A program made the translations under genes and the position numbers. A stretch of 64,000 nt of DNA from Phaeobacter gallaeciensis (lineage in GTDB: Bacteria > Pseudomonadota > Alphaproteobacteria > Rhodobacterales > Rhodobacteraceae). How positions within the stretch are numbered: the stretch's first letter is position 1; each line of letters begins with the position of its first letter. Location of the stretch: positions 868,001 through 932,000 of the forward strand of contig NZ_CP015124.1 of assembly GCF_001678945.1 (NCBI RefSeq), written 5' to 3'. The notes under the pieces are model-generated. The model was not told the origin of the DNA. It was given only the letters and a program-made list of their open reading frames with translations, and did not search any database. Of this stretch, positions 1 to 64,000 are shown piece by piece.

Positions 1-359
1 TGTCAGAGCGCCTGTCCTCGATCACCCTGGCCCAGGCCGGATGCGAACGGATCGCCGCGACGCCTCTGCCTTACGTCTACTCGCTGCTGGTGTTCCGGAC
101 CACCTATCTCTACTGCCTGCTGATCCCCTTTGCGCTGCTGGAAAGCACCGGCTGGATGACCCCCGTCTTTGTCGCCATCGTGGCCTATGTGTTCTTCGGC
201 CTTGCCGAAGTGACCGAGGAATTATCACACCCGTTCGGCGAAACCGTGAACGGCCTGCCGCTGGATGCGGTGTGCCGGACGGCGGAGATTTCTCTTTGCG
301 ACCATCTGGAGCAAACCCCGCCCGCGCCGATGACACCGCAGAACTATATCCTGACCTGA
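1..359 (+). CDS. Bestrophin-like membrane protein, C-terminal part only
   Basis: The reading frame enters from the left edge and ends at a TGA at 357-359, so only about the last 118 residues are present. The visible part has a hydrophobic segment (FRTTYLYCLLIPFALLE) followed by a second one (MTPVFVAIVAYVFFG), then the polar stretch GLAEVTEELSHPFG and a tail with PLDAVCRTAEISL. This layout matches the end of bacterial bestrophin-family (YneE/UPF0187) chloride-channel-like proteins, in which the segment after the last helix carries a conserved E-x-PFG motif. The function, anion conductance across the inner membrane, is inferred from the family alone. An ATG at 90 is internal and is not the true start. 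Confidence 0.75.
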   Translation, partial: SERLSSITLAQAGCERIAATPLPYVYSLLVFRTTYLYCLLIPFALLESTGWMTPVFVAIVAYVFFGLAEVTEELSHPFGETVNGLPLDAVCRTAEISLCDHLEQTPPAPMTPQNYILT

Positions 360-471
360 GATCGCGCCCATTGCCCGGCCCACCCTGCGGCTTTTGCGCT
401 GTCTATAAGTGTTTTCAGCGGCTTTGCGGTAGGTTACTAACTTGGGTCAAGCCTGGGAGGCACAATGCACA

Positions 472-1089
472 ATGGACAAACACCCGGATCCCGCCACGCT
501 GGACAGGCTCTATGCCGACCGCGATCTGGCACAACTTGCCTTTGAATATTCCCCCGTCGGTATCGTGGTGACGGAAAATCGCGTGCTGCGGGAATGCAAT
601 CAACGGTTCTGCGACATGTTTGGTTATGCCCGCGAAGAGCTGCTGGACCAGCTGTTTTCCTTCCTCTACCCGTCGGATGAAGAGTTCCAGAACCTGCGAA
701 ACCGCGGTGACAAGAGCCTTGGACAGGGCAATCCCTACTGGGACGAGCGGGTGATGAAGCGCAAGACCGGGGATCTGTTCTGGGTGCGGGTGAGGGGTCA
801 TACCTTTACCCCGGATGAGCCGCTGGGCCGCGCGGTTTGGAGCTTTGCCGACCTGTCGGGTGTGCGCCCCTATCAACCGCTCACCCGGCGCGAACGCGAG
901 GTCTATTCGCTGCTGCGTGAAGGCAAGACCAGCAAGGAGATCGCCCGGATCCTGACGCTCAGCTATCGCACGGTCGAGGTGCACCGGGCGCGGCTTCTGA
1001 AAAAGGTTGGAGCCAACAATACCGCCAGCCTGTTCTCCTCGCTCGGGGATATCGGCGGCGATCACGTGGTGGGCGGCAACAGCCCGTGA
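472..1089 (+). CDS. PAS domain LuxR-type transcriptional regulator
   Basis: The 205-residue protein has a PAS fold in residues about 20-125 (SPVGIVVTENRVLRECN, later MFGYAREELL and the PAC-like stretch RKTGDLFWVRVRG) followed by a LuxR/NarL helix-turn-helix in residues about 140-195 (LTRREREVYSLLREGKTSKE, RTVEVHRARLLKK). It should be a cytosolic one-component sensor-regulator that binds DNA through the C-terminal HTH. I see no heme or flavin signature, so the ligand is unknown. The start is the ATG at 472, preceded by GGGAGG at 455-460; an in-frame TTG lies at 442. The stop overlaps the next gene in a GTGA arrangement, so the downstream acetyltransferase is probably translationally coupled. 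Confidence 0.85.
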   Translation: MDKHPDPATLDRLYADRDLAQLAFEYSPVGIVVTENRVLRECNQRFCDMFGYAREELLDQLFSFLYPSDEEFQNLRNRGDKSLGQGNPYWDERVMKRKTGDLFWVRVRGHTFTPDEPLGRAVWSFADLSGVRPYQPLTRREREVYSLLREGKTSKEIARILTLSYRTVEVHRARLLKKVGANNTASLFSSLGDIGGDHVVGGNSP

Positions 1090-1568
1090 CTGGCGTTTCC
1101 TCACGGCTGACACCGGAGCGCCTGGCCGCGTCGGATGCACGTCTTGGGGCGGTTCTCGACCTGATCCGGCGCAGCTTTGCCTTCATGGAGGGGCGCATTG
1201 ACCCGCCCTCCTCGATGCGGCGTCTGACGGTAGAGGCGCTGCAGGAACAATGCCGACGCGGCGAGATCTGGATCCTTGGCACGCCGCCCTTGGCCTGCAT
1301 GTTCCTGACCCCGAAACCGGACGGTCTGTATCTTGGAAAACTGGCGGTGGAGGAAAGCAGCCGCGGAGCCGGTCTGGCGCGCCTTCTGGTGGATCACGCG
1401 GCCCAGCGGGCAAGGGAACTGGGCCTGCCCGCCGTGGAGCTACAAACCCGCATGGAGCTGGAGGAAAACCATCAGGCCTTTTCACTGCTTGGATTTGTGC
1501 AGGTCGGCGCCACGGCGCATCCCGGCTATGACCGGCCAACCTCGCTGACCTTTCGTCGCCCTGTCTGA
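1086..1568 (+). CDS. GNAT-family N-acetyltransferase
   Basis: The 160-residue protein has the GNAT core: a central beta strand followed by the acetyl-CoA loop (LAVEESSRGAGLARLLVDHA, residues about 82-101) and a C-terminal part with AFSLLGFVQVG, typical of motif B. The acyl acceptor cannot be read from the sequence. It starts at GTG 1086, which overlaps the TGA of the PAS-LuxR gene by four bases, so the two genes form one transcription and translation unit. The role may be tied to whatever the regulator senses, but that is inference. Confidence 0.85.
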   Translation: MTGVSSRLTPERLAASDARLGAVLDLIRRSFAFMEGRIDPPSSMRRLTVEALQEQCRRGEIWILGTPPLACMFLTPKPDGLYLGKLAVEESSRGAGLARLLVDHAAQRARELGLPAVELQTRMELEENHQAFSLLGFVQVGATAHPGYDRPTSLTFRRPV

Positions 1569-1603
1569 GGTTGCCCTGTCTGAAGGTGTATCGTCGCCCT
1601 CCC

Positions 1604-1690
1604 GCCCGCTGAGGCACATTCACGGAATGCTTCCAGCCCTTGGGTCCGGCGCGGCCCGGTGGTGCAGCGCTCCCACGCTCCTCAGCGGGC
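1604..1690. repeat. 11-bp perfect inverted repeat, 65 nt apart
   Basis: GCCCGCTGAGG at 1604-1614 is matched by its exact reverse complement at 1680-1690. It lies in the gap between the convergent acetyltransferase gene and the secreted protein gene. The enclosed 65 nt are GC-rich. It could be the closing stem of a structured transcript or a shared 3' structure. There is no T-run after either arm, so it does not look like a simple intrinsic terminator. Confidence 0.4.
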
Positions 1691-1698
1691 ATGGCGCC

Positions 1699-2531
1699 TT
1701 ATTCGCAGGTCAGGGCATCCTCAACCGACTGTGTTCCGGAAAAGGGGCCGATGTCGCGGGACTTGATCCCCGCGACGGTCAGGCGAGAGGCCATGATCCG
1801 GGACCAGCTGGCATCGGCGGTCACAATCTCGGGGCCGTTTTCACAGTTGCGAATGCCGGAGGTGATGAAATCCTGCCCGATCCGGTGATTGGTCAACCCC
1901 GGCAGGTTTACAACCTCGGTCAGCGTCCTGCCGTCATAGCGCCAGATGCGCAGTGTCTTGGCCAGATGCGGTCGGTCGATATAGGCAAGCTCCACATGGC
2001 CATCGTCATCCAGATCTGCAGCGCTGATAGGGGCCAGCCAGCGGTTGCTTTGCCCGATGTGTGGCGTCTCCGCGATCTTCCCACCAGCGCCATAAAGCGC
2101 CAGCGCCGCCCCCTGCGCCATATCCGTTTCCACGACCATGACGGCATCGGCACGGCCATCCAGTGACAGATCCACGAGGCGCGGTTTCAGATCCTCGAAC
2201 ACGTGATCCTTGGGTAATTCGATCTCGACACGCATAGCGGTGCCATTCGGCCCTGCGAGCGTCAGGGAGAGGCCGAACCACTCCACCGCGTCCCCCAGAA
2301 CGCCATGGGCATAGCGTGTGGTCGGGCCGGTATACTCGGCGGACAGGATTTCTTCAGTCCCGTTTGGGGCGCCCTGTCCGTTATCAACTCCGACCACTTG
2401 CGCAGAGGCAGAACCGATCGACAGGGAGGTCCCCCACAGGAGCCACATGCATAACACCTGCCCGGTGCGGCGAATGGACCAGGGCCAGGATCGTAACGGC
2501 AGACGCCGCGCTCCCATCCCCGGCAACTTCA

Positions 2532-2532
<1 letters not shown>
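1699..2532 (-). CDS. Secreted protein with FG-GAP/VCBS-like repeat segments, function unknown
   Basis: The 277-residue protein begins with a long basic N-terminus and a hydrophobic stretch (VLCMWLLWGTSLSIGSASA) that reads as a signal peptide or anchor with cleavage after SASA, so it is probably periplasmic. The middle has FG-GAP/VCBS-type segments: LVDLSLDGRADAVMVVE and ISAADLDDDGHVELAYID, each with Asp-rich loops that in this class bind calcium in a beta-propeller. Two cysteines near the C-terminus (RNCENG and ALTCE) may form a disulfide. The ATG at 2532 overlaps the ferredoxin stop by one base (TGATG), so it is cotranslated with that gene. No enzymatic motif is visible. Confidence 0.7.
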
Positions 2533-2891
<359 letters not shown>

Positions 2892-2964
2892 TTATCCAAG
2901 GCCCCGCCGCTGCACCAGTGCAATCTGCCCTGACCCGGCCCAGGGGTGGACTTTGACGATGCAT

Positions 2965-2979
2965 GTTCTATTCTTGTTC
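2965..2979 (+). promoter_or_regulatory. LexA SOS box (alphaproteobacterial GTTC-N7-GTTC)
   Basis: GTTC at 2965-2968 and GTTC at 2976-2979 are separated by exactly seven bases (TATTCTT). This is a perfect match to the direct-repeat LexA operator of alphaproteobacteria. A TTGACG at 2953-2958 is a possible -35 element, which would put the operator inside the promoter of the gene starting at 3009. The same operator type normally sits in front of imuA-imuB-dnaE2. Confidence 0.75.
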
Positions 2980-3008
2980 CTAAATTTCCAAACCACCAAA
3001 GCGTCACG

Positions 3009-3422
3009 ATGACACCCGCCCCACCACAGAAAAGCCGCACCGCCCCCGGATGGCCTCGCCCGCCCGCCTGTCTGCAGGCCGACCGGTTGGAGCGGGTGCC
3101 GCAACAGGCCCGCGTCACGGTGGCCGGGCTGGTGATCCTGCGCCAGCGCCCCGGCACCGCCAAAGGGGTAATCTTCATCACGCTGGAGGATGAAACCGGG
3201 GTGGTGAATGTCATCGTCTGGCGCAAGGTATACGAGGCCTACCGCCGCGCCGTCATTTCCGGGCGGCTTCTGCGGATCACCGGCCGCCTGCAACGCGGCG
3301 ACGGTGTCACCCATGTGATTGCCGAGGGGATCGAGGATATCTCGGGCATGCTGGACATCCTGCTGAGCCGTCAGGGACGCAGCGAGGATCCGGCCTTTGC
3401 GCCAGTGCAGAAAATGGACTAA
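3009..3422 (+). CDS. Solitary OB-fold protein resembling the C-terminus of error-prone polymerase DnaE2
   Basis: The 137-residue protein has an OB (tRNA_anti-type) nucleic-acid-binding fold in residues about 33-110. The stretch VAGLVILRQRPGTAKGVIF followed by TLEDETGVVNVIVW is the signature of the OB domain at the end of DnaE2/ImuC, the mutagenic polymerase of the SOS response. The polymerase, PHP and palm domains are absent, because the opposite-strand ferredoxin begins just upstream. A perfect LexA box lies 30 bp upstream. An in-frame GTG at 2946 would cover that operator, so the ATG at 3009 is preferred, although no strong ribosome site is visible. It may be the remnant of a deleted imuA-imuB-dnaE2 cassette or a small SOS-induced DNA-binding protein kept by selection. 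The intact frame favours retained function. Confidence 0.75.
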   Translation: MTPAPPQKSRTAPGWPRPPACLQADRLERVPQQARVTVAGLVILRQRPGTAKGVIFITLEDETGVVNVIVWRKVYEAYRRAVISGRLLRITGRLQRGDGVTHVIAEGIEDISGMLDILLSRQGRSEDPAFAPVQKMD

Positions 3423-3473
3423 CCTGCGGCAAAACCCGCCGGTCTGCCTGCAGACCCTCAGAGGTCCGAGCAT

Positions 3474-4082
3474 ATGATCAGCGCCCCCTTGCCGAGGCTC
3501 CAGATACGACAGCTGAAACGCCCGTCGATGCCGCCCCAGATAAGACATCTGGCAGGGTTGCTGCGGCGGCCCCTGCTCCGGTCCTCGGTCATCCTTCTGA
3601 CATTCGCAGCGCTCAGCGCCTGTACACCGGCCAGTGCTCCCGACACCGGGGCTGATGCGCACTCCCGACCTGCAGCCCCGCCCGGCGCGGCGCCAGACAG
3701 TTGCTGGGACCGCCACGTCAGCCCCGCCATCATCGAAACGGTAACTGTCCAGGTTTTGGCCGAGCCGGAACAGCGCGACGCCGAGGGCAAACTTATCCGG
3801 CCTGCCGTGTTCCGCACCGAAACCCGGCAGGACATCGTGCGCCCGCGCACCGAAAGCTGGCTGCAGATCACCTGCCCCGTCGACATGACGCCGGACTTCA
3901 TCGCCTCGCTGCAGCGCGCCTTGGCCGTGCGGGGGCACTACAAGGGCAGCGTCACCGGCAAGCTGGACCGGCCCACGCGGCAAGCGATCCTGCGCTATCA
4001 GCAGCGACACGGCCTTGAGAGCCACATTCTGTCGCTGGACAGCGCCCGCCGTCTGGGCCTGATCGCGATCCCGAAATCGTAA
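3474..4082 (+). CDS. Lipoprotein with C-terminal peptidoglycan-binding domain
   Basis: The 202-residue protein has a basic N-terminus, a hydrophobic run (SVILLTFAALSAC) and a lipobox LSAC with the lipidated Cys at residue 50 if the ATG at 3474 is used. The C-terminal 60 residues fit a PG_binding_1 fold (DFIASLQRALAVRGHYKG, then LDRPTRQAILRYQQRHG). It is therefore probably an outer-membrane or periplasmic lipoprotein that binds the cell wall. The N-terminus before the signal is unusually long; an ATG at 3528 gives a more usual signal peptide, but the 3474 start has the better purine-rich leader. Two cysteines in the middle (SCWDR and ITCPVD) could form a disulfide. Confidence 0.75.
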   Translation: MISAPLPRLQIRQLKRPSMPPQIRHLAGLLRRPLLRSSVILLTFAALSACTPASAPDTGADAHSRPAAPPGAAPDSCWDRHVSPAIIETVTVQVLAEPEQRDAEGKLIRPAVFRTETRQDIVRPRTESWLQITCPVDMTPDFIASLQRALAVRGHYKGSVTGKLDRPTRQAILRYQQRHGLESHILSLDSARRLGLIAIPKS

Positions 4083-4190
4083 GCGCAACAGCAGTTCCCC
4101 GCCCGCCATGCCTCTGATAGTGTCTGGCGCAAAAGACCGTACCGGCGCCGGACAACGGCATCCCGGGCAAACCTCTGCGGAGATGACACG

Positions 4191-4859
4191 ATGCGACATG
4201 ACCGCCTGCCGGACACAGGGTTCCTTTCCGGGGCCTCAGCGCCGCTGCGGCAGATGCTGGAAAGCCAGGCCAGCGACATCCGGCTGTCCCAAGGCGAAGT
4301 TCTGTTCGAACAAGGCGATACCGGCGATGCGCTTTATGCCATCATCGAGGGCGCCCTGGAGTTCTCGATCCTGTCCATCGCGGGACGCAAGCTGACGCTC
4401 GATCTGATGCGCCCCGGAGCGGTGTTCGGAGAGATCGCCCTGTTTGATCCGGGCGCCCGCACCGCGACAGTCACCGCCAGCGAGCCCAGCCGTATCCGGC
4501 GGCTGCGTAACCGGGATGTGCTGGCCCAGATCCAGCAGCACCCGGAGCTGGCCGGAGACTTGCTGCGGCTGGCCGGGCAGCGCATGCGCTGGATGAATGC
4601 ACAGCTGAACGAACAGGTGTTTCTGCCGATGCCGGTCCGGCTGGCCCGCAAACTGCTGTACCTTACCCCGGACAGCGGCGACGGGCGACTGGGACTGTCG
4701 CAAAGTGAGCTTGCCGAATTCGTCGGCGCCACCCGCGAGGCGGTGTCGAAAACACTGTCGAACTGGAAACGCAGCGGCATCATCGAAATCAACCGCGGCG
4801 CCCTGCAGATCCTCGATCGCACGGCCCTGGGCCTGCTGGCGGAACCGGAACTAATCTGA
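4191..4859 (+). CDS. Crp/Fnr-family transcriptional regulator
   Basis: The 222-residue protein has a cyclic-nucleotide-binding-like beta roll in residues about 12-125 (GEVLFEQGDTGDALYAIIEG, PGAVFGEIALFDPGARTATV) and a Crp-type winged helix at 150-215 (LSQSELAEFVGATREAVSKT followed by LSNWKRSGII). There are no N-terminal cysteines for an Fe-S cluster, so it is not an Fnr-type oxygen sensor. The phosphate-binding segment GEIALFDPGARTATV is close to the cAMP-binding cassette, so a cyclic nucleotide ligand is possible. It appears monocistronic and is followed 130 bp later by a strong terminator. Confidence 0.9.
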   Translation: MRHDRLPDTGFLSGASAPLRQMLESQASDIRLSQGEVLFEQGDTGDALYAIIEGALEFSILSIAGRKLTLDLMRPGAVFGEIALFDPGARTATVTASEPSRIRRLRNRDVLAQIQQHPELAGDLLRLAGQRMRWMNAQLNEQVFLPMPVRLARKLLYLTPDSGDGRLGLSQSELAEFVGATREAVSKTLSNWKRSGIIEINRGALQILDRTALGLLAEPELI

Positions 4860-4924
4860 GCCAAACGACCCAAAAACACATTTTCTGACATTGGTGTGAA
4901 CTGGGTCACAGAGCCGGGACCGCT

Positions 4925-5025
4925 GATCTGCGAATGTCATTTCAAGGGCAGGCATTTACCGTTCCATCCCAATGCCCGCCTGTACCTACAAGAGCCATGT
5001 GCCCGCCAGCACATGGCTCTTTTCT
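4925..5025 (+). ncRNA. Possible small RNA or structured 3' UTR ending in an intrinsic terminator
   Basis: Downstream of the Crp/Fnr gene there are two consecutive hairpins. The first has arms 4947-4956 and 4971-4980 (9 of 10 pairs). The second has a perfect 11-bp stem, 4991-5001 with 5010-5020, followed by TTTCT. No open reading frame with a start and ribosome site is convincing here. A separate small transcript or a processed 3' UTR would both fit. The 5' end is a guess. Confidence 0.3.
4991..5025 (+). terminator. Intrinsic terminator downstream of the Crp/Fnr gene
   Basis: AGAGCCATGTG and CACATGGCTCT form a perfect 11-bp stem with an 8-nt loop, followed by TTTCT. Confidence 0.75.
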
Positions 5026-5070
5026 ATTCGCGCCCAAAGCCCAGCGTGGCGCCACCTGCCTCCGGCACCA

Positions 5071-5103
5071 AATAGAGAAGGCCGGGACAATGCCCGGCCT
5101 TTT
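5071..5103 (-). terminator. Intrinsic terminator after the degP-like gene
   Basis: AAGGCCGGG (5078-5086) pairs with CCCGGCCTT (5093-5101) around a 6-nt loop. On the minus strand it is followed by CTCTATTT; on the plus strand by TTT, so it may work in both directions. Confidence 0.65.
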
Positions 5104-5143
5104 GCACGAAGTCCTGCGCCGCGCCCGGCGACAGATCCGTGTA

Positions 5144-6664
5144 TTATTCCGCCAGATTGAGCGCCACGAAACGCGGCTCACCGTTGCGGCGGACCAGCAG
5201 CAGGAGCGACTTGCGGCCTGCTTCCTTGGCCTCGTCGATACGGGCCTCCAGATCGCTGATGCCAGAGAGTTTCTGCTGCCCGGCTTCGGTGATCACATCA
5301 CCTGCGCGCAGCCCCTTCTCCCAGGCTTCCGAGGTTTCGTCGACCGAAAGGATCACCAGACCATTGGTGCCTTCGGGGACATTCAGCTCACCACGTAGCT
5401 GGTCGTTCAGAACGCCAACCGACAGACCCAGAAGCTGCTTCTCGGTCTGCTCCTGCGGGGTGTCGTCCCCACCGGCAGGACCGGCCTTGCGCTCGGCATC
5501 TTCACGACGACCCAGCGTGACCTTGAGCGTCTCGGTCTTGCCTTCACGGTAGACGATCACGCGCACGGTCTTGCCGACTTCGGTGTTGCCCACGGTGCGC
5601 ACCAGGCTGCGGGTGTCTTCGACATCGTTGCCGTCAAAGCTGAGGATCACATCGCCCGCCAGCATGCCGGCCTCTTGTGCCGGACCTTCGGGAACGTCTG
5701 TGACCAGAGCGCCCTTGGCCTTGTCCATGCCCATCGCCTCGGCCACGTCACTGGTCACGTCCTGGATCCGCACACCCAGCCAGCCACGGCGGGTTTCGCC
5801 GAATTCCTTCAGCTGTTTAACCACCTTGCTGACGACGTTCGACGCCATCGAAAAGCCAATCCCGATGGAGCCGCCATTAGGCGACAGGATCGCCGTGTTC
5901 ACGCCGACAACCGAGCCATCCATATTAAACAGCGGCCCGCCCGAGTTACCCCGGTTGATGGCTGCGTCCGTCTGAATGTAGTCGTCATAGGAACCCGAAA
6001 GTTCCCGGTTACGGGCGGAGACGATGCCCGCCGACAGAGAGAACCCCTGCCCCAGCGGGTTACCCATGGCAATCACCCAGTCACCCACACGGGCGGTGTC
6101 ACTGTCGCCAAAGGTCACGAATTTCAGCGGCATCGGCGCATCGACCTTCAACAGGGCGATATCGGTATTGGGGTCGGTGCCCACCACCTTCGCCGGGAGC
6201 GGCTGTGCAGGCTGGCCGTCGCCGGGGAAGAATTCGATCTCGATCTCGTCAGCGGATTCGATCACGTGGTTGTTGGTGACGATATAGCCGTCTTCGGAGA
6301 TCACGAAGCCGGAGCCAAGTGCCGAAGAGCGGCGGGGACGGTCATTGCCGCCATTGCTTCCATTGCGGTCCTGGAACTCGCGAAAGAAATCTTCGAAGGG
6401 AGAGCCTTCGGGGACGATCCCCTGTGGACCAGACCGGCCTTCGATCACGGTCGTGGTGGTGATGTTGACTACAGCAGGGCTGACTTTTTCCGCCAGCGGT
6501 GCCAGGCTTTCGGGGCGGGCCTGGGCCATCAGGACCTGGGCCAGTACCATGATGCTACTGATCAGGGCGAGCATCAGAAGCCGCCACGGCGCCCCTGTCC
6601 TGTCCTGCGCATCCGAATAAGAAATTGCCTGTGCTTGCACGGCACTACTCCTTGTCATCGCCAT
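5144..6664 (-). CDS. degP: DegP/HtrA periplasmic serine protease
   Basis: The 506-residue protein is a Do-type protease. It has one N-terminal hydrophobic segment (residues about 28-48, LLMLALISSIMVLAQVLMAQA), a trypsin-like domain with the catalytic triad His133 (TNNHVIES), Asp168 (PNTDIALLKVD) and Ser241 (GNSGGPL), and two PDZ domains at about 280-370 and 400-500. It degrades or refolds damaged envelope proteins. The start at 6664 is chosen because AGGAGG lies 10 nt upstream; the frame stays open further upstream but without a ribosome site. It is downstream of hflK-hflC on the same strand, separated by a terminator and a 445-nt gap, so it has its own promoter. Confidence 0.93.
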   Translation of the reverse strand: MAMTRSSAVQAQAISYSDAQDRTGAPWRLLMLALISSIMVLAQVLMAQARPESLAPLAEKVSPAVVNITTTTVIEGRSGPQGIVPEGSPFEDFFREFQDRNGSNGGNDRPRRSSALGSGFVISEDGYIVTNNHVIESADEIEIEFFPGDGQPAQPLPAKVVGTDPNTDIALLKVDAPMPLKFVTFGDSDTARVGDWVIAMGNPLGQGFSLSAGIVSARNRELSGSYDDYIQTDAAINRGNSGGPLFNMDGSVVGVNTAILSPNGGSIGIGFSMASNVVSKVVKQLKEFGETRRGWLGVRIQDVTSDVAEAMGMDKAKGALVTDVPEGPAQEAGMLAGDVILSFDGNDVEDTRSLVRTVGNTEVGKTVRVIVYREGKTETLKVTLGRREDAERKAGPAGGDDTPQEQTEKQLLGLSVGVLNDQLRGELNVPEGTNGLVILSVDETSEAWEKGLRAGDVITEAGQQKLSGISDLEARIDEAKEAGRKSLLLLVRRNGEPRFVALNLAE

Positions 6665-7109
6665 TCCGGTTTTTCCTCCTGACCTCTGCCTGCGGTTCCA
6701 CGCGTGATCGGCAGAAGTACAGGATGGGATTAATGTAGGGACTCTCTCCCTCGCTGCAATGAATGTTGCACGTCTTCGAGGCAAAGTGAAAGCGGTAGAG
6801 AACCGGAGCACGCCATTTTCCCCCATTTAATCCGTCACTTAAAGGGCGCCAAGAATCCACCAGGATGCCCGGAGTGGCGATCATCACAAGGTTTTGAACA
6901 AAATTGCAGGTTTGGTGCAGCTCAGGGTGTTCCTTGCAGCCCCTGCCTTTTCCCGCCAGACCAAGGCTGGGGAGACTCCGGCAGCGGACGTCAGCCCGGC
7001 TGCCCCTCCAACGCGACGCAAGCCACGCAGAGCAAATGAAAAGGGGGCCGACGCAATGTCGGCCCCCTTTTATTTTTGAAACTCTTCGAAACCCTGTGAA
7101 ACCAGCGCG
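6665..7109 (-). promoter_or_regulatory. 445-nt gap: degP upstream region with an inverted repeat, and the hflC 3' end
   Basis: No gene is supported here. On the degP side, TGCAA and TTGCA (6755-6759 and 6766-6770) form a perfect inverted repeat with a 6-nt spacer, about 90 bp before the degP start, which could be an operator. A weak sigma-70-like pair on the minus strand (TTGGCG, 16 nt, TTAAAT) lies further upstream. The part near 7040-7075 holds the hflC terminator. Short plus-strand frames at 6894-7149 look like chance. Confidence 0.4.
7041..7076 (-). terminator. Strong bidirectional intrinsic terminator after hflC
   Basis: AAGGGGGCCGAC (7041-7052) pairs perfectly with GTCGGCCCCCTT (7058-7069) around a 5-nt loop; T-rich on the plus side (TTTATTTTT) and TTTTCATTT on the minus side. 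Confidence 0.8.
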
Positions 7110-7991
7110 TTATCGCGTCGAAACTCCACCGGTCGAGGATTTCAGGTAGTTGAAGAACTCGCTGTCCGGCGACAGAACCATCGAGGAATTACCGTCCTGC
7201 ATCGACCGCGCATAGGCGGTGAGGCTACGGTAGAACTCGAAGAACTCCGGATCGCGGCCATAGGCTTCGGCGAAGATCGCGTTGCGCTCCGCATCCGCTT
7301 CACCGCGAATGACTTCGGCTTCGCGTTCAGCTTCGGACACCAATTCGACCTCGGTCCGGTCCGCTTGCGCACGCACCCGCTGGGCGGCTTCCTCACCGCG
7401 GGCGATCTCGTCGGCAGCCTCTCGCTCACGCTCGGCGCGCATCCGCGCAAAGGTAGCATCGAGGTTGGCCTGCGGCAGGTCGGTACGCTTCAGACGCACG
7501 TCGATCACCTCGATCCCGAAACCGCTGGCCTCGCTGATTGCACCGTTGCGGATGCGCAGCATCAGGGCAGCCCGGTCCGAAGACAGGATGTCATTCGAGC
7601 TGACGGAGCCCAGCACCTCACGCGTCTGAGCGCGCATGATCTTGTCCAGACGGTTTTCTGCGCCCGGAATGCCGGAGGCACCCACCGCCTCACGGAATTG
7701 ACGCAGATCGGTGATCCGGTAGCGGGCAAAGGCATCGACCACCAGACGGCGGTCATCCTCGGGGGTGACTTCCAGCGGGCCAACCTCAAGGCTGAGGATC
7801 CGGTCATCATAGGTGACAACTTCGTCGATCAGCGGCACCTTGAAGGCCAGACCGGGCTGTTCCTGTACCGCGACCACACGGCCAAAGCGCAGCACCAGCG
7901 CCTTTTCGCGTTCGTCCACGATGAAGACAGCGGACAGGGCCGCGACAACGGCGATCACCAGAATGGGGAGGATAAACGTAGTCTTTTTCAT
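7110..7991 (-). CDS. hflC: HflC, SPFH/band-7 protein regulating FtsH
   Basis: The 293-residue protein has one N-terminal transmembrane helix (FILPILVIAVVAALSAVFIV), then a band-7/SPFH domain (residues about 25-190: REKALVLRFGRVV, VDAFARYRITD) and an Ala/Glu/Arg-rich coiled coil (AEREREAADEIARGEEAAQR). HflC forms a large inner-membrane complex with HflK that surrounds and modulates the FtsH protease. The ATG at 7991 overlaps the hflK TGA in a TGATG arrangement; a GTG one codon upstream is possible. A strong terminator follows. Confidence 0.93.
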   Translation of the reverse strand: MKKTTFILPILVIAVVAALSAVFIVDEREKALVLRFGRVVAVQEQPGLAFKVPLIDEVVTYDDRILSLEVGPLEVTPEDDRRLVVDAFARYRITDLRQFREAVGASGIPGAENRLDKIMRAQTREVLGSVSSNDILSSDRAALMLRIRNGAISEASGFGIEVIDVRLKRTDLPQANLDATFARMRAEREREAADEIARGEEAAQRVRAQADRTEVELVSEAEREAEVIRGEADAERNAIFAEAYGRDPEFFEFYRSLTAYARSMQDGNSSMVLSPDSEFFNYLKSSTGGVSTR

Positions 7992-9142
7992 CACTTGCCC
8001 TCCGTCCGGCGCAACTCGTTAAGGGGCAGATAAGGCACCACGCCCTGGCCGCCTTCGCCGACGGACGAGTCGATGATGACTTTGTCCACGTTGCCCAGCA
8101 CCTCTTCCATGGTCTCCAGATACAGACGCTTGCGGGTCACCTCAGGCGCCTTTTCATATTCGGCAAGAACCGCCGAGAAACGGCTGGCTTCACCGCTGGC
8201 CTGGTTGACCACCTGAGCACGATAGGCTTCGGCCTCTTCCAGCGTCTGTGCGGATTGACCCCGTGCGGAGGCCAGTTTCCGGTTGGCATAGGCATCCGCT
8301 TGTTTTTCCAGACGGTCACGTTCCTGACCGGCGGACTGCACTTCGCGGAAGGCATCCTTGACCGGCTCTGGCGGATCGGCACCATCAAAGTTGACCCTGA
8401 CGATGTTCACGCCGCTGTCGTAGCTGTCCAGCGTCGACTGGATCAGCTCCTCAAGCCGCGAGGTGATCACACCCCGATCCCGGTTGAGGATCGGTGCCAG
8501 TTCGGACTGGGCAATGATTTCCCGCATAGCGGATTCGGCGACAGCCTGAATCGTGGCCCGCGGATCGCGCAGGTTGAACAGGTACTTGTCCGGCTCGTTG
8601 ATGTTCCAGACGACCTGGAAATCGACGTCGATGATATTCTCATCGCCCGTCAGCATCAGCCCGGCATCAACCCCGCGCGAACCGGCGCCGATGTTCTCGG
8701 TCTGCTCGACCAGAACCGGGATCACCTCGTAGGTGACCAGCGGCCAGGGGGCAAAGTTCAGACCGGGCTGGCCGGTATCCCAGTATTCGCCAAGGAACAG
8801 TTCGACAGAGCGTTCTTCGGTCTTGACCGAATAGAAGCTGGCCATGCCCCACAAAACCGCAGCGGCAATCGCGCCAATGGCTACGGTGCCTTTGGTGAAC
8901 AGCGGCGCACCGCCGCCAGAACCACCGCGACCACCACCACCGGAGCCATCACCGCCCCGGCCGCCCATCAGGACCCGGAATTGCTCCTGGCCCTTCTTGA
9001 GCAGCTCGTCGATTTCGGGAATCTGAGGATCCTCGGGGCGACGGCCACCGCCGCCGCCACCGCCGTTGTTATCGCCCCGGTTGCCTCCACCGCCACCGGA
9101 AGAGCCTCCGCCCCCCCAGGGACCACCGCTATTTCCCGCCAT
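7991..9142 (-). CDS. hflK: HflK, SPFH/band-7 protein regulating FtsH
   Basis: The 383-residue protein has the usual cytoplasmic N-terminus made of Gly-rich runs (residues 4-80), one transmembrane helix at about 90-107 (GTVAIGAIAAAVLWGMASFY), a band-7/SPFH domain and a C-terminal coiled coil (QEREDRLEKQADAY-like region). It pairs with HflC to control FtsH-mediated quality control. The start at 9142 (MAGNSGGPW) has AGGAG upstream; an in-frame ATG at 9169 is less likely. Order rpiA, gor, hflK, hflC on the minus strand with short gaps suggests cotranscription. Confidence 0.93.
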   Translation of the reverse strand: MAGNSGGPWGGGGSSGGGGGNRGDNNGGGGGGGRRPEDPQIPEIDELLKKGQEQFRVLMGGRGGDGSGGGGRGGSGGGAPLFTKGTVAIGAIAAAVLWGMASFYSVKTEERSVELFLGEYWDTGQPGLNFAPWPLVTYEVIPVLVEQTENIGAGSRGVDAGLMLTGDENIIDVDFQVVWNINEPDKYLFNLRDPRATIQAVAESAMREIIAQSELAPILNRDRGVITSRLEELIQSTLDSYDSGVNIVRVNFDGADPPEPVKDAFREVQSAGQERDRLEKQADAYANRKLASARGQSAQTLEEAEAYRAQVVNQASGEASRFSAVLAEYEKAPEVTRKRLYLETMEEVLGNVDKVIIDSSVGEGGQGVVPYLPLNELRRTEGK

Positions 9143-9221
9143 GTGTCTCCTATCCCTTTGCTGCCGCATGGTTGCGGCACATGTTTTCCTGCGACCTAAC
9201 CTGTGGTCCGAAACCGATAAT

Positions 9222-10577
9222 TCAAGCGGTCCGGACCGGAGTCTTCATCGTCACAAGCTCTTCGGACATGGTCGGGTGTACCGCCACGGTCCGGTCAAAG
9301 TCTTCTTTTGTCGCGCCCATCTTGACCGCAATGCCTGCCAGCTGGATCATCTCGCCCGCACCGGGTGCGACGATATGGCATCCCAGCACCTTGCGAGTGG
9401 CCTGGCTGACGACCAGTTTCATCAGAACCCGCTGGGCGCGCCCGGCAAAGGCCTGCTGCATCGGCTTGAACGATGTCGCATAGACCTCGATCGGCTCCTG
9501 CTTGGCCGCGTCTTCCTCGCTCAGACCCACGGTGCCCATTTCAGGCTGGGTAAAGATCGCCGTCGGGATCAGCTCATGATCCGGGCTGGTTGGGTTGCCG
9601 TTGAATACGGTTTCGACAAAGGCCATGCCTTCGCGGATCGCCACCGGCGTCAGGTTCACCCGGTCGGTCACATCGCCAATCGCATAGACAGACGGCACAC
9701 CGGTCTGGCTGTATTCATCGACCAGGATCTCGCCCTTGCGACCGCGTTCGATGCCAAGACCTTCGAGCCCCAGATCATCGGCATTGGGGGCGCGACCGGT
9801 GGCATACATCACCTGATCGAACAGCGCCTCGTCGCCATTGGTGGCCTTGACGCGGATCTTGTCGCCTTCGCGGGCCATCTCGATCACGTTGGTGCCCAGA
9901 TGCAGGTTGATCCCGGCCTGGCACATTTCATCAGAGACTAGACCGCGGGCCTCGTCATCGAAGCCGCGCAGGATCTGCGCACCGCGGTAGTACTGCGTGG
10001 TTTTCACGCCCAGACCGTTCATGATGCCGGCGAATTCACAAGCGATATAGCCGCCACCGACAATCAGGATGCTTTCGGGCAGCTTGTCGAGGTGGAAGAT
10101 ATCGTTCGAGGTAATCGCCAGATCGCTGCCCGGGAACTCCGGTACGATGGGACGGCCACCGGTGGCAATCAGGATGTGCTTGGCGCTTTTACGGCTGCCG
10201 TCAGACAGCTCCACGGTATGGGTATCGACCAGTTTCGCGCGCGCATCAAAGCTTTCGACACCGCTGTTTTTCAGAAGATTGCGGTAGATCCCTTCCAGCC
10301 GGTCCAGCTCCGCTTCCAGCTTGCCCTTGAAGGCATCCCAGTTGAAGGCGCCCGGCTGAATGTCCCAGCCATAGGCCTGAGCATCCTCGACCATGCCCGA
10401 GTATTCGCTGGCAAAGACCATCAGTTTCTTGGGCACGCAGCCACGGATTACGCAGGTCCCGCCATAGCGGTCTTCCTCGGCCAGTGCGACCTTGGCACCA
10501 CCGCCAGCCGCCACCCGCGCCGCGCGTACGCCGCCGGAGCCACCGCCAATGACAAAGAGATCATAATCAAAACTCAT
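9222..10577 (-). CDS. gor: Glutathione-disulfide reductase
   Basis: The 451-residue flavoprotein reduces oxidised glutathione with NADPH. It has the N-terminal FAD dinucleotide fold (FVIGGGSGGVRAARVAA), the redox-active disulfide in GGTCVIRGCVPKK, a second Rossmann fold for NADPH (ILIVGGGYIACEFAGIMNGLG) and the C-terminal dimer interface with the catalytic His in VAVHPTMSEE. Length and motifs are typical. It starts 15 bp after rpiA on the same strand, so NADPH-related pentose phosphate and redox genes are probably cotranscribed. Confidence 0.93.
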   Translation of the reverse strand: MSFDYDLFVIGGGSGGVRAARVAAGGGAKVALAEEDRYGGTCVIRGCVPKKLMVFASEYSGMVEDAQAYGWDIQPGAFNWDAFKGKLEAELDRLEGIYRNLLKNSGVESFDARAKLVDTHTVELSDGSRKSAKHILIATGGRPIVPEFPGSDLAITSNDIFHLDKLPESILIVGGGYIACEFAGIMNGLGVKTTQYYRGAQILRGFDDEARGLVSDEMCQAGINLHLGTNVIEMAREGDKIRVKATNGDEALFDQVMYATGRAPNADDLGLEGLGIERGRKGEILVDEYSQTGVPSVYAIGDVTDRVNLTPVAIREGMAFVETVFNGNPTSPDHELIPTAIFTQPEMGTVGLSEEDAAKQEPIEVYATSFKPMQQAFAGRAQRVLMKLVVSQATRKVLGCHIVAPGAGEMIQLAGIAVKMGATKEDFDRTVAVHPTMSEELVTMKTPVRTA

Positions 10578-10592
10578 GGAATTTCAGCCTTT

Positions 10593-11381
10593 TCAGTCCG
10601 CCAGATCCGTGAACAGGTTGTCGGTCTCGACAAAGTCGAGCCTGTCCTTCTCCACGGTTCCTTCATTGATATCGCGTGTTTCAACCTCACCATCGCCATA
10701 GCCGATGATGACGGTGTCACAAATATCGATAAAGAGTCCGTTTTCAACCACACCGGGGATCTGGTTCAGCACCATGGCAAGCTGTCGGCAATTGCCGATC
10801 CGCTTCAGATGCAGGTCCAGAATATAGTTGCCTTCATCCGTCACAAACGGCGCATCACCATTCATCCGCAGCGTCGCTGTACGCCCCAGAACATCCATAG
10901 AAACAAGGGTTTCCTCGATCAACGCCTGAGTGGTCTGCCAACCGAAGGGAATCACCTCTGCCGGAAGCGGGAAAGCCCCCAGTGTTTCCACCTCTTTTCC
11001 GGCATCGGCGATAACAACCATTTGATCGGATGCGGTCGCGACGATCTTCTCCTGCAACAGCGCACCGCCGCCGCCCTTGATCAGGTTGAGGTCGGCGTCA
11101 AATTCATCAGCACCGTCGATGGTCAGGTCGAGCCACTTGGCCTCATCCAGCGAAATCACCCGGATGCCCATTTCACGTGCCAGCTCTGCCGTGCGGGTCG
11201 ATGTCGGCACCGCCGTGAAACTCAGCCCCTGTTCGCGCACCATCTCGCCAAGGCAGCGCACCAGCCAGGCGGCGGTGGATCCGGTTCCCAGCCCCACGCG
11301 CATGCCATCCTCGACCAGATCGGCAGCCCGTTTCGCAGCAACGAATTTTGCCTTGTCGATGGGTGACAGTTCTCCGGCCAT
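10593..11381 (-). CDS. rpiA: Ribose-5-phosphate isomerase A
   Basis: The 262-residue protein interconverts ribulose-5-phosphate and ribose-5-phosphate in the pentose phosphate and Calvin pathways. Signature segments are VGLGTGSTAAWLV (phosphate loop), TIDGADEFDADLNLIKGGGG and EKIVATASDQMVVIAD. The ATG at 11381 gives a standard-length enzyme; the frame is open for another 110 codons upstream but that part has no similarity I recognise. It is divergent from the GST gene across a 180-bp shared upstream region. Confidence 0.93.
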   Translation of the reverse strand: MAGELSPIDKAKFVAAKRAADLVEDGMRVGLGTGSTAAWLVRCLGEMVREQGLSFTAVPTSTRTAELAREMGIRVISLDEAKWLDLTIDGADEFDADLNLIKGGGGALLQEKIVATASDQMVVIADAGKEVETLGAFPLPAEVIPFGWQTTQALIEETLVSMDVLGRTATLRMNGDAPFVTDEGNYILDLHLKRIGNCRQLAMVLNQIPGVVENGLFIDICDTVIIGYGDGEVETRDINEGTVEKDRLDFVETDNLFTDLAD

Positions 11382-11561
11382 AGTAACGGCTCCGTGATAA
11401 GGGTTTGATGGCCTTATAAAGAATGTCCCCCGGAAGGGCGAGAAACAATTCCACGGCTTTTGCCATGTATCCTTGGCGGCTGCGGAGCCTTTGGCGTGTT
11501 TCCTATTGGAAACGCCGGAAACGGACGTTACCCCTGTGACGAGTATTTCTAAGGTTGCCCC

Positions 11562-12269
11562 ATGACGCCCAGCTACCGCCTTCACTATGCCCCCGACAAC
11601 GCCTCGCTGGTGATCCGCCTGGCGCTGGAAGAGATGCAGCAACCCTATGAGACGGTTCTGATCGACCGTCGGGGCGGCGCGCTGGACAGCCCGGCCTATC
11701 GCAGCCTCAACCCGCAAGGGCTGATCCCGGTGCTCGAAACGCCTGCTGGCACCCTATTTGAGACCGGCGCGATCCTTTTGTGGCTGGCCGACCGCCACGC
11801 TGCGCTGCTGCCGATGGCGGATAGTCCGGACCGGGGATGGACGCTGAAGTGGTTGTTCTTTCTGTCCAACACCCTGCATGCTGACCTGCGCATGTTATTC
11901 TACCCGCAGAAATACATCGGCGATGATCTGGCGCAGCAGGATACGTTGCACCGTCATCTGACCGCCCGCCTCACCACGCATCTGAGCACGCTGGAGCGCG
12001 CAGCCAGCGACGGCGGCATCTGGTTGGCGGCAGAGGATCCGTCGATACTAGACCTCTATCTCGCTTGCCTGATGCGCTGGATGGCGCTGTACCCCATGAG
12101 CCGGGATCGCAGCTGGTTCGATCTGGCCGACTATCCGCGCCTCTCTGCCATGCTGCACCGCCTTGAGCAGCGCCCCGCTACGGCTGCCGCCCAGACCGCC
12201 GAAGGTCTGGGTTCTGCGCCCTTCACCGCCCCTGTTTACGCAAATCCCCCAGAAGGATCGGCTACCTGA
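11562..12269 (+). CDS. Glutathione S-transferase family protein
   Basis: The 235-residue protein has a thioredoxin-like N-terminal domain (RLHYAPDNASLVIRLALEEM, LNPQGLIPVLET, and the glutathione gamma-Glu site FETGAILLWLAD) and an all-helical C-terminal domain. Ser14 or Ser15 after the first strand is the likely thiol-activating residue. The substrate is not readable. The TGA is directly followed by the ATG of sdaA with no spacer, which points to translational coupling with serine deaminase. Confidence 0.88.
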   Translation: MTPSYRLHYAPDNASLVIRLALEEMQQPYETVLIDRRGGALDSPAYRSLNPQGLIPVLETPAGTLFETGAILLWLADRHAALLPMADSPDRGWTLKWLFFLSNTLHADLRMLFYPQKYIGDDLAQQDTLHRHLTARLTTHLSTLERAASDGGIWLAAEDPSILDLYLACLMRWMALYPMSRDRSWFDLADYPRLSAMLHRLEQRPATAAAQTAEGLGSAPFTAPVYANPPEGSAT

Positions 12270-13643
12270 ATGTTCCTCTCCGTTTTTGATATGTTCAAAG
12301 TGGGCATCGGCCCCTCGTCCTCGCACACCATGGGCCCGATGGTGGCAGCGGCGCGGTTCCTTGACCAGATGCGCGCCTCGCCCTTTGATTTTCACGGGCT
12401 GCGCGCCTCGCTGCATGGATCGCTGGCTTTTACCGGCGTTGGCCACGCCAGTGACCGCGCCACCACCCTGGGCCTCGCCGGGTTCCGCCCCGACACCTAC
12501 GACGACGAAAAGGCCGAAGCCGCCCTGGCGCAGATCCGCGAGAGCGGTCAGGTCAGCCCCGAGGGGCTGGGCACGCTGGCCTACGATCCGAAGACCGACC
12601 TGATCTTCGACTACGATCACACGCTTGAAGGCCACGCCAACGGAATGATCCTGATGGGCACCGATGCGCAGGGCGACGTGATCCTGCAGCAGGTGTTCTA
12701 CTCTGTCGGCGGTGGCTTTGTCCTGACCGAGGAAGAACTGGCGGCAGGCAAGGCGACGGACGAAGGCGCGCCGGTGCCCTATCCGTTCAAATCCGCCGCC
12801 GAGATGCTGGAAATGGCGAAGCGCAGCGGCAAAAGCATCGCCGCCATGAAACGCGCAAACGAGGTCTCCCGCTGCAGTGAAATCAGCCTGAAAGAGGGCA
12901 CCGCGCGGCTGTGGCAGGTGATGAACGACTGCATCAACCGCGGACTGGAGCGCGACGGCATCCTGCCCGGTGGTCTCAGCATCCGCCGCCGCGCCAAGGG
13001 GATCCACGAGGCACTGATAGCCGAGCGCGGCATGAACCTGACTGCGCCGCATACGATCAACGACTGGATCAGCGTCTACGCGATTGCCGTCAACGAAGAG
13101 AACGCCGCCGGCGGACAGGTGGTGACCGCCCCTACCAATGGCGCAGCCGGGGTACTGCCGGCCGTCATGCGCTATTACCTCGATCACGTCCCTGGCGCAT
13201 CCGAGCGCAATATCGAGGATTTCCTGCTGACCGCCGCCGCAATCGGCGGGCTGGTGAAATTCAACGCCTCCATCTCGGGCGCCGAAGCGGGCTGCCAAGC
13301 CGAAGTGGGCTCCGCTGCCGCGATGGCGGCTGCCGGTCTTTGCGCCGTGATGGGTGGCACCCCCGAACAGGTCGAAAACGCCGCCGAGATCGCGCTGGAA
13401 CACCATCTGGGCATGACCTGCGATCCGGTCAAAGGCCTGGTGCAGGTGCCTTGTATCGAACGCAACGGTCTGGGCGCGATCAAGGCGGTTTCTGCCGCGT
13501 CGCTGGCCCTGCGCGGCGACGGGCATCACTTTGTGCCGCTTGATGCGGTGATCGAAACCATGCGGCAGACCGGCGCCGACATGAATGAAAAATACAAGGA
13601 AACATCGCTTGGGGGGCTGGCCGTAAACGTGCCAAATTGTTGA
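12270..13643 (+). CDS. sdaA: L-serine ammonia-lyase, single-chain iron-sulfur type
   Basis: The 457-residue enzyme converts L-serine to pyruvate and ammonia. The N-terminal beta domain carries [12 protein letters not shown], the family signature, and the alpha domain carries the 4Fe-4S cysteines in [22 protein letters not shown] and QVPCIERNG. Both domains are fused in one chain as in E. coli SdaA/SdaB. The start codon abuts the stop of the GST gene. Confidence 0.93.
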
Positions 13644-13698
13644 TCAGGCAGGATTACCTGTCTTGCCCTTCCCGGGACGCCCGCCTAGCGTGCGTTTC

Positions 13699-14634
13699 AT
13701 GACCCAAGATCGTCCCCTTCTCGGCATCCTTCTGATGCTTGGCTTTTGCATCCTCGCGCCGCTGGGCGATGCGGTGGCCAAACTGCTTGGCCAGCATATC
13801 CCACTGGGAGAGCTGATTTTTGTCCGTTTTGCCGCACAGGTGATTCTGCTGATGCCGCTGGTCTGGGGGGGCGCCCGCATGTGGCGCATGCGCGGGCGTG
13901 TGCTACGGCTGACCTTTTTGCGTACCCTGCTGCATATCGGCGGGATCGGCGCGATGTTTACCGCCCTCAAATACCTGCCGCTTGCGGATGCGGTGGCGAT
14001 TGCCTTTGTCATGCCCTTTATCATGTTGCTGATCGGCAAGTTCATCCTGCTCGAAGAGGTCGGCCTGCGCCGCATCCTGGCCTGCGTTGTCGGCTTTGCG
14101 GGCACCCTCTTGGTGATCCAGCCCAGCTTTGCCGAAGTTGGCCTGCACGCCCTCTGGCCGCTGGCGGTGGCGGTGATCTTTGCCCTGTTCATGATGGTCA
14201 CCCGGCAGATCGCCAAGGAGACAGATCCGATCAGCCTACAGGCCGTATCCGGCACGATGGCCTGTGTTATGCTGGCGCCGCTGCTGCTGATCGGCGATCC
14301 GCTGGGGATCGAGGGTTTGCAGATCGTGGTTCCGGATCTGTGGACCAGCTTTCTGATGCTTGGCATCGGGGTTCTGGGCACCGGCGCGCATCTGCTGATG
14401 ACCTGGAGCCTGCGCTATGCCCCGGCCGCGACCCTGGCGCCAATGCAGTATCTGGAAATCCCGGTGGCCACCCTGTTCGGCTGGCTGATCTTCATTGAAC
14501 TGCCGGATGGCCTCGCCGCCCTTGGGATCACCATCACCGTTGCGGCGGGTCTTTACGTAATCCTGCGCGAACAGGCCGTGGCGCGGCAAGCGGCGCAATC
14601 TAGCAAGGCGCCGGTGACGCAATCGCCTGCATAA
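13699..14634 (+). CDS. EamA/DMT-family permease
   Basis: The 311-residue inner-membrane protein has ten predicted hydrophobic helices arranged as two EamA repeats (for example LLGILLMLGFCILAPLGD at the start and ALGITITVAAGLYVIL at the end). RhaT/S-adenosylmethionine-uptake-type drug/metabolite transporters have this layout; the substrate is unknown. ATG 13699 is preferred over a TTG at 13663. The 3' end overlaps the convergent thiamine pyrophosphokinase gene by 35 bp. Confidence 0.88.
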   Translation: MTQDRPLLGILLMLGFCILAPLGDAVAKLLGQHIPLGELIFVRFAAQVILLMPLVWGGARMWRMRGRVLRLTFLRTLLHIGGIGAMFTALKYLPLADAVAIAFVMPFIMLLIGKFILLEEVGLRRILACVVGFAGTLLVIQPSFAEVGLHALWPLAVAVIFALFMMVTRQIAKETDPISLQAVSGTMACVMLAPLLLIGDPLGIEGLQIVVPDLWTSFLMLGIGVLGTGAHLLMTWSLRYAPAATLAPMQYLEIPVATLFGWLIFIELPDGLAALGITITVAAGLYVILREQAVARQAAQSSKAPVTQSPA

Positions 14635-15271
14635 GTGCTGCCAGATAGTGGCGCGGCACGATGCCCAGCAACCCCGGCCCATCCGCTTCGATCCAGACCG
14701 GTCCCACGGCGCGGTTGGATGTTCCGATCCGGCTGGTCGGGCACATCTGAAGCCCCTCGATCGGCCAGACCAGCCCACCGGAGCGTCCGGTTACCGGCTG
14801 CATCGGGAACAGCGACACCACATCGCCCGCCGCCATCGGCAGGGCAATACGCCGGGTGACGTGAAATACCAGTTCAGTCGCACCGATCAGAATGCAGGGG
14901 CTGCGCCCGGGCTGGATCAGCGTGTGAAAGGCCGCCAACTGGTGATCGACGCGCGCCCCAAGAAACCCCGCCCCCAGCACCACCGGCGCCCGGATCGACC
15001 GCAGCGCCTTGTCAAAATCCGTGGTGTCCTGCTCTGGAAGATGGAACAGGTTTTCCGCAGGCAACCGGTTTTGTACCGCCTCAGGCAGCGAATCGAAGTC
15101 CCCGATCACCGCCTCAGGTACGTGTCCCTGCTCCAGCGCAGCCCCCGCGCCGCCGTCCGCAGCCACGAGCACCGGCGCATGGCGCAACGCCTCATTCAGG
15201 TCTTCCAGACCCAGATGACCGCCACCAACCAGGGTTACTGGCGTCATCTCATCAACAATCAGCTTATTCAT
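14600..15271 (-). CDS. Thiamine pyrophosphokinase
   Basis: The 223-residue enzyme makes thiamine diphosphate from thiamine and ATP. Key segments are VAADGGAGAAL, AVIGDFDSLPE and DTTDFDKAL, the catalytic Asp-rich motifs of the TPK fold, followed by the small beta C-terminal domain with the GLVWPIEGL and SN segment. The start at ATG 15271 is chosen over an open frame reaching 15316. It overlaps the EamA gene end by 35 bp on the opposite strand. Confidence 0.88.
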   Translation of the reverse strand: MNKLIVDEMTPVTLVGGGHLGLEDLNEALRHAPVLVAADGGAGAALEQGHVPEAVIGDFDSLPEAVQNRLPAENLFHLPEQDTTDFDKALRSIRAPVVLGAGFLGARVDHQLAAFHTLIQPGRSPCILIGATELVFHVTRRIALPMAAGDVVSLFPMQPVTGRSGGLVWPIEGLQMCPTSRIGTSNRAVGPVWIEADGPGLLGIVPRHYLAALMQAIASPAPC

Positions 15272-15410
15272 GCCGGGATTTCTCGCAGATCTGGAAACAG
15301 GCCACAATCTAAACACAAAATGATACGATCAATTGCACGGATTCGCGCAGAATTTGACGACCTGATCCATACTGTAAACGTCAACGACTTTGGTGAGGAC
15401 GCGCAGCCCT

Positions 15411-17567
15411 ATGGTACAAAATAACAAAGTTTTGACCGTTTCTTACGGGACATTCTCCTGCACGCTGGAAGGGTTCGAGGACTCCTTTGGCACCATGAAG
15501 GCGATTGCAGAGTATTTTCGTGACCTGGCCTCTGACGACCGGTATTTCGGTGCCGAACCGCCGCAGCCCGACGCAGACATGCTCGCCCGTATTGCGCAGC
15601 GGGAGATAGCACGTCAGGTCGAGGCCCGCACCAGCACCGAAGGCATCCATCTGCGCGCCGCCACAGCGCCACAGCCCGCGCCCGCTGCAGACGCAGCGGT
15701 TTCAGACGCACCGACTGGAGAAGCGCAGGTTAGAGATACCCAGAAAACAGATGTTGAAGACATTGTCGCTCCGACTAGCGAACAGTCAGAGCCGACAGAA
15801 CACAGCGCAGCCGAGCCGAGCATCGAAGAACCCCCGGCGCCCGAAGCTTCTGCCGACGAGGCCGCAGAAGAACCCGCGGACGCAACGGATACAGATGAGG
15901 CGGACGGCGATGCCGCCCCCCTAACCGAGGAAGGGCAGGCACAGCCCCCGGCTCCTGACGCGGACAAGATCGCCGCCATCTCGGCCGCTGCCGCAGCCCA
16001 TGACAGTGAAGCCGAGGCTGCAGAAGACGAAGATTCGAAACCCGCGAAAGCAGCTGAAGACGAAAGCGCCGAAGCGGAAATCGCAGAGCCGAAAGCGCCG
16101 AAGCGTGACGCCGCTGCCGCCGAAAGCATCGCCGCCAAACTGCGCCGGATCCGTGCCGTGGTGTCCCAGACCCCACAAGAGGATTTCTCCGAAGACGAAC
16201 ACGCCGAAAGCATCCTGTCAGAGGCCGCAAGCGACATCTCCGAAGCCCTGGCCGAGGACGCGGCCGCAGAGGAAGCCAAAGTCGACGAAGACACTTCGGA
16301 GGATGACGAGATCTCTCGCGTTCTGGCCCAGCTGGACAAAAGCAACGCCGAAGCCGAGGACAGCGTAGCGGATCAGCCCGTTGTAGAGGCAGCGGTTGAA
16401 GCTGAACCTGCGCCCGAGACAGCCCCGGAACAGGAAACCGCGCAGCCAGAGGCACAGGCTGAACCGGAACAGGCTGAACCAGCCGCCGAACTTGACCAGG
16501 CCGAGCCGGAAGCGGCTGAGGAGGCGCGCCGTCCGATGCGCGCCCGTGTTATCAAAGTCAAACGGGCCGATCTTGAACAGGTTGTCGCCACAGGTGCCCT
16601 GACAAACCTTTCCGACAGCGCCGAGGACGAGCCCGCCACTGCCTCCGCAACCCCTGGCGTCGACAGCAGCCTGTCGGACGAGGATGAAGCCGATCTGATG
16701 CGCGAGCTGGCAGAGGTCGAGGCCGAACTCCTCGCCGCCTCGCAAGAGACCGAAGAAGACCGGCAGGAAGAGCAAAAAGCCCAAACCGCGACGGCAGAAG
16801 AAAGCACCGAAGCGGCAGCGGCCGCAGAGGATGTTGCCAAGAAACGCCCGGCAGCCCCTTCCGCAGATTTCCCCGACAGCGATGTATCGCGGCTGATGGA
16901 TGCAGCAGATGCCAAACTCGACGCGCCGGAAACCGCCTCGTCGCGCGAAACCTACGGCCATCTGCGCGCCGCAGTGGCAGCAGCCGAGGCAGATCGCTCT
17001 GCCGGTGGCAGCGCAGGTAGCGAAAACAGTGAAGACGCCTACCGCCAGGATCTGGCCAGCGTGGTTAAACCGCGTCGGCCGGTGCCGACCGGTGCCCGCA
17101 GCGCGCGCGATCGCAGCAATGCGTCCCGTCCCGCGCCTTTGAAACTGGTGGCGGAGCAGCGCATCAATCCCTCCCCCGCAGCCGAGGATAGCGCCAGCGG
17201 CACGGCGCAAGCCACGCGCCCCGTGCGCCCGCGTCGGATTTCGGTGCTGAAGGATGAAGGCTCTGCCTCGGATGCCACTGCCGCAGATTTCGCGGCCTAT
17301 GCCGCAGAGCGCGGCGCGGTCGAGCTGCAGGATCTGCTGGAGGCTGCAGCAGCTTATATGAGCTTTGTCGAAGGCCGCGATCACTTCTCCCGCCCGCAGT
17401 TGATGAACAAGGTGCGCGATGCAGGCGCTGCCGAATTCAATCGCGAAGACGGGCTGCGCTCCTTTGGGCAGTTGCTGCGGGAAGGCAAGATCGAGCGCTC
17501 CGAAAACGGCCGCTTTGCCGCAACCAAGGAAACCGGCTTCCGCCCGGCCAAACGGGCCGTTGGCTAA
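15411..17567 (+). CDS. Large acidic Ala/Glu-rich protein with conserved N- and C-terminal blocks, function unknown
   Basis: The 718-residue protein has three parts. Residues 1-60 form an ordered block (VLTVSYGTFSCTLEGFEDSF, then MKAIAEYFRDLASDDRYFG). Residues about 75-600 are low-complexity and strongly acidic (Ala, Glu, Asp, Pro, Gln runs), very likely disordered. Residues about 615-718 are again ordered (LQDLLEAAAAYMSFVEGRD, RPQLMNKV, LRSFGQLLREGKIERSENGR) and look like a winged-helix or similar small fold. A short basic patch (ARVIKVKRADLEQV) sits near residue 380. There is no signal peptide, so it is cytosolic. GGTGAGGA lies upstream of ATG 15411 and a terminator follows at 17607. I do not recognise a function; a scaffold or nucleoid-associated role would fit the architecture. 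Confidence 0.8.
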   Translation: MVQNNKVLTVSYGTFSCTLEGFEDSFGTMKAIAEYFRDLASDDRYFGAEPPQPDADMLARIAQREIARQVEARTSTEGIHLRAATAPQPAPAADAAVSDAPTGEAQVRDTQKTDVEDIVAPTSEQSEPTEHSAAEPSIEEPPAPEASADEAAEEPADATDTDEADGDAAPLTEEGQAQPPAPDADKIAAISAAAAAHDSEAEAAEDEDSKPAKAAEDESAEAEIAEPKAPKRDAAAAESIAAKLRRIRAVVSQTPQEDFSEDEHAESILSEAASDISEALAEDAAAEEAKVDEDTSEDDEISRVLAQLDKSNAEAEDSVADQPVVEAAVEAEPAPETAPEQETAQPEAQAEPEQAEPAAELDQAEPEAAEEARRPMRARVIKVKRADLEQVVATGALTNLSDSAEDEPATASATPGVDSSLSDEDEADLMRELAEVEAELLAASQETEEDRQEEQKAQTATAEESTEAAAAAEDVAKKRPAAPSADFPDSDVSRLMDAADAKLDAPETASSRETYGHLRAAVAAAEADRSAGGSAGSENSEDAYRQDLASVVKPRRPVPTGARSARDRSNASRPAPLKLVAEQRINPSPAAEDSASGTAQATRPVRPRRISVLKDEGSASDATAADFAAYAAERGAVELQDLLEAAAAYMSFVEGRDHFSRPQLMNKVRDAGAAEFNREDGLRSFGQLLREGKIERSENGRFAATKETGFRPAKRAVG

Positions 17568-17606
17568 TCCGACGCGGTAGGGTTTTGCACCCAAACCATC
17601 CAAACG

Positions 17607-17637
17607 AAAAGGCGGGCCGAACAGCCCACCTTTTTTA
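17607..17637 (+). terminator. Intrinsic terminator after the acidic protein gene
   Basis: AAAAGGCGGGC (17607-17617) pairs with GCCCACCTTTT (17624-17634) with one mismatch, followed by more T residues. Confidence 0.7.
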
Positions 17638-17666
17638 CATTTGGATATGCTCTTACCGGACCAGGT

Positions 17667-17906
17667 CTATTCTTCCGGTGGCTGATCCGGGTCGGCCTGG
17701 CCGATACCCCGGAACACGAACTTGAACGGTAGCGCCCAGGCGATGCCCAGCACCGCGTAGACCAGCAGTTCAACCACCACCGGCGGTCGGTTCAGCAGGT
17801 TGAGGATGGTCACCGCGATGACAATATAAAGCGGCATGCCAATCAGTAGCAGCACCAGCGCCCAGCGACGGCGGGCCTTGTAGCTGAGACGGGGTTTATC
17901 CGCCAT
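17667..17906 (-). CDS. DUF2842 small membrane protein
   Basis: The 79-residue protein has two hydrophobic helices (WALVLLLIGMPLYIVIAVTI and VVELLVYAVLGIAWALPFKF) with a conserved FRG at the end of the second. Length and pattern match DUF2842, a small alphaproteobacterial inner-membrane family of unknown function. Its ATG at 17906 touches the purA stop, so it is cotranscribed and probably translationally coupled with purA. Confidence 0.8.
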   Translation of the reverse strand: MADKPRLSYKARRRWALVLLLIGMPLYIVIAVTILNLLNRPPVVVELLVYAVLGIAWALPFKFVFRGIGQADPDQPPEE

Positions 17907-19219
17907 CAGTCAGCAAACGGGTCCGTCACCAGAATGGTGTCGTCCCGCTCCGGGCTGGTGGAGAGAAGCGCAACCGGGCATTCGATCAGCTCTTCCACGC
18001 GTTTCACGTATTTGATGGCATTGGCAGGCAGGTCGTTCCAGCTGCGCGCGCCTTCGGTGGATTCGGACCAGCCGGGCATTTCCTCGTAGATCGGCGTGCA
18101 GCGGGCCTGCTGGTCTGCCGCGGTCGGCAGGTAATCCAGACGTTCTCCGTCCAGATCGTAGCCGGTGCAGATCTTCAGCGTCTCGAACCCATCCAGAACG
18201 TCCAGCTTGGTCAGCGAAATACCGTTGATGCCAGAGGTGGCACAGGTCTGGCGCACCAGACAGGCATCGAACCAGCCACAGCGGCGTTGACGGCCGGTAG
18301 TGGTGCCGAATTCATGCCCGCGGGTGCCAAGGCGTTCACCATCCGCATCGGGTTTGCCATCGGCGCCCAGCAGTTCGGTCGGGAACGGGCCTTCCCCCAC
18401 GCGGGTGGTATAGGCTTTGACGATGCCCAGAACATAGTCGATGGACCCAGGCCCGATACCGACACCCGTTGCCGCTTGACCTGCAATCACATTGGAGGAG
18501 GTCACGAAAGGATAAGTGCCGAAATCGATATCCAGCAGCGCGCCTTGGGCCCCTTCGAAGAGGATCCGCTTTCCGGCCTTGCGCTTTTCGTTGAGAACCT
18601 TCCAGACCGGCGCCGCATAGGGCAGGATCTTGGGAGCGATCTCTTTCAGCTGCGCGATCAGCGCGTCGCGGTCGATCGGGTCGACGCCAAGCCCCTTACG
18701 CAGCGGATCGTGATGCTGCAGCGCGCGGTCCACCCGGGCCTCCAGCGTGGCTTCGTCTGCCAGGTCGGCAACGCGGATGGCACGGCGGCCAACCTTGTCT
18801 TCGTATGCCGGGCCAATGCCACGACCGGTGGTACCGATCTTGGTACCCTTGCTGGCGGCTTCTTCGCGGGCGCGATCCAGTTCACCGTGCAGCGGCAGGA
18901 TCAGCGGCGTGTTTTCGGCGATCATCAGCGTCTCGGGCGTGATATCGACGCCCTGTTCCCGCACGGTTTCGATCTCCTTGATCAGGTGCCAGGGATCAAG
19001 AACCACGCCGTTGCCGATGACCGACAGCTTGCCACCACGCACAACACCAGAGGGCAGCGCGTGCAGCTTGTAGACCTTGCTGTCGATGACCAGCGTATGG
19101 CCGGCGTTATGGCCGCCCTGAAAGCGCGCGATCACATCGGCGCGCTCGCTCAGCCAGTCCACGATCTTGCCTTTTCCCTCGTCGCCCCACTGGGCGCCGA
19201 CTACGACGACATTGGCCAT
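17906..19219 (-). CDS. purA: Adenylosuccinate synthase
   Basis: The 437-residue enzyme joins IMP and aspartate with GTP in the first committed step to AMP. Motifs: the GTP loop [18 protein letters not shown], the IMP site [35 protein letters not shown], and the C-terminal TKLDVLDG guanine-recognition site. Length is standard. DUF2842 follows directly. Confidence 0.95.
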
Positions 19220-19342
19220 ATCCGGTCCTTTATAGCTGTCTGGTTCAAACCCGGGCCGGTATAGCGGTGCCGCAGGCCCAGTAAAACCGCAAATTCGCCG
19301 CAGCAGCGGGTCGGCGCCGTGATTCTTGCAGGTTACCCCGTG

Positions 19343-19684
19343 TTATCCGTCCTGCAGGACCACCGGATGCCCATGCGGAGTTTCCAGATAGGCCTGTTTC
19401 CACCCTTCGCGGGTAGTTTCGACCTCCTCGGCGGGGGCGACGCCGTCCTCTGCTAGAATCGCCTCCAGGGTTTCAAGCCAGGCGGTGAAGTAGTCATCGC
19501 CGCCGTTGAGGTCTCGCGACACGCCATGCCGGGCCAGGGTGGCCGAGAACCGCGAAACCCAGTCGGCCCAGGTGAAACGACCGCTTTCATTGAGATGCAC
19601 CGTCAGCGCAAAGGCCTGCGCGTGCCAGGGCTGCTCAAACGCCGGTTCCGGGGCATCATCAGGACGACATATGTTCATGGTCAT
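19343..19684 (-). CDS. Nitrile hydratase accessory protein
   Basis: The 113-residue protein follows the beta-subunit gene with an ATGA overlap (start 19684). The segments FEQPWHAQAFALTVHLNESG, WVSRFSATLARHG and DDYFTAWLETLEAIL resemble the N-terminal part of the nitrile hydratase beta subunit; such small beta-like proteins act as self-subunit-swapping metallochaperones that load the metal into the alpha subunit of cobalt-type enzymes. That role is known for the family and inferred here. A second ATG at 19678 is possible. Confidence 0.82.
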   Translation of the reverse strand: MTMNICRPDDAPEPAFEQPWHAQAFALTVHLNESGRFTWADWVSRFSATLARHGVSRDLNGGDDYFTAWLETLEAILAEDGVAPAEEVETTREGWKQAYLETPHGHPVVLQDG

Positions 19685-20358
19685 ACAGCCTCCAGATAGC
19701 TTTGCCACAGGTCCAAAACCACCTCATCCGCCGGGTCTTCCGGATGGCTCCACAATTCCCCCGCCGGGAAAACGACCGCATAAAGTGGCTCCGGCGCCTC
19801 ACCCAGACCGTGCGCAGCGCTGTCTGGCAGCACGTGGGTTCCTTGCAGGCGTAGAATGCGGCCCGTCGCGCCGGTGGCATAGGCAGGCAGCCGTGTGTGG
19901 CCGCCATCGACCAACCTGCTGCCACCGGGATGGCGCGTGCGCACGCTCTGGCCATCGCTGAAAACCGGCTCCGGCCCGCCGGTACGGGTAGCCGGACCGC
20001 CCTTGGCCAGCATTGCGGCCACAGCGTCGGCAGAGAGTTTCCGATCAGCCAGCGGGTGTGGGCCATCCCCTCCCTGCCCGGCCAGATCATCCTCGCTAAG
20101 GACACCCTTCTGGACCAGAAGATCCGCGAGCGCAGCAAGCCAGATTTCATAGTAGGAAAACCGGGTGTAATCGAGCGGCGCCAGTTTTTCGCGGGCATGG
20201 CGGGAGGTATCGATGTTCCACTGCCCAAGGGCGCCACAGGCCAGCGTCACCGCCAGCGCGCGGGCATGCCACTCTGCCGCAAACACCGGCGCATTCGCCC
20301 CCTCCGGCCGTACCGGCCCGTCGCCAAAGCGTCCGCCCATATCATGCAGTCGGGTCAT
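19681..20358 (-). CDS. nthB: Nitrile hydratase beta subunit
   Basis: The 225-residue subunit starts with [16 protein letters not shown], close to the usual beta N-terminus, and includes FAAEWHARALAVTLACGALG and the C-terminal SH3-like barrel (FSDGQSVRTR, GTHVLPD, LYAVVF). With the alpha subunit it hydrates nitriles to amides in the cytosol. Its ATG overlaps the alpha-subunit TGA by one base, and its stop overlaps the accessory gene by four bases, so all three are coupled. Confidence 0.9.
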   Translation of the reverse strand: MTRLHDMGGRFGDGPVRPEGANAPVFAAEWHARALAVTLACGALGQWNIDTSRHAREKLAPLDYTRFSYYEIWLAALADLLVQKGVLSEDDLAGQGGDGPHPLADRKLSADAVAAMLAKGGPATRTGGPEPVFSDGQSVRTRHPGGSRLVDGGHTRLPAYATGATGRILRLQGTHVLPDSAAHGLGEAPEPLYAVVFPAGELWSHPEDPADEVVLDLWQSYLEAV

Positions 20359-20978
20359 CAGGGTGCCTCAGGCGTTTTCGGCAGGCCGGTGCCCACCATG
20401 CTGTCGCGGGTCACAAGCGCAGCAAGCGCATCTTCGTCCAGTCCTTCACTGCCCTCGGGACGCATTGGAAGGACCAGATAACGGACCTCGGCGGTGGAAT
20501 CCCAGACCCGCACCCGGGTGCCTTCAGGCAGAGTCACGCCAAATTCAGAGAGCACCGCACGCGGCGCCCGCACGGCGCGGGCGCGGTAGGCATCCGATTT
20601 ATACCAGCCCGGCGGGATTCCCAAAAGCGGCCACGGATAGCAACTGCACAGGGTGCAGACGACCATATTATGTTGCTCGGGTGTGTTTTCGACCACCACC
20701 ATGTGTTCTCCCTGACGGCCATAATAGCCGAGTTCGGACAACACCGGGTCCGCATCCGCCAGAAGCGCTGCCTTGAAGGCGGGATCACTCCAGGCGCGGG
20801 CGACCACGCGGGCGCCATTCTGCGGGCCCACCTTGGTCTGATAGGTGTCGATGATCTCATCGAGTGCAGCCGGGTCAATAAGCCCCTTGCGGGTCAGAAT
20901 CGTCTCAAGCGCCTTGACCCGCAGTGCGGGATCGGGCGGCAGCAAAGCATGCGGGTGGTCAGAATGATCATGTGGCAT
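20358..20978 (-). CDS. nthA: Nitrile hydratase alpha subunit, cobalt type
   Basis: The 206-residue subunit holds the metal site V-Cys108-Thr109-Leu-Cys111-Ser112-Cys113 ([11 protein letters not shown]). Thr at the second position is the hallmark of cobalt enzymes; iron enzymes have Ser. Cys111 and Cys113 are the residues that become oxidised in the mature enzyme. The start is the ATG at 20978 ([10 protein letters not shown]); the frame continues upstream without similarity. It is first in the nthA-nthB-accessory operon and divergent from secG. No amidase gene is nearby. Confidence 0.92.
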
Positions 20979-21193
20979 AGTCAAACAGTGCCCCCCGGGC
21001 GCCAATTCTGTCCAGTCACAAATACCGGAAATTCCGCAGAAGGGCGCGAAAACAGGGCGCTTCCCGCGTCCGGCCCGGTCTCTTTTGGCACATTCGGGCG
21101 CGACAGAATGCGGCCCGGCCAACTCGGCCCTTGCCCCTGTCTGCATTCTTCCCTATTTACCGCCCGATACTGAGCCAACCGCCGCAGGGACCC

Positions 21194-21562
21194 ATGGAAA
21201 ACGTTGTACTGATCATCCATCTTCTTCTGGCTCTGGGCCTGATTGCTGTCGTTCTGCTGCAACGGTCCGAAGGCGGCGGCCTTGGCATGGGCGGCGGTGG
21301 CGGTGGCGGCGCAATGACCGGCCGCGCTGCAGCAACGGCGCTGAGCAAAGTGACCTGGATCCTCGCAGCGGCCTTCATCGTTACCTCGATCACCCTGACC
21401 GTTCTGGCGGCCCAGAAATCCGCAGGTTCTTCGGTTGCTGACCGCATCGTTGCACCCGCTGGCGATGACGGCGCAGAGACGGCACCGGCGGCGCCCCTTG
21501 GCAGCGACCTGCTGCCTCCGGCAGAAGGCGACAACGCACCGCTGGTACCCAGCGCCGACTAA
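21194..21562 (+). CDS. secG: Preprotein translocase subunit SecG
   Basis: The 122-residue inner-membrane protein has two helices (VVLIIHLLLALGLIAVVLLQ and WILAAAFIVTSITLTVLAAQ) joined by a Gly-rich loop with RSEGGGLGMGGG, the usual SecG pattern. It assists SecYE during protein export. The C-terminal 40 residues are Pro/Ala-rich and variable. ATG 21194 is chosen because it directly precedes the first helix. pyrG follows after 161 bp. Confidence 0.92.
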   Translation: MENVVLIIHLLLALGLIAVVLLQRSEGGGLGMGGGGGGGAMTGRAAATALSKVTWILAAAFIVTSITLTVLAAQKSAGSSVADRIVAPAGDDGAETAPAAPLGSDLLPPAEGDNAPLVPSAD

Positions 21563-21615
21563 CCTACTACAGCTAGAAAATAAAACGGGGACCGTAACAG
21601 CATCTTGCGGTTCCC

Positions 21616-21644
21616 TTGCGCTTATTGCGCGAATCCTTTATACG
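21616..21644 (+). promoter_or_regulatory. Candidate sigma-70 promoter for pyrG
   Basis: TTGCGC (21616-21621) and TATACG (21639-21644) are separated by 17 bp, about 80 bp before the pyrG ATG. Inferred by eye only. Confidence 0.45.
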
Positions 21645-21723
21645 TAAAGTCCCGTGATGCTGCGGTTTTTACAGGCCGTCGGGCAGCTGAAATCTGACTT
21701 CTCACGGGGGCAGCCGAACACTC

Positions 21724-23367
21724 ATGGCGCGATTTATCTTTATCACTGGTGGCGTTGTTTCATCGCTTGGCAAAGGGCTGGCATCTGCAGCCCTTGGCGC
21801 ATTGTTGCAGGCACGCGGCTACTCCGTTCGCCTGCGCAAGCTGGATCCGTATCTGAACGTCGATCCCGGCACGATGAGCCCCTTTGAACACGGCGAGGTC
21901 TTCGTCACCGACGATGGCGCAGAAACCGACCTCGACCTTGGTCACTACGAGCGGTTCACTGGCGTACCGGCGCGCAAGACCGACTCGATTTCATCGGGCC
22001 GCATCTACACCAACGTGCTGGAGAAGGAGCGCCGTGGCGACTACCTCGGCAAGACCATTCAGGTGATCCCGCACGTCACCAACGAGATCAAGGACTTCAT
22101 CTCGATCGGCGAGGACGAGGTCGATTTCATGCTTTGCGAGATCGGCGGCACCGTGGGTGACATCGAAGGCCTGCCCTTCTTCGAAGCAATCCGTCAGTTC
22201 AGCCAGGACAAACCGCGCGGTCAGTGTATCTTCATGCATCTGACCCTGCTGCCCTATATCAAGGCATCGGGCGAGCTGAAAACCAAGCCAACCCAGCACT
22301 CGGTGAAGGAACTGCGCTCCATCGGTCTGGCGCCTGACATTCTCGTCTGCCGCTCCGAAGGCCCTATTCCGAAGAAAGAGCGCGAGAAGCTCGCATTGTT
22401 CTGCAACGTGCGCCCCGACAGCGTCATCGCCGCGCAGGATCTGAAATCCATCTACGAGGCGCCGCTGGCCTACCACCGCGAGGGCATGGATCAGGCGGTT
22501 CTGGATGCCTTCGGCATTGCCCCGGCCCCCAAACCCAATCTGATGCGCTGGGACGATGTGGCCGACCGCATCTACAACCCCGAAGGCGAAGTGAAGGTTG
22601 CCATCGTGGGCAAATACACCCAGCTGGAAGACGCTTATAAGTCCATCGCCGAGGCCCTGACCCACGGCGGCATGGCCAACCGCGTCAAGGTCAAGATCGA
22701 GTGGGTCGACGCCGAACTGTTCGACCGTGAGGACGCCACGCCGCACCTGCAGGGGTTCCACGCGATTCTGGTACCCGGCGGATTTGGCGAACGCGGAACC
22801 GAAGGCAAGATCAAGGCGGCCCAATATGCACGCGAGCATAATGTTCCCTATCTGGGGATCTGCCTCGGCATGCAGATGGCGGTAATCGAGGCCGCCCGCA
22901 ATGTGGCCGGGATCACCGAGGCCGGTTCTGAGGAATTCGACCACGAGGCAGGCAAGAAACGGTTTGAACCCGTCGTCTATCACCTCAAGGAATGGGTACA
23001 GGGCAACCACAAGGTCAGTCGCAAGGCCGATGACGACAAGGGTGGCACCATGCGTCTGGGCGCCTATGATGCCACGCTGGCCGAAGGCTCCAAAGTGGCC
23101 GAAGTCTATGGCAGCACCCACATCGAGGAACGTCATCGCCACCGCTATGAGGTGGACATCAAATACAAGGACCAGCTGGAAGCCTGCGGGCTGAAATTCT
23201 CCGGCATGTCACCGGATGGCCGCCTGCCGGAAATCGTGGAATGGTCCGACCATCCCTGGTTCATCGGCGTGCAGTTCCACCCGGAACTGAAATCCAAACC
23301 CTTTGCGCCGCACCCCCTGTTCAAGGACTTCGTGCGCGCGGCCAAGGAAACCTCGCGTCTGGTTTAA
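21724..23367 (+). CDS. pyrG: CTP synthase
   Basis: The 547-residue enzyme amidates UTP to CTP using glutamine. The N-terminal synthase domain (residues 1-270) starts with [20 protein letters not shown], and the C-terminal class I glutamine amidotransferase domain has the nucleophile Cys in YLGICLGMQ and the His-Glu pair in [10 protein letters not shown]. Full length and well conserved. A likely promoter lies at 21616 and a strong terminator follows. Confidence 0.96.
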
Positions 23368-23393
23368 AACCAGAGTGACAAACCAAATTCAGC

Positions 23394-23424
23394 AAACGGC
23401 AGACCTAAACGTCTGCCGTTTTGC
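23394..23424 (+). terminator. Intrinsic terminator after pyrG
   Basis: AAACGGCAGAC (23394-23404) pairs perfectly with GTCTGCCGTTT (23411-23421) around a 6-nt loop. Confidence 0.75.
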
Positions 23425-23498
23425 ATTTCACCCTGCACTGTCGCCGCGACACTATACCGTTCTTGCAACTGGCTGCGGCCCACCCCATTCTGCCACTC

Positions 23499-23831
23499 AT
23501 GATACGGGCCTTTCGCAAACTCATCGAAGATCAGATCCGCTCGGCCAGTGCCCGGGGACAGCTCTCGGGCCTTGAGGGCGAAGGCAAACCCCTGCCCGAC
23601 CGCACCGGACAGGAGCTGGTTGACCCCGGCCTTGCGGCGGGATTGCGGGTGATGGCCGAGGCAGGCGCGGTTCCCGAAGAATTCACGCTCAAGAAAGAAC
23701 TCGACGCAGCCCGGGCAGAATACGCCACCCTGACTGATACAGAGGAGCGCCGCGCCGCCATGGCCCGCATCGCCGATCTGGAACTGCGCTGGGGCATGGC
23801 GCGGGATGCGCGCAAATCCTTCTTCCGTTAG
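23499..23831 (+). CDS. DUF1992 / DnaJ-C28-like small protein
   Basis: The 110-residue protein begins MIRAFRKLIEDQIRSA and has the GEGKPLPD segment followed by a helical arm (FTLKKELDAARAEYATLTD). These are the marks of the DUF1992 family, also found as the conserved domain of DnaJ subfamily C member 28, of unknown function. The TTG at 23421, in frame upstream, lies inside the pyrG terminator, so ATG 23499 is preferred. Confidence 0.75.
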   Translation: MIRAFRKLIEDQIRSASARGQLSGLEGEGKPLPDRTGQELVDPGLAAGLRVMAEAGAVPEEFTLKKELDAARAEYATLTDTEERRAAMARIADLELRWGMARDARKSFFR

Positions 23832-23943
23832 CGCAATCGCACACACTGTTAGCGCAACCGTATGACAGGCCAGTTGTTTCTGATCACGGGCACGGTATAG
23901 ACGGTCTGCAATAGTCCAACAGTATTTGCGGAGATCCCGACCC

Positions 23944-24846
23944 ATGGCGCAAGAGACGTCCACCAAGCAGGAACAGTTTGACCGTATCGCAAAGGGCAAG
24001 GGCTTCATTGCAGCTCTGGATCAGTCGGGCGGCTCCACCCCCAAGGCGCTGGCGCTATACGGGGTGATGGAAGACGCCTATTCCAACGACGACGAGATGT
24101 TCGACGAAATCCAGAAGATGCGCGCCCGCATCATCACCGCGCCGGATTTCAGCAGCGACAAGATCCTTGGTGCGATCCTGTTTGAAAAGACCATGGACAA
24201 CGCCATCGACGGCATTCCCGTGCCGGTGTACCTGTGGGAAAAATGCGGCGTCGTGCCCTTTCTGAAGGTGGACAAGGGGCTGGCCGACGAACAGGACGGC
24301 GCCCAGATGATGAAACCGATGCCTGATCTGGACGCGCTTCTGGCGCGGGCCGTGGCAGCGGGGATCTTCGGCACCAAGATGCGCTCGGTCATCAAGGAAG
24401 CCAACGAAACCGGAATCAAGAATGTGGTCGCCCAGCAGTTCGAAGTGGGCAAGCAGATCGCCGCCGCCGGACTGGTTCCGATCATCGAGCCCGAGGTCGA
24501 TATCCACTCCGCGACCAAGGCCGAAGCCGAAGCCATCCTGAAGACCGAGCTGAAAGCCGCGCTCGACGCCCTGCCGAGCGGCACCAAGGTTGCGCTGAAG
24601 CTGACCATCCCGAATGAAGCCGGTCTTTATGATGATCTGGCCGACCACCCCGAGGTGGTGCGCGTTGTTGCCCTCTCCGGCGGCTACAGCACCGACGATG
24701 CCTGCGCGAAACTATCCCAGAACCCCAAGATGATCGCCTCCTTCAGCCGCGCGCTGACCGAAGGTCTGAATGTGTCGATGAGCGATGCGGAGTATAATGC
24801 CGCCCTTGGCGCGAATATTTCCAAGATCTATGACGCGTCGCTGTAA
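23944..24846 (+). CDS. Fructose-bisphosphate aldolase, class I
   Basis: The 300-residue protein is a class I (Schiff-base) aldolase of the bacterial short type. It carries [20 protein letters not shown] near the N-terminus, [29 protein letters not shown] and [10 protein letters not shown], with the Schiff-base Lys in the last or the LKVDKG segment by family position. It acts in glycolysis and gluconeogenesis. ATG 23944 follows the weaker in-frame ATG at 23926. A strong terminator follows at 24871. Confidence 0.9.
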
Positions 24847-24870
24847 GGCGCGCTAACAGCAAAAGATCCG

Positions 24871-24906
24871 GGCCGCGTCTGATATCAGGCGCGGCCTTTT
24901 CCTTTT
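24871..24906 (+). terminator. Intrinsic terminator after the aldolase gene
   Basis: GGCCGCG and CGCGGCC form a stem around an inner palindrome CTGATATCAG, followed by TTTTCCTTTT. Confidence 0.75.
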
Positions 24907-25001
24907 GTCCCGGATGTGAAATCCTGTTTCTAGTATTGCAGCTCCGGGTAACAGCCACGGGCGTGATGATTTGCAGCAGGAACCATCCAGCGGGATTTAC
25001 G

Positions 25002-25310
25002 ATGGCACAGAGTGACGACGACAAGATTGATGGCCGTCTGCACGGCGAACAATTTGAACCCGAGGGCGAGGATGGCCTGCTGACACGGCTGATCTACATG
25101 CTGATCATCGCCGTCCTGATCTCACTGGCGCAGACGGTGCTAGGCGTGGTGACTGTCATTCAGTTCGTGGTGATGTTGCTCAACAACAAGCAGCCAAACG
25201 AACGGCTGGCGGAGTTCGGCACGGACCTTGGCATCTGGGTCGCAAAGGCGGCGCGCTATCAGACCGCCGCCAGCAAGGTCAAACCCTGGCCCTGGACGGA
25301 TCTGGACTGA
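25002..25310 (+). CDS. DUF4389 small membrane protein
   Basis: The 102-residue protein has an acidic N-terminus and one long hydrophobic segment (LIYMLIIAVLISLAQTVLGV followed by VTVIQFVVMLL), then a helical tail (NERLAEFGTDLGIWVAKAAR). The pattern fits DUF4389, lipid-related membrane proteins without a known function. ATG 25002 is chosen; the frame is open to 24936 but that part lies close to the terminator region and looks non-coding. Confidence 0.75.
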   Translation: MAQSDDDKIDGRLHGEQFEPEGEDGLLTRLIYMLIIAVLISLAQTVLGVVTVIQFVVMLLNNKQPNERLAEFGTDLGIWVAKAARYQTAASKVKPWPWTDLD

Positions 25311-25325
25311 CAAGGGCGCTCCACC

Positions 25326-25433
25326 CTATCGCAGGACAAAGACCAGCAGCGCCAACAGGGTCACAATGACCACCGCCCGGATCGCCAGAGCCACCCGGCG
25401 CCGCATTGGTCGGTTTCGCAGGAACTCAGCCAT
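25326..25433 (-). CDS. Very small single-span membrane protein (35 aa)
   Basis: This short frame starts with ATG 25433 inside the last codons of the ferric-reductase-like gene (8-bp overlap, ATGGCTGA) and ends at TAG 25326. It encodes 35 residues: a basic N-terminal half (MAEFLRNRPMRRRVALAIRA) and a hydrophobic C-terminal half (VVIVTLLALLVFVLR) that would make one helix with positive residues inside. The overlap suggests translational coupling, and the composition is what one expects of a small membrane partner. No homology claim is made. Confidence 0.5.
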   Translation of the reverse strand: MAEFLRNRPMRRRVALAIRAVVIVTLLALLVFVLR

Positions 25434-26724
25434 AGTCGAACCTTTCTGACAGGATTCGGCCGGATGAGACGCCACATGCGATCAGGTGATCCTCGACCGT
25501 ATCCATCATGATCGGCGGCCCGCAGAGAACGAACAGCCACTCTGCAAACTCATCATCCGTGAAACTCCCATCCAACAGGTCTGGGCCGATCATCCCGGTC
25601 TCCCCCTGCCAGCCCACAGGTGGCTCTGACAGTACCAGAATCGTATCCTCGCGCGGCAGGTCCTCCCTGAACACGATCTGCTCTTCAAGGCGGTTGCCGT
25701 AGATCAATCGGACCCGGCGCGAATCCCCGGTCAGGCGCATCTGGTTCAGAATGCTCAGCATCGGTGCGATACCAACGCCGCCCGCGATCAATGCGATCCC
25801 TGGCTCTGACCGCCCCTCCACGGACATGCTGCCATAGGGACCATCCAGATAGGCGCGCATACCCGGCTTCACCTGATCCAGAGAGCCAGTGAAATCGCCA
25901 AGCTCCTTAATCACGAAAGACACCTCTGCCCCCGCAGCCGGGGCGGAGCTGATCGAGAACGGGTTTTCATCAAGCGAGAAGGCCGAGTGACCAATGCTCA
26001 GCCAGGCAAACTGCCCGGCCTTGTAGCGCAGCCCATCGTGCCCTTCCGGCCTCAGGGTCAGGCCCCATTGCCGGGGCGTCAGGCGTTTGATCTTGGCCAC
26101 CCGCCAGGGCCGCGCCCGCAGCGGCTCAACCACATAGACCCAGACCAGCGACCCCACCGCCACGGCGGTCATCCCACCCCAGAGCCAGACCATGGCAGGG
26201 TCAGCACTGTAGCGCCCCGCTGCCAGAGCATGATGCATCAAGGCACCGGCGATCAGCACCGCGCCAACCCCGTGCATCAGGCGCCAGGTCTCGTACTTGT
26301 AATCCAGCTGCGTGCGAAAGGCAGCCAGCGCCACCAGTGTGGGCAGCAGCAGGAAGGCGACAATCCCGGTCGACAGGGCGGAAAAATCGGTCGTCACGGT
26401 CAAAACCCGCGTCTGGTCCCAGGGCCGTTGCCCGCCGACAAGGCTGCCGCCGTAGAAAAACGGATGCACCAGCGCAAACACCAGCGCCACCCGCGCCATG
26501 ACCTGATGAAACCGCATGGTCACATCCATACCGATCTCGGACGACACCCGCCTGAACCGGCCAGACAAGACGAATTCGACCAGGATCATGGCATAGGCGA
26601 GCATCCCCAGCCCGGTGCCCAGTTCCGCTGCAAAGATTCGCGGCGGAGCCCCAGAGAGCCAAGACACTCCCAGCGGCAGTGTGACCACGAAGATATAAAC
26701 AAGGATAAGCAGCAGCGGTTTCAT
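25426..26724 (-). CDS. Ferric-reductase-like membrane oxidoreductase with FAD/NAD domain
   Basis: The 432-residue protein has an N-terminal membrane domain of about six helices with His residues typical of heme-binding ferric reductase-like proteins (RFHQVMARVALVFALVHPFF and RLMHGVGAVLIAGALMHHAL) and a cytosolic ferredoxin-reductase domain (residues about 205-430) with an FAD site (DENPFSISSAP) and a nucleotide site (IALIAGGVGIAPMLSIL, FVLCGPPIMM). It should pass electrons from NAD(P)H across the membrane via heme; the acceptor is unknown. ATG 26724 gives a standard N-terminus. It follows the ArsR gene by 86 bp on the same strand and overlaps the 35-codon gene. Confidence 0.85.
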   Translation of the reverse strand: MKPLLLILVYIFVVTLPLGVSWLSGAPPRIFAAELGTGLGMLAYAMILVEFVLSGRFRRVSSEIGMDVTMRFHQVMARVALVFALVHPFFYGGSLVGGQRPWDQTRVLTVTTDFSALSTGIVAFLLLPTLVALAAFRTQLDYKYETWRLMHGVGAVLIAGALMHHALAAGRYSADPAMVWLWGGMTAVAVGSLVWVYVVEPLRARPWRVAKIKRLTPRQWGLTLRPEGHDGLRYKAGQFAWLSIGHSAFSLDENPFSISSAPAAGAEVSFVIKELGDFTGSLDQVKPGMRAYLDGPYGSMSVEGRSEPGIALIAGGVGIAPMLSILNQMRLTGDSRRVRLIYGNRLEEQIVFREDLPREDTILVLSEPPVGWQGETGMIGPDLLDGSFTDDEFAEWLFVLCGPPIMMDTVEDHLIACGVSSGRILSERFDYG

Positions 26725-26810
26725 GAGTTTTGTCTGATCGGTTTTACTTGGGGCGTCCTTGATCCGTCTCAATATCCCGCAGTGCGATCACTGCCCTGGT
26801 GACTTGTGGC

Positions 26811-27152
26811 CTATTCCGGTTCTTCCCACAGGCGGGCGGTATCGGCCAGAATCGCATCGGCGCGGCTGCGGACCAGTTTGTAGAACACCCAGTTCTTGAT
26901 CTTCTTGCTGGTCACCAGCCCGGCCTCTTGCAGGACGCGCATATGGTTCGTCACGGTCGGCTGCCTCAGCCCGATCTTTTCGGTGATGAACCCCACACAG
27001 ACCCCGTCCCTGACCAGATCACCATCCTCCTGCGGCGGGAAATGCTGCTCCGGATCGCTGAGCCAGTGCAGAATCTGCAGCCGGTTCTCATTGGCCAAAG
27101 CCTTCAACGCGGTCGCCGTTGACAGCAAATCAGCAGATATATAGTCACTCAT
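26811..27152 (-). CDS. ArsR-family transcriptional regulator
   Basis: The 113-residue protein has the winged helix of the ArsR family: LKALANENRLQILHWLSDPE, then the recognition helix RQPTVTNHMRVLQEAGLV and the wing KKIKNWVFYKL. Only one cysteine (Cys52, in VCVGF) is present, so the classical ELCVCDL metal site is absent and sensing may be by redox or another ligand. The ATG at 27152 lies inside the palindrome ATCTATATAGAT, which is probably its own operator. It is divergent from the PhzF gene and heads a minus-strand unit with the ferric-reductase-like gene. Confidence 0.88.
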   Translation of the reverse strand: MSDYISADLLSTATALKALANENRLQILHWLSDPEQHFPPQEDGDLVRDGVCVGFITEKIGLRQPTVTNHMRVLQEAGLVTSKKIKNWVFYKLVRSRADAILADTARLWEEPE

Positions 27153-27162
27153 CTATATAGAT
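27138..27162. promoter_or_regulatory. Palindromic operator between ArsR and PhzF genes
   Basis: ATCTATATAGAT (27151-27162) is a perfect 12-bp palindrome covering the arsR start. A further half, TATATAG at 27138-27144, forms an inverted repeat with CTATATA at 27153-27159, spacer 8 bp. It probably lets ArsR repress both divergent units. Confidence 0.55.
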
Positions 27163-27183
27163 TCTCCGCTATGCAGGTCAGTC

Positions 27184-28059
27184 ATGTCACAGCGCAACCG
27201 CTCTTACAACTTTGTCCATTGTGATGTCTTCGCATCCCGCCCCTACTCCGGCAACAGTCTTGCGGTTTTTCCCGACAGTACGGGCCTCAGCGCCGCACAA
27301 ATGCTGACCATGACGCAAGAGCTGCGCCATTTCGAATCCATCTTCCTGACGGAAACCGAAGGCCGGATCGAAGCGCGGGTCTTTGACCTGAGCGAGGAAC
27401 TGCCCTTTGCCGGCCATCCGATCATCGGAGCGGCCTGTAGCCTTCATATGCAATGCGGGGCGCCCGGGCAAAAAACCTGGACCTTCGCCCTGCAGGGCGG
27501 CCGAACAGTGCGCGTGACCACCATGGCCCGCGCCGGACGCTATTTCGGAACGCTGGATCAGGGACAGCCCGATTTCCTGGGCACCGCGCCGGACGACAGC
27601 CGCACCGCCTTCGCCGAAGCCTTCAACCTGTCCACTGGTGACCTGTCGCCCCTGCCGCTTGAAATCATATCGACTGGGTTGAAATACCTGGTGGTCCCCG
27701 TGACCGGCGGACTACGTGACGCCCGGATCATGGCTCCTGATCTTGAGGACAGGCTGCGGACCGTTGGCGCCGAATTCGCTTACCTTTTCAACACGGAAAC
27801 CTTCGAAGGCCGCCACTGGAACAACGACGGTCTGCTTGAGGACGTCGCCACCGGCAGTGCCGCTGGTGTCATCGGCGCCTATGCATTGAAACACGGACTG
27901 GCGCAGGCGGACCACACCTTTACCCTGACGCAAGGCCACTACATCGGACGGCCCAGCGCCCTGCTCGTGACCCCCTATGGCACCCCTGATGCCATCAGCC
28001 ATGTCACCGTTGCGGGCGAGGTTGCCTTTGTAGGAACCGGAGAGATCAGCGCGCCATGA
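27184..28059 (+). CDS. PhzF-family isomerase/epimerase-like protein
   Basis: The 291-residue protein has the PhzF double diaminopimelate-epimerase-like fold: HCDVFASRPYSGNSLAVFPD at the start, HFESIFL with the catalytic-position Glu, LPFAGHPIIGAA and the C-terminal half with VATGSAAGVIGAYAL. PhzF enzymes isomerise small acidic metabolites without metal or cofactor; the substrate here is unknown. Its stop overlaps the start of the ornithine-cyclodeaminase-family gene in ATGA, so both are translated together. Confidence 0.88.
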   Translation: MSQRNRSYNFVHCDVFASRPYSGNSLAVFPDSTGLSAAQMLTMTQELRHFESIFLTETEGRIEARVFDLSEELPFAGHPIIGAACSLHMQCGAPGQKTWTFALQGGRTVRVTTMARAGRYFGTLDQGQPDFLGTAPDDSRTAFAEAFNLSTGDLSPLPLEIISTGLKYLVVPVTGGLRDARIMAPDLEDRLRTVGAEFAYLFNTETFEGRHWNNDGLLEDVATGSAAGVIGAYALKHGLAQADHTFTLTQGHYIGRPSALLVTPYGTPDAISHVTVAGEVAFVGTGEISAP

Positions 28060-29036
28060 TCCCGATCTACACCGCAGAGGATATTCATCCCCATATGTCT
28101 GTCGCGGATCTGATCCCCTCCGCGAAACAGGCCTTTCGCGCGCTGTCCGAAGGGACGGCAACAGCGCCTGTGCAGGTGCTCTACCCATCACCGGGCGCAG
28201 ACATTCATGTGAAATCCGCGACGCTTGCAGGCTGCCGCATTTTCACGGTCAAGATGGCGGGATGGTCGCAGGATCTCGCCAACATCGGCGCACCGCCGTC
28301 GAGCGGAATGATCGCGGTGTTCGACAGCCAGACCTGCAGGCCAGTTGCTATCCTGCAAGATGATCATCTGATCTCGGATTACCGGACCGCCGCCGCTGGC
28401 GCGGTCGTGGCCGATCTTCTGGTCGCCGACCGGGCGCAACACGCCGTCGTCATCGGCACCGGCACGCAGGCGCGGCTGCAGGTTGAGGCGCTGCTTTTGG
28501 TACGTCCCGTGACCTCGGTTCAGGTCTGGGGGCGGGTGCGGGCCAAGGCGCAGGCGCTGGTGGATAAGTTGCAGGCACAATTTGCTGGGGTGCAGTTTGA
28601 GGTCGCCGATGATCTGGAACAGGCCGTCCGGTCCTCCGATGTGATCCTGACCGCCACCGGAGCAAAAAAACCGCTGATCCATGCCGATTGGCTCAGCCCC
28701 GGCCAACATATCACTTCGGTCGGATCAGACGACGAAACCAAATGCGAAATTGATCCCGTGGCCCTGTCGCAGGCGCAGGTCTTTGTCGATGCGCGCGCGT
28801 CAGGCCTGGCTTTTGGCGCGCCGCACCGTGCGATCCGATCCGGACTGATGGCCGCGACAGATCTGACCGAAGTCGGTGCGGCGCTGGAGGCGGGCATCTC
28901 CGAAAACCCTGAGCGGACAAGCATCGCCTGCCTGTCCGGGCTCGGGGTTCAGGATCTCACCGCGGTCAATGCCATCTGGCCCAAGCTGTTGCACAAGGCG
29001 CCGTTGCCGCCTCAGGGCGCGCCTATCAGTCCTTGA
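28056..29036 (+). CDS. Ornithine cyclodeaminase / mu-crystallin family protein
   Basis: The 326-residue protein has the OCD fold: an N-terminal part (YTAEDIHPHMSVADLIPSAK, PPSSGMIAVFDSQTCRP), a Rossmann nucleotide site (AVVIGTGTQARLQVEALLLV) and the segment TSVGSDDETKCEIDP. Members include ornithine cyclodeaminase, alanine dehydrogenase and delta1-pyrroline-2-carboxylate reductase; the sequence alone does not decide. It is coupled to the PhzF gene. Its 3' end overlaps the convergent crotonase gene by 11 bp. Confidence 0.85.
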   Translation: MIPIYTAEDIHPHMSVADLIPSAKQAFRALSEGTATAPVQVLYPSPGADIHVKSATLAGCRIFTVKMAGWSQDLANIGAPPSSGMIAVFDSQTCRPVAILQDDHLISDYRTAAAGAVVADLLVADRAQHAVVIGTGTQARLQVEALLLVRPVTSVQVWGRVRAKAQALVDKLQAQFAGVQFEVADDLEQAVRSSDVILTATGAKKPLIHADWLSPGQHITSVGSDDETKCEIDPVALSQAQVFVDARASGLAFGAPHRAIRSGLMAATDLTEVGAALEAGISENPERTSIACLSGLGVQDLTAVNAIWPKLLHKAPLPPQGAPISP

Positions 29037-29811
29037 ACTGCGGCGGGCGTTTCTGCATCTGCGCCGCAATGGCCTCCATCTGGTTGGGCGTGCCGATCAG
29101 GGCCACCTGCTCGCGGCTTTCCTCCATCAGCACTGTGGCCTGATCGGCGGTTTCGGCCACACCGATCAGCCGTTTGGCCGCGCGGATGCCTTCGGGGTTC
29201 TTGCCTGCGATCTCTGCCGCCAGCGCCTGCGCAGCGGCAAGGGGATCGTCGGACACTTCGGTCACTAGCCCCCAGTCCAGCGCCTGCGGAGCCTCGAACA
29301 CTTCGGCGGTATAGGTCAGGCGTCGCAGCACGTCCGAGCGCAACAGCCGGGGCAACAGCGCCATGCCGCCCATATCGGGCACGATACCCCATTTCATCTC
29401 CATCACCGAAAACCGCGCATCGGGTGCGGCAATGCGGATATCCGCGCCCAGCGCCAGTTGCAAACCGCCGCCAAAGCAGACGCCCTGCACGGCCGCGATC
29501 ACCGGCACCGGTACCCGGCGCCAGGCCATCGCGACCTCCTGCACCTCGTTGGCATCGTCAAAACTGCGGGCCATCAGCCACTCTTCGGGATCCATCTGCC
29601 CCATCTTGGCAAAGCTCATCAGATCAAGCCCGGCGCAAAACGCCTTACCCTCCCCCGCCAGCACCACGGCCCGCGCCTTGGAGGCTGCAACCTCGTGCCC
29701 GGCGGCGATGATCCCCTTGATCATCTCGTCGTCCAGCGCGTTCATCTTGTCCCCGCGCGTCAGCGTCACATGGGCGATGTGGTCTTTGTACTCGACGGAT
29801 ACCCGTGCCAT
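29026..29811 (-). CDS. Crotonase / enoyl-CoA hydratase family protein
   Basis: The 261-residue protein has the crotonase core: HIAHVTLTRGDKMNALDDEM, the oxyanion-hole segment VVLAGEGKAFCAGLDLMSF and PVIAAVQGVCFGGGLQLAL, and PDARFSVMEMKWGIVPDMGG. The catalytic Glu of true hydratases lies in the MKWGIVPDMGG block, where Asp appears in place of one Glu, so the reaction may be isomerase- or hydrolase-like. ATG 29811 follows a purine-rich leader. The upstream lactonase gene on the same strand ends or starts within 100 bp. Confidence 0.82.
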   Translation of the reverse strand: MARVSVEYKDHIAHVTLTRGDKMNALDDEMIKGIIAAGHEVAASKARAVVLAGEGKAFCAGLDLMSFAKMGQMDPEEWLMARSFDDANEVQEVAMAWRRVPVPVIAAVQGVCFGGGLQLALGADIRIAAPDARFSVMEMKWGIVPDMGGMALLPRLLRSDVLRRLTYTAEVFEAPQALDWGLVTEVSDDPLAAAQALAAEIAGKNPEGIRAAKRLIGVAETADQATVLMEESREQVALIGTPNQMEAIAAQMQKRPPQFKD

Positions 29812-29908
29812 CTGCGGCTCCTCCTGCTTTCGGTTTGCGCCAGACTGCACCGCAACGCCGCCGCGATCCAGACTAACGCCGGGGCAGATTGGACCGAGCC
29901 GAACCCGC

Positions 29909-30991
29909 CTAGGGCCGGATCGGCGGCAGATCCGCAACTGGCAGCCGCGCGAAGCTGTCACTGTCCAGCGTCATCACATAAAGCTGGTCCCCGACAATGC
30001 GCCCGCCAGTGGTGATCCCCAGCCCGCCCGCAGGATCCTGAAGGGTGCGTAGAATGTTACCATCCGCATCGAACTGCATGATCATGCCGCGATGGATCGG
30101 CGCTGGGCGCACCTTCGGTCCCAGCCGCCACAGCACCTTGCGCAGGAAGGGATAGGGCATCAGCACTTCGGACGGCACGCGCGGGCTTGCAAAGGCCAGC
30201 CAGAAGGTGCCATCACCCTGCGCCTCAAGGTTATCCGGATAGCCCGGCAGATTGCCGAGAAACAGTTCCTGCTGCCCGGCGTTGGGACCGGTCAACCACA
30301 ACCGGTGCACCCGGGCGCGGCCTGTTTCATTGATCAGCAGGAAATCCTCATCCGGCGACAGGGCAACACCGTTGGTATAGACAAACCCGGTGGCGATCTT
30401 CTCAACCGTGCCATCAGGTGTGCGGCGGGCCACGTAGCCCGTGTCGGACTGTTCCCAGACGGTCAGCACCGAGGTGGGTTTGGTGCCGCCCATGGTCTCC
30501 GCGTCGAACCGGTCCGAGGAATTGGAGAAATAGATCGTGCCATCGCGCGCCACATCCAATTGGTTGGCATAGATCACCGGGGCACCGTCAATCTCGCTCA
30601 CCAGGGTTTCCAGCGTGCCGGGGCCGTTCCAGCGCATGATGCCACGGAAACTGTCGGCGATATAAAGCGCACCATCCGGCCCGGCCTTCAGCCCCAGCGG
30701 CCGCCCGCCCAGCGCCTCCACCAATTCGGGTTGGTCGCCATCAATGCGATAAAGGTTCCCATCCAGATCGGTGGTGTAGACCGTCCCATCCGGCATCACC
30801 GCCAGATCTTCGGGACCGATGGCGCCATTGGGCAGGACCACCTTTTGCGCGCCCTCAAGGGCGGTGTTTTCCTCAAACTCTCCGGTAAAACCCGGCCCCT
30901 TGGGCGGGTCATAGGACACAGGTTCGACCGGTACCGGCCAGAACAGAAGGTAGGCCAGCCCCAGCGCCAGCACGCCCAGAAAAATGCGCAT
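29909..30991 (-). CDS. SMP-30 / strictosidine-synthase-like beta-propeller protein, membrane-anchored
   Basis: The 360-residue protein starts with one hydrophobic segment (MRIFLGVLALGLAYLLFWPV) and then forms a six-bladed propeller: GPEDLAVMPDGTVYTTDLDG, RPLGLKAGPDGALYIADSFRG, NQLDVARDGTIYFSNSSDRF, YTNGVALSPDEDFLLINETG. The blade sequences match the strictosidine synthase/gluconolactonase superfamily, where these act as calcium-dependent lactonases or hydrolases. It is probably periplasmic and anchored. ATG 30991 is chosen because it begins the hydrophobic segment. The substrate is unknown. Confidence 0.82.
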   Translation of the reverse strand: MRIFLGVLALGLAYLLFWPVPVEPVSYDPPKGPGFTGEFEENTALEGAQKVVLPNGAIGPEDLAVMPDGTVYTTDLDGNLYRIDGDQPELVEALGGRPLGLKAGPDGALYIADSFRGIMRWNGPGTLETLVSEIDGAPVIYANQLDVARDGTIYFSNSSDRFDAETMGGTKPTSVLTVWEQSDTGYVARRTPDGTVEKIATGFVYTNGVALSPDEDFLLINETGRARVHRLWLTGPNAGQQELFLGNLPGYPDNLEAQGDGTFWLAFASPRVPSEVLMPYPFLRKVLWRLGPKVRPAPIHRGMIMQFDADGNILRTLQDPAGGLGITTGGRIVGDQLYVMTLDSDSFARLPVADLPPIRP

Positions 30992-31128
30992 CGTTAAATT
31001 CTCCCAAAACTGGCGCCAGTCTGCGCTGCCCGGGCGCCCTCTGCAAGGCTTGCCACCCGCAGAACCTGCGACATTCGCTGCCGCCATGCCCACTTGATGC
31101 GGCGGGCCGGTTCACGTTATCTGCCCGC

Positions 31129-32238
31129 ATGACCACACCTCGTTATACCCCGCTTACCCAGTCCCTGCCTGCAACCGTGCCCTTTGTTGGCCCCGAAACG
31201 CAGGAGCGTGAGCGCGGCGCGCCCTTTGCCGCCCGCCTTGGCGCCAATGAGAACATCTTTGGCCCCTCGCCCAAGGCGATTGCCGCGATGCAGGCCGAAG
31301 CGGGCGAGATTTGGAAATACGGCGACGCGCAAAGCTATGATCTGCGCATGGAACTCGCGAGGTTCCACGGCGTCGCGCCTGAGAATATTCTGGTCGGCGA
31401 AGGCATCGACGGGCTGCTTGGCTATCTGGTACGCCTGCTGGTGACCAGCGGCGATCACGTAGTGACATCGCTGGGCGCCTATCCGACATTTAATTACCAC
31501 GTCGCGGGCTTTGGCGGCACACTGCATACGGTCCCCTATCGCGACGACCACGAAGATCCCGAGGCCCTGTTTGCCAAGGCGGCGGAGGTCGATGCCAAGC
31601 TGGTCTACCTTGCCAACCCCGACAACCCGATGGGCAGCTGGCACAGCGGCGCCGATATCGTTGCCGCACTGGATCACCTGCCAGATGGCTGCCTGCTGTT
31701 GCTGGACGAAGCCTATGTGGAATGCGCGCCCGAAGGCACCGCAGCGCCGATCGACATCAACGATACCCGCGTCATCCGCATGCGCACCTTTTCCAAGGCC
31801 TATGGCATGGCGGGCGCCCGCGTTGGCTATGCCATGGCGCAGGCGGATCTGATTTCGGCCTTCAACAAGGTGCGCAACCATTTCGGCATGAACCGCATGG
31901 CGCAAGCGGGCGCATTGGCGGCGCTGCTAGATCAGGACTGGCTTGCGCATGTGACGAATGAGATCGCAGTGGCCCGGACCCGCATTGGAGAGATCGCCAG
32001 TGAGAACGGGCTGACTGCCCTACCCTCGGCCACCAATTTCGTTGCTATTGATTGCGGACAGGACGGAGCCTTTGCCAAGGCGGTACTGGACGGCCTGGTG
32101 GATCAGGGTGTTTTTGTGCGCATGCCCTTCGCCGCGCCGCAAAACCGCTGCATCCGCGTAAGCTGTGGTCGGCCCCAGGATCTGGACGCCTTTGCCAAGG
32201 CGCTGCCCATCGCGCTGGAGCGCGCCCGACAAGCCTGA
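31129..32238 (+). CDS. Pyridoxal-phosphate aminotransferase, histidinol-phosphate type
   Basis: The 369-residue protein is a class I/II aminotransferase of the HisC-like branch: RLGANENIFGPSPKAIAAMQ near the N-terminus, VYLANPDNPMGSWH, LLLDEAYVECAP, the PLP-lysine site TFSKAYGMAGARVGYAM and the C-terminal Arg in RCIRVSCGRPQDL. Histidinol-phosphate or aromatic amino acids are likely substrates. It is not in a his operon, so a broad or alternative role is plausible. Confidence 0.88.
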   Translation: MTTPRYTPLTQSLPATVPFVGPETQERERGAPFAARLGANENIFGPSPKAIAAMQAEAGEIWKYGDAQSYDLRMELARFHGVAPENILVGEGIDGLLGYLVRLLVTSGDHVVTSLGAYPTFNYHVAGFGGTLHTVPYRDDHEDPEALFAKAAEVDAKLVYLANPDNPMGSWHSGADIVAALDHLPDGCLLLLDEAYVECAPEGTAAPIDINDTRVIRMRTFSKAYGMAGARVGYAMAQADLISAFNKVRNHFGMNRMAQAGALAALLDQDWLAHVTNEIAVARTRIGEIASENGLTALPSATNFVAIDCGQDGAFAKAVLDGLVDQGVFVRMPFAAPQNRCIRVSCGRPQDLDAFAKALPIALERARQA

Positions 32239-32357
32239 GTGAAGGGTATCGCCCAAAACCCTGCGACTGACCGGCCGCAGGGCGCTTTACGCCGCATTCA
32301 CCGAATTATGTCAGTCTTGAGCCCGAACCACGTCACATCGCGTTTGGGAACTGCACC

Positions 32358-32561
32358 ATGCAACAGGACAAGACCGCACGGAAACGCCCGCATCAGGCGG
32401 CAGCGCAGGCACCGGATCTGCTGGAAACCACCCTGCGTTTTGCCGGCATCAACATGCCGTGGATCTTTTTCACCCTCTGGCTGCTCTACGGCATGGTGCC
32501 GGTGTTGCTACTGGCCGCGCTGATCAACCACATGATCACGCGCCTCGAGATGAGAACCTGA
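32358..32561 (+). CDS. Small hypothetical membrane protein
   Basis: The 67-residue protein has a basic and Gln-rich N-terminus (QQDKTARKRPHQAAAQ), an amphipathic segment (DLLETTLRFAGINM) and one hydrophobic helix (WIFFTLWLLYGMVPVLLLAA), followed by a short tail. No function is known to me. A terminator lies 17 bp downstream, which supports it as a real short transcript unit. Confidence 0.6.
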   Translation: MQQDKTARKRPHQAAAQAPDLLETTLRFAGINMPWIFFTLWLLYGMVPVLLLAALINHMITRLEMRT

Positions 32562-32577
32562 AACGCGAGCCTGACCT

Positions 32578-32613
32578 CAGACGGGGACAAGACCCCGCCT
32601 GATCAACTTTTTT
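32578..32613 (+). terminator. Intrinsic terminator after the small membrane gene
   Basis: CAG-A-CGGGG and CCCCG-C-CTG form an 8-pair stem with one mismatch around ACAAGA, followed by ATCAAC and TTTTTT (32608-32613). Confidence 0.6.
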
Positions 32614-32626
32614 GGCTCACGCCCTC

Positions 32627-33850
32627 TCAGGACGCCTGTTGCCCGGCTTCGGACAGAACTGCAGCCGCCGCATCCAGCGCCCCCGCGCCGTGGGGAATAT
32701 CAAGGGCGCGCAGGCCCGCCTCGATACCACCCAGAAGCCCCATGACCATGTGACCGTTCAGGTGGCCCATATGGCCCAGCCGGAAGAACCCGTGCCATTC
32801 CGGGCTGCGCGGCGGCGCCATGCCAAGACCGATCCCCAATGTCAGCCCCAGGGTCTGCTCCAGCCACTCGCGCAGCTGCGTCGCGCGCGATCCGCCCAAA
32901 CGCAGTGCCGTCACCGCATGAGAACGCAGCGCGGGATCGGTCACGTTCATTGCCATGGGTCCGTCCTGCCCCCAGGCCTCACACGCCGCCCAGATCGCAC
33001 GGGCCAGCTGCGCATGCCGTGCCCAGACGTTTTCGATACCTTCGGCGTGGATCATGTCGAGCGAGGCCCGCAGCCCATAAAGATGATGGGTCGGCGCGGT
33101 GCCGCCGAAATACTGGTAGAACTCTTCCGGGTTGGCGCGCGGGGTCCAGTCCCAGTAGCGGCTGACCCGCGGCATCGCGGCGCGCACCGCAGCGGCCTTG
33201 TCGTTGAAGAACACGAAGGCCAGCCCCGCCGGGACCATCAGCCCCTTCTGGCTGCCGGTGACCATGACATCGACGCCCCAGTCGTCCATCTCGAACCGGT
33301 CACAGCCCAGCGAGGCGATGCAATCGGCCATCAACAGCGCCGGGTGCTGCTCCGCATCCAGAACTGCGCGCAGGCCGGGTACGTCGTTACGGATCGAACT
33401 GGAGGTATCGACATGCACCCCCAGCACCGCCTTGATCTGATGGCTGGTATCCGCCTTCAGCCGCTCGGCCACACGGGCCAGATCCCAGGGCGCATGGTTG
33501 CCAAAATCGATGACCTCCACGTCAATGCCCAGCCCCTCAGCCATTTCCGACCAACCGATAGCAAACCGCCCCGAGGACGGGACCAGCACCTTGTCCCCCG
33601 GTTGCAGCACATTCGAAAGGGCCGCCTCCCAGGCGCCATGACCGTTGCAGATGTAGATCGCCGCGTGATGCTTCGTGCGCGCCACCCGGCGCAGATCCGG
33701 GATCAGTGTCGCGGTCATATCCACCAGCTCACCCGCGTAGATATTGGGTGACGGACGGTGCATCGCCTGCAGCACCTGATCCGGAATAACCGAAGGTCCC
33801 GGGATCGCCAGATAGGATCGCCCTGCCGATAGGTTTAAAGTCCCGCTCAT
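32627..33850 (-). CDS. Class V aminotransferase, serine/alanine--glyoxylate type
   Basis: The 407-residue PLP enzyme has GRSYLAIPGPSVIPDQVLQA at the start, HHAAIYICNGHGAWEAALS, the PLP-lysine segment DVMVTGSQKGLMVPAGLAF and the SRYWDWTPRAN motif. It belongs to the alanine-, serine- or aspartate-aminotransferase branch used with glyoxylate in the serine cycle and photorespiration-like pathways; serine--glyoxylate aminotransferase is the best guess. ATG 33850 gives the standard N-terminus. It is divergent from the ABC exporter with a 245-bp gap. Confidence 0.85.
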   Translation of the reverse strand: MSGTLNLSAGRSYLAIPGPSVIPDQVLQAMHRPSPNIYAGELVDMTATLIPDLRRVARTKHHAAIYICNGHGAWEAALSNVLQPGDKVLVPSSGRFAIGWSEMAEGLGIDVEVIDFGNHAPWDLARVAERLKADTSHQIKAVLGVHVDTSSSIRNDVPGLRAVLDAEQHPALLMADCIASLGCDRFEMDDWGVDVMVTGSQKGLMVPAGLAFVFFNDKAAAVRAAMPRVSRYWDWTPRANPEEFYQYFGGTAPTHHLYGLRASLDMIHAEGIENVWARHAQLARAIWAACEAWGQDGPMAMNVTDPALRSHAVTALRLGGSRATQLREWLEQTLGLTLGIGLGMAPPRSPEWHGFFRLGHMGHLNGHMVMGLLGGIEAGLRALDIPHGAGALDAAAAVLSEAGQQAS

Positions 33851-34095
33851 TTTTGATCTTCCCTGCAATGGAACCCTGGGCCTGGGGCCGGTTCGCGCTC
33901 AAATTTCCGGTACAGTACAATGCGGCAGAGGAAGGTCAATTCCACAATGGGTGCAGCGCAACGGGACTGCCCATCAACCGGGCATGGCGCAAAGCTTGCG
34001 CCTAAAGCCTCAGCTGCTTAAATGGCCCGGGTCAAAAACAGAAAGCGCCGCATGACCCGCACATCCTGCAAATACACCAGCCGGAACCGTCCTGC

Positions 34096-35952
34096 ATGAC
34101 CCGCAAACACACCTCGTCGAAAGAGCTGATCATCTGGCTGTGGCGCGGTTATCTGCGCCATTACATGGGCCTGCTGGGCCTTGCGGTGGTCTTTATGCTG
34201 ATCGAAGGCGGCACTGTTGGTGCGCTCAGCTACATGATGCAGCCGATGTTCGATCTGGTCTTTGTCGCCGGAAATTCCGACGCCCTGTTCTGGGTCAGCC
34301 TGGCCTTTCTGATCATCTTCTCGCTGCGCGGTGTCGCCAGCGTCTGCCAGAAGGTCATTCTGTCGAAGATCTCGCAGACCTCGGCTGCGCATATGCGCAA
34401 GGACATGCTGGACCGGCTGATCCGTCAGGATCCAGCCTTTCACCAGGTGCACCCGCCGGGCTTCCTGATCCAGCGTGTTCAAAGCGACGTCATGGCGATC
34501 AATCAGGTCTGGCAAGCGCTGATCACCGGTGCGGGGCGCGACATGGCACAGATGGTGGCCGTCCTTGGCGTTGCCATCAGCGTCGACTGGCGCTGGACCG
34601 CGATCATGCTGATCGGCCTGCCCCTGTTGTTGCTGCCGATCTCGGCACTGCAACGCTATGTCCGCAAGAAAGCCGCCACCGCGCGCGATCTTGGTGCTTC
34701 GCTGGCGACGCGGCTGGACGAGATTTTCCACGGCATCGTGCCGATCAAGCTGAACAGCCTGGAACAGTATCAGGCGCGCCGGTTCAGCACCCATATGGAC
34801 CAATTCGTACGCTCCGAAGTGCGTGCCTCTTTTGGCACCGCCTCGATCACCGGCATGATCGATATCATGGCCGGTCTCGGTGTCATGGGCGTAGTTCTTT
34901 ATGGCGGCCAGGAAATCATCACCGGCGAAAAGACTGTCGGCCAGTTCATGAGCTTCTTCACCGCCATCGGTCTGGCCTTTGACCCGATGCGCCGCCTCGC
35001 CTCGATCAGCGGCACCTGGCAAAGCGCCGCCGCCGCGATGGAGCGCATCAAGGAGTTACTGGACGCGCCGATCAAGCTGCTGCCGCCGGTGAAACCCGTG
35101 GCCGCGCCAAAGGGCCTGCCCGAGGTGCGTTTGGATCACGTCACGCTGAACTATGGTGACACCACGATCCTGAAGGACCTGTCTCTGATCGCCGAGCCGG
35201 GCAAGACCACGGCGCTTGTCGGGGCCTCGGGCGCCGGTAAATCCACCATTTTCAACCTGCTGACAAGGCTGGTCGATCCGCAATCCGGACTGGTCACGAT
35301 TGGCGGCACCCCGGTGGGCGATCTCGCCTTCGAGGACCTGCGCGGCCTATTCTCGGTGGTCTCGCAAGAGGCGCTGCTGTTTGATGAAACCCTGCGGGAA
35401 AACATCCTTCTGGGACGCACGGATGTCAGCGAGGAGCGCCTGAAAGAAGTTCTGGACGCCGCCCATGTGTCCGACTTCCTGCCCAAGCTGGCCAATGGTC
35501 TTGAGACTCTTGTTGGCCCGCGCGGCTCTGCCTTGTCGGGGGGACAGCGGCAGCGGGTGGTGATCGCGCGCGCCCTGCTACGCGACACGCCAGTGCTGCT
35601 GCTAGACGAGGCGACCTCGGCGCTGGACGCGCAATCGGAAAAGGTCGTGCAGCAGGCGCTGGACCGGCTGTCGGGCGGGCGCACCACGCTGGTCATCGCC
35701 CACCGCCTGTCCACCATCCGCAACGCGGACAAGATCGTGGTGATGGAGCGCGGCGAGGTGATGGATCAGGGCACCCATGCCGAGCTGCTGGAGCGCGGTG
35801 GGATCTACGCCGATCTCTATCGCCTGCAATTCCAGGACGGCAAGACGCTGGTAGAACGCGAAGACCTCAATATGGCGCAGCCTCTGGCGGCGCAGCAGTC
35901 TGCGGATCAATCCGGCCTGTTCCGGCGTGTCTGGCGCCGGGTCTTCCGGTAA
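34096..35952 (+). CDS. ABC transporter, fused membrane and ATPase domains (MsbA-like exporter)
   Basis: The 618-residue protein has a six-helix membrane domain (residues about 25-320) and an ATPase domain (about 345-585) with Walker A VGASGAGKST, Q-loop SVVSQEALLF, signature LSGGQRQRV, Walker B VLLLDEAT and the H-loop IAHRLST. It forms a homodimeric inner-membrane exporter of the MsbA lipid flippase or multidrug type. The substrate is not readable. It ends 12 bp from the convergent glycosyltransferase gene. Confidence 0.9.
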   Translation: MTRKHTSSKELIIWLWRGYLRHYMGLLGLAVVFMLIEGGTVGALSYMMQPMFDLVFVAGNSDALFWVSLAFLIIFSLRGVASVCQKVILSKISQTSAAHMRKDMLDRLIRQDPAFHQVHPPGFLIQRVQSDVMAINQVWQALITGAGRDMAQMVAVLGVAISVDWRWTAIMLIGLPLLLLPISALQRYVRKKAATARDLGASLATRLDEIFHGIVPIKLNSLEQYQARRFSTHMDQFVRSEVRASFGTASITGMIDIMAGLGVMGVVLYGGQEIITGEKTVGQFMSFFTAIGLAFDPMRRLASISGTWQSAAAAMERIKELLDAPIKLLPPVKPVAAPKGLPEVRLDHVTLNYGDTTILKDLSLIAEPGKTTALVGASGAGKSTIFNLLTRLVDPQSGLVTIGGTPVGDLAFEDLRGLFSVVSQEALLFDETLRENILLGRTDVSEERLKEVLDAAHVSDFLPKLANGLETLVGPRGSALSGGQRQRVVIARALLRDTPVLLLDEATSALDAQSEKVVQQALDRLSGGRTTLVIAHRLSTIRNADKIVVMERGEVMDQGTHAELLERGGIYADLYRLQFQDGKTLVEREDLNMAQPLAAQQSADQSGLFRRVWRRVFR

Positions 35953-35964
35953 AGAAGCAGAGGG

Positions 35965-36645
35965 TTATTTGCGGTAGGCCCGCGCCAGCCGCTCTGGGCT
36001 GACGCCAAGGGCATAGCGCGTGAGCGTCCAGAGATTGCGGGCGCCACGCCGCAGCCAGCCGTCGCGCTCATATCGTGCGGCCGAGGTCTGCGCCCGCACC
36101 GGGATCTCAACAAGGCCCTTCAGACGCAGCGCCAGAGCGACATCCTCCATCAGGGGCTGATCGGGGTAGCCTCCGGCCGCCTGATAATCGCTGCGGCGCA
36201 CAAGCAAACCCTGATCGCCATAAGGCAGACCAAACAGACGCGCCCGCAGATTCGCCCAGCCTGCCACCAGCGCGGGGCGCAGCCCACGGGCCCGAAACGC
36301 AAGGCGGAAATACCCCGGCCTGCCTTCGCCCTGCTCCAGATGGCGGGACACCTCATCACTCCAGCCCGCGGACAGTCGGGTATCGGCGTGCAGCATCAGC
36401 AGCCAGTCGCCTTGTGCCGCTTCGCAGCCCCGGCGCAGCTGTCCGCCCCGCGACGGCGCGCCGCTCAGCAGTTCGGCACCGACCTCTTCGGCGATGGTGG
36501 CCGTGTGATCCTGCGATCCGCCATCCGAGATCACCAACTCCCGGATCAGTCCTGAGGCCAACCCCTCCATCAGCGCCTCAAGGCAGCCGGGCAGTTCCGC
36601 CTCGGAATTGAGTGTCGGGATCACGATACTGATCGGAGCGGGCAT
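35965..36645 (-). CDS. Glycosyltransferase family 2 protein (TIGR04283-like)
   Basis: The 226-residue protein has the GT-A start PISIVIPTLNSEAELPGCLE, then ELVISDGGSQDHTATIAEE and the metal site HADTRLSAGW, and ends with a VSPERLARAYRK tail. The short length and SRGGQLRRGCEAAQGDWLLM pattern match the TIGR04283 family of small GT2 enzymes, some linked to arsenosugar formation. Those partners are not visible nearby, so the product is unknown. ATG 36645 is chosen; the frame continues far upstream as a shadow of ygfZ. Confidence 0.82.
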   Translation of the reverse strand: MPAPISIVIPTLNSEAELPGCLEALMEGLASGLIRELVISDGGSQDHTATIAEEVGAELLSGAPSRGGQLRRGCEAAQGDWLLMLHADTRLSAGWSDEVSRHLEQGEGRPGYFRLAFRARGLRPALVAGWANLRARLFGLPYGDQGLLVRRSDYQAAGGYPDQPLMEDVALALRLKGLVEIPVRAQTSAARYERDGWLRRGARNLWTLTRYALGVSPERLARAYRK

Positions 36646-36670
36646 GGGCAGTTTCCTGTTCAACTCGGCT

Positions 36671-36686
36671 GTGATTTCTATATCAC
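36671..36686. promoter_or_regulatory. GTGAT-N6-ATCAC palindrome in a divergent promoter region
   Basis: GTGAT (36671-36675) and ATCAC (36682-36686) form a perfect inverted repeat with a 6-bp spacer between the glycosyltransferase gene and ygfZ. It has the form of a dimeric regulator site. The regulator is unknown. Confidence 0.35.
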
Positions 36687-36744
36687 TTGCTGAAACAAGA
36701 ACATGGTGATCTGCTGATCCGCCCCCATCAACTGGAGAACAGAC

Positions 36745-37485
36745 ATGAGTGCCCGCACAATTCTTCGCCTGTCCGGCCCCGACACCCGTGACTTCCTGCA
36801 GGGGCTGGTCACCAACGATGTCGCAAAACTGGACCAGAACGTGCTGGTCTATGCCGCGATGCTGACGCCGCAGGGCAAATATTTGGCCGATTTCTTTCTG
36901 GCCCCTGACGGTGCAGATGTGTTGCTGGATGTAGACGCGGATCTGGCCGAAGGGCTGATGAAACGCCTGTCGATGTACCGCCTGCGTGCAGATGTTCAGA
37001 TCGAGGTCACGGATCTGCAGGTGCGCCGAGGCACCGGCCCCGCCCCCGAAGGCGCCTTTTCCGATCCGCGCCACCCGGATATGGGCTGGCGCCTTTATGG
37101 CGCCGAGGGCGGCGATGACGGCAGCGACTGGGATGCGCTGCGCATCGCCCATTGCATACCCGAAAGCGGCGTCGAACTGACGCCGGACAGCTATATCCTT
37201 GAGGCCGGGTTCGAGGCGCTGAACGGGGTCGATTTCCGCAAAGGCTGCTATGTCGGGCAAGAGGTGACCGCCCGGATGAAACACAAGACCGAGCTGCGTA
37301 AGGGGCTGCAGATCGTGGAAATCGAAGGGTCTGCCCCCGTGGGCACCGATATCACCGCCGGAGACAAGGCCGCAGGCACCCTTTTCACGCAAAGCGGTGG
37401 CAAGGCAATTGCCTATCTGCGCTATGACCGTGCCAGGGACAAAGACTTGCAGGCGGGCGAGGCCCGGCTCTCCTGGTCCGAATAG
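36745..37485 (+). CDS. ygfZ: Folate-binding YgfZ/GcvT-like protein
   Basis: The 246-residue protein has the aminomethyltransferase-like fold and the family signature KGCYVGQEVTARM near residue 168, plus LQGLVTNDVAKLD at the start. YgfZ helps maturation or repair of Fe-S enzymes with folate, and does not act as a GcvT. It is cytosolic. GGAGAACAG lies before the ATG. Confidence 0.88.
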   Translation: MSARTILRLSGPDTRDFLQGLVTNDVAKLDQNVLVYAAMLTPQGKYLADFFLAPDGADVLLDVDADLAEGLMKRLSMYRLRADVQIEVTDLQVRRGTGPAPEGAFSDPRHPDMGWRLYGAEGGDDGSDWDALRIAHCIPESGVELTPDSYILEAGFEALNGVDFRKGCYVGQEVTARMKHKTELRKGLQIVEIEGSAPVGTDITAGDKAAGTLFTQSGGKAIAYLRYDRARDKDLQAGEARLSWSE

Positions 37486-37585
37486 GCGGCCCTATAGCAC
37501 GCAAGCCTCATTTAACCTGTTGGGTTTAGATACTCAGACGTCGGCATGTTATGGCGGCGACGGTATCACTGAGGGAATTCATCAC

Positions 37586-38119
37586 ATGCGCGCGATTTTT
37601 CTGCTGGCCCTGACCAGCCTGCCCTTGCAGGCAGGTGCAGCCGATTACTGGGAATACAAGGACTGGCGCGTTTGGAGCGAACAGATCGACACTGGCGAAG
37701 ACCTGCGCCGCACCTGTGCGGCCTCAACCGGCGGCGATGGCGACCCGGTGCTGCGCCTTGAGGTGTCGGACGGCGATGCCGGTCCGCCGGATTTCTATCC
37801 ATACCCGGTGATCAGCGAAACCGCGCCGCGCCATTACACCACGCAGATGCAGGACGGTCAGGTCATCCAGTTCCGCGTCGACACCGGCACCATCTTTTCC
37901 GGCGCCGCCTTCGTCACGCTCACGAATGAAGGTCTTGCGCATGCCGAGGCCGCGATCAACCTGCCCAACAACCGGCCGATCCTGAAGGCCATGAAAAAGG
38001 GCAGCAGCATGGTGATCGAGGCGGGTGGACGCACCATCTTCCGCGCCTCTCTCGCCGGGTTCACGGCGGCCTATGGCAAGATGATGGATGTCTGCGGCTT
38101 CAGCCTGTCGCTCGACTGA
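37586..38119 (+). CDS. Secreted protein resembling invasion-associated IalB fold
   Basis: The 177-residue protein has a short signal peptide (MRAIFLLALTSLPLQAGA with cleavage near AGA-A), so it is periplasmic. The mature part is mainly beta, opens with YWEYKDWRVWSE and has only two cysteines (RRTCAAS and DVCGFSL), placed like the pair in IalB-type proteins. I assign this fold only tentatively. ATG 37586 is preferred because it begins the signal. No neighbour suggests a substrate. Confidence 0.6.
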   Translation: MRAIFLLALTSLPLQAGAADYWEYKDWRVWSEQIDTGEDLRRTCAASTGGDGDPVLRLEVSDGDAGPPDFYPYPVISETAPRHYTTQMQDGQVIQFRVDTGTIFSGAAFVTLTNEGLAHAEAAINLPNNRPILKAMKKGSSMVIEAGGRTIFRASLAGFTAAYGKMMDVCGFSLSLD

Positions 38120-38142
38120 CCGCAAAGAACGCAAAAACGTTA

Positions 38143-38177
38143 TGCAAAAGAAAACCCCGCGCAGGACTGCGCGGGGC
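38143..38177 (-). terminator. Intrinsic terminator after efp
   Basis: CCCCGCGCAG (38155-38164) and CTGCGCGGGG (38167-38176) form a strong stem; on the minus strand it is followed by TTTTCTTTTG. Confidence 0.75.
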
Positions 38178-38205
38178 ATTATAGCGTCAATGCAGCAGGG
38201 CCGGA

Positions 38206-38769
38206 TCAGGCGCGCTCGGAGTATTCCATGGTTTCGGTGTTCACCACGATCATCTCGTCCTGACCGACGAAGGGCGGCACCATGACTTTGACACCATTAT
38301 CAAGGATCGCAGGCTTGAAGGAATTCGCAGCCGTCTGGCCTTTTACAACCGGCTCGGTTTCGACGATCTTGCAGGTGACCTTCTGCGGCACGGTGGCGTT
38401 CAGAGCTTCGGACTCGTAGAACTCGACAACGATGGTCATGCCATCCTGCAGGAACGGCCGACGATCACCCAGCAGATCGGCGGGCAGTTCGATCTGCTCA
38501 TAAGTCTCGGTGTCCATGAACACGAGCATTCCGTCGTTTTCATACAGGAATTGCTGGTCTTTCTGCTCAAGGCGCACACGTTCGACCTTGTCGGCGCTGC
38601 GGAACCGCTCGTTCAGCTTGGAGCCGTTACGCAGGTTGCGCAGTTCGACCTGAGCAAAGGCGCCGCCCTTGCCGGGTTTGACGTGATCGACCTTCACAGC
38701 GGCCCACAGACCGTCGTTGTGCTCCAGAACATTGCCAGGGCGGATTTCGTTACCGTTGATCTTGGGCAT
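38206..38769 (-). CDS. efp: Elongation factor P
   Basis: The 187-residue protein has three beta domains and relieves ribosome stalling at proline runs. The tip loop of domain I is [11 protein letters not shown] with Lys34 at the position that is beta-lysylated by EpmA in many bacteria. Conserved ends ([12 protein letters not shown] and [14 protein letters not shown]) confirm full length. A terminator follows; upstream is a 217-bp region shared with the divergent small gene. Confidence 0.94.
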
Positions 38770-38869
38770 CGGAAAAATCCCTCTCGGGTGGTTGATGAAC
38801 TCTTAACTGCCCCTATATCTGGCGTGGACTCGGCTGGCAAGACAACGATATCTCGTGGGCACCCCCGGC

Positions 38870-38901
38870 AAGCTATGCACAAATCGCATGAAAGCTATGC
38901 A
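38870..38901. repeat. Two direct repeats AAGCTATGCA, 22 bp apart
   Basis: AAGCTATGCA occurs at 38870-38879 and 38892-38901, start-to-start 22 bp, i.e. about two helical turns. Both copies lie in the divergent region between efp and the gene at 38987. It looks like a paired binding site. Confidence 0.4.
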
Positions 38902-38918
38902 TCTACGGGCTATCCGAA

Positions 38919-38937
38919 TCGTCATAGTTCCGTCATA
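38919..38937 (+). promoter_or_regulatory. Possible Pho box before the small gene at 38987
   Basis: CGTCAT repeats at 38920-38925 and 38931-38936, 11 bp apart with AGTTC between, match the layout of PhoB boxes (CTGTCAT, 4 bp, CTGTCAT) apart from C for T at the second position of each half. It lies 50 bp before the start. Confidence 0.4.
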
Positions 38938-38986
38938 AGGAGCGCCACGCCGAAATTGCAATAGCAAGAACAACAAAGGAAACGGG

Positions 38987-39304
38987 ATGCGAGATTTCGT
39001 TGACGGCACCGCTTACAATAACGAGCAAGGCAACCGCGCACGCAAACTTTTTGCCGCCGTGGTGCTGGCCGCATTGGACGACGCCATCGCTGACGACAAG
39101 AAATACGGGAACGGCCCCGAGCAGATCGCGCGGTGGGCGCGCTCTCGCGATGGCCGTGAAGTCCTTTCCTGCGCCGGGATCGACCCGAACGAGCGCGTGG
39201 TCGAAGGGCTGATGGAATTCGTCGGTCGTGGCGTGCGGACTTCGGTCGCACTGTCGCGTGAAGAAAGCGAGCGCCGCAATGCTGCACAGGCCGAAGCTGC
39301 CTGA
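38987..39304 (+). CDS. Small conserved protein of unknown function
   Basis: The 105-residue cytosolic protein begins MRDFVDGTAYNNEQGNRARK and has a regular helical pattern (LFAAVVLAALDDAIADDKKY, GLMEFVGRGVRTSVALSREE) with no membrane helix and one Cys. It looks like a compact helical protein that may be restricted to Rhodobacteraceae. I do not assign a function. A Pho-box-like site and two 10-bp repeats lie upstream; a strong terminator follows, so it is its own unit. Confidence 0.7.
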   Translation: MRDFVDGTAYNNEQGNRARKLFAAVVLAALDDAIADDKKYGNGPEQIARWARSRDGREVLSCAGIDPNERVVEGLMEFVGRGVRTSVALSREESERRNAAQAEAA

Positions 39305-39327
39305 TCTAAGCTGCCATTGAGACACAG

Positions 39328-39360
39328 AAAAGCGCGTCCTGGGGGGCGCGTTTTTCTTTT
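39328..39360 (+). terminator. Intrinsic terminator before cobQ
   Basis: CGCGTCC (39333-39339) pairs with GGGCGCG (39344-39350) with one wobble, followed by TTTTTCTTTT. Confidence 0.7.
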
Positions 39361-39391
39361 GTGGCTCCGCTTTTTTCGCCTGCGCTTTCCG

Positions 39392-39424
39392 TACACCTCC
39401 TGTGCACCTGGTGTGCACCTCCTG
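39392..39424. repeat. Three tandem 11-bp repeats upstream of cobQ
   Basis: TACACCTCCTG, TGCACCTGGTG and TGCACCTCCTG follow each other without gaps (39392-39402, 39403-39413, 39414-39424). The period equals one helical turn. They lie about 140 bp before cobQ, after the preceding terminator, so they may be a regulator array. Confidence 0.5.
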
Positions 39425-39561
39425 CCCCCCAATATCTTCGCACAGCTTCCGCAGGCCCCTGCCCGGCCATCCGATCAGGCAATGCTTTCGATTGCCGTTG
39501 ACCTGCGCCCGCCCACATTGCAACTGTCTGCGCGAACAAGAGTGAGCAGCAAGGCAGGCGC

Positions 39562-41025
39562 ATGACGGCACGGGCACTGATGATCCAAGGCACCGGCAGC
39601 AATGTCGGAAAATCGCTTCTGGTCGCGGGGCTGGCGCGCGCCTATACGCGGCGCGGCCTGCGGGTGGCGCCGTTCAAACCGCAGAACATGTCGAACAACG
39701 CGGCTGTCACCCCCGAAGGTGGCGAAATTGGCCGCGCGCAGGCGCTGCAAGCCCGCGCTGCCATGCGCGCGCCGCATACGGATATGAACCCGGTGCTGCT
39801 GAAGCCCGAAACCGATACCGGCGCTCAGATCATCGTCCAGGGAAAACGGCGCGGAACCCAGGGCGCCGGATCCTTCATGCGCGATAAATCGGGGCTGCTG
39901 GAGGCTGTATTGGACAGCTATTACCGCCTGGCCGTTGACGCTGATCTGGTGTTGATCGAAGGGGCCGGTTCTCCGGCGGAAACCAACCTGCGTCCGCGCG
40001 ACATCGCCAATATGGGTTTTGCCTGCGCGGCAGAGGTGCCGGTGGTGCTGGTAGGTGACATTCACCGCGGCGGCGTCATCGCGCAGATCGTCGGTACCCA
40101 GGCGGTGCTGGACCCTGCGGATCTGGAACGCATCGTCGGCTTTGCCGTGAACAGGTTCCGCGGCGATCTGAGCCTGTTTGACGGCGGGCGCGACGACATC
40201 GTGGCCCGCACCGGCTGGCCTTCGCTGGGCATTGTCCCCTGGTTCTGGGACGCCTGGAAACTGCCAGCCGAGGATATGATGGACATCGCCTCCCGCGCGG
40301 GTGGGGCCTGCAAGGTGGTGGTGCCACAGCTGGAGCGGATGGCGAATTTCGATGATCTGGATCCGCTGGCCGCCGAACCGGATGTGACGGTCGAGATCGT
40401 GCCCCCCGGGCGCGCCCTGCCCGGCGATGCGGATCTGGTACTGATCCCCGGCAGCAAATCCACGATTGGCGATCTCGCCTTCCTGCGCGCCCAAGGCTGG
40501 GACATCGACATCCTTGCCCACCACCGGCGCGGTGGTCATGTGCTGGGTCTTTGTGGCGGCTATCAGATGCTCGGCCAGACCATCGATGATCCGAAGGGGG
40601 TCGACGGTCGCCCCGGGAAGGAGGCCGGGCTTGGCCTGCTGGACGTGCATACAACCATGGTGGGCGACAAGCGCGTGACCCTGACCGAGGCCACCACGCG
40701 GGACGGTAACCTGCCGGTCTCTGGCTACGAGATCCACATGGGACGCACCAGTGGCCCCGATACAGACCGCGCCTGGCTCAGCGTCGATGGCCGGGCCGAG
40801 GGCGCGGCGTCACCAGATGGACGCGTGCGCGGTTCTTATCTGCATGGGTTGTTTAGTTCTGACGCCTTCCGCGCTGCCTTTCTGGCCGATCTGGGGCACG
40901 AAAGCCGCACCTCCTACGAGGATGGCGTTGATGCCGCTCTGGATGACCTCGCGACGCATCTGGAGCGCTACATGGATCTTGATCAACTGCTTCAGCTGTC
41001 ACAGCCCGTCAGCGCCCGCACATAG
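39562..41025 (+). CDS. cobQ: Cobyric acid synthase
   Basis: The 487-residue enzyme amidates four side chains of adenosylcobyrinic acid diamide using ATP and glutamine. The N-terminal dethiobiotin-synthase-like domain has [20 protein letters not shown] and [20 protein letters not shown]; the C-terminal glutamine amidotransferase domain has the nucleophile Cys in [12 protein letters not shown] and the His in SYLHGLF. It is a lone cob gene here; no other B12 genes and no cobalamin riboswitch consensus are visible upstream. Confidence 0.94.
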
Positions 41026-41051
41026 GCGCAGCAGCCCGCGCCAGAGCGCGA

Positions 41052-41090
41052 CCGCGCCGTGCGCAGCGCTGCGCCCGGCCCAACGGGAGA
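41052..41090. repeat. GC-rich intergenic element, copy 1 (similar to 50285-50323)
   Basis: GCGCCCGGCCCAACG (41071-41085) matches 50303-50317 at 14 of 15 positions, and both are preceded by a GC-only inverted-repeat stretch. Both copies follow the stop of a plus-strand gene. It may be a dispersed repeat of this genome. Confidence 0.3.
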
Positions 41091-41190
41091 GGGAATTGAA
41101 AAATGCCCGATCCGGGCGGGAGCGCTCTGCCCTGATGTTCGGCTTGCGCGCCACTTACACGGGACATGACCTTAACTCAGGAGGCAACCA

Positions 41191-41289
41191 ATGCCACCTA
41201 ATGCCGTAGCGCAGGAGGTCAGAGCAGGTCTTGTGCTGCCAGCGCCCGGTGGATTTCACGGCGCACCAGTTTACGGACGTTGCGGGTGA
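41191..41289 (+). CDS. Possible 32-codon ORF with a perfect Shine-Dalgarno
   Basis: ATG 41191 is preceded by AGGAGG at ideal distance and opens a 32-codon frame (start MPPNAVAQEVRAGL) that ends at TGA 41289. Most of it overlaps the 3' end of the PopZ-like gene on the other strand. Support is limited to the ribosome site; it may be chance. Confidence 0.2.
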   Translation: MPPNAVAQEVRAGLVLPAPGGFHGAPVYGRCG

Positions 41290-42286
41290 TGCGCTCACCA
41301 AGCGCGCCCTGCAATTCTTCGCGAACGATCTCGGCCACCAACTCGCGCAGGCTGTCTTCGTCCAGATAGCTGTCCTCTTCGGTCAGCGCGTCCAGCGTCT
41401 CGGCTGTGATGGCCTCTTCGGCAATGCCGCGTGCTGGGTCTACAAAATCAGCTTCGGTCCCAAAGTCGGCATCTTCACCAGCAGCTTCTGCAGTCGCGCT
41501 GTCAGGCCAGGACACAACTTCTTCATGCTGTTCAGCGATCTCCTCAGGAGGCAGATCCTCGTCGTGATGATCCTGCCACTGCAGCGTTTCGACATTGGTA
41601 CCTGCATAGGGATCGCTGGACCTGCCGTCTGGCTCCCATTGCTCTTCGGAGCGCGCAACCTTGGCTTCTAGCTCAGTAATTTTCTGCACAACGGCGAACA
41701 CCCGGTCAGCTGGGTCAGTCTCTTCCAGCATTGCATCGGACAGGGAGGCTTCAGACTCCGCCTCTACCTCATCAGAAGCATCCTGAAAGCCTTCAACTCC
41801 GGTTACGCCCGCCGCTTGATAGAGGGTCGCCCAGGGATCTTTCCAGGGCGCATCTTCCCCCGCATCAGTGGCATCCTCATCGGAAGTGCTCTGGGCTTCC
41901 TCTGCCGGTGTTTCTTCTGCCAGTTCAACGGCCTGCCCCACCGCCCCTGCGGCTGTCTCATCAAAGACCACCGAGGCGAGGTCTGTATCGACGTCCACTG
42001 CGGGGATCAAACTGGCGCTGCTGTCGGTAACCTCAGGGGGTACCTCTCGCGCATATGCTGTATCGATAGGGTCGGCCGCCTCTGGCTTGGCCTCTGACAC
42101 CCGTAGCGCAGGCGTCAGCACAAGTCGCGTCGCCGCCTTCTCGGACCGTGGTTCGGCTGGCTCCGGTGACGCAGGCTCCGCAGACCCGGTGACCCGGGCA
42201 GCCCCTTTTCTGTCGTCTTCACTCACGAGACGACGGATAGAGGACAGGACATCTTCGATTTCTGCCTGCGTTACAGGTTCGGACAT
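41219..42286 (-). CDS. PopZ-like polar organizing protein
   Basis: The 355-residue protein has the PopZ layout. The N-terminus (SEPVTQAEIEDVLSSIRRLV then SEDDR) resembles the conserved first helix of PopZ. Residues about 30-290 are acidic and Pro/Ala/Glu-rich, likely disordered. The C-terminus (SLRELVAEIVREELQGALGE, then RITRNVRKLVRREIHRALAA) matches the helical oligomerisation region (DUF2497). PopZ forms condensates at cell poles and anchors ParB-bound origins. The neighbour order pcm, tolC, this gene is the usual alphaproteobacterial popZ context, which supports the call, but the middle is so variable that I leave the symbol out. ATG 42286 is chosen. Confidence 0.65.
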   Translation of the reverse strand: MSEPVTQAEIEDVLSSIRRLVSEDDRKGAARVTGSAEPASPEPAEPRSEKAATRLVLTPALRVSEAKPEAADPIDTAYAREVPPEVTDSSASLIPAVDVDTDLASVVFDETAAGAVGQAVELAEETPAEEAQSTSDEDATDAGEDAPWKDPWATLYQAAGVTGVEGFQDASDEVEAESEASLSDAMLEETDPADRVFAVVQKITELEAKVARSEEQWEPDGRSSDPYAGTNVETLQWQDHHDEDLPPEEIAEQHEEVVSWPDSATAEAAGEDADFGTEADFVDPARGIAEEAITAETLDALTEEDSYLDEDSLRELVAEIVREELQGALGERITRNVRKLVRREIHRALAAQDLL

Positions 42287-42400
42287 AATAATCAGCACCA
42301 CTTTAGCCAGTGACACAACTGTAGCCGCCGAACGGCGGCCACACAACAATTAGGGTAAATTTTCAGTTGTTCCCGGTGGTGTCCGGCGCCAGAACGCGCG

Positions 42401-43819
42401 TCAGTCGCGGCCCAGAGCCTTCAGGACCCGGTCCAGATCCTTGCTACGCTTGCTGATATGGGCCGGAGCGTCCTTGACCAGATTATAATACAGGGTCGGG
42501 TCATAGATCTCGACGGCAAGCCCCAGATGCTCGGCTGTGAGCAGGCCCTGCGCCTGCAACAACTGATAGGCCGCCAGCGCCTGATTGGCTCGCGCCTGCA
42601 CCCGCGCGGTCTGCGCGCCCAGAAGTTCCTGCTCGGCCTGCAGCACATCCAGTGTCGTGCGCGCGCCCAGCGTGGCCTCTTCGCGGATCCCTTCGAATGC
42701 GACCTGCGCCGCCCGCACCCGCTCGACCGAAGACACAAGGCTGGCCCGCGCTGCTTCAAGCGACACATAGGCCGCCGCCACCGATTGGGTCACGGATCTT
42801 TGGGTGGAGATCAGCGCGCCCCTTTCGGCATCGAGCCGGGCAATATCCGCCCGCCGCGCTGCGGCAAGACCGCCGCCCGCGTAAAGCCGCTGGGACAGGG
42901 TCAGGCTGACACCTGAGGTGTCCGAATCGCCGTTGCCGTTCAGGTCATAGGTATGGCCTGCATCGGCGCGCAGGCGCACGCTGGGGCCAAGGTTCTTTTC
43001 AGTGCTGGCCGCAGTATGCTGCGCGGCCTTCACCGAATGCTGACGCGCCAGAAGGCTGGGATGATTGCGCATCGCAACGCTTTCAGCGGCCTGCAAGGAG
43101 GCAACCCGCTGCGGCAGCGGCGGTTGGCCTGCAACTACGTTGATCGGGTTGCCGACCACCTCGATATAGGTCGCCTTGGCCTCCAGCAGATCGCCCTGGC
43201 TTTCGGTGAGGCTAGCCTGCGCGGCTGCCACACGGCTTTCGGCGAGGGCGACATCGGTGCGGGTCACTTCGCCGACCTCAAACCGGTCCTGAGCGGCGCG
43301 CAGTTCTTCACGCAGAAGACGCAGGTTGTTGCCCCGCAAGCGCACGGTGTCCTGCTGCAACAGCACGTTCACATAGGCCTGAACGGCGGAAAACAGAACT
43401 TGCTGCTCGATATCCAGCAGGCTTTGACGGGTGGCCAGAACCGTTTCCTGCGCCGCCAGCTGACCCAGCCGCGAGGCGCCGCCGTCATAAAGCAGCCATT
43501 CCATCGAGACACCGACATCAAGCCCATTGGTATCGTGGTCGCGGAACCCGAAGGTGGAGATGCCCCGGCTGTAGCGGTGGCTTGCGGTCATCGCAAAATC
43601 AACGATCGGGCGCAAACGCGCCACCGCAACAGCGACGCTTTCATCCGTGGCGCGCAGCAGCGCCCTGTTTTGCTCCAGCAATCCGCTGGTTTTGTAGGCG
43701 CCTATCATGGCGTCCGACAGGTTGTCCGCCACCGCGGATTTTGGCGCGGCCAGCGCCGCTGCAACTGCGCCGACATATACAAACGTTTTCAAAAAACGGA
43801 CCGAGAATTTCTTTCGCAT
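42401..43819 (-). CDS. TolC-family outer membrane efflux protein
   Basis: The 472-residue protein has a signal peptide (FVYVGAVAAALAAPKSAVA) and two copies of the TolC helix-strand repeat (for example LGQLAAQETVLATRQSLLDI and RTDVALAESRVAAAQASLTE, and later TTLDVLQAEQELLGAQTARV). It forms the outer-membrane duct of type I secretion or RND efflux. It follows pcm and precedes the PopZ-like gene on the same strand, about 95-115 bp apart. Confidence 0.9.
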   Translation of the reverse strand: MRKKFSVRFLKTFVYVGAVAAALAAPKSAVADNLSDAMIGAYKTSGLLEQNRALLRATDESVAVAVARLRPIVDFAMTASHRYSRGISTFGFRDHDTNGLDVGVSMEWLLYDGGASRLGQLAAQETVLATRQSLLDIEQQVLFSAVQAYVNVLLQQDTVRLRGNNLRLLREELRAAQDRFEVGEVTRTDVALAESRVAAAQASLTESQGDLLEAKATYIEVVGNPINVVAGQPPLPQRVASLQAAESVAMRNHPSLLARQHSVKAAQHTAASTEKNLGPSVRLRADAGHTYDLNGNGDSDTSGVSLTLSQRLYAGGGLAAARRADIARLDAERGALISTQRSVTQSVAAAYVSLEAARASLVSSVERVRAAQVAFEGIREEATLGARTTLDVLQAEQELLGAQTARVQARANQALAAYQLLQAQGLLTAEHLGLAVEIYDPTLYYNLVKDAPAHISKRSKDLDRVLKALGRD

Positions 43820-43914
43820 CGGTTGCCTTATCGTTTGCCGCGCCGCCAGCCGCGGTTGGTTTGCCTCACCCCGCGCCCCCTGCCCGGGACGCGGGAATAT
43901 TCTGCCCCGGCGGG

Positions 43915-44568
43915 TTATAGTGCGAATTCGCGAACCTTTTCAAAGCCCGGCAGTACCGGGGCGCCCGCGTTGAATGCAAAACGCCAGGAAACCTGGCCGC
44001 CTGTCTTATGGCCGATCTTCACCTCTCCCAGCGCGCCGGTCATGAAGACCGCGGCGATCCGGCCACCATCGCGCAGCTGTTCGAGCAGCGCCGAAGGAAC
44101 ATCTTCGACACCACCCTGGATCATGATCACATCATAGGGACCATGTTCCGCTGCGCCTTCGGCCAACGCACCAACGTGCACGATGGCATTGTCAGCTCCG
44201 GCCTCGGCCAGTTGATCCTGAGCGTCGCGGCCCATGTCCTCGTTCTGTTCAACGCCGATCACCATCTGGGCAACGCGGGCAGCCACAGCCGTGGAATAGC
44301 CCAGCCCGCAAGCCACATCGAGCACCAGCTCATCATTCTGGATATCCAGTGCATCCAGAACCTTGGCCAGGGTGCGCGGCTCCAGCAGGACGCGGCTGTC
44401 GCCAAGATCGATGTTCTGATCCGCATAGGCGGCTTCACGTTGTGCATCAGGCACAAAGCTTTCGCGAGGTACCGCGAGCATCGCTTCGATAATCGGGTAT
44501 TTCGTCACATCCGAGGGGCGGACCTGGGTGTCGACCATCATGCGGCGACGTTCGGCGAAGTCAGTCAT
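43915..44568 (-). CDS. pcm: Protein-L-isoaspartate O-methyltransferase family
   Basis: The 217-residue protein is a SAM-dependent methyltransferase of the PCMT family: MMVDTQVRPSDVTKYPIIEA, VPRESFVPDAQREAAY, and the SAM site ELVLDVACGLGYSTAVAARV. The SAM loop differs from the classic GTGSGYQ form of repair enzymes, so a related methylation role is possible. Next to tolC, as usual in alphaproteobacteria. Confidence 0.82.
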   Translation of the reverse strand: MTDFAERRRMMVDTQVRPSDVTKYPIIEAMLAVPRESFVPDAQREAAYADQNIDLGDSRVLLEPRTLAKVLDALDIQNDELVLDVACGLGYSTAVAARVAQMVIGVEQNEDMGRDAQDQLAEAGADNAIVHVGALAEGAAEHGPYDVIMIQGGVEDVPSALLEQLRDGGRIAAVFMTGALGEVKIGHKTGGQVSWRFAFNAGAPVLPGFEKVREFAL

Positions 44569-44672
44569 GTGCTAAACTCGTCTGTTCAGTCTGTTGATAT
44601 TGCTTGTGCCACATCGCGGAAGGCGCGGCAACGGTGGCTTTGGGAAATTGCTGGGCTGATGCCATGCGGCAT

Positions 44673-45182
44673 CTACTTCTTCTTCACGAATTTCGTGAGG
44701 ATAACGATCCGCTGACCCTCGACCCGCCCTTCGATGTGTTCGGGGTTGTCCTGAACCAGGGAAATACCGCGCACCGCCGTACCGCGTTTGGCGGTGAACC
44801 CGCCCCCTTTGACCGGAAGGTCCTTGATCAAAACGACGTTATCACCTTGCGCCAGAGGCGCCCCGTTGCTGTCCACATGGGCGCTGGCCGCCGGAACATT
44901 GTCGGCCCAGGCGCGGGTTTCATCGTCCAGCCACAGCTGCTCGGCCAGATCGCGGGCCCAGTCCTGATCGGAAAGACGTGCAAGAAGACGCGCCGCCAGC
45001 ACCTGCACGGCAGGCTCTTCCGACCACATCGATGATGACAGGCAGCGCCAGTGGTTGGGATCAAGATCTCCGGCGATCTGCTCTGCACAGGTGGCACAGA
45101 TCTCAACCCCGGCGCCGTCCGGCCCTCCCGGAACCTCAACAAAGGACAGGGGCGCGTCGGCGGAACAGAGGGCGCAGGGCAT
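44673..45182 (-). CDS. PhnA/YjdM-family zinc-ribbon protein
   Basis: The 169-residue protein has an N-terminal zinc ribbon (MPCALCSADAP and EICATCAEQI, four Cys) and a C-terminal PhnA domain (GDNVVLIKDLPVKGGG and the end EGQRIVILTKFVKKK). Despite the name, the family is not required for phosphonate use; its role is unknown. The middle part DPNHWRCLSSSMWSEEPAVQ is typical of the longer alphaproteobacterial form. Confidence 0.85.
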   Translation of the reverse strand: MPCALCSADAPLSFVEVPGGPDGAGVEICATCAEQIAGDLDPNHWRCLSSSMWSEEPAVQVLAARLLARLSDQDWARDLAEQLWLDDETRAWADNVPAASAHVDSNGAPLAQGDNVVLIKDLPVKGGGFTAKRGTAVRGISLVQDNPEHIEGRVEGQRIVILTKFVKKK

Positions 45183-45286
45183 AAGGGTATCTCCGTGTCA
45201 GAATAGCTATGATCGCTTTAGACCCGGCGCGCGCCAAAGGAAAGCGCCGCCCGACGCCCCGCGCGCCTATGCCCCGGTCACCAGTC

Positions 45287-45601
45287 TTATTTGGCGCATT
45301 TCTTGCAAAAAGGTGTCGCAGGAAGCAGGTCCAGCCGTTCAGCCGAAATGGCATCACCGCAGATCTGACAGAAACCGTAGTCACCGCTTTCGATACGCGC
45401 CAGTGCCGCATCGATCTGGCGCAACTCATCCAGTTCAGCCTTGCCAAGACTTTCCAGCACCTCGTCGCCCTGCCGCTCGGACGATCGATCCTCCCAATCC
45501 TTGGGCATGGGCGCGTCTAGCGTGTGCTCCACCTCGACCAGATGCCCTGTCAGAGCCTTGCGCCGCGCCTCAAGCGCCTCTTTACGGATCTCAAATGCCA
45601 T
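45287..45601 (-). CDS. DksA/TraR-family zinc-finger protein
   Basis: The 104-residue protein has a coiled-coil first half (RKEALEARRKALTGHLVEVE) with an acidic tip (DWEDRSSERQGDE) and the C4 zinc finger CQIC...CKKC with Cys78, Cys81, Cys99 and Cys102. It should enter the RNA polymerase secondary channel and tune transcription like short DksA relatives known in Rhodobacter. ATG 45601 is chosen; the frame reaches 45637. Confidence 0.88.
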   Translation of the reverse strand: MAFEIRKEALEARRKALTGHLVEVEHTLDAPMPKDWEDRSSERQGDEVLESLGKAELDELRQIDAALARIESGDYGFCQICGDAISAERLDLLPATPFCKKCAK

Positions 45602-45792
45602 TCGTCTAATCCTCCCGATAGGTCGTGTTCGGTACATGTTGCCACGCGCTTATCCCCGAACACCTAATAGAGAACATTGACCTCCATCAACAAAGCTGTC
45701 GAACCGCGCAGCTCGATGAGCAGCGACTTTCCGCCTCTGGCTGCTCTCCTCAGGCGATGCTAGACAACACGCAAAGAACGATGGAGTACACC

Positions 45793-45930
45793 ATGATCAA
45801 ACATGTCCTGATTGCGCTGAGCCTGCTGAGCCTTGCTGCCTGCGAAACCGCAAAAGGTGCGGGCCGCGACATCAACAAAGCCGGAACCGCCCTTGAGCAG
45901 GCGGCCGACGACATTCAGAAGAAACTGTAA
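45793..45930 (+). CDS. Entericidin-like small lipoprotein
   Basis: The 45-residue protein starts MIKHVLIALSLLSLAACETA with the lipobox LAAC (Cys17) and ends with a helical part rich in Lys, Ala and Asp (INKAGTALEQAADDIQKKL). This is the entericidin A/B pattern of small envelope lipoproteins. ATG 45793 has GGAG upstream; the longer upstream frame is not convincing. Confidence 0.82.
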   Translation: MIKHVLIALSLLSLAACETAKGAGRDINKAGTALEQAADDIQKKL

Positions 45931-45943
45931 GGCTGGGCGCAGG

Positions 45944-46129
45944 TCAGCGCAGGTTGTAAAGCTTGCGCGCGACCAGCCACGTCACCGGAAAGGCCGCGAT
46001 AAAGCCAAGCGCTGCCGCGATCAGGATGGGCTGAAGGCTGTCCTGCCCCGTGGCCAAGGCCGCTACCACGGCGCTGCCTGCAAGGGTGGAGCCGATAAAT
46101 AGATGCAGGATGAAAGCAAGACGATACAT
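45944..46129 (-). CDS. Small two-helix membrane protein
   Basis: The 61-residue protein has two hydrophobic helices (YRLAFILHLFIGSTLAGSAV and ILIAAALGFIAAFPVTWLVA) and a basic end (ARKLYNLR). It is a small inner-membrane protein of unknown function. ATG 46129 gives a compact protein; the frame extends to 46183 without hydrophobic content. Confidence 0.6.
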   Translation of the reverse strand: MYRLAFILHLFIGSTLAGSAVVAALATGQDSLQPILIAAALGFIAAFPVTWLVARKLYNLR

Positions 46130-46340
46130 GTGATGGCCTTTCCGAATAGATGAATCGGGGTCCTGTCGGTGAACCGGACCCATGCCATCATGTTTCAGAA
46201 TTTGCTGGTAATCGCCTTGATCTGGGTCAGCTTCGGCGCTGCGCGCACCTGAATGGCAGGCCCCTCACAACATCAAGGCGGACAACCTCACGATTGCCCA
46301 CCTCAGTCTATATTCAAAATGGTGTGAATTGGGCCAGAGG

Positions 46341-46673
46341 TCAGTCGCGCGGCTGTTTCCGGCGATCCTGCGGGCGCGGCGCCGCGGCTTTTACCCGGAT
46401 CGGTTCAAAATGGCTCACCACCGGAGTTCCCCGGCGCGGCCCTGCGTCATCATCGCGGGCCAGTGACATCACCGCCCAAGCGAATTGCACCCCGGCAAAA
46501 ACAATCCCGTTCATGAACCAAAGAATGCCAATCGCCAAAAGCCCGACATCAGACGTGCTGACCAGTCCCCAAAGGTTCATTACGTTGAACCAGAGCAGCA
46601 GCCCGACGAAGACCGCAGCGATTCCGAACCCCAGCGCAACGTTGCGGATATAGAGTTGAATGAGCTTTGGCAT
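46341..46673 (-). CDS. Small hypothetical membrane protein
   Basis: The 110-residue protein has two hydrophobic helices (VALGFGIAAVFVGLLLWFNV and DVGLLAIGILWFMNGIVFAG) followed by a basic, disordered tail (RRGTPVVSHFEPIRVKAAAP). No function is known to me. It lies downstream of nusB, separated by nusB's terminator, so it is probably a separate unit. Confidence 0.6.
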   Translation of the reverse strand: MPKLIQLYIRNVALGFGIAAVFVGLLLWFNVMNLWGLVSTSDVGLLAIGILWFMNGIVFAGVQFAWAVMSLARDDDAGPRRGTPVVSHFEPIRVKAAAPRPQDRRKQPRD

Positions 46674-46813
46674 GAGATTCCCTCCATAGGCTGCTTCTTA
46701 ATGTTAGCACCCGGCGGCAGGCGGTCCAGAGAATAAAGCGGAAAATACATGCGATCGGCGGAATTTGTCCTGCATCTCGCCCACGTTCGGAACGAATAAC
46801 GATACCCACCCTG

Positions 46814-46847
46814 TAAAAACAAAAACAGGCGCACCGGGGTGCGCCTG
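46814..46847 (-). terminator. Intrinsic terminator after nusB
   Basis: CAGGCGCACC and GGTGCGCCTG form a 10-bp stem; on the minus strand TTTTTGTTTTT follows. Confidence 0.75.
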
Positions 46848-46874
46848 ATTGCAAAGGTCACCTGAAAAGAAGGT

Positions 46875-47357
46875 TCAGAACGCCTCGGGACGCGCTTCGC
46901 GGGCCATGTGATCCAGAACCGCGTTGACGAATTTCGGCTCTTTGCCTTCGGGGAAAAACGCGCGCGCCACGTCGACGAATTCGTTGATCACCACCTTGGG
47001 CGGGGTCTTCGTCTCGACCAGTTCCGAGCCTGCAGCGCGGAACAGCGCCCGCAGGGTCGGGTCGATCCGGGCAATCGGCCATTTCGCAACCAGCGCGCGG
47101 TCGGTCATCTGGTCGATCTTGGCCTGATGATTGACGGCGCCTTCGACCAGCTGGCGAAACAACTTGGGGTCACCCTCGGCATATTCATCACCTTCATAGA
47201 CAGCGCCGAAACGGTGATCCTCGAATTCGACGATCACCTTGTCGTAGGTCTGGCTGCTGTGCTCCATCTGGAACAGCGCCTGCACGGCAAAAAGCCGGGC
47301 CGCCGATTTCATCTGAGTCTTGCCGTTGCCCTTCGGGGCGCTGTCTGGGTTGGTCAT
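46875..47357 (-). CDS. nusB: Transcription antitermination factor NusB
   Basis: The 160-residue helical protein binds boxA RNA with NusE (S10) in rRNA antitermination. Segments: SAARLFAVQALFQMEHSSQT, RQLVEGAVNHQAKIDQMTDR, RIDPTLRALFRAAGSELVET and PPKVVINEFVDVARAFF. Its ATG overlaps the ribH TGA (ATGA), the usual ribH-nusB coupling. Confidence 0.92.
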   Translation of the reverse strand: MTNPDSAPKGNGKTQMKSAARLFAVQALFQMEHSSQTYDKVIVEFEDHRFGAVYEGDEYAEGDPKLFRQLVEGAVNHQAKIDQMTDRALVAKWPIARIDPTLRALFRAAGSELVETKTPPKVVINEFVDVARAFFPEGKEPKFVNAVLDHMAREARPEAF

Positions 47358-47905
47358 GCCGTGGTGGATCCGTTGTCTGTGCCAGCCAGCTGGATGGCCT
47401 CGGAAGGGGCCTTAAAGCCGACTCCCTTGCTCTGGGCGCTCCACTTACGCGTCAGTGCGATCAGATGCAAGGCCGCAGCCGCAGCGCCTCCGCCCTTATT
47501 CTGATCGGCGGGATCGGCGCGCACCTCTGCCTGGGCGCGGTTCTCTACGGTCAGGATGCCGTTGCCGATGCACAGGCCCTGCAGGCCCATCAGCTGGATC
47601 GCGCGGCTACTGTCGTTGCAGACCGTATCATAGTGGGTGGTCTCGCCGCGGATCACGCAGCCCAGAGCCACGTAGCCGTCAAAGTTCGAGGTGCGGTCAG
47701 CAATAGAGATCGCCGTAGGAATCTCCAGCGCGCCGGGCACTTCGACCAGATCCCAGGTGCCACCTGCGGCCTCGATCTCGGCCTTGGCACCTGCGAGCAT
47801 ATTGTCGGCGATGTCCTTGTAGTAAGGCGCAACCACGATCAGCAGCTTGACCGGTTTGTCAAAGCTGGGACGCGGCAGGATGTAGTGGCTTTCGTGTCCG
47901 GCCAT
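47354..47905 (-). CDS. ribH: 6,7-dimethyl-8-ribityllumazine synthase
   Basis: The 183-residue enzyme condenses the ribitylamino pyrimidine with dihydroxybutanone phosphate. Motifs: VPGALEIPTAISIADRT, ALGCVIRGETTHYDTVCNDS and GNGILTVENRAQAEVRAD. Length is normal for the longer alphaproteobacterial form. It begins one base after the ribB-like stop. Confidence 0.93.
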   Translation of the reverse strand: MAGHESHYILPRPSFDKPVKLLIVVAPYYKDIADNMLAGAKAEIEAAGGTWDLVEVPGALEIPTAISIADRTSNFDGYVALGCVIRGETTHYDTVCNDSSRAIQLMGLQGLCIGNGILTVENRAQAEVRADPADQNKGGGAAAAALHLIALTRKWSAQSKGVGFKAPSEAIQLAGTDNGSTTA

Positions 47906-47906
47906 A

Positions 47907-49034
47907 TCAGTCTTCCTTCAGAATGGGGCGGCTGCCGACGATGGACAGTCCATAGGCATCAAGGCCCACATATTTGGTCGAGGGGGAATCGGTCAGCAGG
48001 ATCAGGTCCTTAAGACCAAGGTTAGACAGGATCTGCGCGCCGATGCCGGTCTGCTTGATGGTCACCGTGCGCGATCCGTCATCCTCATAGGCATAAAGCG
48101 CGTTGCGCGGCTGACGGAACAGGGTCACCACCCCGCGCCCCTCGGCCGCGATGATCTCCATCGCGCGGGGCAGCTGGCGGGCGGATTTGGGGCCGAGGCC
48201 CAGAATATCGGTCGCCTCGTGCAGCGCATGGGTGCGAGCCAGAACCGGCTCGGGCGTGGTGATGTCACCCTTGATCATCACCACGTGTTCAACGCCGTGG
48301 GTCTGATCGGTGAACAGGCGCATGTCCCATTCGCCGCCGAATTCGGAATTCACGATCTCCCGTGAGGTTTCCGTGACCAGATTGTCGTTGCGGGCGCGAT
48401 AGGCGATCAGATCGCTGATGGTGCCGATTTTCTGGCCATGCTCAGCCGCGAAGTCCACCAGATCCGGCAGCCTCGCCATGGTGCCGTCTTCCTTCATGAT
48501 CTCACAGATCACACCCGAAGGATGCAGCCCGGCAAGGCGGGAAATATCCACGGCCGCCTCGGTATGGCCCGCACGGACCAGAACGCCGCCGCGTTTGGCG
48601 CGCAGCGGGAAGACGTGGCCCGGCGTTGCGATTTCCGCCATCGAATTCTGCTCGTTGATCGCGGTCGCGACGGTCAGCGCCCGGTCGGCAGCGGAAATGC
48701 CGGTCGAGACACCTTCGCGCGCCTCGATCGAGACGGTAAAGGCAGTCTCATGCCGGGAGGAGTTGTTGACCGCCATCATCGGCAGCCCGAGGCTGTCGAT
48801 CCGGTCCGCCGTCATCGGCAGGCAGATCAGCCCGCGCCCGTGTGTCGCCATGAAGTTGATGGCATCAGCATCCGCGAATTGCGCCGGGATCACCAGATCG
48901 CCTTCATTTTCGCGGTCCTCGTGATCCACAAGGATGAACATGCGACCCTGTCGGGCCTCTTCGATGATCTCTTCAATCGGGCTGATTGCGTCGCGCAGGC
49001 GGGCCTCGACCGGCCCCGGTGTTTCAAAGCTCAT
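47907..49034 (-). CDS. ribB: 3,4-dihydroxy-2-butanone 4-phosphate synthase with degenerate GTP cyclohydrolase II domain
   Basis: The 375-residue protein has an intact N-terminal DHBP synthase domain (residues 20-210; DHEDRENEGDL, THGRGLICLPM, GHTEAAVDISRLAG). The C-terminal domain (about 215-375) is homologous to GTP cyclohydrolase II but has no cysteine at all, so the three zinc-binding Cys of active RibA are missing (the region reads HALHEATDILGLGPKSARQL). Such RibBX-type fusions make dihydroxybutanone phosphate only. A separate ribA would be needed elsewhere. ATG 49034 gives a standard start; ATG 49049 is possible. Confidence 0.88.
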   Translation of the reverse strand: MSFETPGPVEARLRDAISPIEEIIEEARQGRMFILVDHEDRENEGDLVIPAQFADADAINFMATHGRGLICLPMTADRIDSLGLPMMAVNNSSRHETAFTVSIEAREGVSTGISAADRALTVATAINEQNSMAEIATPGHVFPLRAKRGGVLVRAGHTEAAVDISRLAGLHPSGVICEIMKEDGTMARLPDLVDFAAEHGQKIGTISDLIAYRARNDNLVTETSREIVNSEFGGEWDMRLFTDQTHGVEHVVMIKGDITTPEPVLARTHALHEATDILGLGPKSARQLPRAMEIIAAEGRGVVTLFRQPRNALYAYEDDGSRTVTIKQTGIGAQILSNLGLKDLILLTDSPSTKYVGLDAYGLSIVGSRPILKED

Positions 49035-49230
49035 GTCATGGCCTTTCATGATCCGTGTCGCAGGCCCTCGAATGGCGCTGCCGCGTTGCCAGCGAAATAG
49101 CGCAGCCGCGCCCCAAAGGCCAGCCCGCTTGGCTCTCTTGGAATCACGGACGCGACGTTTGCAGATGCGCAGAAGGCTGCTAGCGTTCCAGCATAAAACT
49201 AAAATCAGACCAAACGCGAAAGCCAAGCCC

Positions 49231-50283
49231 ATGCGTACTTCCCGTATCCTGCAAGCCGTTGAAGCCCACGCCGAGGGCGAACCGGGCCGTGTCATCACCG
49301 GTGGCATGCCGCTGCTGAAGGGCGCCAGCGTGTTTGAGAAAATGCAGGACATGGCGGCCAACCACGATGAAATCCGCCTGATGATGCTGCGCGAGCCGCG
49401 CGGCAATCCAGGGCTTTGCGGCAATGTCCTCGTGCCGCCCTGCCATCCGGAGGCGGACGCCGGTTTCATCATCTTCGAGCAGACCGAATACCCGCCGATG
49501 TCCGGCTCCAACACCATCTGCGTGGTGACGGTGCTGCTGGAGACCGGCATCCTGCCGATGATTGAGCCGGTGACCGACCTGACACTGGAAGCCCCCGCCG
49601 GGCTGATCCGGGTGCGCGCGGAGTGCCGTGACGGCAAGATTACACAGGTCAGCTTTCGCAATGTGCCCGCCTTTGCCGTGCATCTGGACGCCAAGGTCGA
49701 AGTGACGGGGCTCGGCACCGTCGCGGTCGATGTCGCTTGGGGCGGGATGTTCTTCGTTCTGGCCAATGCGGACCGGCTGGGCGTCGATCTTTCAGCAGAC
49801 AACGGCAAGGACATCACCCGCGTCAGCGAGGCCATCCGCCACGCCACGGCCGAGCAGCTGCCCGTCATCCACCCGGAGAACCCCGCGATCACCGGCCCAA
49901 CAATCACCAACCTCTGGGGCGCACCGATTGCCGAAGGCACCCATGGGCGCGGCGCCATCACCCTCTCCACGGGCCCCTTTGATCCGGACCGCCCGCAAGA
50001 TGCCAGCGGCATTCTGGACCGCTCCCCCTGCGGCACCGGCACCTGCGCCAAGATGGCCGTGCTGCACGCCCGGGGCCTGCTTGCGCCGGGACAGGACTAC
50101 GTCAACGCCGGGCCGCTGGGCACCACCTTCACCGGGTGTATTGTCGAGGAAACCAAAGTCGGCCCCTACCCCGCCATCGTACCAACCCTGTCCGGGCAAG
50201 GCTGGATCTATGGATTGTCCAGCTACACGCTGGATCCCAGCGATCCTTTTCCTGCGGGCTATACCGTCGGCGATATGTGGTGA
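49231..50283 (+). CDS. Proline racemase superfamily enzyme, Ser/Cys variant
   Basis: The 350-residue protein has the proline racemase fold with GEPGRVITGG near the N-terminus. The first catalytic position is Ser91 (MSGSNTIC), where true proline racemase has Cys; the second is Cys267 (DRSPCGTGTC). This Ser/Cys pair is found in hydroxyproline epimerases and 3-hydroxyproline dehydratases, so a hydroxyproline role is likelier than proline racemisation. It sits on the plus strand between minus-strand rib genes. It shares a 196-bp divergent upstream region with ribB. Confidence 0.82.
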   Translation: MRTSRILQAVEAHAEGEPGRVITGGMPLLKGASVFEKMQDMAANHDEIRLMMLREPRGNPGLCGNVLVPPCHPEADAGFIIFEQTEYPPMSGSNTICVVTVLLETGILPMIEPVTDLTLEAPAGLIRVRAECRDGKITQVSFRNVPAFAVHLDAKVEVTGLGTVAVDVAWGGMFFVLANADRLGVDLSADNGKDITRVSEAIRHATAEQLPVIHPENPAITGPTITNLWGAPIAEGTHGRGAITLSTGPFDPDRPQDASGILDRSPCGTGTCAKMAVLHARGLLAPGQDYVNAGPLGTTFTGCIVEETKVGPYPAIVPTLSGQGWIYGLSSYTLDPSDPFPAGYTVGDMW

Positions 50284-50284
50284 T

Positions 50285-50323
50285 GCGCGCCGCGGCAGCG
50301 GCGCGCCTGGCCCAACGCCTCGG
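50285..50323. repeat. GC-rich intergenic element, copy 2
   Basis: GCGCCTGGCCCAACG at 50303-50317 matches the element at 41071-41085 at 14 of 15 positions. The rest of the 103-bp gap to the convergent gene is GC-rich with no gene. Confidence 0.3.
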
Positions 50324-50386
50324 GCCTGCATCTTCGATGCTGGCTCAGGGGGCCGGAGCCTCCCTGCGGTTCGCCGGATGGGCGCC

Positions 50387-50986
50387 TCAGGCGGATTGAT
50401 GCGCGAAATACTCGCTCGCGGTCAGATAGGCAGCTGCGCGCCCGGCGGTGCTCCATTCGCTTTCCAGCGGCGCATCCCCGATCACCACCACCGAGGCGCC
50501 GGGCAATCCTTGGCGACGCATCACGTCCTGAACCCGCGCGCGCATCTCGGACCAGCTTTCGCTGAACCGCGGCGCCGCACCTGCATCGTTCAGAACCGGG
50601 TGGGCGGCCAAAACCGCCTCGGGTATATTGGGCCGGTGCACCAGCGCCAGTTTGCTGGCGTTCTGCACCGCCTCCAGCGCACGGCGCTCTTGCTCGGGCA
50701 TATGGGCGCCATAGGCAATGATGCGCAGCGCGTTGGAGGAGAACAGCAGCCCGGTGATGTCCTGCCCAGAGGTCTGCCGCACGCGGGCGTAGGTCGTGTA
50801 ATCCATACCCAGTTCTGCGGCGCGTTTGATGCGCATCTGCAGAACCAGTTTCGGGATCGTGTTGGGCATCAGCTTTTTCTGGGCACTGCGCCAGGCGTGT
50901 ACGCGCCAGGCCCGGCCCTGCTCCATGCTGGGGCCGTTGTTGTGGCCGATCCCGGCGGGCGCCGCACCGGATGCCAGACCAGACAT
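50387..50986 (-). CDS. Conserved hypothetical protein in the rib cluster
   Basis: The 199-residue protein starts with MSGLASGAAPAGIGHNNGPS; the GIGHNNGP motif is frequent at the N-termini of alphaproteobacterial proteins. It contains a basic helical part (AWRSAQKKLMPNTIPKLVLQ, MRIKRAAELGMDYTTYARV) and a C-terminal half with an alternating hydrophobic pattern (ASVVVIGDAPLESEWSTAG). No cofactor motif is visible. It is coupled to ribE through a TGATG overlap. Confidence 0.7.
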   Translation of the reverse strand: MSGLASGAAPAGIGHNNGPSMEQGRAWRVHAWRSAQKKLMPNTIPKLVLQMRIKRAAELGMDYTTYARVRQTSGQDITGLLFSSNALRIIAYGAHMPEQERRALEAVQNASKLALVHRPNIPEAVLAAHPVLNDAGAAPRFSESWSEMRARVQDVMRRQGLPGASVVVIGDAPLESEWSTAGRAAAYLTASEYFAHQSA

Positions 50987-51573
50987 CACCCGGCCTCCGC
51001 CAGCCGCGCCACGTAGCGGGCCAGCGTATCGATTTCCAGATTAACCTTGTCGCCCAGCTTCACATCCCCCCAGGTGGTCACCTCTTTTGTGTGGGGGATG
51101 AAATTGATACCGAAATCACAGCCTTCCACATCGTTGACCGTCAGCGACGTCCCGTTGAGCGCCACCGAGCCCTTGGGGGCGATGAAGCGCGCCAGATCTT
51201 TGGGCGCACGTAGGGTCACCCGGGTGCTGTCGCCCTCGTCCGTGATATCGACCACCTCGGCCACGCCATCGACATGGCCCGATACGATATGGCCCCCCAG
51301 TTCGTCCCCGACCTTCAGGGCGCGCTCAAGGTTGACGCGTTTGCCCACGGTCCAGGCGCCGATGTTGGTCTTGGACACCGTTTCGGCAGAGATCTGAACA
51401 TCGTACCAATCCGATCCCAGCTCGATTACCGTCAGGCACACGCCATCCGAGGCGATGGAGGCGCCCAGGTCGATCCCTGCCGTATCATAGCCGGTGCCGA
51501 TGCGCGCGCGCAGATCGCCCTCTTGTTCCAGCGCCTTGATGGTGCCGACGTCGGTGATGATACCTGTGAACAT
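50986..51573 (-). CDS. ribE: Riboflavin synthase, alpha chain
   Basis: The 195-residue enzyme turns two lumazine molecules into riboflavin and pyrimidine. It has two repeated lumazine-binding domains: MFTGIITDVGTIKALEQEGD opens the first (with GASIASDGVCLTVIELG) and LGGHIVSGHVDGVAEVVDIT opens the second (with GSVALNGTSLTVNDVEG). ATG 51573 is the standard start. Upstream the kps genes run on the other strand. Confidence 0.92.
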   Translation of the reverse strand: MFTGIITDVGTIKALEQEGDLRARIGTGYDTAGIDLGASIASDGVCLTVIELGSDWYDVQISAETVSKTNIGAWTVGKRVNLERALKVGDELGGHIVSGHVDGVAEVVDITDEGDSTRVTLRAPKDLARFIAPKGSVALNGTSLTVNDVEGCDFGINFIPHTKEVTTWGDVKLGDKVNLEIDTLARYVARLAEAG

Positions 51574-51795
51574 GGAGCTGCTCCTTGCCAGTCGTCCGAA
51601 CGGGTCAGGGCCCGTCCTCCATTCCGTGTTGGCCAAGAGGTAGCGCCTGCACCCTGGCTTCACAAGTCCCCGCGCGCGCCCGGCATACGGCCCCGGGCAC
51701 CGAACCCGTTTGCACGCCCGCCGCCTCAGCCTTAGTTTCGCCCCAGTCATTCGTTAACCGGGAGATGGTACATTCCCGGAAACCCGAGAAATCGC

Positions 51796-53091
51796 ATGTC
51801 CGAGCCTGACACAGATCCGCATCGTCGCTTCCTGTTTCTGCAGGGGCCGCATGGGCCGTTCTTCAACCGCCTTGGCGCGATGCTGCGCGCGGCAGGTTGT
51901 TCGGTATGGCGGGTCGGCTTCAACGCCGGGGACAGCGCCTTCTGGCGCCACAGGGCCAGCTACATTTCCTATCAGGGCACGCCGCAGGACTGGCCCGCGA
52001 CCTTTGCGGGGATCTGCGACCAGCACCAGATCACCGATATCGTGCTGTACGGTGACACCCGCCCGATCCACGCCGAGGCGATCAAGGCCGCAAAACAGCG
52101 GGGCCTCTGCGTGCACGTCTTTGAAGAAGGTTACATGCGCCCCTATTGGGTGACCTATGAACGGGGTGGCTCCAACGGCAATTCCCGGCTGATGGACATG
52201 TCAGTTCCGGATATGCAGCAGGCACTGGCCCTGTCGGATATGGAGGCGCCGCTGCCACCCTCGCACTGGGGGGATATGCGGCAGCATATCTTTTACGGCG
52301 CGCTCTATCACTGGTTCGTCATGTTCCGGAACCGGCGTTACCGGAACTTCCGCCCACACCGATCACTGCCGGTGGCACGTGAGTTCCAGCTCTACCTGCA
52401 ACGGCTCTTGCTGATGCCTGCCCAGGCGCTGGACCGGCGTCTGGCCACATGGCGCATCCGCAGCGGCGGTTTCCCCTATCATCTGGCGCTCTTGCAGCTG
52501 GAGCATGATAGCTCGTTCCAGATGCATTCCCCGTTTGAAAGCATGGCGGATTTTCTGGCCGAGGTGATCACCGGTTTCGCCGAAAGCGCGCCGCGCCACC
52601 ACCATCTGGTGATCAAGGCGCACCCGTTGGAGGATGGCCGTGTCCCGCTGCGCAGCGTGGTGCGCAGACTGGCGCGGGAGCACGGCATCAAGGACCGCAT
52701 TCACTACGTGCGCGGTGGCAAGCTGGCGCAGCTGCTGAACGAGGCGCGCACTGCCATTACCGTCAATTCGACCGCCGGACAGCAGGTCCTGTGGCGCGGC
52801 ATACCGCTCAAGGTTTTTGGCCGCGCGGTCTACGACAAGGCCGAGTTCGTCTCGACCCAGAGCCTTGGCGAGTTCTTTGCCACCCCGGCCCGCCCGGACA
52901 ACCGCGCCTATAAGGATTATCGCCGCTTCCTGCTTGAGACCTCGCAACTGCCGGGCGGTTACTACTCCCGCAAGGGACGGCGGCAATTGCTGCGTCAGGT
53001 GGTGGACATGATGCTGGCACCGGACGATCCTTATGATGCGCTGAAGCGCGGCACAGCGGCTCCGCGGCAACAGTTGCGCGTGGTGAACTGA
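51796..53091 (+). CDS. kpsS: Capsular polysaccharide export/linker glycosyltransferase, KpsS-like
   Basis: The 431-residue protein has the KpsS features: FLFLQGPHGPFFNRLGAML at the start, the segment VHVFEEGYMRPYWVTYERGG, HHHLVIKAHPLEDGR and the nucleotide-sugar site AITVNSTAGQQVLWRGIPLK. In group 2 capsules KpsS starts the poly-Kdo linker on phosphatidylglycerol that KpsC extends. It is cytosolic or membrane-associated. It is first of three plus-strand capsule genes. Confidence 0.88.
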   Translation: MSEPDTDPHRRFLFLQGPHGPFFNRLGAMLRAAGCSVWRVGFNAGDSAFWRHRASYISYQGTPQDWPATFAGICDQHQITDIVLYGDTRPIHAEAIKAAKQRGLCVHVFEEGYMRPYWVTYERGGSNGNSRLMDMSVPDMQQALALSDMEAPLPPSHWGDMRQHIFYGALYHWFVMFRNRRYRNFRPHRSLPVAREFQLYLQRLLLMPAQALDRRLATWRIRSGGFPYHLALLQLEHDSSFQMHSPFESMADFLAEVITGFAESAPRHHHLVIKAHPLEDGRVPLRSVVRRLAREHGIKDRIHYVRGGKLAQLLNEARTAITVNSTAGQQVLWRGIPLKVFGRAVYDKAEFVSTQSLGEFFATPARPDNRAYKDYRRFLLETSQLPGGYYSRKGRRQLLRQVVDMMLAPDDPYDALKRGTAAPRQQLRVVN

Positions 53092-53187
53092 GCCCAGAAG
53101 ACCGCAAGACTGGATTTCCATTCTCTGCTCCGCTATCCTGTCTGAAAAAATTGAGGCAAAACAATAACAGGTCGAGGAGACCGAGCA

Positions 53188-54321
53188 GTGACAAACGTCC
53201 CATTTCGCTGGGCGCGCCCTATCGCGATTCTCGCCGCAGTATCGCTTGCGGCGTCCTGTGGCTTGCCCAAGGTTGGCCCGAACAAACGCCAGATCTTTGC
53301 CGGTTCGGTGCAGAAAGAGGGCGATGCCTTTATCGTTTCCGTGAATGACCGGGTGGCTCGGGCAACCGCTGTGGTGCCCGCGCTTGGCTTTTCATCCGAT
53401 TTTACCTCGGCCGGCCGACTGACCTCTGACACCATCCGGCCCGGCGACGTCCTGGGACTGACCATCTGGGAAAACGTAGATGATGGCCTTCTGGCCGCCG
53501 AAACCTCGAATGCGACCGCGCTTGAAGAAGTGCAGGTCGACGGCGCCGGGTATATCTTCGTGCCCTATGCCGGTCGCCTCAGGGCGTCGGGCAACACCCC
53601 GGAGCAACTGCGGGAAGAGATCACCAAGAAACTGGAAGATCAGACCCCGGATCCGCAGGTGCAGGTCCGCCGTCTGGCCGGCGATGGTGCCACGGTCAGC
53701 CTGACTGGGGCCGTGGGCGGACAGGGGATTTATCCCATCGAGCGTCCCACCCGCACATTGGCCACCATGCTGGCCCAGGCTGGCGGTGTGACGATCCAGC
53801 CCGAAATCGCCCAGGTCACCGTGATCCGCGGGAAGCAGCAAGGCAAGATCTGGTTCCAGGACCTCTATGATCATCCCGAACTCGACATCGCCCTGCGCGG
53901 CGGTGACAAGATCCTTGTCGAAGAGGACACCCGTTCCTTTACCGCGCTTGGCGCCACCAGCGCCCAGGCCCGCGTTCCCTTTGAAAGCCAGGACCTGTCG
54001 GGGCTTGAAGCCATCGCCCAGGTTGGCGGTCTGATTTCCACCGCTTCGGACCCGACCGGGGTGTTCATCCTGCGCAACGAACCGGCAGAGATCGCCAATC
54101 AAGTGCTGGGCCGCGACGACCTGATCGGTGCCCAGCGGATGGTCTATGTGCTGAACCTGACGCAGCCGAACGGGCTGTTCATTGCCCGTGATTTCGTGAT
54201 CCGCGATGATGACACGCTCTATGTCACCGAGGCGCCCTATACCCAGTGGACCAAGACGATTTCCCTGCTGGTCACGCCCCTTGGATCGCTGTCGAGCGCC
54301 GCCTCCATCGCTGGCGGGTAA
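53188..54321 (+). CDS. Polysaccharide export lipoprotein, Wza/KpsD type
   Basis: The 377-residue protein begins at GTG 53188 with a signal and lipobox (AILAAVSLAASCGLPK, lipidated Cys in AASC). It then has a poly-export domain (IRPGDVLGLTIWENVDDGLL, DGAGYIFVPYAGRLRASGNT) and SLBB-like repeats (VSLTGAVGGQGIYPIERPTR). Such proteins build the outer-membrane channel for capsule or exopolysaccharide. It lies between kpsS and kpsC, so it probably serves the same export path. Confidence 0.88.
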   Translation: MTNVPFRWARPIAILAAVSLAASCGLPKVGPNKRQIFAGSVQKEGDAFIVSVNDRVARATAVVPALGFSSDFTSAGRLTSDTIRPGDVLGLTIWENVDDGLLAAETSNATALEEVQVDGAGYIFVPYAGRLRASGNTPEQLREEITKKLEDQTPDPQVQVRRLAGDGATVSLTGAVGGQGIYPIERPTRTLATMLAQAGGVTIQPEIAQVTVIRGKQQGKIWFQDLYDHPELDIALRGGDKILVEEDTRSFTALGATSAQARVPFESQDLSGLEAIAQVGGLISTASDPTGVFILRNEPAEIANQVLGRDDLIGAQRMVYVLNLTQPNGLFIARDFVIRDDDTLYVTEAPYTQWTKTISLLVTPLGSLSSAASIAGG

Positions 54322-54328
54322 CGCCGCA

Positions 54329-56344
54329 ATGCTAAGGTCGCCGACAGGCATAACGAAAGCCGGGAACGACACATCCCGGCTTTTTGTTTACAACGGCGGT
54401 TTCCTGACCCAATCCCGATTGCGTCGGATCCTGTCCCTTGCCGGTTATGACATCCGGCTGGGGCTACCCGGCAATGGGGATCTGGTCGGGGTCTGGGGCA
54501 ACTCCCCCACTGCCCACCGTGGAAAGGCTATTGCTCACAAATATGGTTCTGCACTGCTGCGAGTCGAAGACGCCTTTCTACGCTCGGTCTATCCAGGCCG
54601 CGCGGGTGAGCCACCTCTGGGGCTGCTGCTGGACCGCTCGGGCGTGCATTTCGACGCCAACACGCAATCTGACCTGGAGCAGCTGCTGGCCACGCACCCC
54701 TTGGATGACAGCAGCATGATGCGCCGCGCCCGTGATGCCATCGGGCGGCTGATGGATGCGCATCTCAGCAAGTACAACGCCTACGCTGCCGAAGCGCCGG
54801 TTCCCGATCCCGGTTACGTGCTGGTCGTGGATCAGGCGCGCGGCGATGCCTCAGTCACGGCCTCAGGAGCAGATGCAGCGCGGTTCCGCGAAATGCTGGT
54901 TTTCGCGCAAGAGGAAAACCCCGGCGCCCGTATTCTGATCAAGACCCATCCGGAAACCCGCGCCGGATACCGGCCTGGCTATTTCGGCCCGGAAGATGCC
55001 AATGATCGGATAGAACTGCTAACGCGTCCCGTGTCGCCCTGGCCGCTGCTGGAGGGTGCGGTCGCGGTCTATACCGTCTCCTCGCAACTGGGGTTCGAGG
55101 CCATTCTGGCAGGCCACAAACCGCGCGTCTTTGGCCAGCCCTTCTATGCCGGATGGGGCCTGACGCAGGACGAGATGCCGCCGCCGCGCCGCAATCGCCG
55201 CCTGACCCGCGCACAACTGTTTTCCGCGGCAATGATCCTCTATCCCACATGGTACGATCCCTTCCGCGATCAGCTGTGTGAGCTGGAGACCGTGATCGAC
55301 GCGCTGGAGGCCCGCGTGCGCGCCTGGCGACAGGATCGCGTCGGCTGGGCGGCCTCCGGCATGCGGATGTGGAAACGGCGGCCACTGCAGGGCTTTTTCG
55401 GCAGTGAAAAGAAAATGCTGTTCACCGAGGATCCCGAAAAGGCACGCAAGAGCGGGCGCAACTGGATGGTCTGGGCCTCCAAAGCAGACAAATCCCACGC
55501 CGGGGCTTTTCATCTAGAGGACGGCTTTCTGCGCTCCCGCGGTCTTGGCGCCGAACTGGTGCCGCCGATGTCGCTGGTTCTGGACCGTCAGGGGATCTAC
55601 TACGATCCGCGCCAGCCCTCGGATCTGGATGATCTGATCGCCCAGCGCGAGGACCTAAACGATGCCGAGGCCCGCCGCGCCGAGCGACTGATCATGAGCC
55701 TGACGCAGAACAGCCTGTCGAAGTACAATCTGGGCGGCGACATCCCCGATTTGCCCGCGGGGCACCGGATCCTCGTGCCCGGTCAGGTCGAAGACGATGC
55801 CTCGATCCTGGCGGGGGCGGGCAAGATACGCAGCAATCTGGATCTCTTGCGCGCTGTGCGCGCCGCCAACCCCAAGGCGGTGATCATCTACAAACCCCAC
55901 CCCGATGTCGAAGCAGGTCTTCGCAAGGGGCAGATCGTGCCCGAGGATCTGGCCGATGTCGTGGCGCAGAATGCCGATCCGATGGCGCTTCTGGATCACG
56001 TGCAGGAGGTCTGGACCATGACCTCGCTATTGGGGTTCGAGGCACTGCTGAGGGGCGTCAAGGTGACCGTGGTCGGATCCCCCTTCTATGCCGGCTGGGG
56101 GCTGACCCGAGATATCATCTCCGCCCCGGCCTGGCGCAAGGCCCGGCCAGGCCTTATGGGGTTGGCCCATGCGGTACTGATCGACTATCCGCGCTATCAC
56201 GACCCGGTCACAGGGCTGCCCTGCCCTGTCGAGGTCGTGGTTGAGCGCCTGATCAAGGGCGAGCAACCATCGCCTGGCCTTGGCAACCGCAGCCTGTCAA
56301 AACTACAGGGCCTGTTTGCAACCTACGCCCACCTGTGGCGGTGA
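54329..56344 (+). CDS. kpsC: Capsular polysaccharide linker glycosyltransferase, KpsC
   Basis: The 671-residue protein is a two-module Kdo transferase. Each half has the same pattern: ILIKTHPETRAGYRPG and FGQPFYAGWGLTQDEM in the first, and VIIYKPHPDVEAGLRKG and VGSPFYAGWGLTRDII in the second. Other paired blocks are DAFLRSVYPGRAGEPPLGLL and DGFLRSRGLGAELVPPMSLV. KpsC adds alternating Kdo residues to the capsule lipid linker. The start is uncertain: ATG 54329 is the only good one, but a terminator-like hairpin (54356-54383) then lies within the first codons. It ends 10 bp from ribD. Confidence 0.9.
   Translation: MLRSPTGITKAGNDTSRLFVYNGGFLTQSRLRRILSLAGYDIRLGLPGNGDLVGVWGNSPTAHRGKAIAHKYGSALLRVEDAFLRSVYPGRAGEPPLGLLLDRSGVHFDANTQSDLEQLLATHPLDDSSMMRRARDAIGRLMDAHLSKYNAYAAEAPVPDPGYVLVVDQARGDASVTASGADAARFREMLVFAQEENPGARILIKTHPETRAGYRPGYFGPEDANDRIELLTRPVSPWPLLEGAVAVYTVSSQLGFEAILAGHKPRVFGQPFYAGWGLTQDEMPPPRRNRRLTRAQLFSAAMILYPTWYDPFRDQLCELETVIDALEARVRAWRQDRVGWAASGMRMWKRRPLQGFFGSEKKMLFTEDPEKARKSGRNWMVWASKADKSHAGAFHLEDGFLRSRGLGAELVPPMSLVLDRQGIYYDPRQPSDLDDLIAQREDLNDAEARRAERLIMSLTQNSLSKYNLGGDIPDLPAGHRILVPGQVEDDASILAGAGKIRSNLDLLRAVRAANPKAVIIYKPHPDVEAGLRKGQIVPEDLADVVAQNADPMALLDHVQEVWTMTSLLGFEALLRGVKVTVVGSPFYAGWGLTRDIISAPAWRKARPGLMGLAHAVLIDYPRYHDPVTGLPCPVEVVVERLIKGEQPSPGLGNRSLSKLQGLFATYAHLWR
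54356..54389 (+). terminator. Terminator-like hairpin over the kpsC start
   Basis: AAAGCCGGG (54356-54364) pairs perfectly with CCCGGCTTT (54375-54383) around a 10-nt loop, followed by TTGTTT. It is placed just after the export lipoprotein gene, yet inside the first 20 codons of kpsC as called, so it may attenuate transcription into kpsC. Confidence 0.6.
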
Positions 56345-56354
56345 GCTGTCGTCC

Positions 56355-57467
56355 TTAGCTCAGCGCCCGGCGCCAGCGATGCAGGATATCACCGCCCAAC
56401 GGGCGCACCTCAGCCAGTTCAAAACGGGGCGCCTCGTCCAGCCGCCCAAGGCCAAGCGCGCCAATCGAGGGCAGCCCCTCGGCGCCGATGCCGATCCCGG
56501 CGGTAAAGCCGATCAGCTCATCCACCAGATCAAAGGCCAGCAATGAGGCCGCCAGCGCGCTGCCGCCTTCGCAGAACACGCGGGTCAGACCCGCCTGACC
56601 AAGCTGCTGCAGGATATCCACCGCCGAGAGCTGCACCCCGTGGCTGGCACAGGGCAGCAACCGGGCGCCCAGCCCTTCCCAGGCGCGCAGCCGCTCGATA
56701 TCGGCGCCCTGCCCGTGGCACAGCCAGACCGGCACCTCTTGCGCAGTGCGGGCCAGCTGGCTCATCAGCGGCAGATCCAGATGGCGGGAGGCAATCACCC
56801 GCACCGGCTGTTTGTCGATGCCCAGATCGCGCACGGTCAGCGACGGATCATCCGCCCGCACGGTTCCGGCGCCGACCATAACGGCATCGTGACTGGCGCG
56901 CATCGCGTGCACTGCGCGGCGTGCTTCGGGGCCGGTGATCCATTTGCTCTGCCCCGATCCGGTGGCAATCCGCCCGTCAAAACTGCTGGCCAGCTTCAGT
57001 GTAACGAAGGGCCGCCCCTGTTCGGTCTTCAGGAAGAAACCAGCGTGATCGCGGGCGGCCTGTTCTGCGAGAACCCCGGTGGTGACCTCCACCCCGGCAT
57101 AACGCAGCATTTCAAACCCCTGGCCAGAAACCCGCGGATCACTATCGCCGATGGCCGCGACCACACGCGCCACCCCGGCGTCGATCAGCGCCTGCGCACA
57201 TGGCGGTGTCGCACCATGATGCGAACAGGGTTCAAGGGTCACATATACGGCAGCGCCACGCGCCGCTGCGCCTGCCTGCGCAAGCGCCTGCGGCTCCGCG
57301 TGCGGGCGGCCGCCCGGTTGGGTCCAGCCCCGCCCGACGAGGCGACCATCCTTGACGATGACGCAGCCCACCGCGGGGTTCGGCCAGCAATTGCCATGCC
57401 CACGCCGCCCCAGGGACAGGGCCAGCGCCATGAACCGTTCATCCACGGCAATGTCATAACGGCTCAT
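56355..57467 (-). CDS. ribD: Bifunctional riboflavin deaminase/reductase RibD
   Basis: The 370-residue enzyme has an N-terminal zinc deaminase domain (GRPHAEPQAL with the catalytic Glu and AAVYVTLEPCSHHGATPPCA) and a C-terminal reductase domain (VTLKLASSFDGRIATGSGQS, DAVMVGAGTVRADDPSL, VFCEGGSALAASLL). It performs two successive steps of riboflavin synthesis. A GTG at 57479 overlapping the nrdR stop (GTGA) is an alternative start; ATG 57467 has GGAAGAG upstream. Confidence 0.93.
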   Translation of the reverse strand: MSRYDIAVDERFMALALSLGRRGHGNCWPNPAVGCVIVKDGRLVGRGWTQPGGRPHAEPQALAQAGAAARGAAVYVTLEPCSHHGATPPCAQALIDAGVARVVAAIGDSDPRVSGQGFEMLRYAGVEVTTGVLAEQAARDHAGFFLKTEQGRPFVTLKLASSFDGRIATGSGQSKWITGPEARRAVHAMRASHDAVMVGAGTVRADDPSLTVRDLGIDKQPVRVIASRHLDLPLMSQLARTAQEVPVWLCHGQGADIERLRAWEGLGARLLPCASHGVQLSAVDILQQLGQAGLTRVFCEGGSALAASLLAFDLVDELIGFTAGIGIGAEGLPSIGALGLGRLDEAPRFELAEVRPLGGDILHRWRRALS

Positions 57468-57475
57468 CGGGGTGA

Positions 57476-57940
57476 TCACTCTTCCGGGGGGTGCGGGCGC
57501 AATTCGTGGACGAAGTCCTCGAAATCATCGGCGGCCTGGAAATTCTTGTAGACGCTGGCAAAGCGCACATAGGCGACGGTGTCGATCCGCGCCAAAGCCT
57601 CCATGACGATCTCGCCGATCTTCTTGGACTGAATATCCGTCTCGCCCATGCTTTCAAGGCGGCGGACAATGCCCGAGATCATCTGATCGATACGCTCGGG
57701 GTCGATCGGGCGCTTCTGCATCGAAATGCGGATCGAGCGCTCCAGCTTGTCCCGGTCGAAGTCTTCGCGTTTGCCGTTGGTCTTGACCACCACCAGATCG
57801 CGCAACTGCACCCGTTCGTAGGTGGTGAAACGCCCGCCACAGGCCGGGCAGAAGCGGCGGCGACGGATCGACACGTGATCCTCTGCCGGGCGCGAATCCT
57901 TGACCTGAGTATCGATATTTCCGCAAAACGGGCAGCGCAT
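57476..57940 (-). CDS. nrdR: Transcriptional repressor NrdR
   Basis: The 154-residue repressor of ribonucleotide reductase genes has an N-terminal zinc ribbon (Cys3, Cys6, Cys31, Cys34: MRCPFCG and [18 protein letters not shown]) and an ATP cone ([20 protein letters not shown]). It senses ATP/dATP and binds NrdR boxes. It heads the rib cluster, as is common in proteobacteria. Confidence 0.94.
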
Positions 57941-58062
57941 CAGCCAGTCCCCTTCATGATCAATGCCTGTAGATTGCGCCTGACCCGGCGCAGTTATCCA
58001 CAACTATAGGACAGCCTCAACAGTTTGGGTAGAGGCGAAATCACACCGCTAGATCAAGCAGT

Positions 58063-58479
58063 TCACGCAAGATGCGCCGCAACCTTGCGCCGGTGCGGCG
58101 CGTCGCGGTGTTCAAACAGGTAGACCCCCTGCCAGGTGCCCAGAACAGCCGCGCCATCCGTGACCGGGATCGACAGGCTGACCGGCATCATTGCTGCCTT
58201 GATATGGGCGGGCATATCATCGGGGCCTTCGTAGGTATGGCGCAGATAAGACATCGACGGGTCCGTGCTGGGCGGCACCAGTCGGGCAAAATAGGCCCGA
58301 AGATCCGTCTGCACCTCGGGGTCGGCGTTTTCCTGTATCAGCAGGGAGCAGGAAGTGTGCCGCACGAATAACGTCAGCAACCCCTGCCGCACACCGCAGG
58401 ACCCAGCCCAGGACTGAATATCGCGGGTGAATTCGTAAAGGCCCTGCCCGGCCGTTTCGATCTGAAATTCGGTTTGCAT
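58063..58479 (-). CDS. yjbQ: YjbQ-family (UPF0047) protein
   Basis: The 138-residue protein has the YjbQ marks: LLTLFVRHTSCSLLIQENAD, SYLRHTYEGPDDMPAHIKAA and LGTWQGVYLFEHRD at the end. The family forms trimers with three conserved His and has been linked to thiamine-phosphate synthase activity, so the true role is unsettled. It is a lone gene. Confidence 0.9.
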   Translation of the reverse strand: MQTEFQIETAGQGLYEFTRDIQSWAGSCGVRQGLLTLFVRHTSCSLLIQENADPEVQTDLRAYFARLVPPSTDPSMSYLRHTYEGPDDMPAHIKAAMMPVSLSIPVTDGAAVLGTWQGVYLFEHRDAPHRRKVAAHLA

Positions 58480-58532
58480 GAGGACAGCATTGCCGCAGGA
58501 CGCGCTGCTTCACAAGTGCCCCTATGAAGTGA

Positions 58533-58970
58533 TCAGGGACGCCGGAAGAAAGGATCGTCGAACCGGTCATAGCAATAGTTGCGGGCGGTGGCGGCGTTCA
58601 GATTGTAGCCCGGCTTCTTCACTGACAGGGAATACCCTTTTTCCGTACTCGCTCCCGGCGGTGGGGTCAGCGCGAATTTCACCGATTTTCTGCCGGGGCG
58701 GTTGATCGAAGGGCCGACACCTTCCCAGACATAGATCCGCTGGGTGGCGCTGGTACGCAGCTGCGATATGGCAAAATCCCCGATCCCACACCAGTAATCC
58801 TGCGCCGAGGTGCCGACCCGGCTCACCACTTCCCAGACACCCTCTTCGACAGGCAGCACTTCGTGGCGGTTCCAAGACCACCAGGCCTGCACCGAGACTG
58901 ATTGCGCGGTAACAGGCTGCACCGCAAGGGCTGTCGCAAAGGCCAAGGCAGGCCAGAACATCGGTTTCAT
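58533..58970 (-). CDS. Secreted WCG-motif protein, copy 1 (downstream-most)
   Basis: The 145-residue protein has a signal peptide (WPALAFATALAVQPVTAQ) and the shared core of the local family: VWEVVSRVGTSAQDYWCGIG with Cys61, DFAISQL, then RKSVKFAL and a C-terminal Cys133 (ARNYCYDRF). The two cysteines probably form a disulfide in the periplasm. Compared with the other two copies it carries an N-terminal Trp-rich insertion (VQAWWSWNRHEVLP) and a longer tail. Function unknown. Confidence 0.72.
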   Translation of the reverse strand: MKPMFWPALAFATALAVQPVTAQSVSVQAWWSWNRHEVLPVEEGVWEVVSRVGTSAQDYWCGIGDFAISQLRTSATQRIYVWEGVGPSINRPGRKSVKFALTPPPGASTEKGYSLSVKKPGYNLNAATARNYCYDRFDDPFFRRP

Positions 58971-59058
58971 CGGTCTACTCCCCTGTTGCGTCACCAGAAG
59001 TATAGCACAGGCCCGCTGTTCGGCGACCTCAGCCGGTTCGCCAGCGCCCGTCAGCGGG

Positions 59059-59478
59059 TCAGAAACCCGTCGGCAATTGGTGACAGAATGACAGGGCTGC
59101 GCGCACCTGCATCGCATCGCCGACGTTCATGCGGTTGATCGGCGGATTAGTGATAGGCTCCGCTCCCGCCAGCATATTCACATCGAGCGTGAACTGCACC
59201 GCAGAGCGGCGGTTGGTCGTGTCGCTGGGTCCCATGGCGCGGGACACATAAACCATTGCCGACATCGGCGCGCCAAGCGCACGCACGGCATAATCCCCAG
59301 CGCCACACCAATAGTCCAATCCGGTCCCGCCTGCGATCGGAACGACCTCGAACACCTGCTCCGATAACGGGTTGACCCGCGCCGACTTGCGGCTGGTAAA
59401 GGCGTCAGCCGCCCCGGCAAGGCCAAGAGCCGCCGAGGCCGAAAAGACGACCACTGCAAATGAAAATCTTCGCGCCAT
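59059..59478 (-). CDS. Secreted WCG-motif protein, copy 2
   Basis: The 139-residue protein has a signal peptide (SFAVVVFSASAALGLAGAADA) and the same core: VFEVVPIAGGTGLDYWCGAG with Cys58, DYAVRALGA, NRRSAVQFTL and Cys132 near the end (ALSFCHQLP). It is most similar to copy 3. It is 88 bp upstream of copy 1 on the same strand. Function unknown. Confidence 0.72.
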   Translation of the reverse strand: MARRFSFAVVVFSASAALGLAGAADAFTSRKSARVNPLSEQVFEVVPIAGGTGLDYWCGAGDYAVRALGAPMSAMVYVSRAMGPSDTTNRRSAVQFTLDVNMLAGAEPITNPPINRMNVGDAMQVRAALSFCHQLPTGF

Positions 59479-59618
59479 TGCGACACCCTCCAATACCGTC
59501 AAGTTCTATTCCTGACACGGTATGATCCTAGGGCCAGCCCCGCTTCGCGCCAGCCCCGGGGCTATCACGCTCTCGTGTATCTGTCGCTTCGAACGTGGCG
59601 CGCCCACCGGCCTGCGTA

Positions 59619-60026
59619 TCAGGGACGGATCGGACGCTGGTTGCAATAGGTTCTGGCCTGCTGGACCGACATGGAGTCGCCGGGACGGATGCCAAAGGTG
59701 AACCAACCGCGATCCGTACCCAGCCCGGCGACCTGATCAGCCGAAAGGGTGAATTGCACGGCAGACCTCTTACCTGTGGTGACGCTTTCACCGCGCCCAC
59801 GCAGGACATAAATCGGGTCGCGCCAATCGGCCCCAAGCACACGACGAGCATATTCGGAGGCCCCGCACCAGAATTCCTCAACAGTGCCAGAACTGCGCGG
59901 AACGACTTCGAACACCGTGTCACTCACGGCATTCACCTGCACCCCATTGGCAAGCGTGAAGGCCTGCCCGACGGAGGGAGACAGGAGGAAAAGGGCGCAC
60001 CCGAGGCTGGAAAGAAAATTCTTCAT
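59619..60026 (-). CDS. Secreted WCG-motif protein, copy 3
   Basis: The 135-residue protein has a signal peptide (LGCALFLLSPSVGQAF), then VFEVVPRSSGTVEEFWCGAS with Cys54, EYARRVLGADW, GKRSAVQFTL and Cys128 (ARTYCNQRP). It precedes copy 2 by 140 bp. With copies 1 and 2 it forms a tandem array that must derive from duplication. Function unknown. Confidence 0.72.
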   Translation of the reverse strand: MKNFLSSLGCALFLLSPSVGQAFTLANGVQVNAVSDTVFEVVPRSSGTVEEFWCGASEYARRVLGADWRDPIYVLRGRGESVTTGKRSAVQFTLSADQVAGLGTDRGWFTFGIRPGDSMSVQQARTYCNQRPIRP

Positions 60027-60185
60027 GGCAGGAAATCCGTTGTTTTCTCAAACATAGGGATCCCCGTCGGCAGAACCAAGGGGCGGCGCCCTCACTTAGA
60101 GAAGATCAGCAAAGAGCAGCTTTAGCTCGCATTCCGCAGCGGGTACGCGGCCGCCTGCACATCCAGCTCCCCAGACGGGCCGGGA

Positions 60186-60479
60186 TCAGTTGCGTTTGGG
60201 AAAGGGAATGATCTGCGCGCTTTGCTGTGTGCCGAGTGTCTGTTCCAGAATGGCCAGAACTTCGGGTTTCGGTGTCTTTCCCTTGGTCGGGCTGAACCGG
60301 CTTCGTGCCTGCTCCCGCAGCATGCTGCGCGCGGTATCGCCGTCGATTTCCTGCAAGCGTTCGCCCTGATCCTTCAGAACCTCCAGCATGAACTGGTTGG
60401 CCTCGGTCAGGTTCTTGAGATGCAGAAGCTTTTCCTCAAGTTCACTCAGAGCGGCGGTGGTTCCCCGGTTTGCAGACAT
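60186..60479 (-). CDS. Small coiled-coil protein of unknown function
   Basis: The 97-residue cytosolic protein has a coiled coil (LSELEEKLLHLKNLTEANQF, MLEVLKDQGERLQEI) and a basic tail ending IIPFPKRN. ATG 60479 is preferred, with GGGGG five bases upstream; the frame extends to 60542. A TTAA-N7-TTTA motif at 60505-60519, close to a CtrA box, lies just upstream. Confidence 0.62.
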   Translation of the reverse strand: MSANRGTTAALSELEEKLLHLKNLTEANQFMLEVLKDQGERLQEIDGDTARSMLREQARSRFSPTKGKTPKPEVLAILEQTLGTQQSAQIIPFPKRN

Positions 60480-60504
60480 CATTTCCCCCGAAATGCAAAG
60501 TTCC

Positions 60505-60520
60505 TTAACCAAAAGTTTAC
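60505..60520 (+). promoter_or_regulatory. Near-match to a CtrA box
   Basis: TTAA (60505-60508), seven bases, then TTTAC differs from the CtrA consensus TTAA-N7-TTAAC by one base. It lies 25 bp before the start of the coiled-coil gene. Confidence 0.25.
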
Positions 60521-60601
60521 GCAGCTCCCCCACCAAGGGCAAGGATCAGGGTAAAGAGATGGTTAACAAGGTGCGCAGGCCCGTCGCCCTTCGGAAGAAA
60601 G

Positions 60602-60629
60602 AAAAAGGCGCCGTGAGGGGCGCCTTTTT
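60602..60629 (-). terminator. Intrinsic terminator after rpoD
   Basis: AAAAAGGCGCC (60602-60612) and GGCGCCTTTTT (60619-60629) form a perfect stem around GTGAGG; T-rich on both strands. Confidence 0.8.
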
Positions 60630-60631
60630 GA

Positions 60632-62626
60632 TCACTGGTCGAGGAAGCTGCGCAGCTTGCGGCTGCGGCTGGGATGTTTGAGCTTCCGCAGCGCTTTCGC
60701 TTCGATCTGACGGATCCTTTCGCGGGTCACGCTGAACTGTTGACCGACCTCTTCGAGCGTGTGGTCGGTGTTCATGCCAATGCCAAAACGCATCCGCAGG
60801 ACGCGTTCCTCGCGCGGGGTGAGCGAGGCCAGAACCCGGGTGGTGGTTTCCTTGAGGTTTTCCTGAATGGCGCTGTCCAGGGGCAGCACCGCGTTCTTGT
60901 CCTCGATGAAATCGCCCAGTTGGCTGTCTTCCTCGTCCCCGATGGGCGTCTCGAGAGAGATCGGCTCCTTGGCGATCTTCATCACCTTGCGGACCTTCTC
61001 AAGCGGCATCTGCAGCTTTTCAGCCAGTTCTTCCGGCGTCGGCTCGCGGCCGATCTCGTGCAGCATCTGACGGCCGGTGCGGACCAGCTTGTTGATCGTC
61101 TCGATCATATGCACAGGGATACGGATGGTGCGCGCCTGATCCGCGATACTGCGCGTGATCGCCTGACGGATCCACCAGGTTGCATAGGTGGAGAACTTGT
61201 AACCGCGGCGGTATTCGAACTTGTCCACCGCCTTCATCAGGCCGATGTTGCCTTCCTGGATGAGGTCGAGGAACTGCAGGCCGCGGTTCGTGTATTTCTT
61301 CGCGATGGAGATCACGAGACGCAGGTTCGCCTCGACCATTTCCTTCTTGGCCTGACGCGCCTCTTTTTCACCCTTCTGCACCTGCTGCACAATGCGGCGG
61401 AATTCGCTGATATCGAGACCGACATACTGGCCGACCTGCGCCATGTCAGCGCGCAGTTCTTCCACCTTGTCGGTGGAGCGTTCGATGAACATCTGCCAGC
61501 CCCGCCCCGGTTTCGCGGACATATCCGCCAACCAGTTCGGATCCAGCTCGCGGCCACGGTATTCCTCGACGAATTCGCGACGGTTGATCCGGGCCTGGTC
61601 AGCCAGCTTCACCATGGCGCTATCGATCTGCATCACGCGGCGGTTGATGCCGTAAAGCTGGTCGATCAGGGCTTCGATACGGTTGTTGTGCAGGTGCAGA
61701 CCATTCACCAGTTCCACGATCTCGGACCGCAGCTGTTGGTAGGTCTTTTCGTCCTGCGCGCTAAACGATCCGTCCTCATTCAGGGTGGCCGAAATCCGGC
61801 TGTCCTGCATTTCGCTCAGCTGAGCGTAATCCGAGGAGATCTGCTCCAGCGTGGTGAGCACGCGATCCTTGAGCGCAGCCTCCATCGCAGCCAGGGACAT
61901 ATTGGCCTGTTCGTCCTCGTCATCGTCGTCATCGCTGGCAATCGGATTGCCGTCGGCGTCGAGTTCGGGCCCCTTGTCTTCCTTGGCGGGTTTGGCGGCA
62001 TCGGACACCGCACCGGTGTTCACCACCGGTTCGGCAACTTCGCCCTCTTCGTCCATCTGGTTGCCAAAGGTGGCCTCAAGATCGATGACGTCGCGCAGCA
62101 GAATGTCTTCGGACAGGAGTTCGTCGTGCCAGATCGTGATCGCCTGGAAGGTCAGGGGGCTTTCGCAGAGGCCCAGGATCATCGTATTCCGGCCGGCTTC
62201 GATCCGCTTAGCGATGGCGATCTCGCCTTCGCGGCTCAGCAGTTCGACAGAGCCCATTTCACGCAGATACATGCGGACCGGATCATCGGTGCGGTCCAGT
62301 TTTTCCGCAGCCGCCCCGGCCACCGCGACTTCGCGATTGGATTCGGTCGTCACCAGTTCGGTCGAGCCTTTGTTCTGCTCTTCCTCTTCGGCCTCTTCAT
62401 CCTCGATGATATTGATGCCCATTTCGGAGAGCATCGACATCACGTCCTCGATCTGCTCCGAGCTGACCTGATCCGGCGGCAGGACCTGATTGAGCTGATC
62501 GTAGGTGATGTACCCCTTCTCGCGGGCCTCCGCGATCATCTTCTTGACCTGGGCCTGGCTCATGTCCAGAGAGATTTCGGCTTCCTGATCGTCAGGTTTG
62601 CGGTCGTCGGTGTCTTTGGCGGCCAT
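60632..62626 (-). CDS. rpoD: RNA polymerase primary sigma factor RpoD
   Basis: The 664-residue protein is the housekeeping sigma-70. Region 1.2 reads [20 protein letters not shown]; a long acidic non-conserved insert follows. Region 2 has [20 protein letters not shown] and [20 protein letters not shown], region 3 [15 protein letters not shown], and region 4.2 the [26 protein letters not shown] 62626 has GGAG upstream. It follows dnaG by 132 bp, the usual alphaproteobacterial order. Confidence 0.96.
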
Positions 62627-62758
62627 TCAATGCTCCTCTAAGAGGCTGGGGCGATTCGGGTATCGCGAATCATTAGCGCGAACTTCTGATTCGTCACCCC
62701 GTTTACCCAATTTTCTTTCGCTCTTCCTTAGGAAAACACCCTTTTGTCCAAAGGTGTG

Positions 62759-64000
62759 TCATTTCTCGGAAAAGCCGATTCGGTCCAGAAGGGCGCCAAA
62801 TGCATCGCGTTCCTCGCGATCCAGACGGGCGCCGTTCTCGCCAACGTCATATTGTGCCCTGTCTTCATTTTCACTTCGCACGGCCCTGTTCCGCGCCTCG
62901 GCGGCCTGCTTCAACCGCCAAGTCAAAGCCTCGTCCGCAAGACCGCTCAGGTCCTCCTCCGCCTCGGCCAGTTCCGCGTCCAGCCCGCGCAGGGCTTCGA
63001 GTTTCGGGAACTCTTCGGCCAGTGTCAGCCGGGCAGCCTCGGCATCGCCGGGTTTGCGCAGGCAGGGGATAATTGCCACATGGCGAAGGGCAAAGAGATT
63101 TTCAAGAGCGTGCGGGCCTAGGCTGTATTCGATTTCTTCTTTCAGCCGCTCCGGTGCGTCGATGCCATAGCGCAGGACCATGTCGCGCAGGGCCGCCAGA
63201 TCCGGATCGGTGCACAGCATCCGCTCCAGATTGGTTTCGAACTCATGGACCACCGCAGGGGTGGTGATCACGGTGGCCAGAATGACGGCCTCACGTGCGC
63301 GGGCCAGGCCTGCCTCATCCGATCCCGCCAGTAGCGAGCTGCGGGTGCTGGCCAGTGGGGTCAGAACCGCTCCCGGTCCGCGCCAGGGCGGTCGCGCTCC
63401 GTCGCGAAAACCGCGTCCGCCCTTGGGGCTGCTGCCCGTCAGGGAAAACCCTTCGCTGCGCTGCGGGCGGTTGCCGCGGAACAGCTGCCAGCGCAACTCC
63501 TTGATATCCTCGCCATAGTGCTGGCGGATGGAGGGATCGCGGATCAGTCGGATCTTTTCGCGCAGCGCCTTGTCCAGCGCCGCCTTGCGTTCGGGGCTGT
63601 CGAACACCCGCCCCTCGGTTTCGCGCTGCCACAGCAGTTTCACCATCGGCATCGCCTGATCCAGCACCGCCTGCACCGCGGCAGGGCCTTCGCTGCGGAT
63701 CATGTCATCGGGGTCCTTGCCTTCGGGCATGATGGCAAAGCGCAGGGATTTGCCGGCCTCCAGACGCGGCAGGGCCAGATCGATCAGCCGCATGGCCGCG
63801 CGGATGCCCGCCTTGTCGCCATCAAGGGCGATCACCGGCTCGTCCGACATCCGCCACAGCATCTGCAGCTGGTTTTCGGTAATCGCCGTGCCCAGCGGCG
63901 CCACACAGGAGGCAAAGCCGCCTTCGGACAGCGCGATCACATCCATATAGCCTTCGGCCACGATCAGCGGTGTGTCCCGCCCAGCGGCGGTGCGGGCCGG
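62759..64000 (-). CDS. dnaG: DNA primase, C-terminal part
   Basis: The frame runs into the right edge, so about 413 C-terminal residues are visible. They begin inside the TOPRIM domain (AEGYMDVIALSEGGFAS with the catalytic Glu, EPVIALDGDKAGIRAAMRLI and EGKDPDDMIRSEG), then the linker and the helical C-terminal domain that contacts DnaB. The GTG at 63961 is internal. It lies upstream of rpoD on the same strand, as in the macromolecular synthesis operon without rpsU. Confidence 0.93.
   Translation of the reverse strand, partial: PARTAAGRDTPLIVAEGYMDVIALSEGGFASCVAPLGTAITENQLQMLWRMSDEPVIALDGDKAGIRAAMRLIDLALPRLEAGKSLRFAIMPEGKDPDDMIRSEGPAAVQAVLDQAMPMVKLLWQRETEGRVFDSPERKAALDKALREKIRLIRDPSIRQHYGEDIKELRWQLFRGNRPQRSEGFSLTGSSPKGGRGFRDGARPPWRGPGAVLTPLASTRSSLLAGSDEAGLARAREAVILATVITTPAVVHEFETNLERMLCTDPDLAALRDMVLRYGIDAPERLKEEIEYSLGPHALENLFALRHVAIIPCLRKPGDAEAARLTLAEEFPKLEALRGLDAELAEAEEDLSGLADEALTWRLKQAAEARNRAVRSENEDRAQYDVGENGARLDREERDAFGALLDRIGFSEK

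What the first reader, a model, noticed from the sequence alone, without database searches (positions are those of the whole stretch)
2946..3422. SOS box drives a solitary DnaE2 C-terminal OB domain
A perfect alphaproteobacterial LexA operator (GTTC-N7-GTTC, 2965-2979) lies 30 bp before a 137-residue ORF whose OB fold (VAGLVILRQRPGTAKGVIF, TLEDETGVVNVIVW) reads like the tail of the mutagenic polymerase DnaE2. imuA, imuB and the rest of dnaE2 are not here. Seen: the operator and the intact frame. Known: this operator type precedes imuA-imuB-dnaE2. Inferred: an internal deletion fused the SOS promoter to the polymerase tail, and the product may have been kept as a small DNA-damage-induced DNA-binding protein, or as a dominant competitor of DnaE2.
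Basis: partly seen in the sequence, partly recalled or inferred. Interest (0 to 1): 0.75.

Follow-up and report, generated by a model that had tools for sequence, protein, structure and literature searches.

The report
A mutagenic polymerase split in two
In this bacterium and many relatives the error-prone DNA-repair polymerase DnaE2 is encoded as two separate genes, and the small gene in this window is its detached DNA-binding domain, probably working as a separate damage-induced subunit.

Summary
In detail: an exact LexA-type operator (2965-2979) lies 29 bp before an intact 137-codon ORF (3009-3422) whose OB fold is the DnaE2 C-terminal domain (NF004225 positions 942-1039). The deletion-remnant reading fails. 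About 0.94 Mb away the same genome encodes DnaE2 matching positions 7-940, ending just before the OB: one polymerase, two complementary genes.

The split is conserved. Among 150 family genomes, 62 of 65 with OB-less DnaE2 have the solitary OB, against 0 of 67 with only full-length DnaE2; in the three misses the locus is not assembled. Of the 80 most similar loci kept from public genomes, 78 have an exact operator. The OB-less bodies opened form one side of a tree branch (43 rows, SH-aLRT 99). imuA and imuB also stand apart here, each with its own operator, though that dispersal is not unique to split genomes. Motifs flanking the break on both proteins are absent from the full-length DnaE2 compared.

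Best explanation: a trans-acting OB subunit of a two-gene DnaE2, co-induced by DNA damage. Induction and assembly are inferred, not shown.

The parts
2947..2974 (+). Inferred promoter TGGACT-N16-TATTCT; the -10 element lies inside the LexA operator
   Evidence: Read from the sequence; the same layout (TTGC-like -35 starting 18 bases before the box, TATnTT inside the box) is the consensus of 78 relatives. Not experimentally tested.
2965..2979 (+). LexA operator GTTC-N7-GTTC
   Evidence: Exact match; exact operator in 78 of 80 related loci
3009..3422 (+). Solitary DnaE2 OB subunit gene, 137 aa
   Evidence: purifying selection
3051..3062 (+). Codons 15-18, WPRP: the WxxP motif of solitary OBs (30 residues before RQRPG)
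   Evidence: 77 of 85 solitary rows, 0 of 52 full-length rows (two rows in each set are repeats of others)
3114..3341 (+). OB fold (PF01336, residues 36-111)
   Evidence: E 1.2e-13; AlphaFold2 model, mean pLDDT 80.7, blocks over residues 31-110 at 86-96
2532..2855 (-). 2Fe-2S ferredoxin gene, the conserved divergent neighbour
   Evidence: PF00111; found in 79 of 80 related loci, within 600 bp in 76
3474..4082 (+). PG_binding_1 protein gene, next gene downstream
   Evidence: PF01471; found in 39 of 80 related loci

Best explanation
The ORF is the OB domain of the error-prone polymerase DnaE2, split off as its own gene. An ancestor of this clade encoded DnaE2 in one piece. The OB domain then became a separate gene at the ferredoxin locus, under its own LexA operator, and the polymerase gene lost the OB. 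DNA damage inactivates LexA and switches on the OB gene, the OB-less polymerase, imuA and imuB, which in this genome lie at four separate places. The 137-residue protein then binds the polymerase non-covalently, perhaps through its WxxP N-terminus and the LTP end of the body, and supplies the nucleic-acid-binding domain that translesion synthesis needs. Shown by computation: complementary halves, conserved operators, near one-to-one co-occurrence, a clustered split form, purifying selection, and motifs at both new ends that the full-length DnaE2 compared lack. Inferred: LexA regulation itself, physical assembly, ssDNA binding, the docking role of the motifs, and the need of the OB for mutagenesis.
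For: Complementary coverage of one family model in one genome: 7-940 and 942-1039. The body has DNA_pol3_alpha, finger and HHH_6 domains and a PHP match just under Pfam's cut-off, and no OB; a full-length relative has all five. Co-occurrence: 62 of 65 OB-less genomes have the solitary OB, 0 of 67 full-length-only genomes. In none of the three misses is the locus assembled: in G062 the contig ends 222 bp from fdx; G042 and G146 have no orthologous fdx match. In G005, which carries two full-length DnaE2 genes, the fdx locus holds only a decayed 40-residue OB relic. ImuB: found in 68 of 80 genomes given, absent from 12, all without DnaE2 and OB. ImuA: 71 of 75 given, absent from 4, all without DnaE2. 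Operators: OB 78 of 80 exact; imuA 18 of the 20 loci opened exact; body 13 exact plus 29 with one mismatch, of 44 opened; imuB exact in the window's genome, the only one examined. Body tree: 43 split rows on one side of a branch, SH-aLRT 99. Motifs: WxxP 77 of 85 rows against 0 of 52; LTP-type end 43 of 44 against 0 of 50. OB and body distances correlate at 0.81 over 38 genomes, OB and fdx at 0.37.
Against: No interaction or activity data exist. G049 (100% complete, 7 contigs) keeps OB, ImuA and ImuB, but no DnaE2 body was found. G079 has both halves, but its OB lacks an operator, is not at the fdx locus and keeps the DnaE2 tail. The split seems to have one origin, so the co-occurrence counts are not independent events. 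The first OB tree needed two changes of label, its starred branches forced two, and none of 200 bootstrap trees had one; only with long rows removed was a single origin not rejected (AU p 0.67). Separate imuA and dnaE2 genes also occur with full-length DnaE2: in G007, G035, G026 and G029 the imuA match is on another contig than dnaE2, and L119, L120 and L216 have an exact operator near dnaE2 itself. So the dispersal is not a consequence of the split. The 80 loci were ranked by similarity to this OB and so favour solitary forms. The WxxP and LTP motifs were noticed and counted on the same data. fdx is a short, slow control for the distance correlation. LexA itself was not searched for in this genome.
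Confidence: 0.76

Rival explanations
1. The OB protein now has a job of its own in the SOS response (for example a small single-strand-DNA-binding protein, or a partner of ImuB or RecA) and no longer joins DnaE2.
For: G049 keeps OB, ImuA and ImuB without a DnaE2 body; the fold is a generic OB similar to many nucleic-acid-binding OB domains.
Against: 0 of 67 full-length-only genomes have it; it is decayed in G005, whose DnaE2 copies are full-length; G049 is the one clear case of a solitary OB without a body (G059 was not resolved; G143 has a body fragment).
Confidence: 0.14
2. A deletion remnant: the SOS promoter was fused to the DnaE2 tail, and the product is a vestige or a dominant competitor of DnaE2.
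For: SOS operator plus a DnaE2-derived OB domain.
Against: The body exists elsewhere in the genome; the locus in full-length relatives is not the cassette; dN/dS is low and the gene is found in many genera.
Confidence: 0.03
3. A two-key switch: the split allows different timing. The body usually has a weaker operator (GAACN7GAAT) while OB and imuA mostly have perfect ones, so error-prone synthesis starts only when the last subunit appears.
For: 29 of 44 split bodies opened have a one-mismatch operator and 13 an exact one; 78 of 80 OB genes and 18 of 20 imuA loci have an exact operator.
Against: Operator strength is inferred from the consensus only; 13 of 44 bodies have an exact operator; no expression data.
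Confidence: 0.3

Closest known systems
Full-length DnaE2 (ImuC) of imuA-imuB-dnaE2 cassettes
   Same: Same polymerase family and the same domains in total; LexA-type operators; occurs with ImuA and ImuB
   Different: Here the OB domain is a separate gene about 0.94 Mb away, and imuA, imuB and the body stand apart. In the five full-length cassettes opened, the three genes sit together; some other full-length genomes also have dnaE2 apart from imuA
DnaE2 sequences reported to lack the OB domain (Timinskas et al., PMC3919608; outline, passages and section 21 read)
   Different: The passages seen do not report a separate gene for the missing OB, a taxonomic pattern, or operators
Cyanobacterial DnaE split by an intein (mentioned in a passage of PMC3919608; trans-splicing otherwise recalled)
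   Same: A C-family polymerase encoded in two genes
   Different: No intein family on either half, so no sign of covalent rejoining; different break point and polymerase class
Naturally split archaeal family-B polymerases (recalled, not searched)
   Same: Polymerase halves that assemble without an intein
   Different: Unrelated polymerase family; not known to me to be SOS-controlled

Membership tests
DnaE2 C-terminal OB domain | Matches the OB segment of the DnaE2 model better than DnaE1 or other OB families | tested here: met
   NF004225 positions 942-1039, 111.6 bits; next best is a DnaE1 model at 33.8; matched by 39 of 39 proteins scanned, with the lowest best E-value
Complete DnaE2 polymerase (NF004225) | Whole-protein score over the curated cut-off of 939 bits, with polymerase domains | tested here: not met
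   111.6 bits for this ORF; it is one domain of the enzyme. The separate body scores 1219.4
Alphaproteobacterial SOS (LexA) regulon | GTTC-N7-GTTC operator at the promoter, conserved in relatives | tested here: met
Alphaproteobacterial SOS (LexA) regulon | LexA binding and induction by DNA damage | not testable with these tools
   Needs an experiment; the lexA gene was not searched for either
Two-gene (split) polymerase | The two genes together cover the enzyme once, and co-occur | tested here: met
   exception G049
Two-gene (split) polymerase | The two products assemble | not testable with these tools
   Only single-protein structure prediction was available; a complex was not modelled
Split-intein DnaE | Intein fragments at the broken ends | tested here: not met
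   No intein family in the Pfam scan of the OB protein at E<=1 or of the body at E<=0.001; short ends at the break
Single-strand-binding protein (SSB, PF00436) | Score over the Pfam gathering threshold | tested here: not met
   14.6 bits against a threshold of 26

The most novel reading that the evidence does not exclude
A bacterial translesion polymerase has become an obligate multi-gene machine: the OB domain of DnaE2 is a separately encoded subunit at its own SOS operator, and body, OB, ImuA and ImuB are four dispersed damage-controlled genes with operators of unequal strength, so that mutagenesis works as a coincidence gate. Motifs found only in the split forms (WxxP on the OB, LTP at the body end) would be the docking pair.
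Probability: 0.45. Interest if true: 0.85.

Novelty: new variant of a known kind. Interest (0 to 1): 0.74.

Why it matters
DnaE2 drives damage-induced mutation in many bacteria, and what its OB domain contributes is not settled as far as I know (recalled). Here nature has already separated it: in this clade the OB can be deleted, titrated or added back without touching the polymerase gene, which makes its role directly testable. The finding also offers an account of DnaE2 genes that look OB-less, shows a polymerase subunit arising by fission with its own regulatory site, and warns that searches keyed to an intact imuA-imuB-dnaE2 cassette will misjudge the SOS mutagenesis system of such bacteria.

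Tried and rejected
The deletion-remnant idea was dropped. Assembly or frameshift artefact was dropped: the window genome is one contig at 99.98% completeness, and an OB-less DnaE2 recurs in 65 of 150 family genomes. Apparent splits removed before counting: G011 (a full DnaE2 cut by the two ends of a contig), and G087, G142 and G091 (pieces ending in the full-length tail). G081 was counted as full-length because its OB lies in the same 1129-aa frame as the body. Solitary OBs were called by frame length (under 420 aa); only part of them were opened as loci. A wider spread was tested: over 387 class genomes, 198 had an OB match; of the listed matches outside the family all but nine lie in frames of about 1000 residues or more. 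The nine I judged from frame length and contig position; only G405 was opened, and it is an adjacent broken dnaE2. The match list was cut short.

Changes after checking: the operator distance of the bodies was first read 15 bases too far (measures from 15 bases inside the gene) and is corrected here; the dispersal of imuA and dnaE2 in some full-length genomes, the result and the ranking bias were added.

Full report
What is there. The window holds an exact LexA-type operator at 2965-2979 and, 29 bp on, an intact ORF of 137 codons (3009-3422). By itself the operator is within chance for 64 kb (3 matches, 1.43 expected). The ORF carries a PF01336 OB fold and matches positions 942-1039 of the 1047-position DnaE2 model with 111.6 bits, against 33.8 for the best DnaE1 model. 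AlphaFold2 gives an OB fold with a confident core (mean pLDDT 80.7; blocks over residues 21-120 at 84-96).

The other half. A search of the window's own genome (one contig, 4,061,725 bases) with the DnaE2 model gives four places: this ORF; a place at 582 bits spanning the model but under its cut-off, taken to be the replicative DnaE1; one chance-level row (E 0.26); and a gene at 1,807,635-1,810,517 that matches positions 7-940 with 1219.4 bits. That gene encodes 964 residues ending ...LRAHPVALLRHLLTPEG. It has the polymerase, finger and helix-hairpin-helix domains, a PHP match just under the cut-off, and no OB. The two genes cover the enzyme once. No intein was found on either side. DnaE2 here is a two-gene enzyme.

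Conservation of the small gene. All 80 are short ORFs apart from any polymerase frame, and 78 have an exact operator; L034 and L050 do not. The operator rate in their flanks predicts 0.0048 per locus. The 78 promoters share one layout: a TTGC-like -35, the -10 inside the operator, and often an ATG directly after it. The ferredoxin gene is found in 79 of 80 loci and within 600 bp in 76. dN/dS is 0.06-0.22 in five pairs within the genus and 0.02-0.25 in twelve other chosen pairs; a thirteenth had too little divergence to inform, and pairs share members.

Co-occurrence. Among 150 genomes of the family, drawn evenly at 90% completeness or more, 65 have an OB-less DnaE2, 68 a full-length one (G033 has both), and 18 have neither over the cut-off. 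The solitary OB is present in 62 of the 65 and in 0 of the 67 full-length-only genomes. In the three misses the locus is not assembled: in G062 the contig ends 222 bp before it, and G042 and G146 have no orthologous ferredoxin match. A solitary OB without a full body match occurs in G049, G059 and G143; in G143 a body fragment is listed, G059 was not resolved, and G049 is a real exception on a good assembly. The Fisher value should not be taken at face value, since genomes are related and the split seems to have arisen once.

The empty site. I searched the ferredoxin of 29 of the 67 full-length-only genomes and got the locus for 28 (not G019). None of the 28 has an exact operator within 400 bp upstream of fdx; 27 have no OB match; pgb or degP lies beside fdx in 24. 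The one OB match, in G005, is a decayed stretch of 40 residues at 53% identity, in a genome with two full-length DnaE2 genes. This is what one expects if the solitary OB is useful only beside an OB-less DnaE2.

Partners. In the window's genome ImuB is a separate gene matching at 1,775,246-1,776,961, with an exact operator just upstream. ImuA is separate, with its profile match at 1,200,652-1,201,074 and an exact operator upstream. ImuB was found in 68 of the 80 genomes given, missing in 12 that lack DnaE2 and OB; in G146 and G086 the match is partial or weak. ImuA was found in 71 of the 75 given, missing in 4 that lack DnaE2. In five full-length cassettes opened, among them plasmids of Dinoroseobacter shibae, Cereibacter azotoformans and Sulfitobacter pontiacus, the three genes sit together (in the plasmid records the first gene is annotated as hypothetical protein, and its identity as ImuA is my reading of its place and sequence). 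But dispersal is not tied to the split: in the full-length genomes G007, G035, G026 and G029 the imuA match is on another contig than dnaE2, and L119, L120 and L216 have an exact operator near dnaE2. Dispersal may have come first. G033 appears to be D. shibae: its 126,304-base contig matches plasmid pDSHI03 in length and in the position of the OB. It has the split set on its largest contig and a full cassette on the plasmid.

Operators. I opened 44 of the 65 split bodies (L191, also fetched, was dropped as a full-length gene cut by a contig end). Of the 44, 13 have an exact operator near the start, 29 have a one-mismatch form of the type GAACN7GAAT, mostly beginning 26-31 bases before the start codon, and 2 (L195, L196) have none. 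The window genome has the one-mismatch form. Of 20 imuA loci opened, 18 have an exact operator.

History. In a quick-search tree of 94 DnaE2 sequences built without the OB, the 43 split rows form one side of a branch with SH-aLRT 99. The OB tree (112 columns) is less clear: the first needed two changes of label, forced by starred branches, with none of 200 bootstrap trees showing one. Without L226 and four long full-length rows, holding the solitary OBs together was not rejected (AU p 0.67). Over 387 genomes of the class, the listed OB matches outside the family lie within long frames, apart from nine short-frame cases at contig ends or broken frames (list cut short). Four bodies keep a tail like that of full-length DnaE2, and one OB, in G079, keeps its own copy, which suggests duplication followed by complementary loss.

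New ends. A WxxP motif exactly 30 residues before RQRPG is in 77 of 85 solitary rows and 0 of 52 full-length rows (each set includes two repeats). An L(T/S)(P/Q) end right after the HPxxLLR-type motif is in 43 of 44 split bodies and 0 of 50 full-length ones. The motifs were noticed and counted on the same data, and shared descent contributes to their conservation; they are candidate docking elements. OB and body distances correlate at 0.81 over 38 genomes (0.62 without G126 and G148), OB and ferredoxin at 0.37 (0.17), with a partial correlation of OB and body of 0.77 (0.60); the ferredoxin is a weak control.

How it most likely works. Damage relieves LexA; body, OB, ImuA and ImuB are made from separate loci; the OB protein joins the body and supplies the missing nucleic-acid-binding domain. 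The regulation and the partnership are supported by sequence; assembly and activity are inferred. The differing operators raise the bolder possibility of a coincidence gate.

What is known. Timinskas et al. (PMC3919608; outline, passages and section 21 read) state that several DnaE2 sequences lack the OB domain and that cassettes may be contiguous or split; the passages seen do not mention a separate OB gene. PMC10883770 (passages) states that imuB and dnaE2 of P. inhibens share an operon; in the window genome they are about 31 kb apart. PMC6473078 (passages) lists LexA sites in D. shibae and had no occurrence of OB-fold, dnaE or imuB in its main text. PMC9426580 and PMC5285347 were seen in passages. 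Searches for DnaE2 with ImuB and Rhodobacter, with OB domain and split, with OB-fold and gene fission, for OB-fold with LexA and Rhodobacteraceae, for ImuA, ImuB, DnaE2 and OB domain, and for SOS regulon, LexA, Roseobacter and translesion (listings seen, the last showing 12 of 90) showed no report of this split. The library holds open-licence papers only.

Noticed in passing
G049 (OB locus L222): A good assembly (7 contigs, 100% complete) with solitary OB and its operator, ImuA and ImuB, but no DnaE2 body: either a recent loss or a hint of a second role for the OB.
   Followed up: partly
L196 and L227 (G079): OB-less body, and an OB not at the fdx locus, without operator, that keeps a DnaE2-like C-terminal tail behind a long low-complexity N-terminus; possibly an early stage of the split.
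   Followed up: partly
L242 2139-2258: Decayed relic of the solitary OB (40 residues) at the fdx locus of a genome with two full-length DnaE2 genes.
   Followed up: yes
L119, L120, L216: Full-length dnaE2 genes with an exact operator of their own near the start; together with imuA on other contigs in G007 and G035 this suggests that the cassette broke up before the polymerase gene did.
   Followed up: partly
L164, L181 (body ends) and L145 (OB end): Unrelated-looking C-termini share an RTxxWD-like ending (RTDIWD, RTEMWD, RTETWD); could be a short interaction motif or chance.
   Followed up: no
L192 and L226 (G086): A very divergent split pair with exact operators on both halves, on the longest branch of both trees.
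   Followed up: partly
window 18185-18199 and 62018-62032: Two further GTTC-N7-GTTC matches with GC-richer spacers; the count in the window is within chance.
   Followed up: no
L011-L090, start region of the OB gene: In many relatives the ATG follows the operator by a few bases, suggesting leaderless or nearly leaderless mRNA; the window gene starts 29 bases after the operator instead.
   Followed up: partly
L241 (G405, another family): In a one-contig genome outside the family, dnaE2 is broken into adjacent pieces just before the OB; probably a frameshift, not checked further.
   Followed up: no
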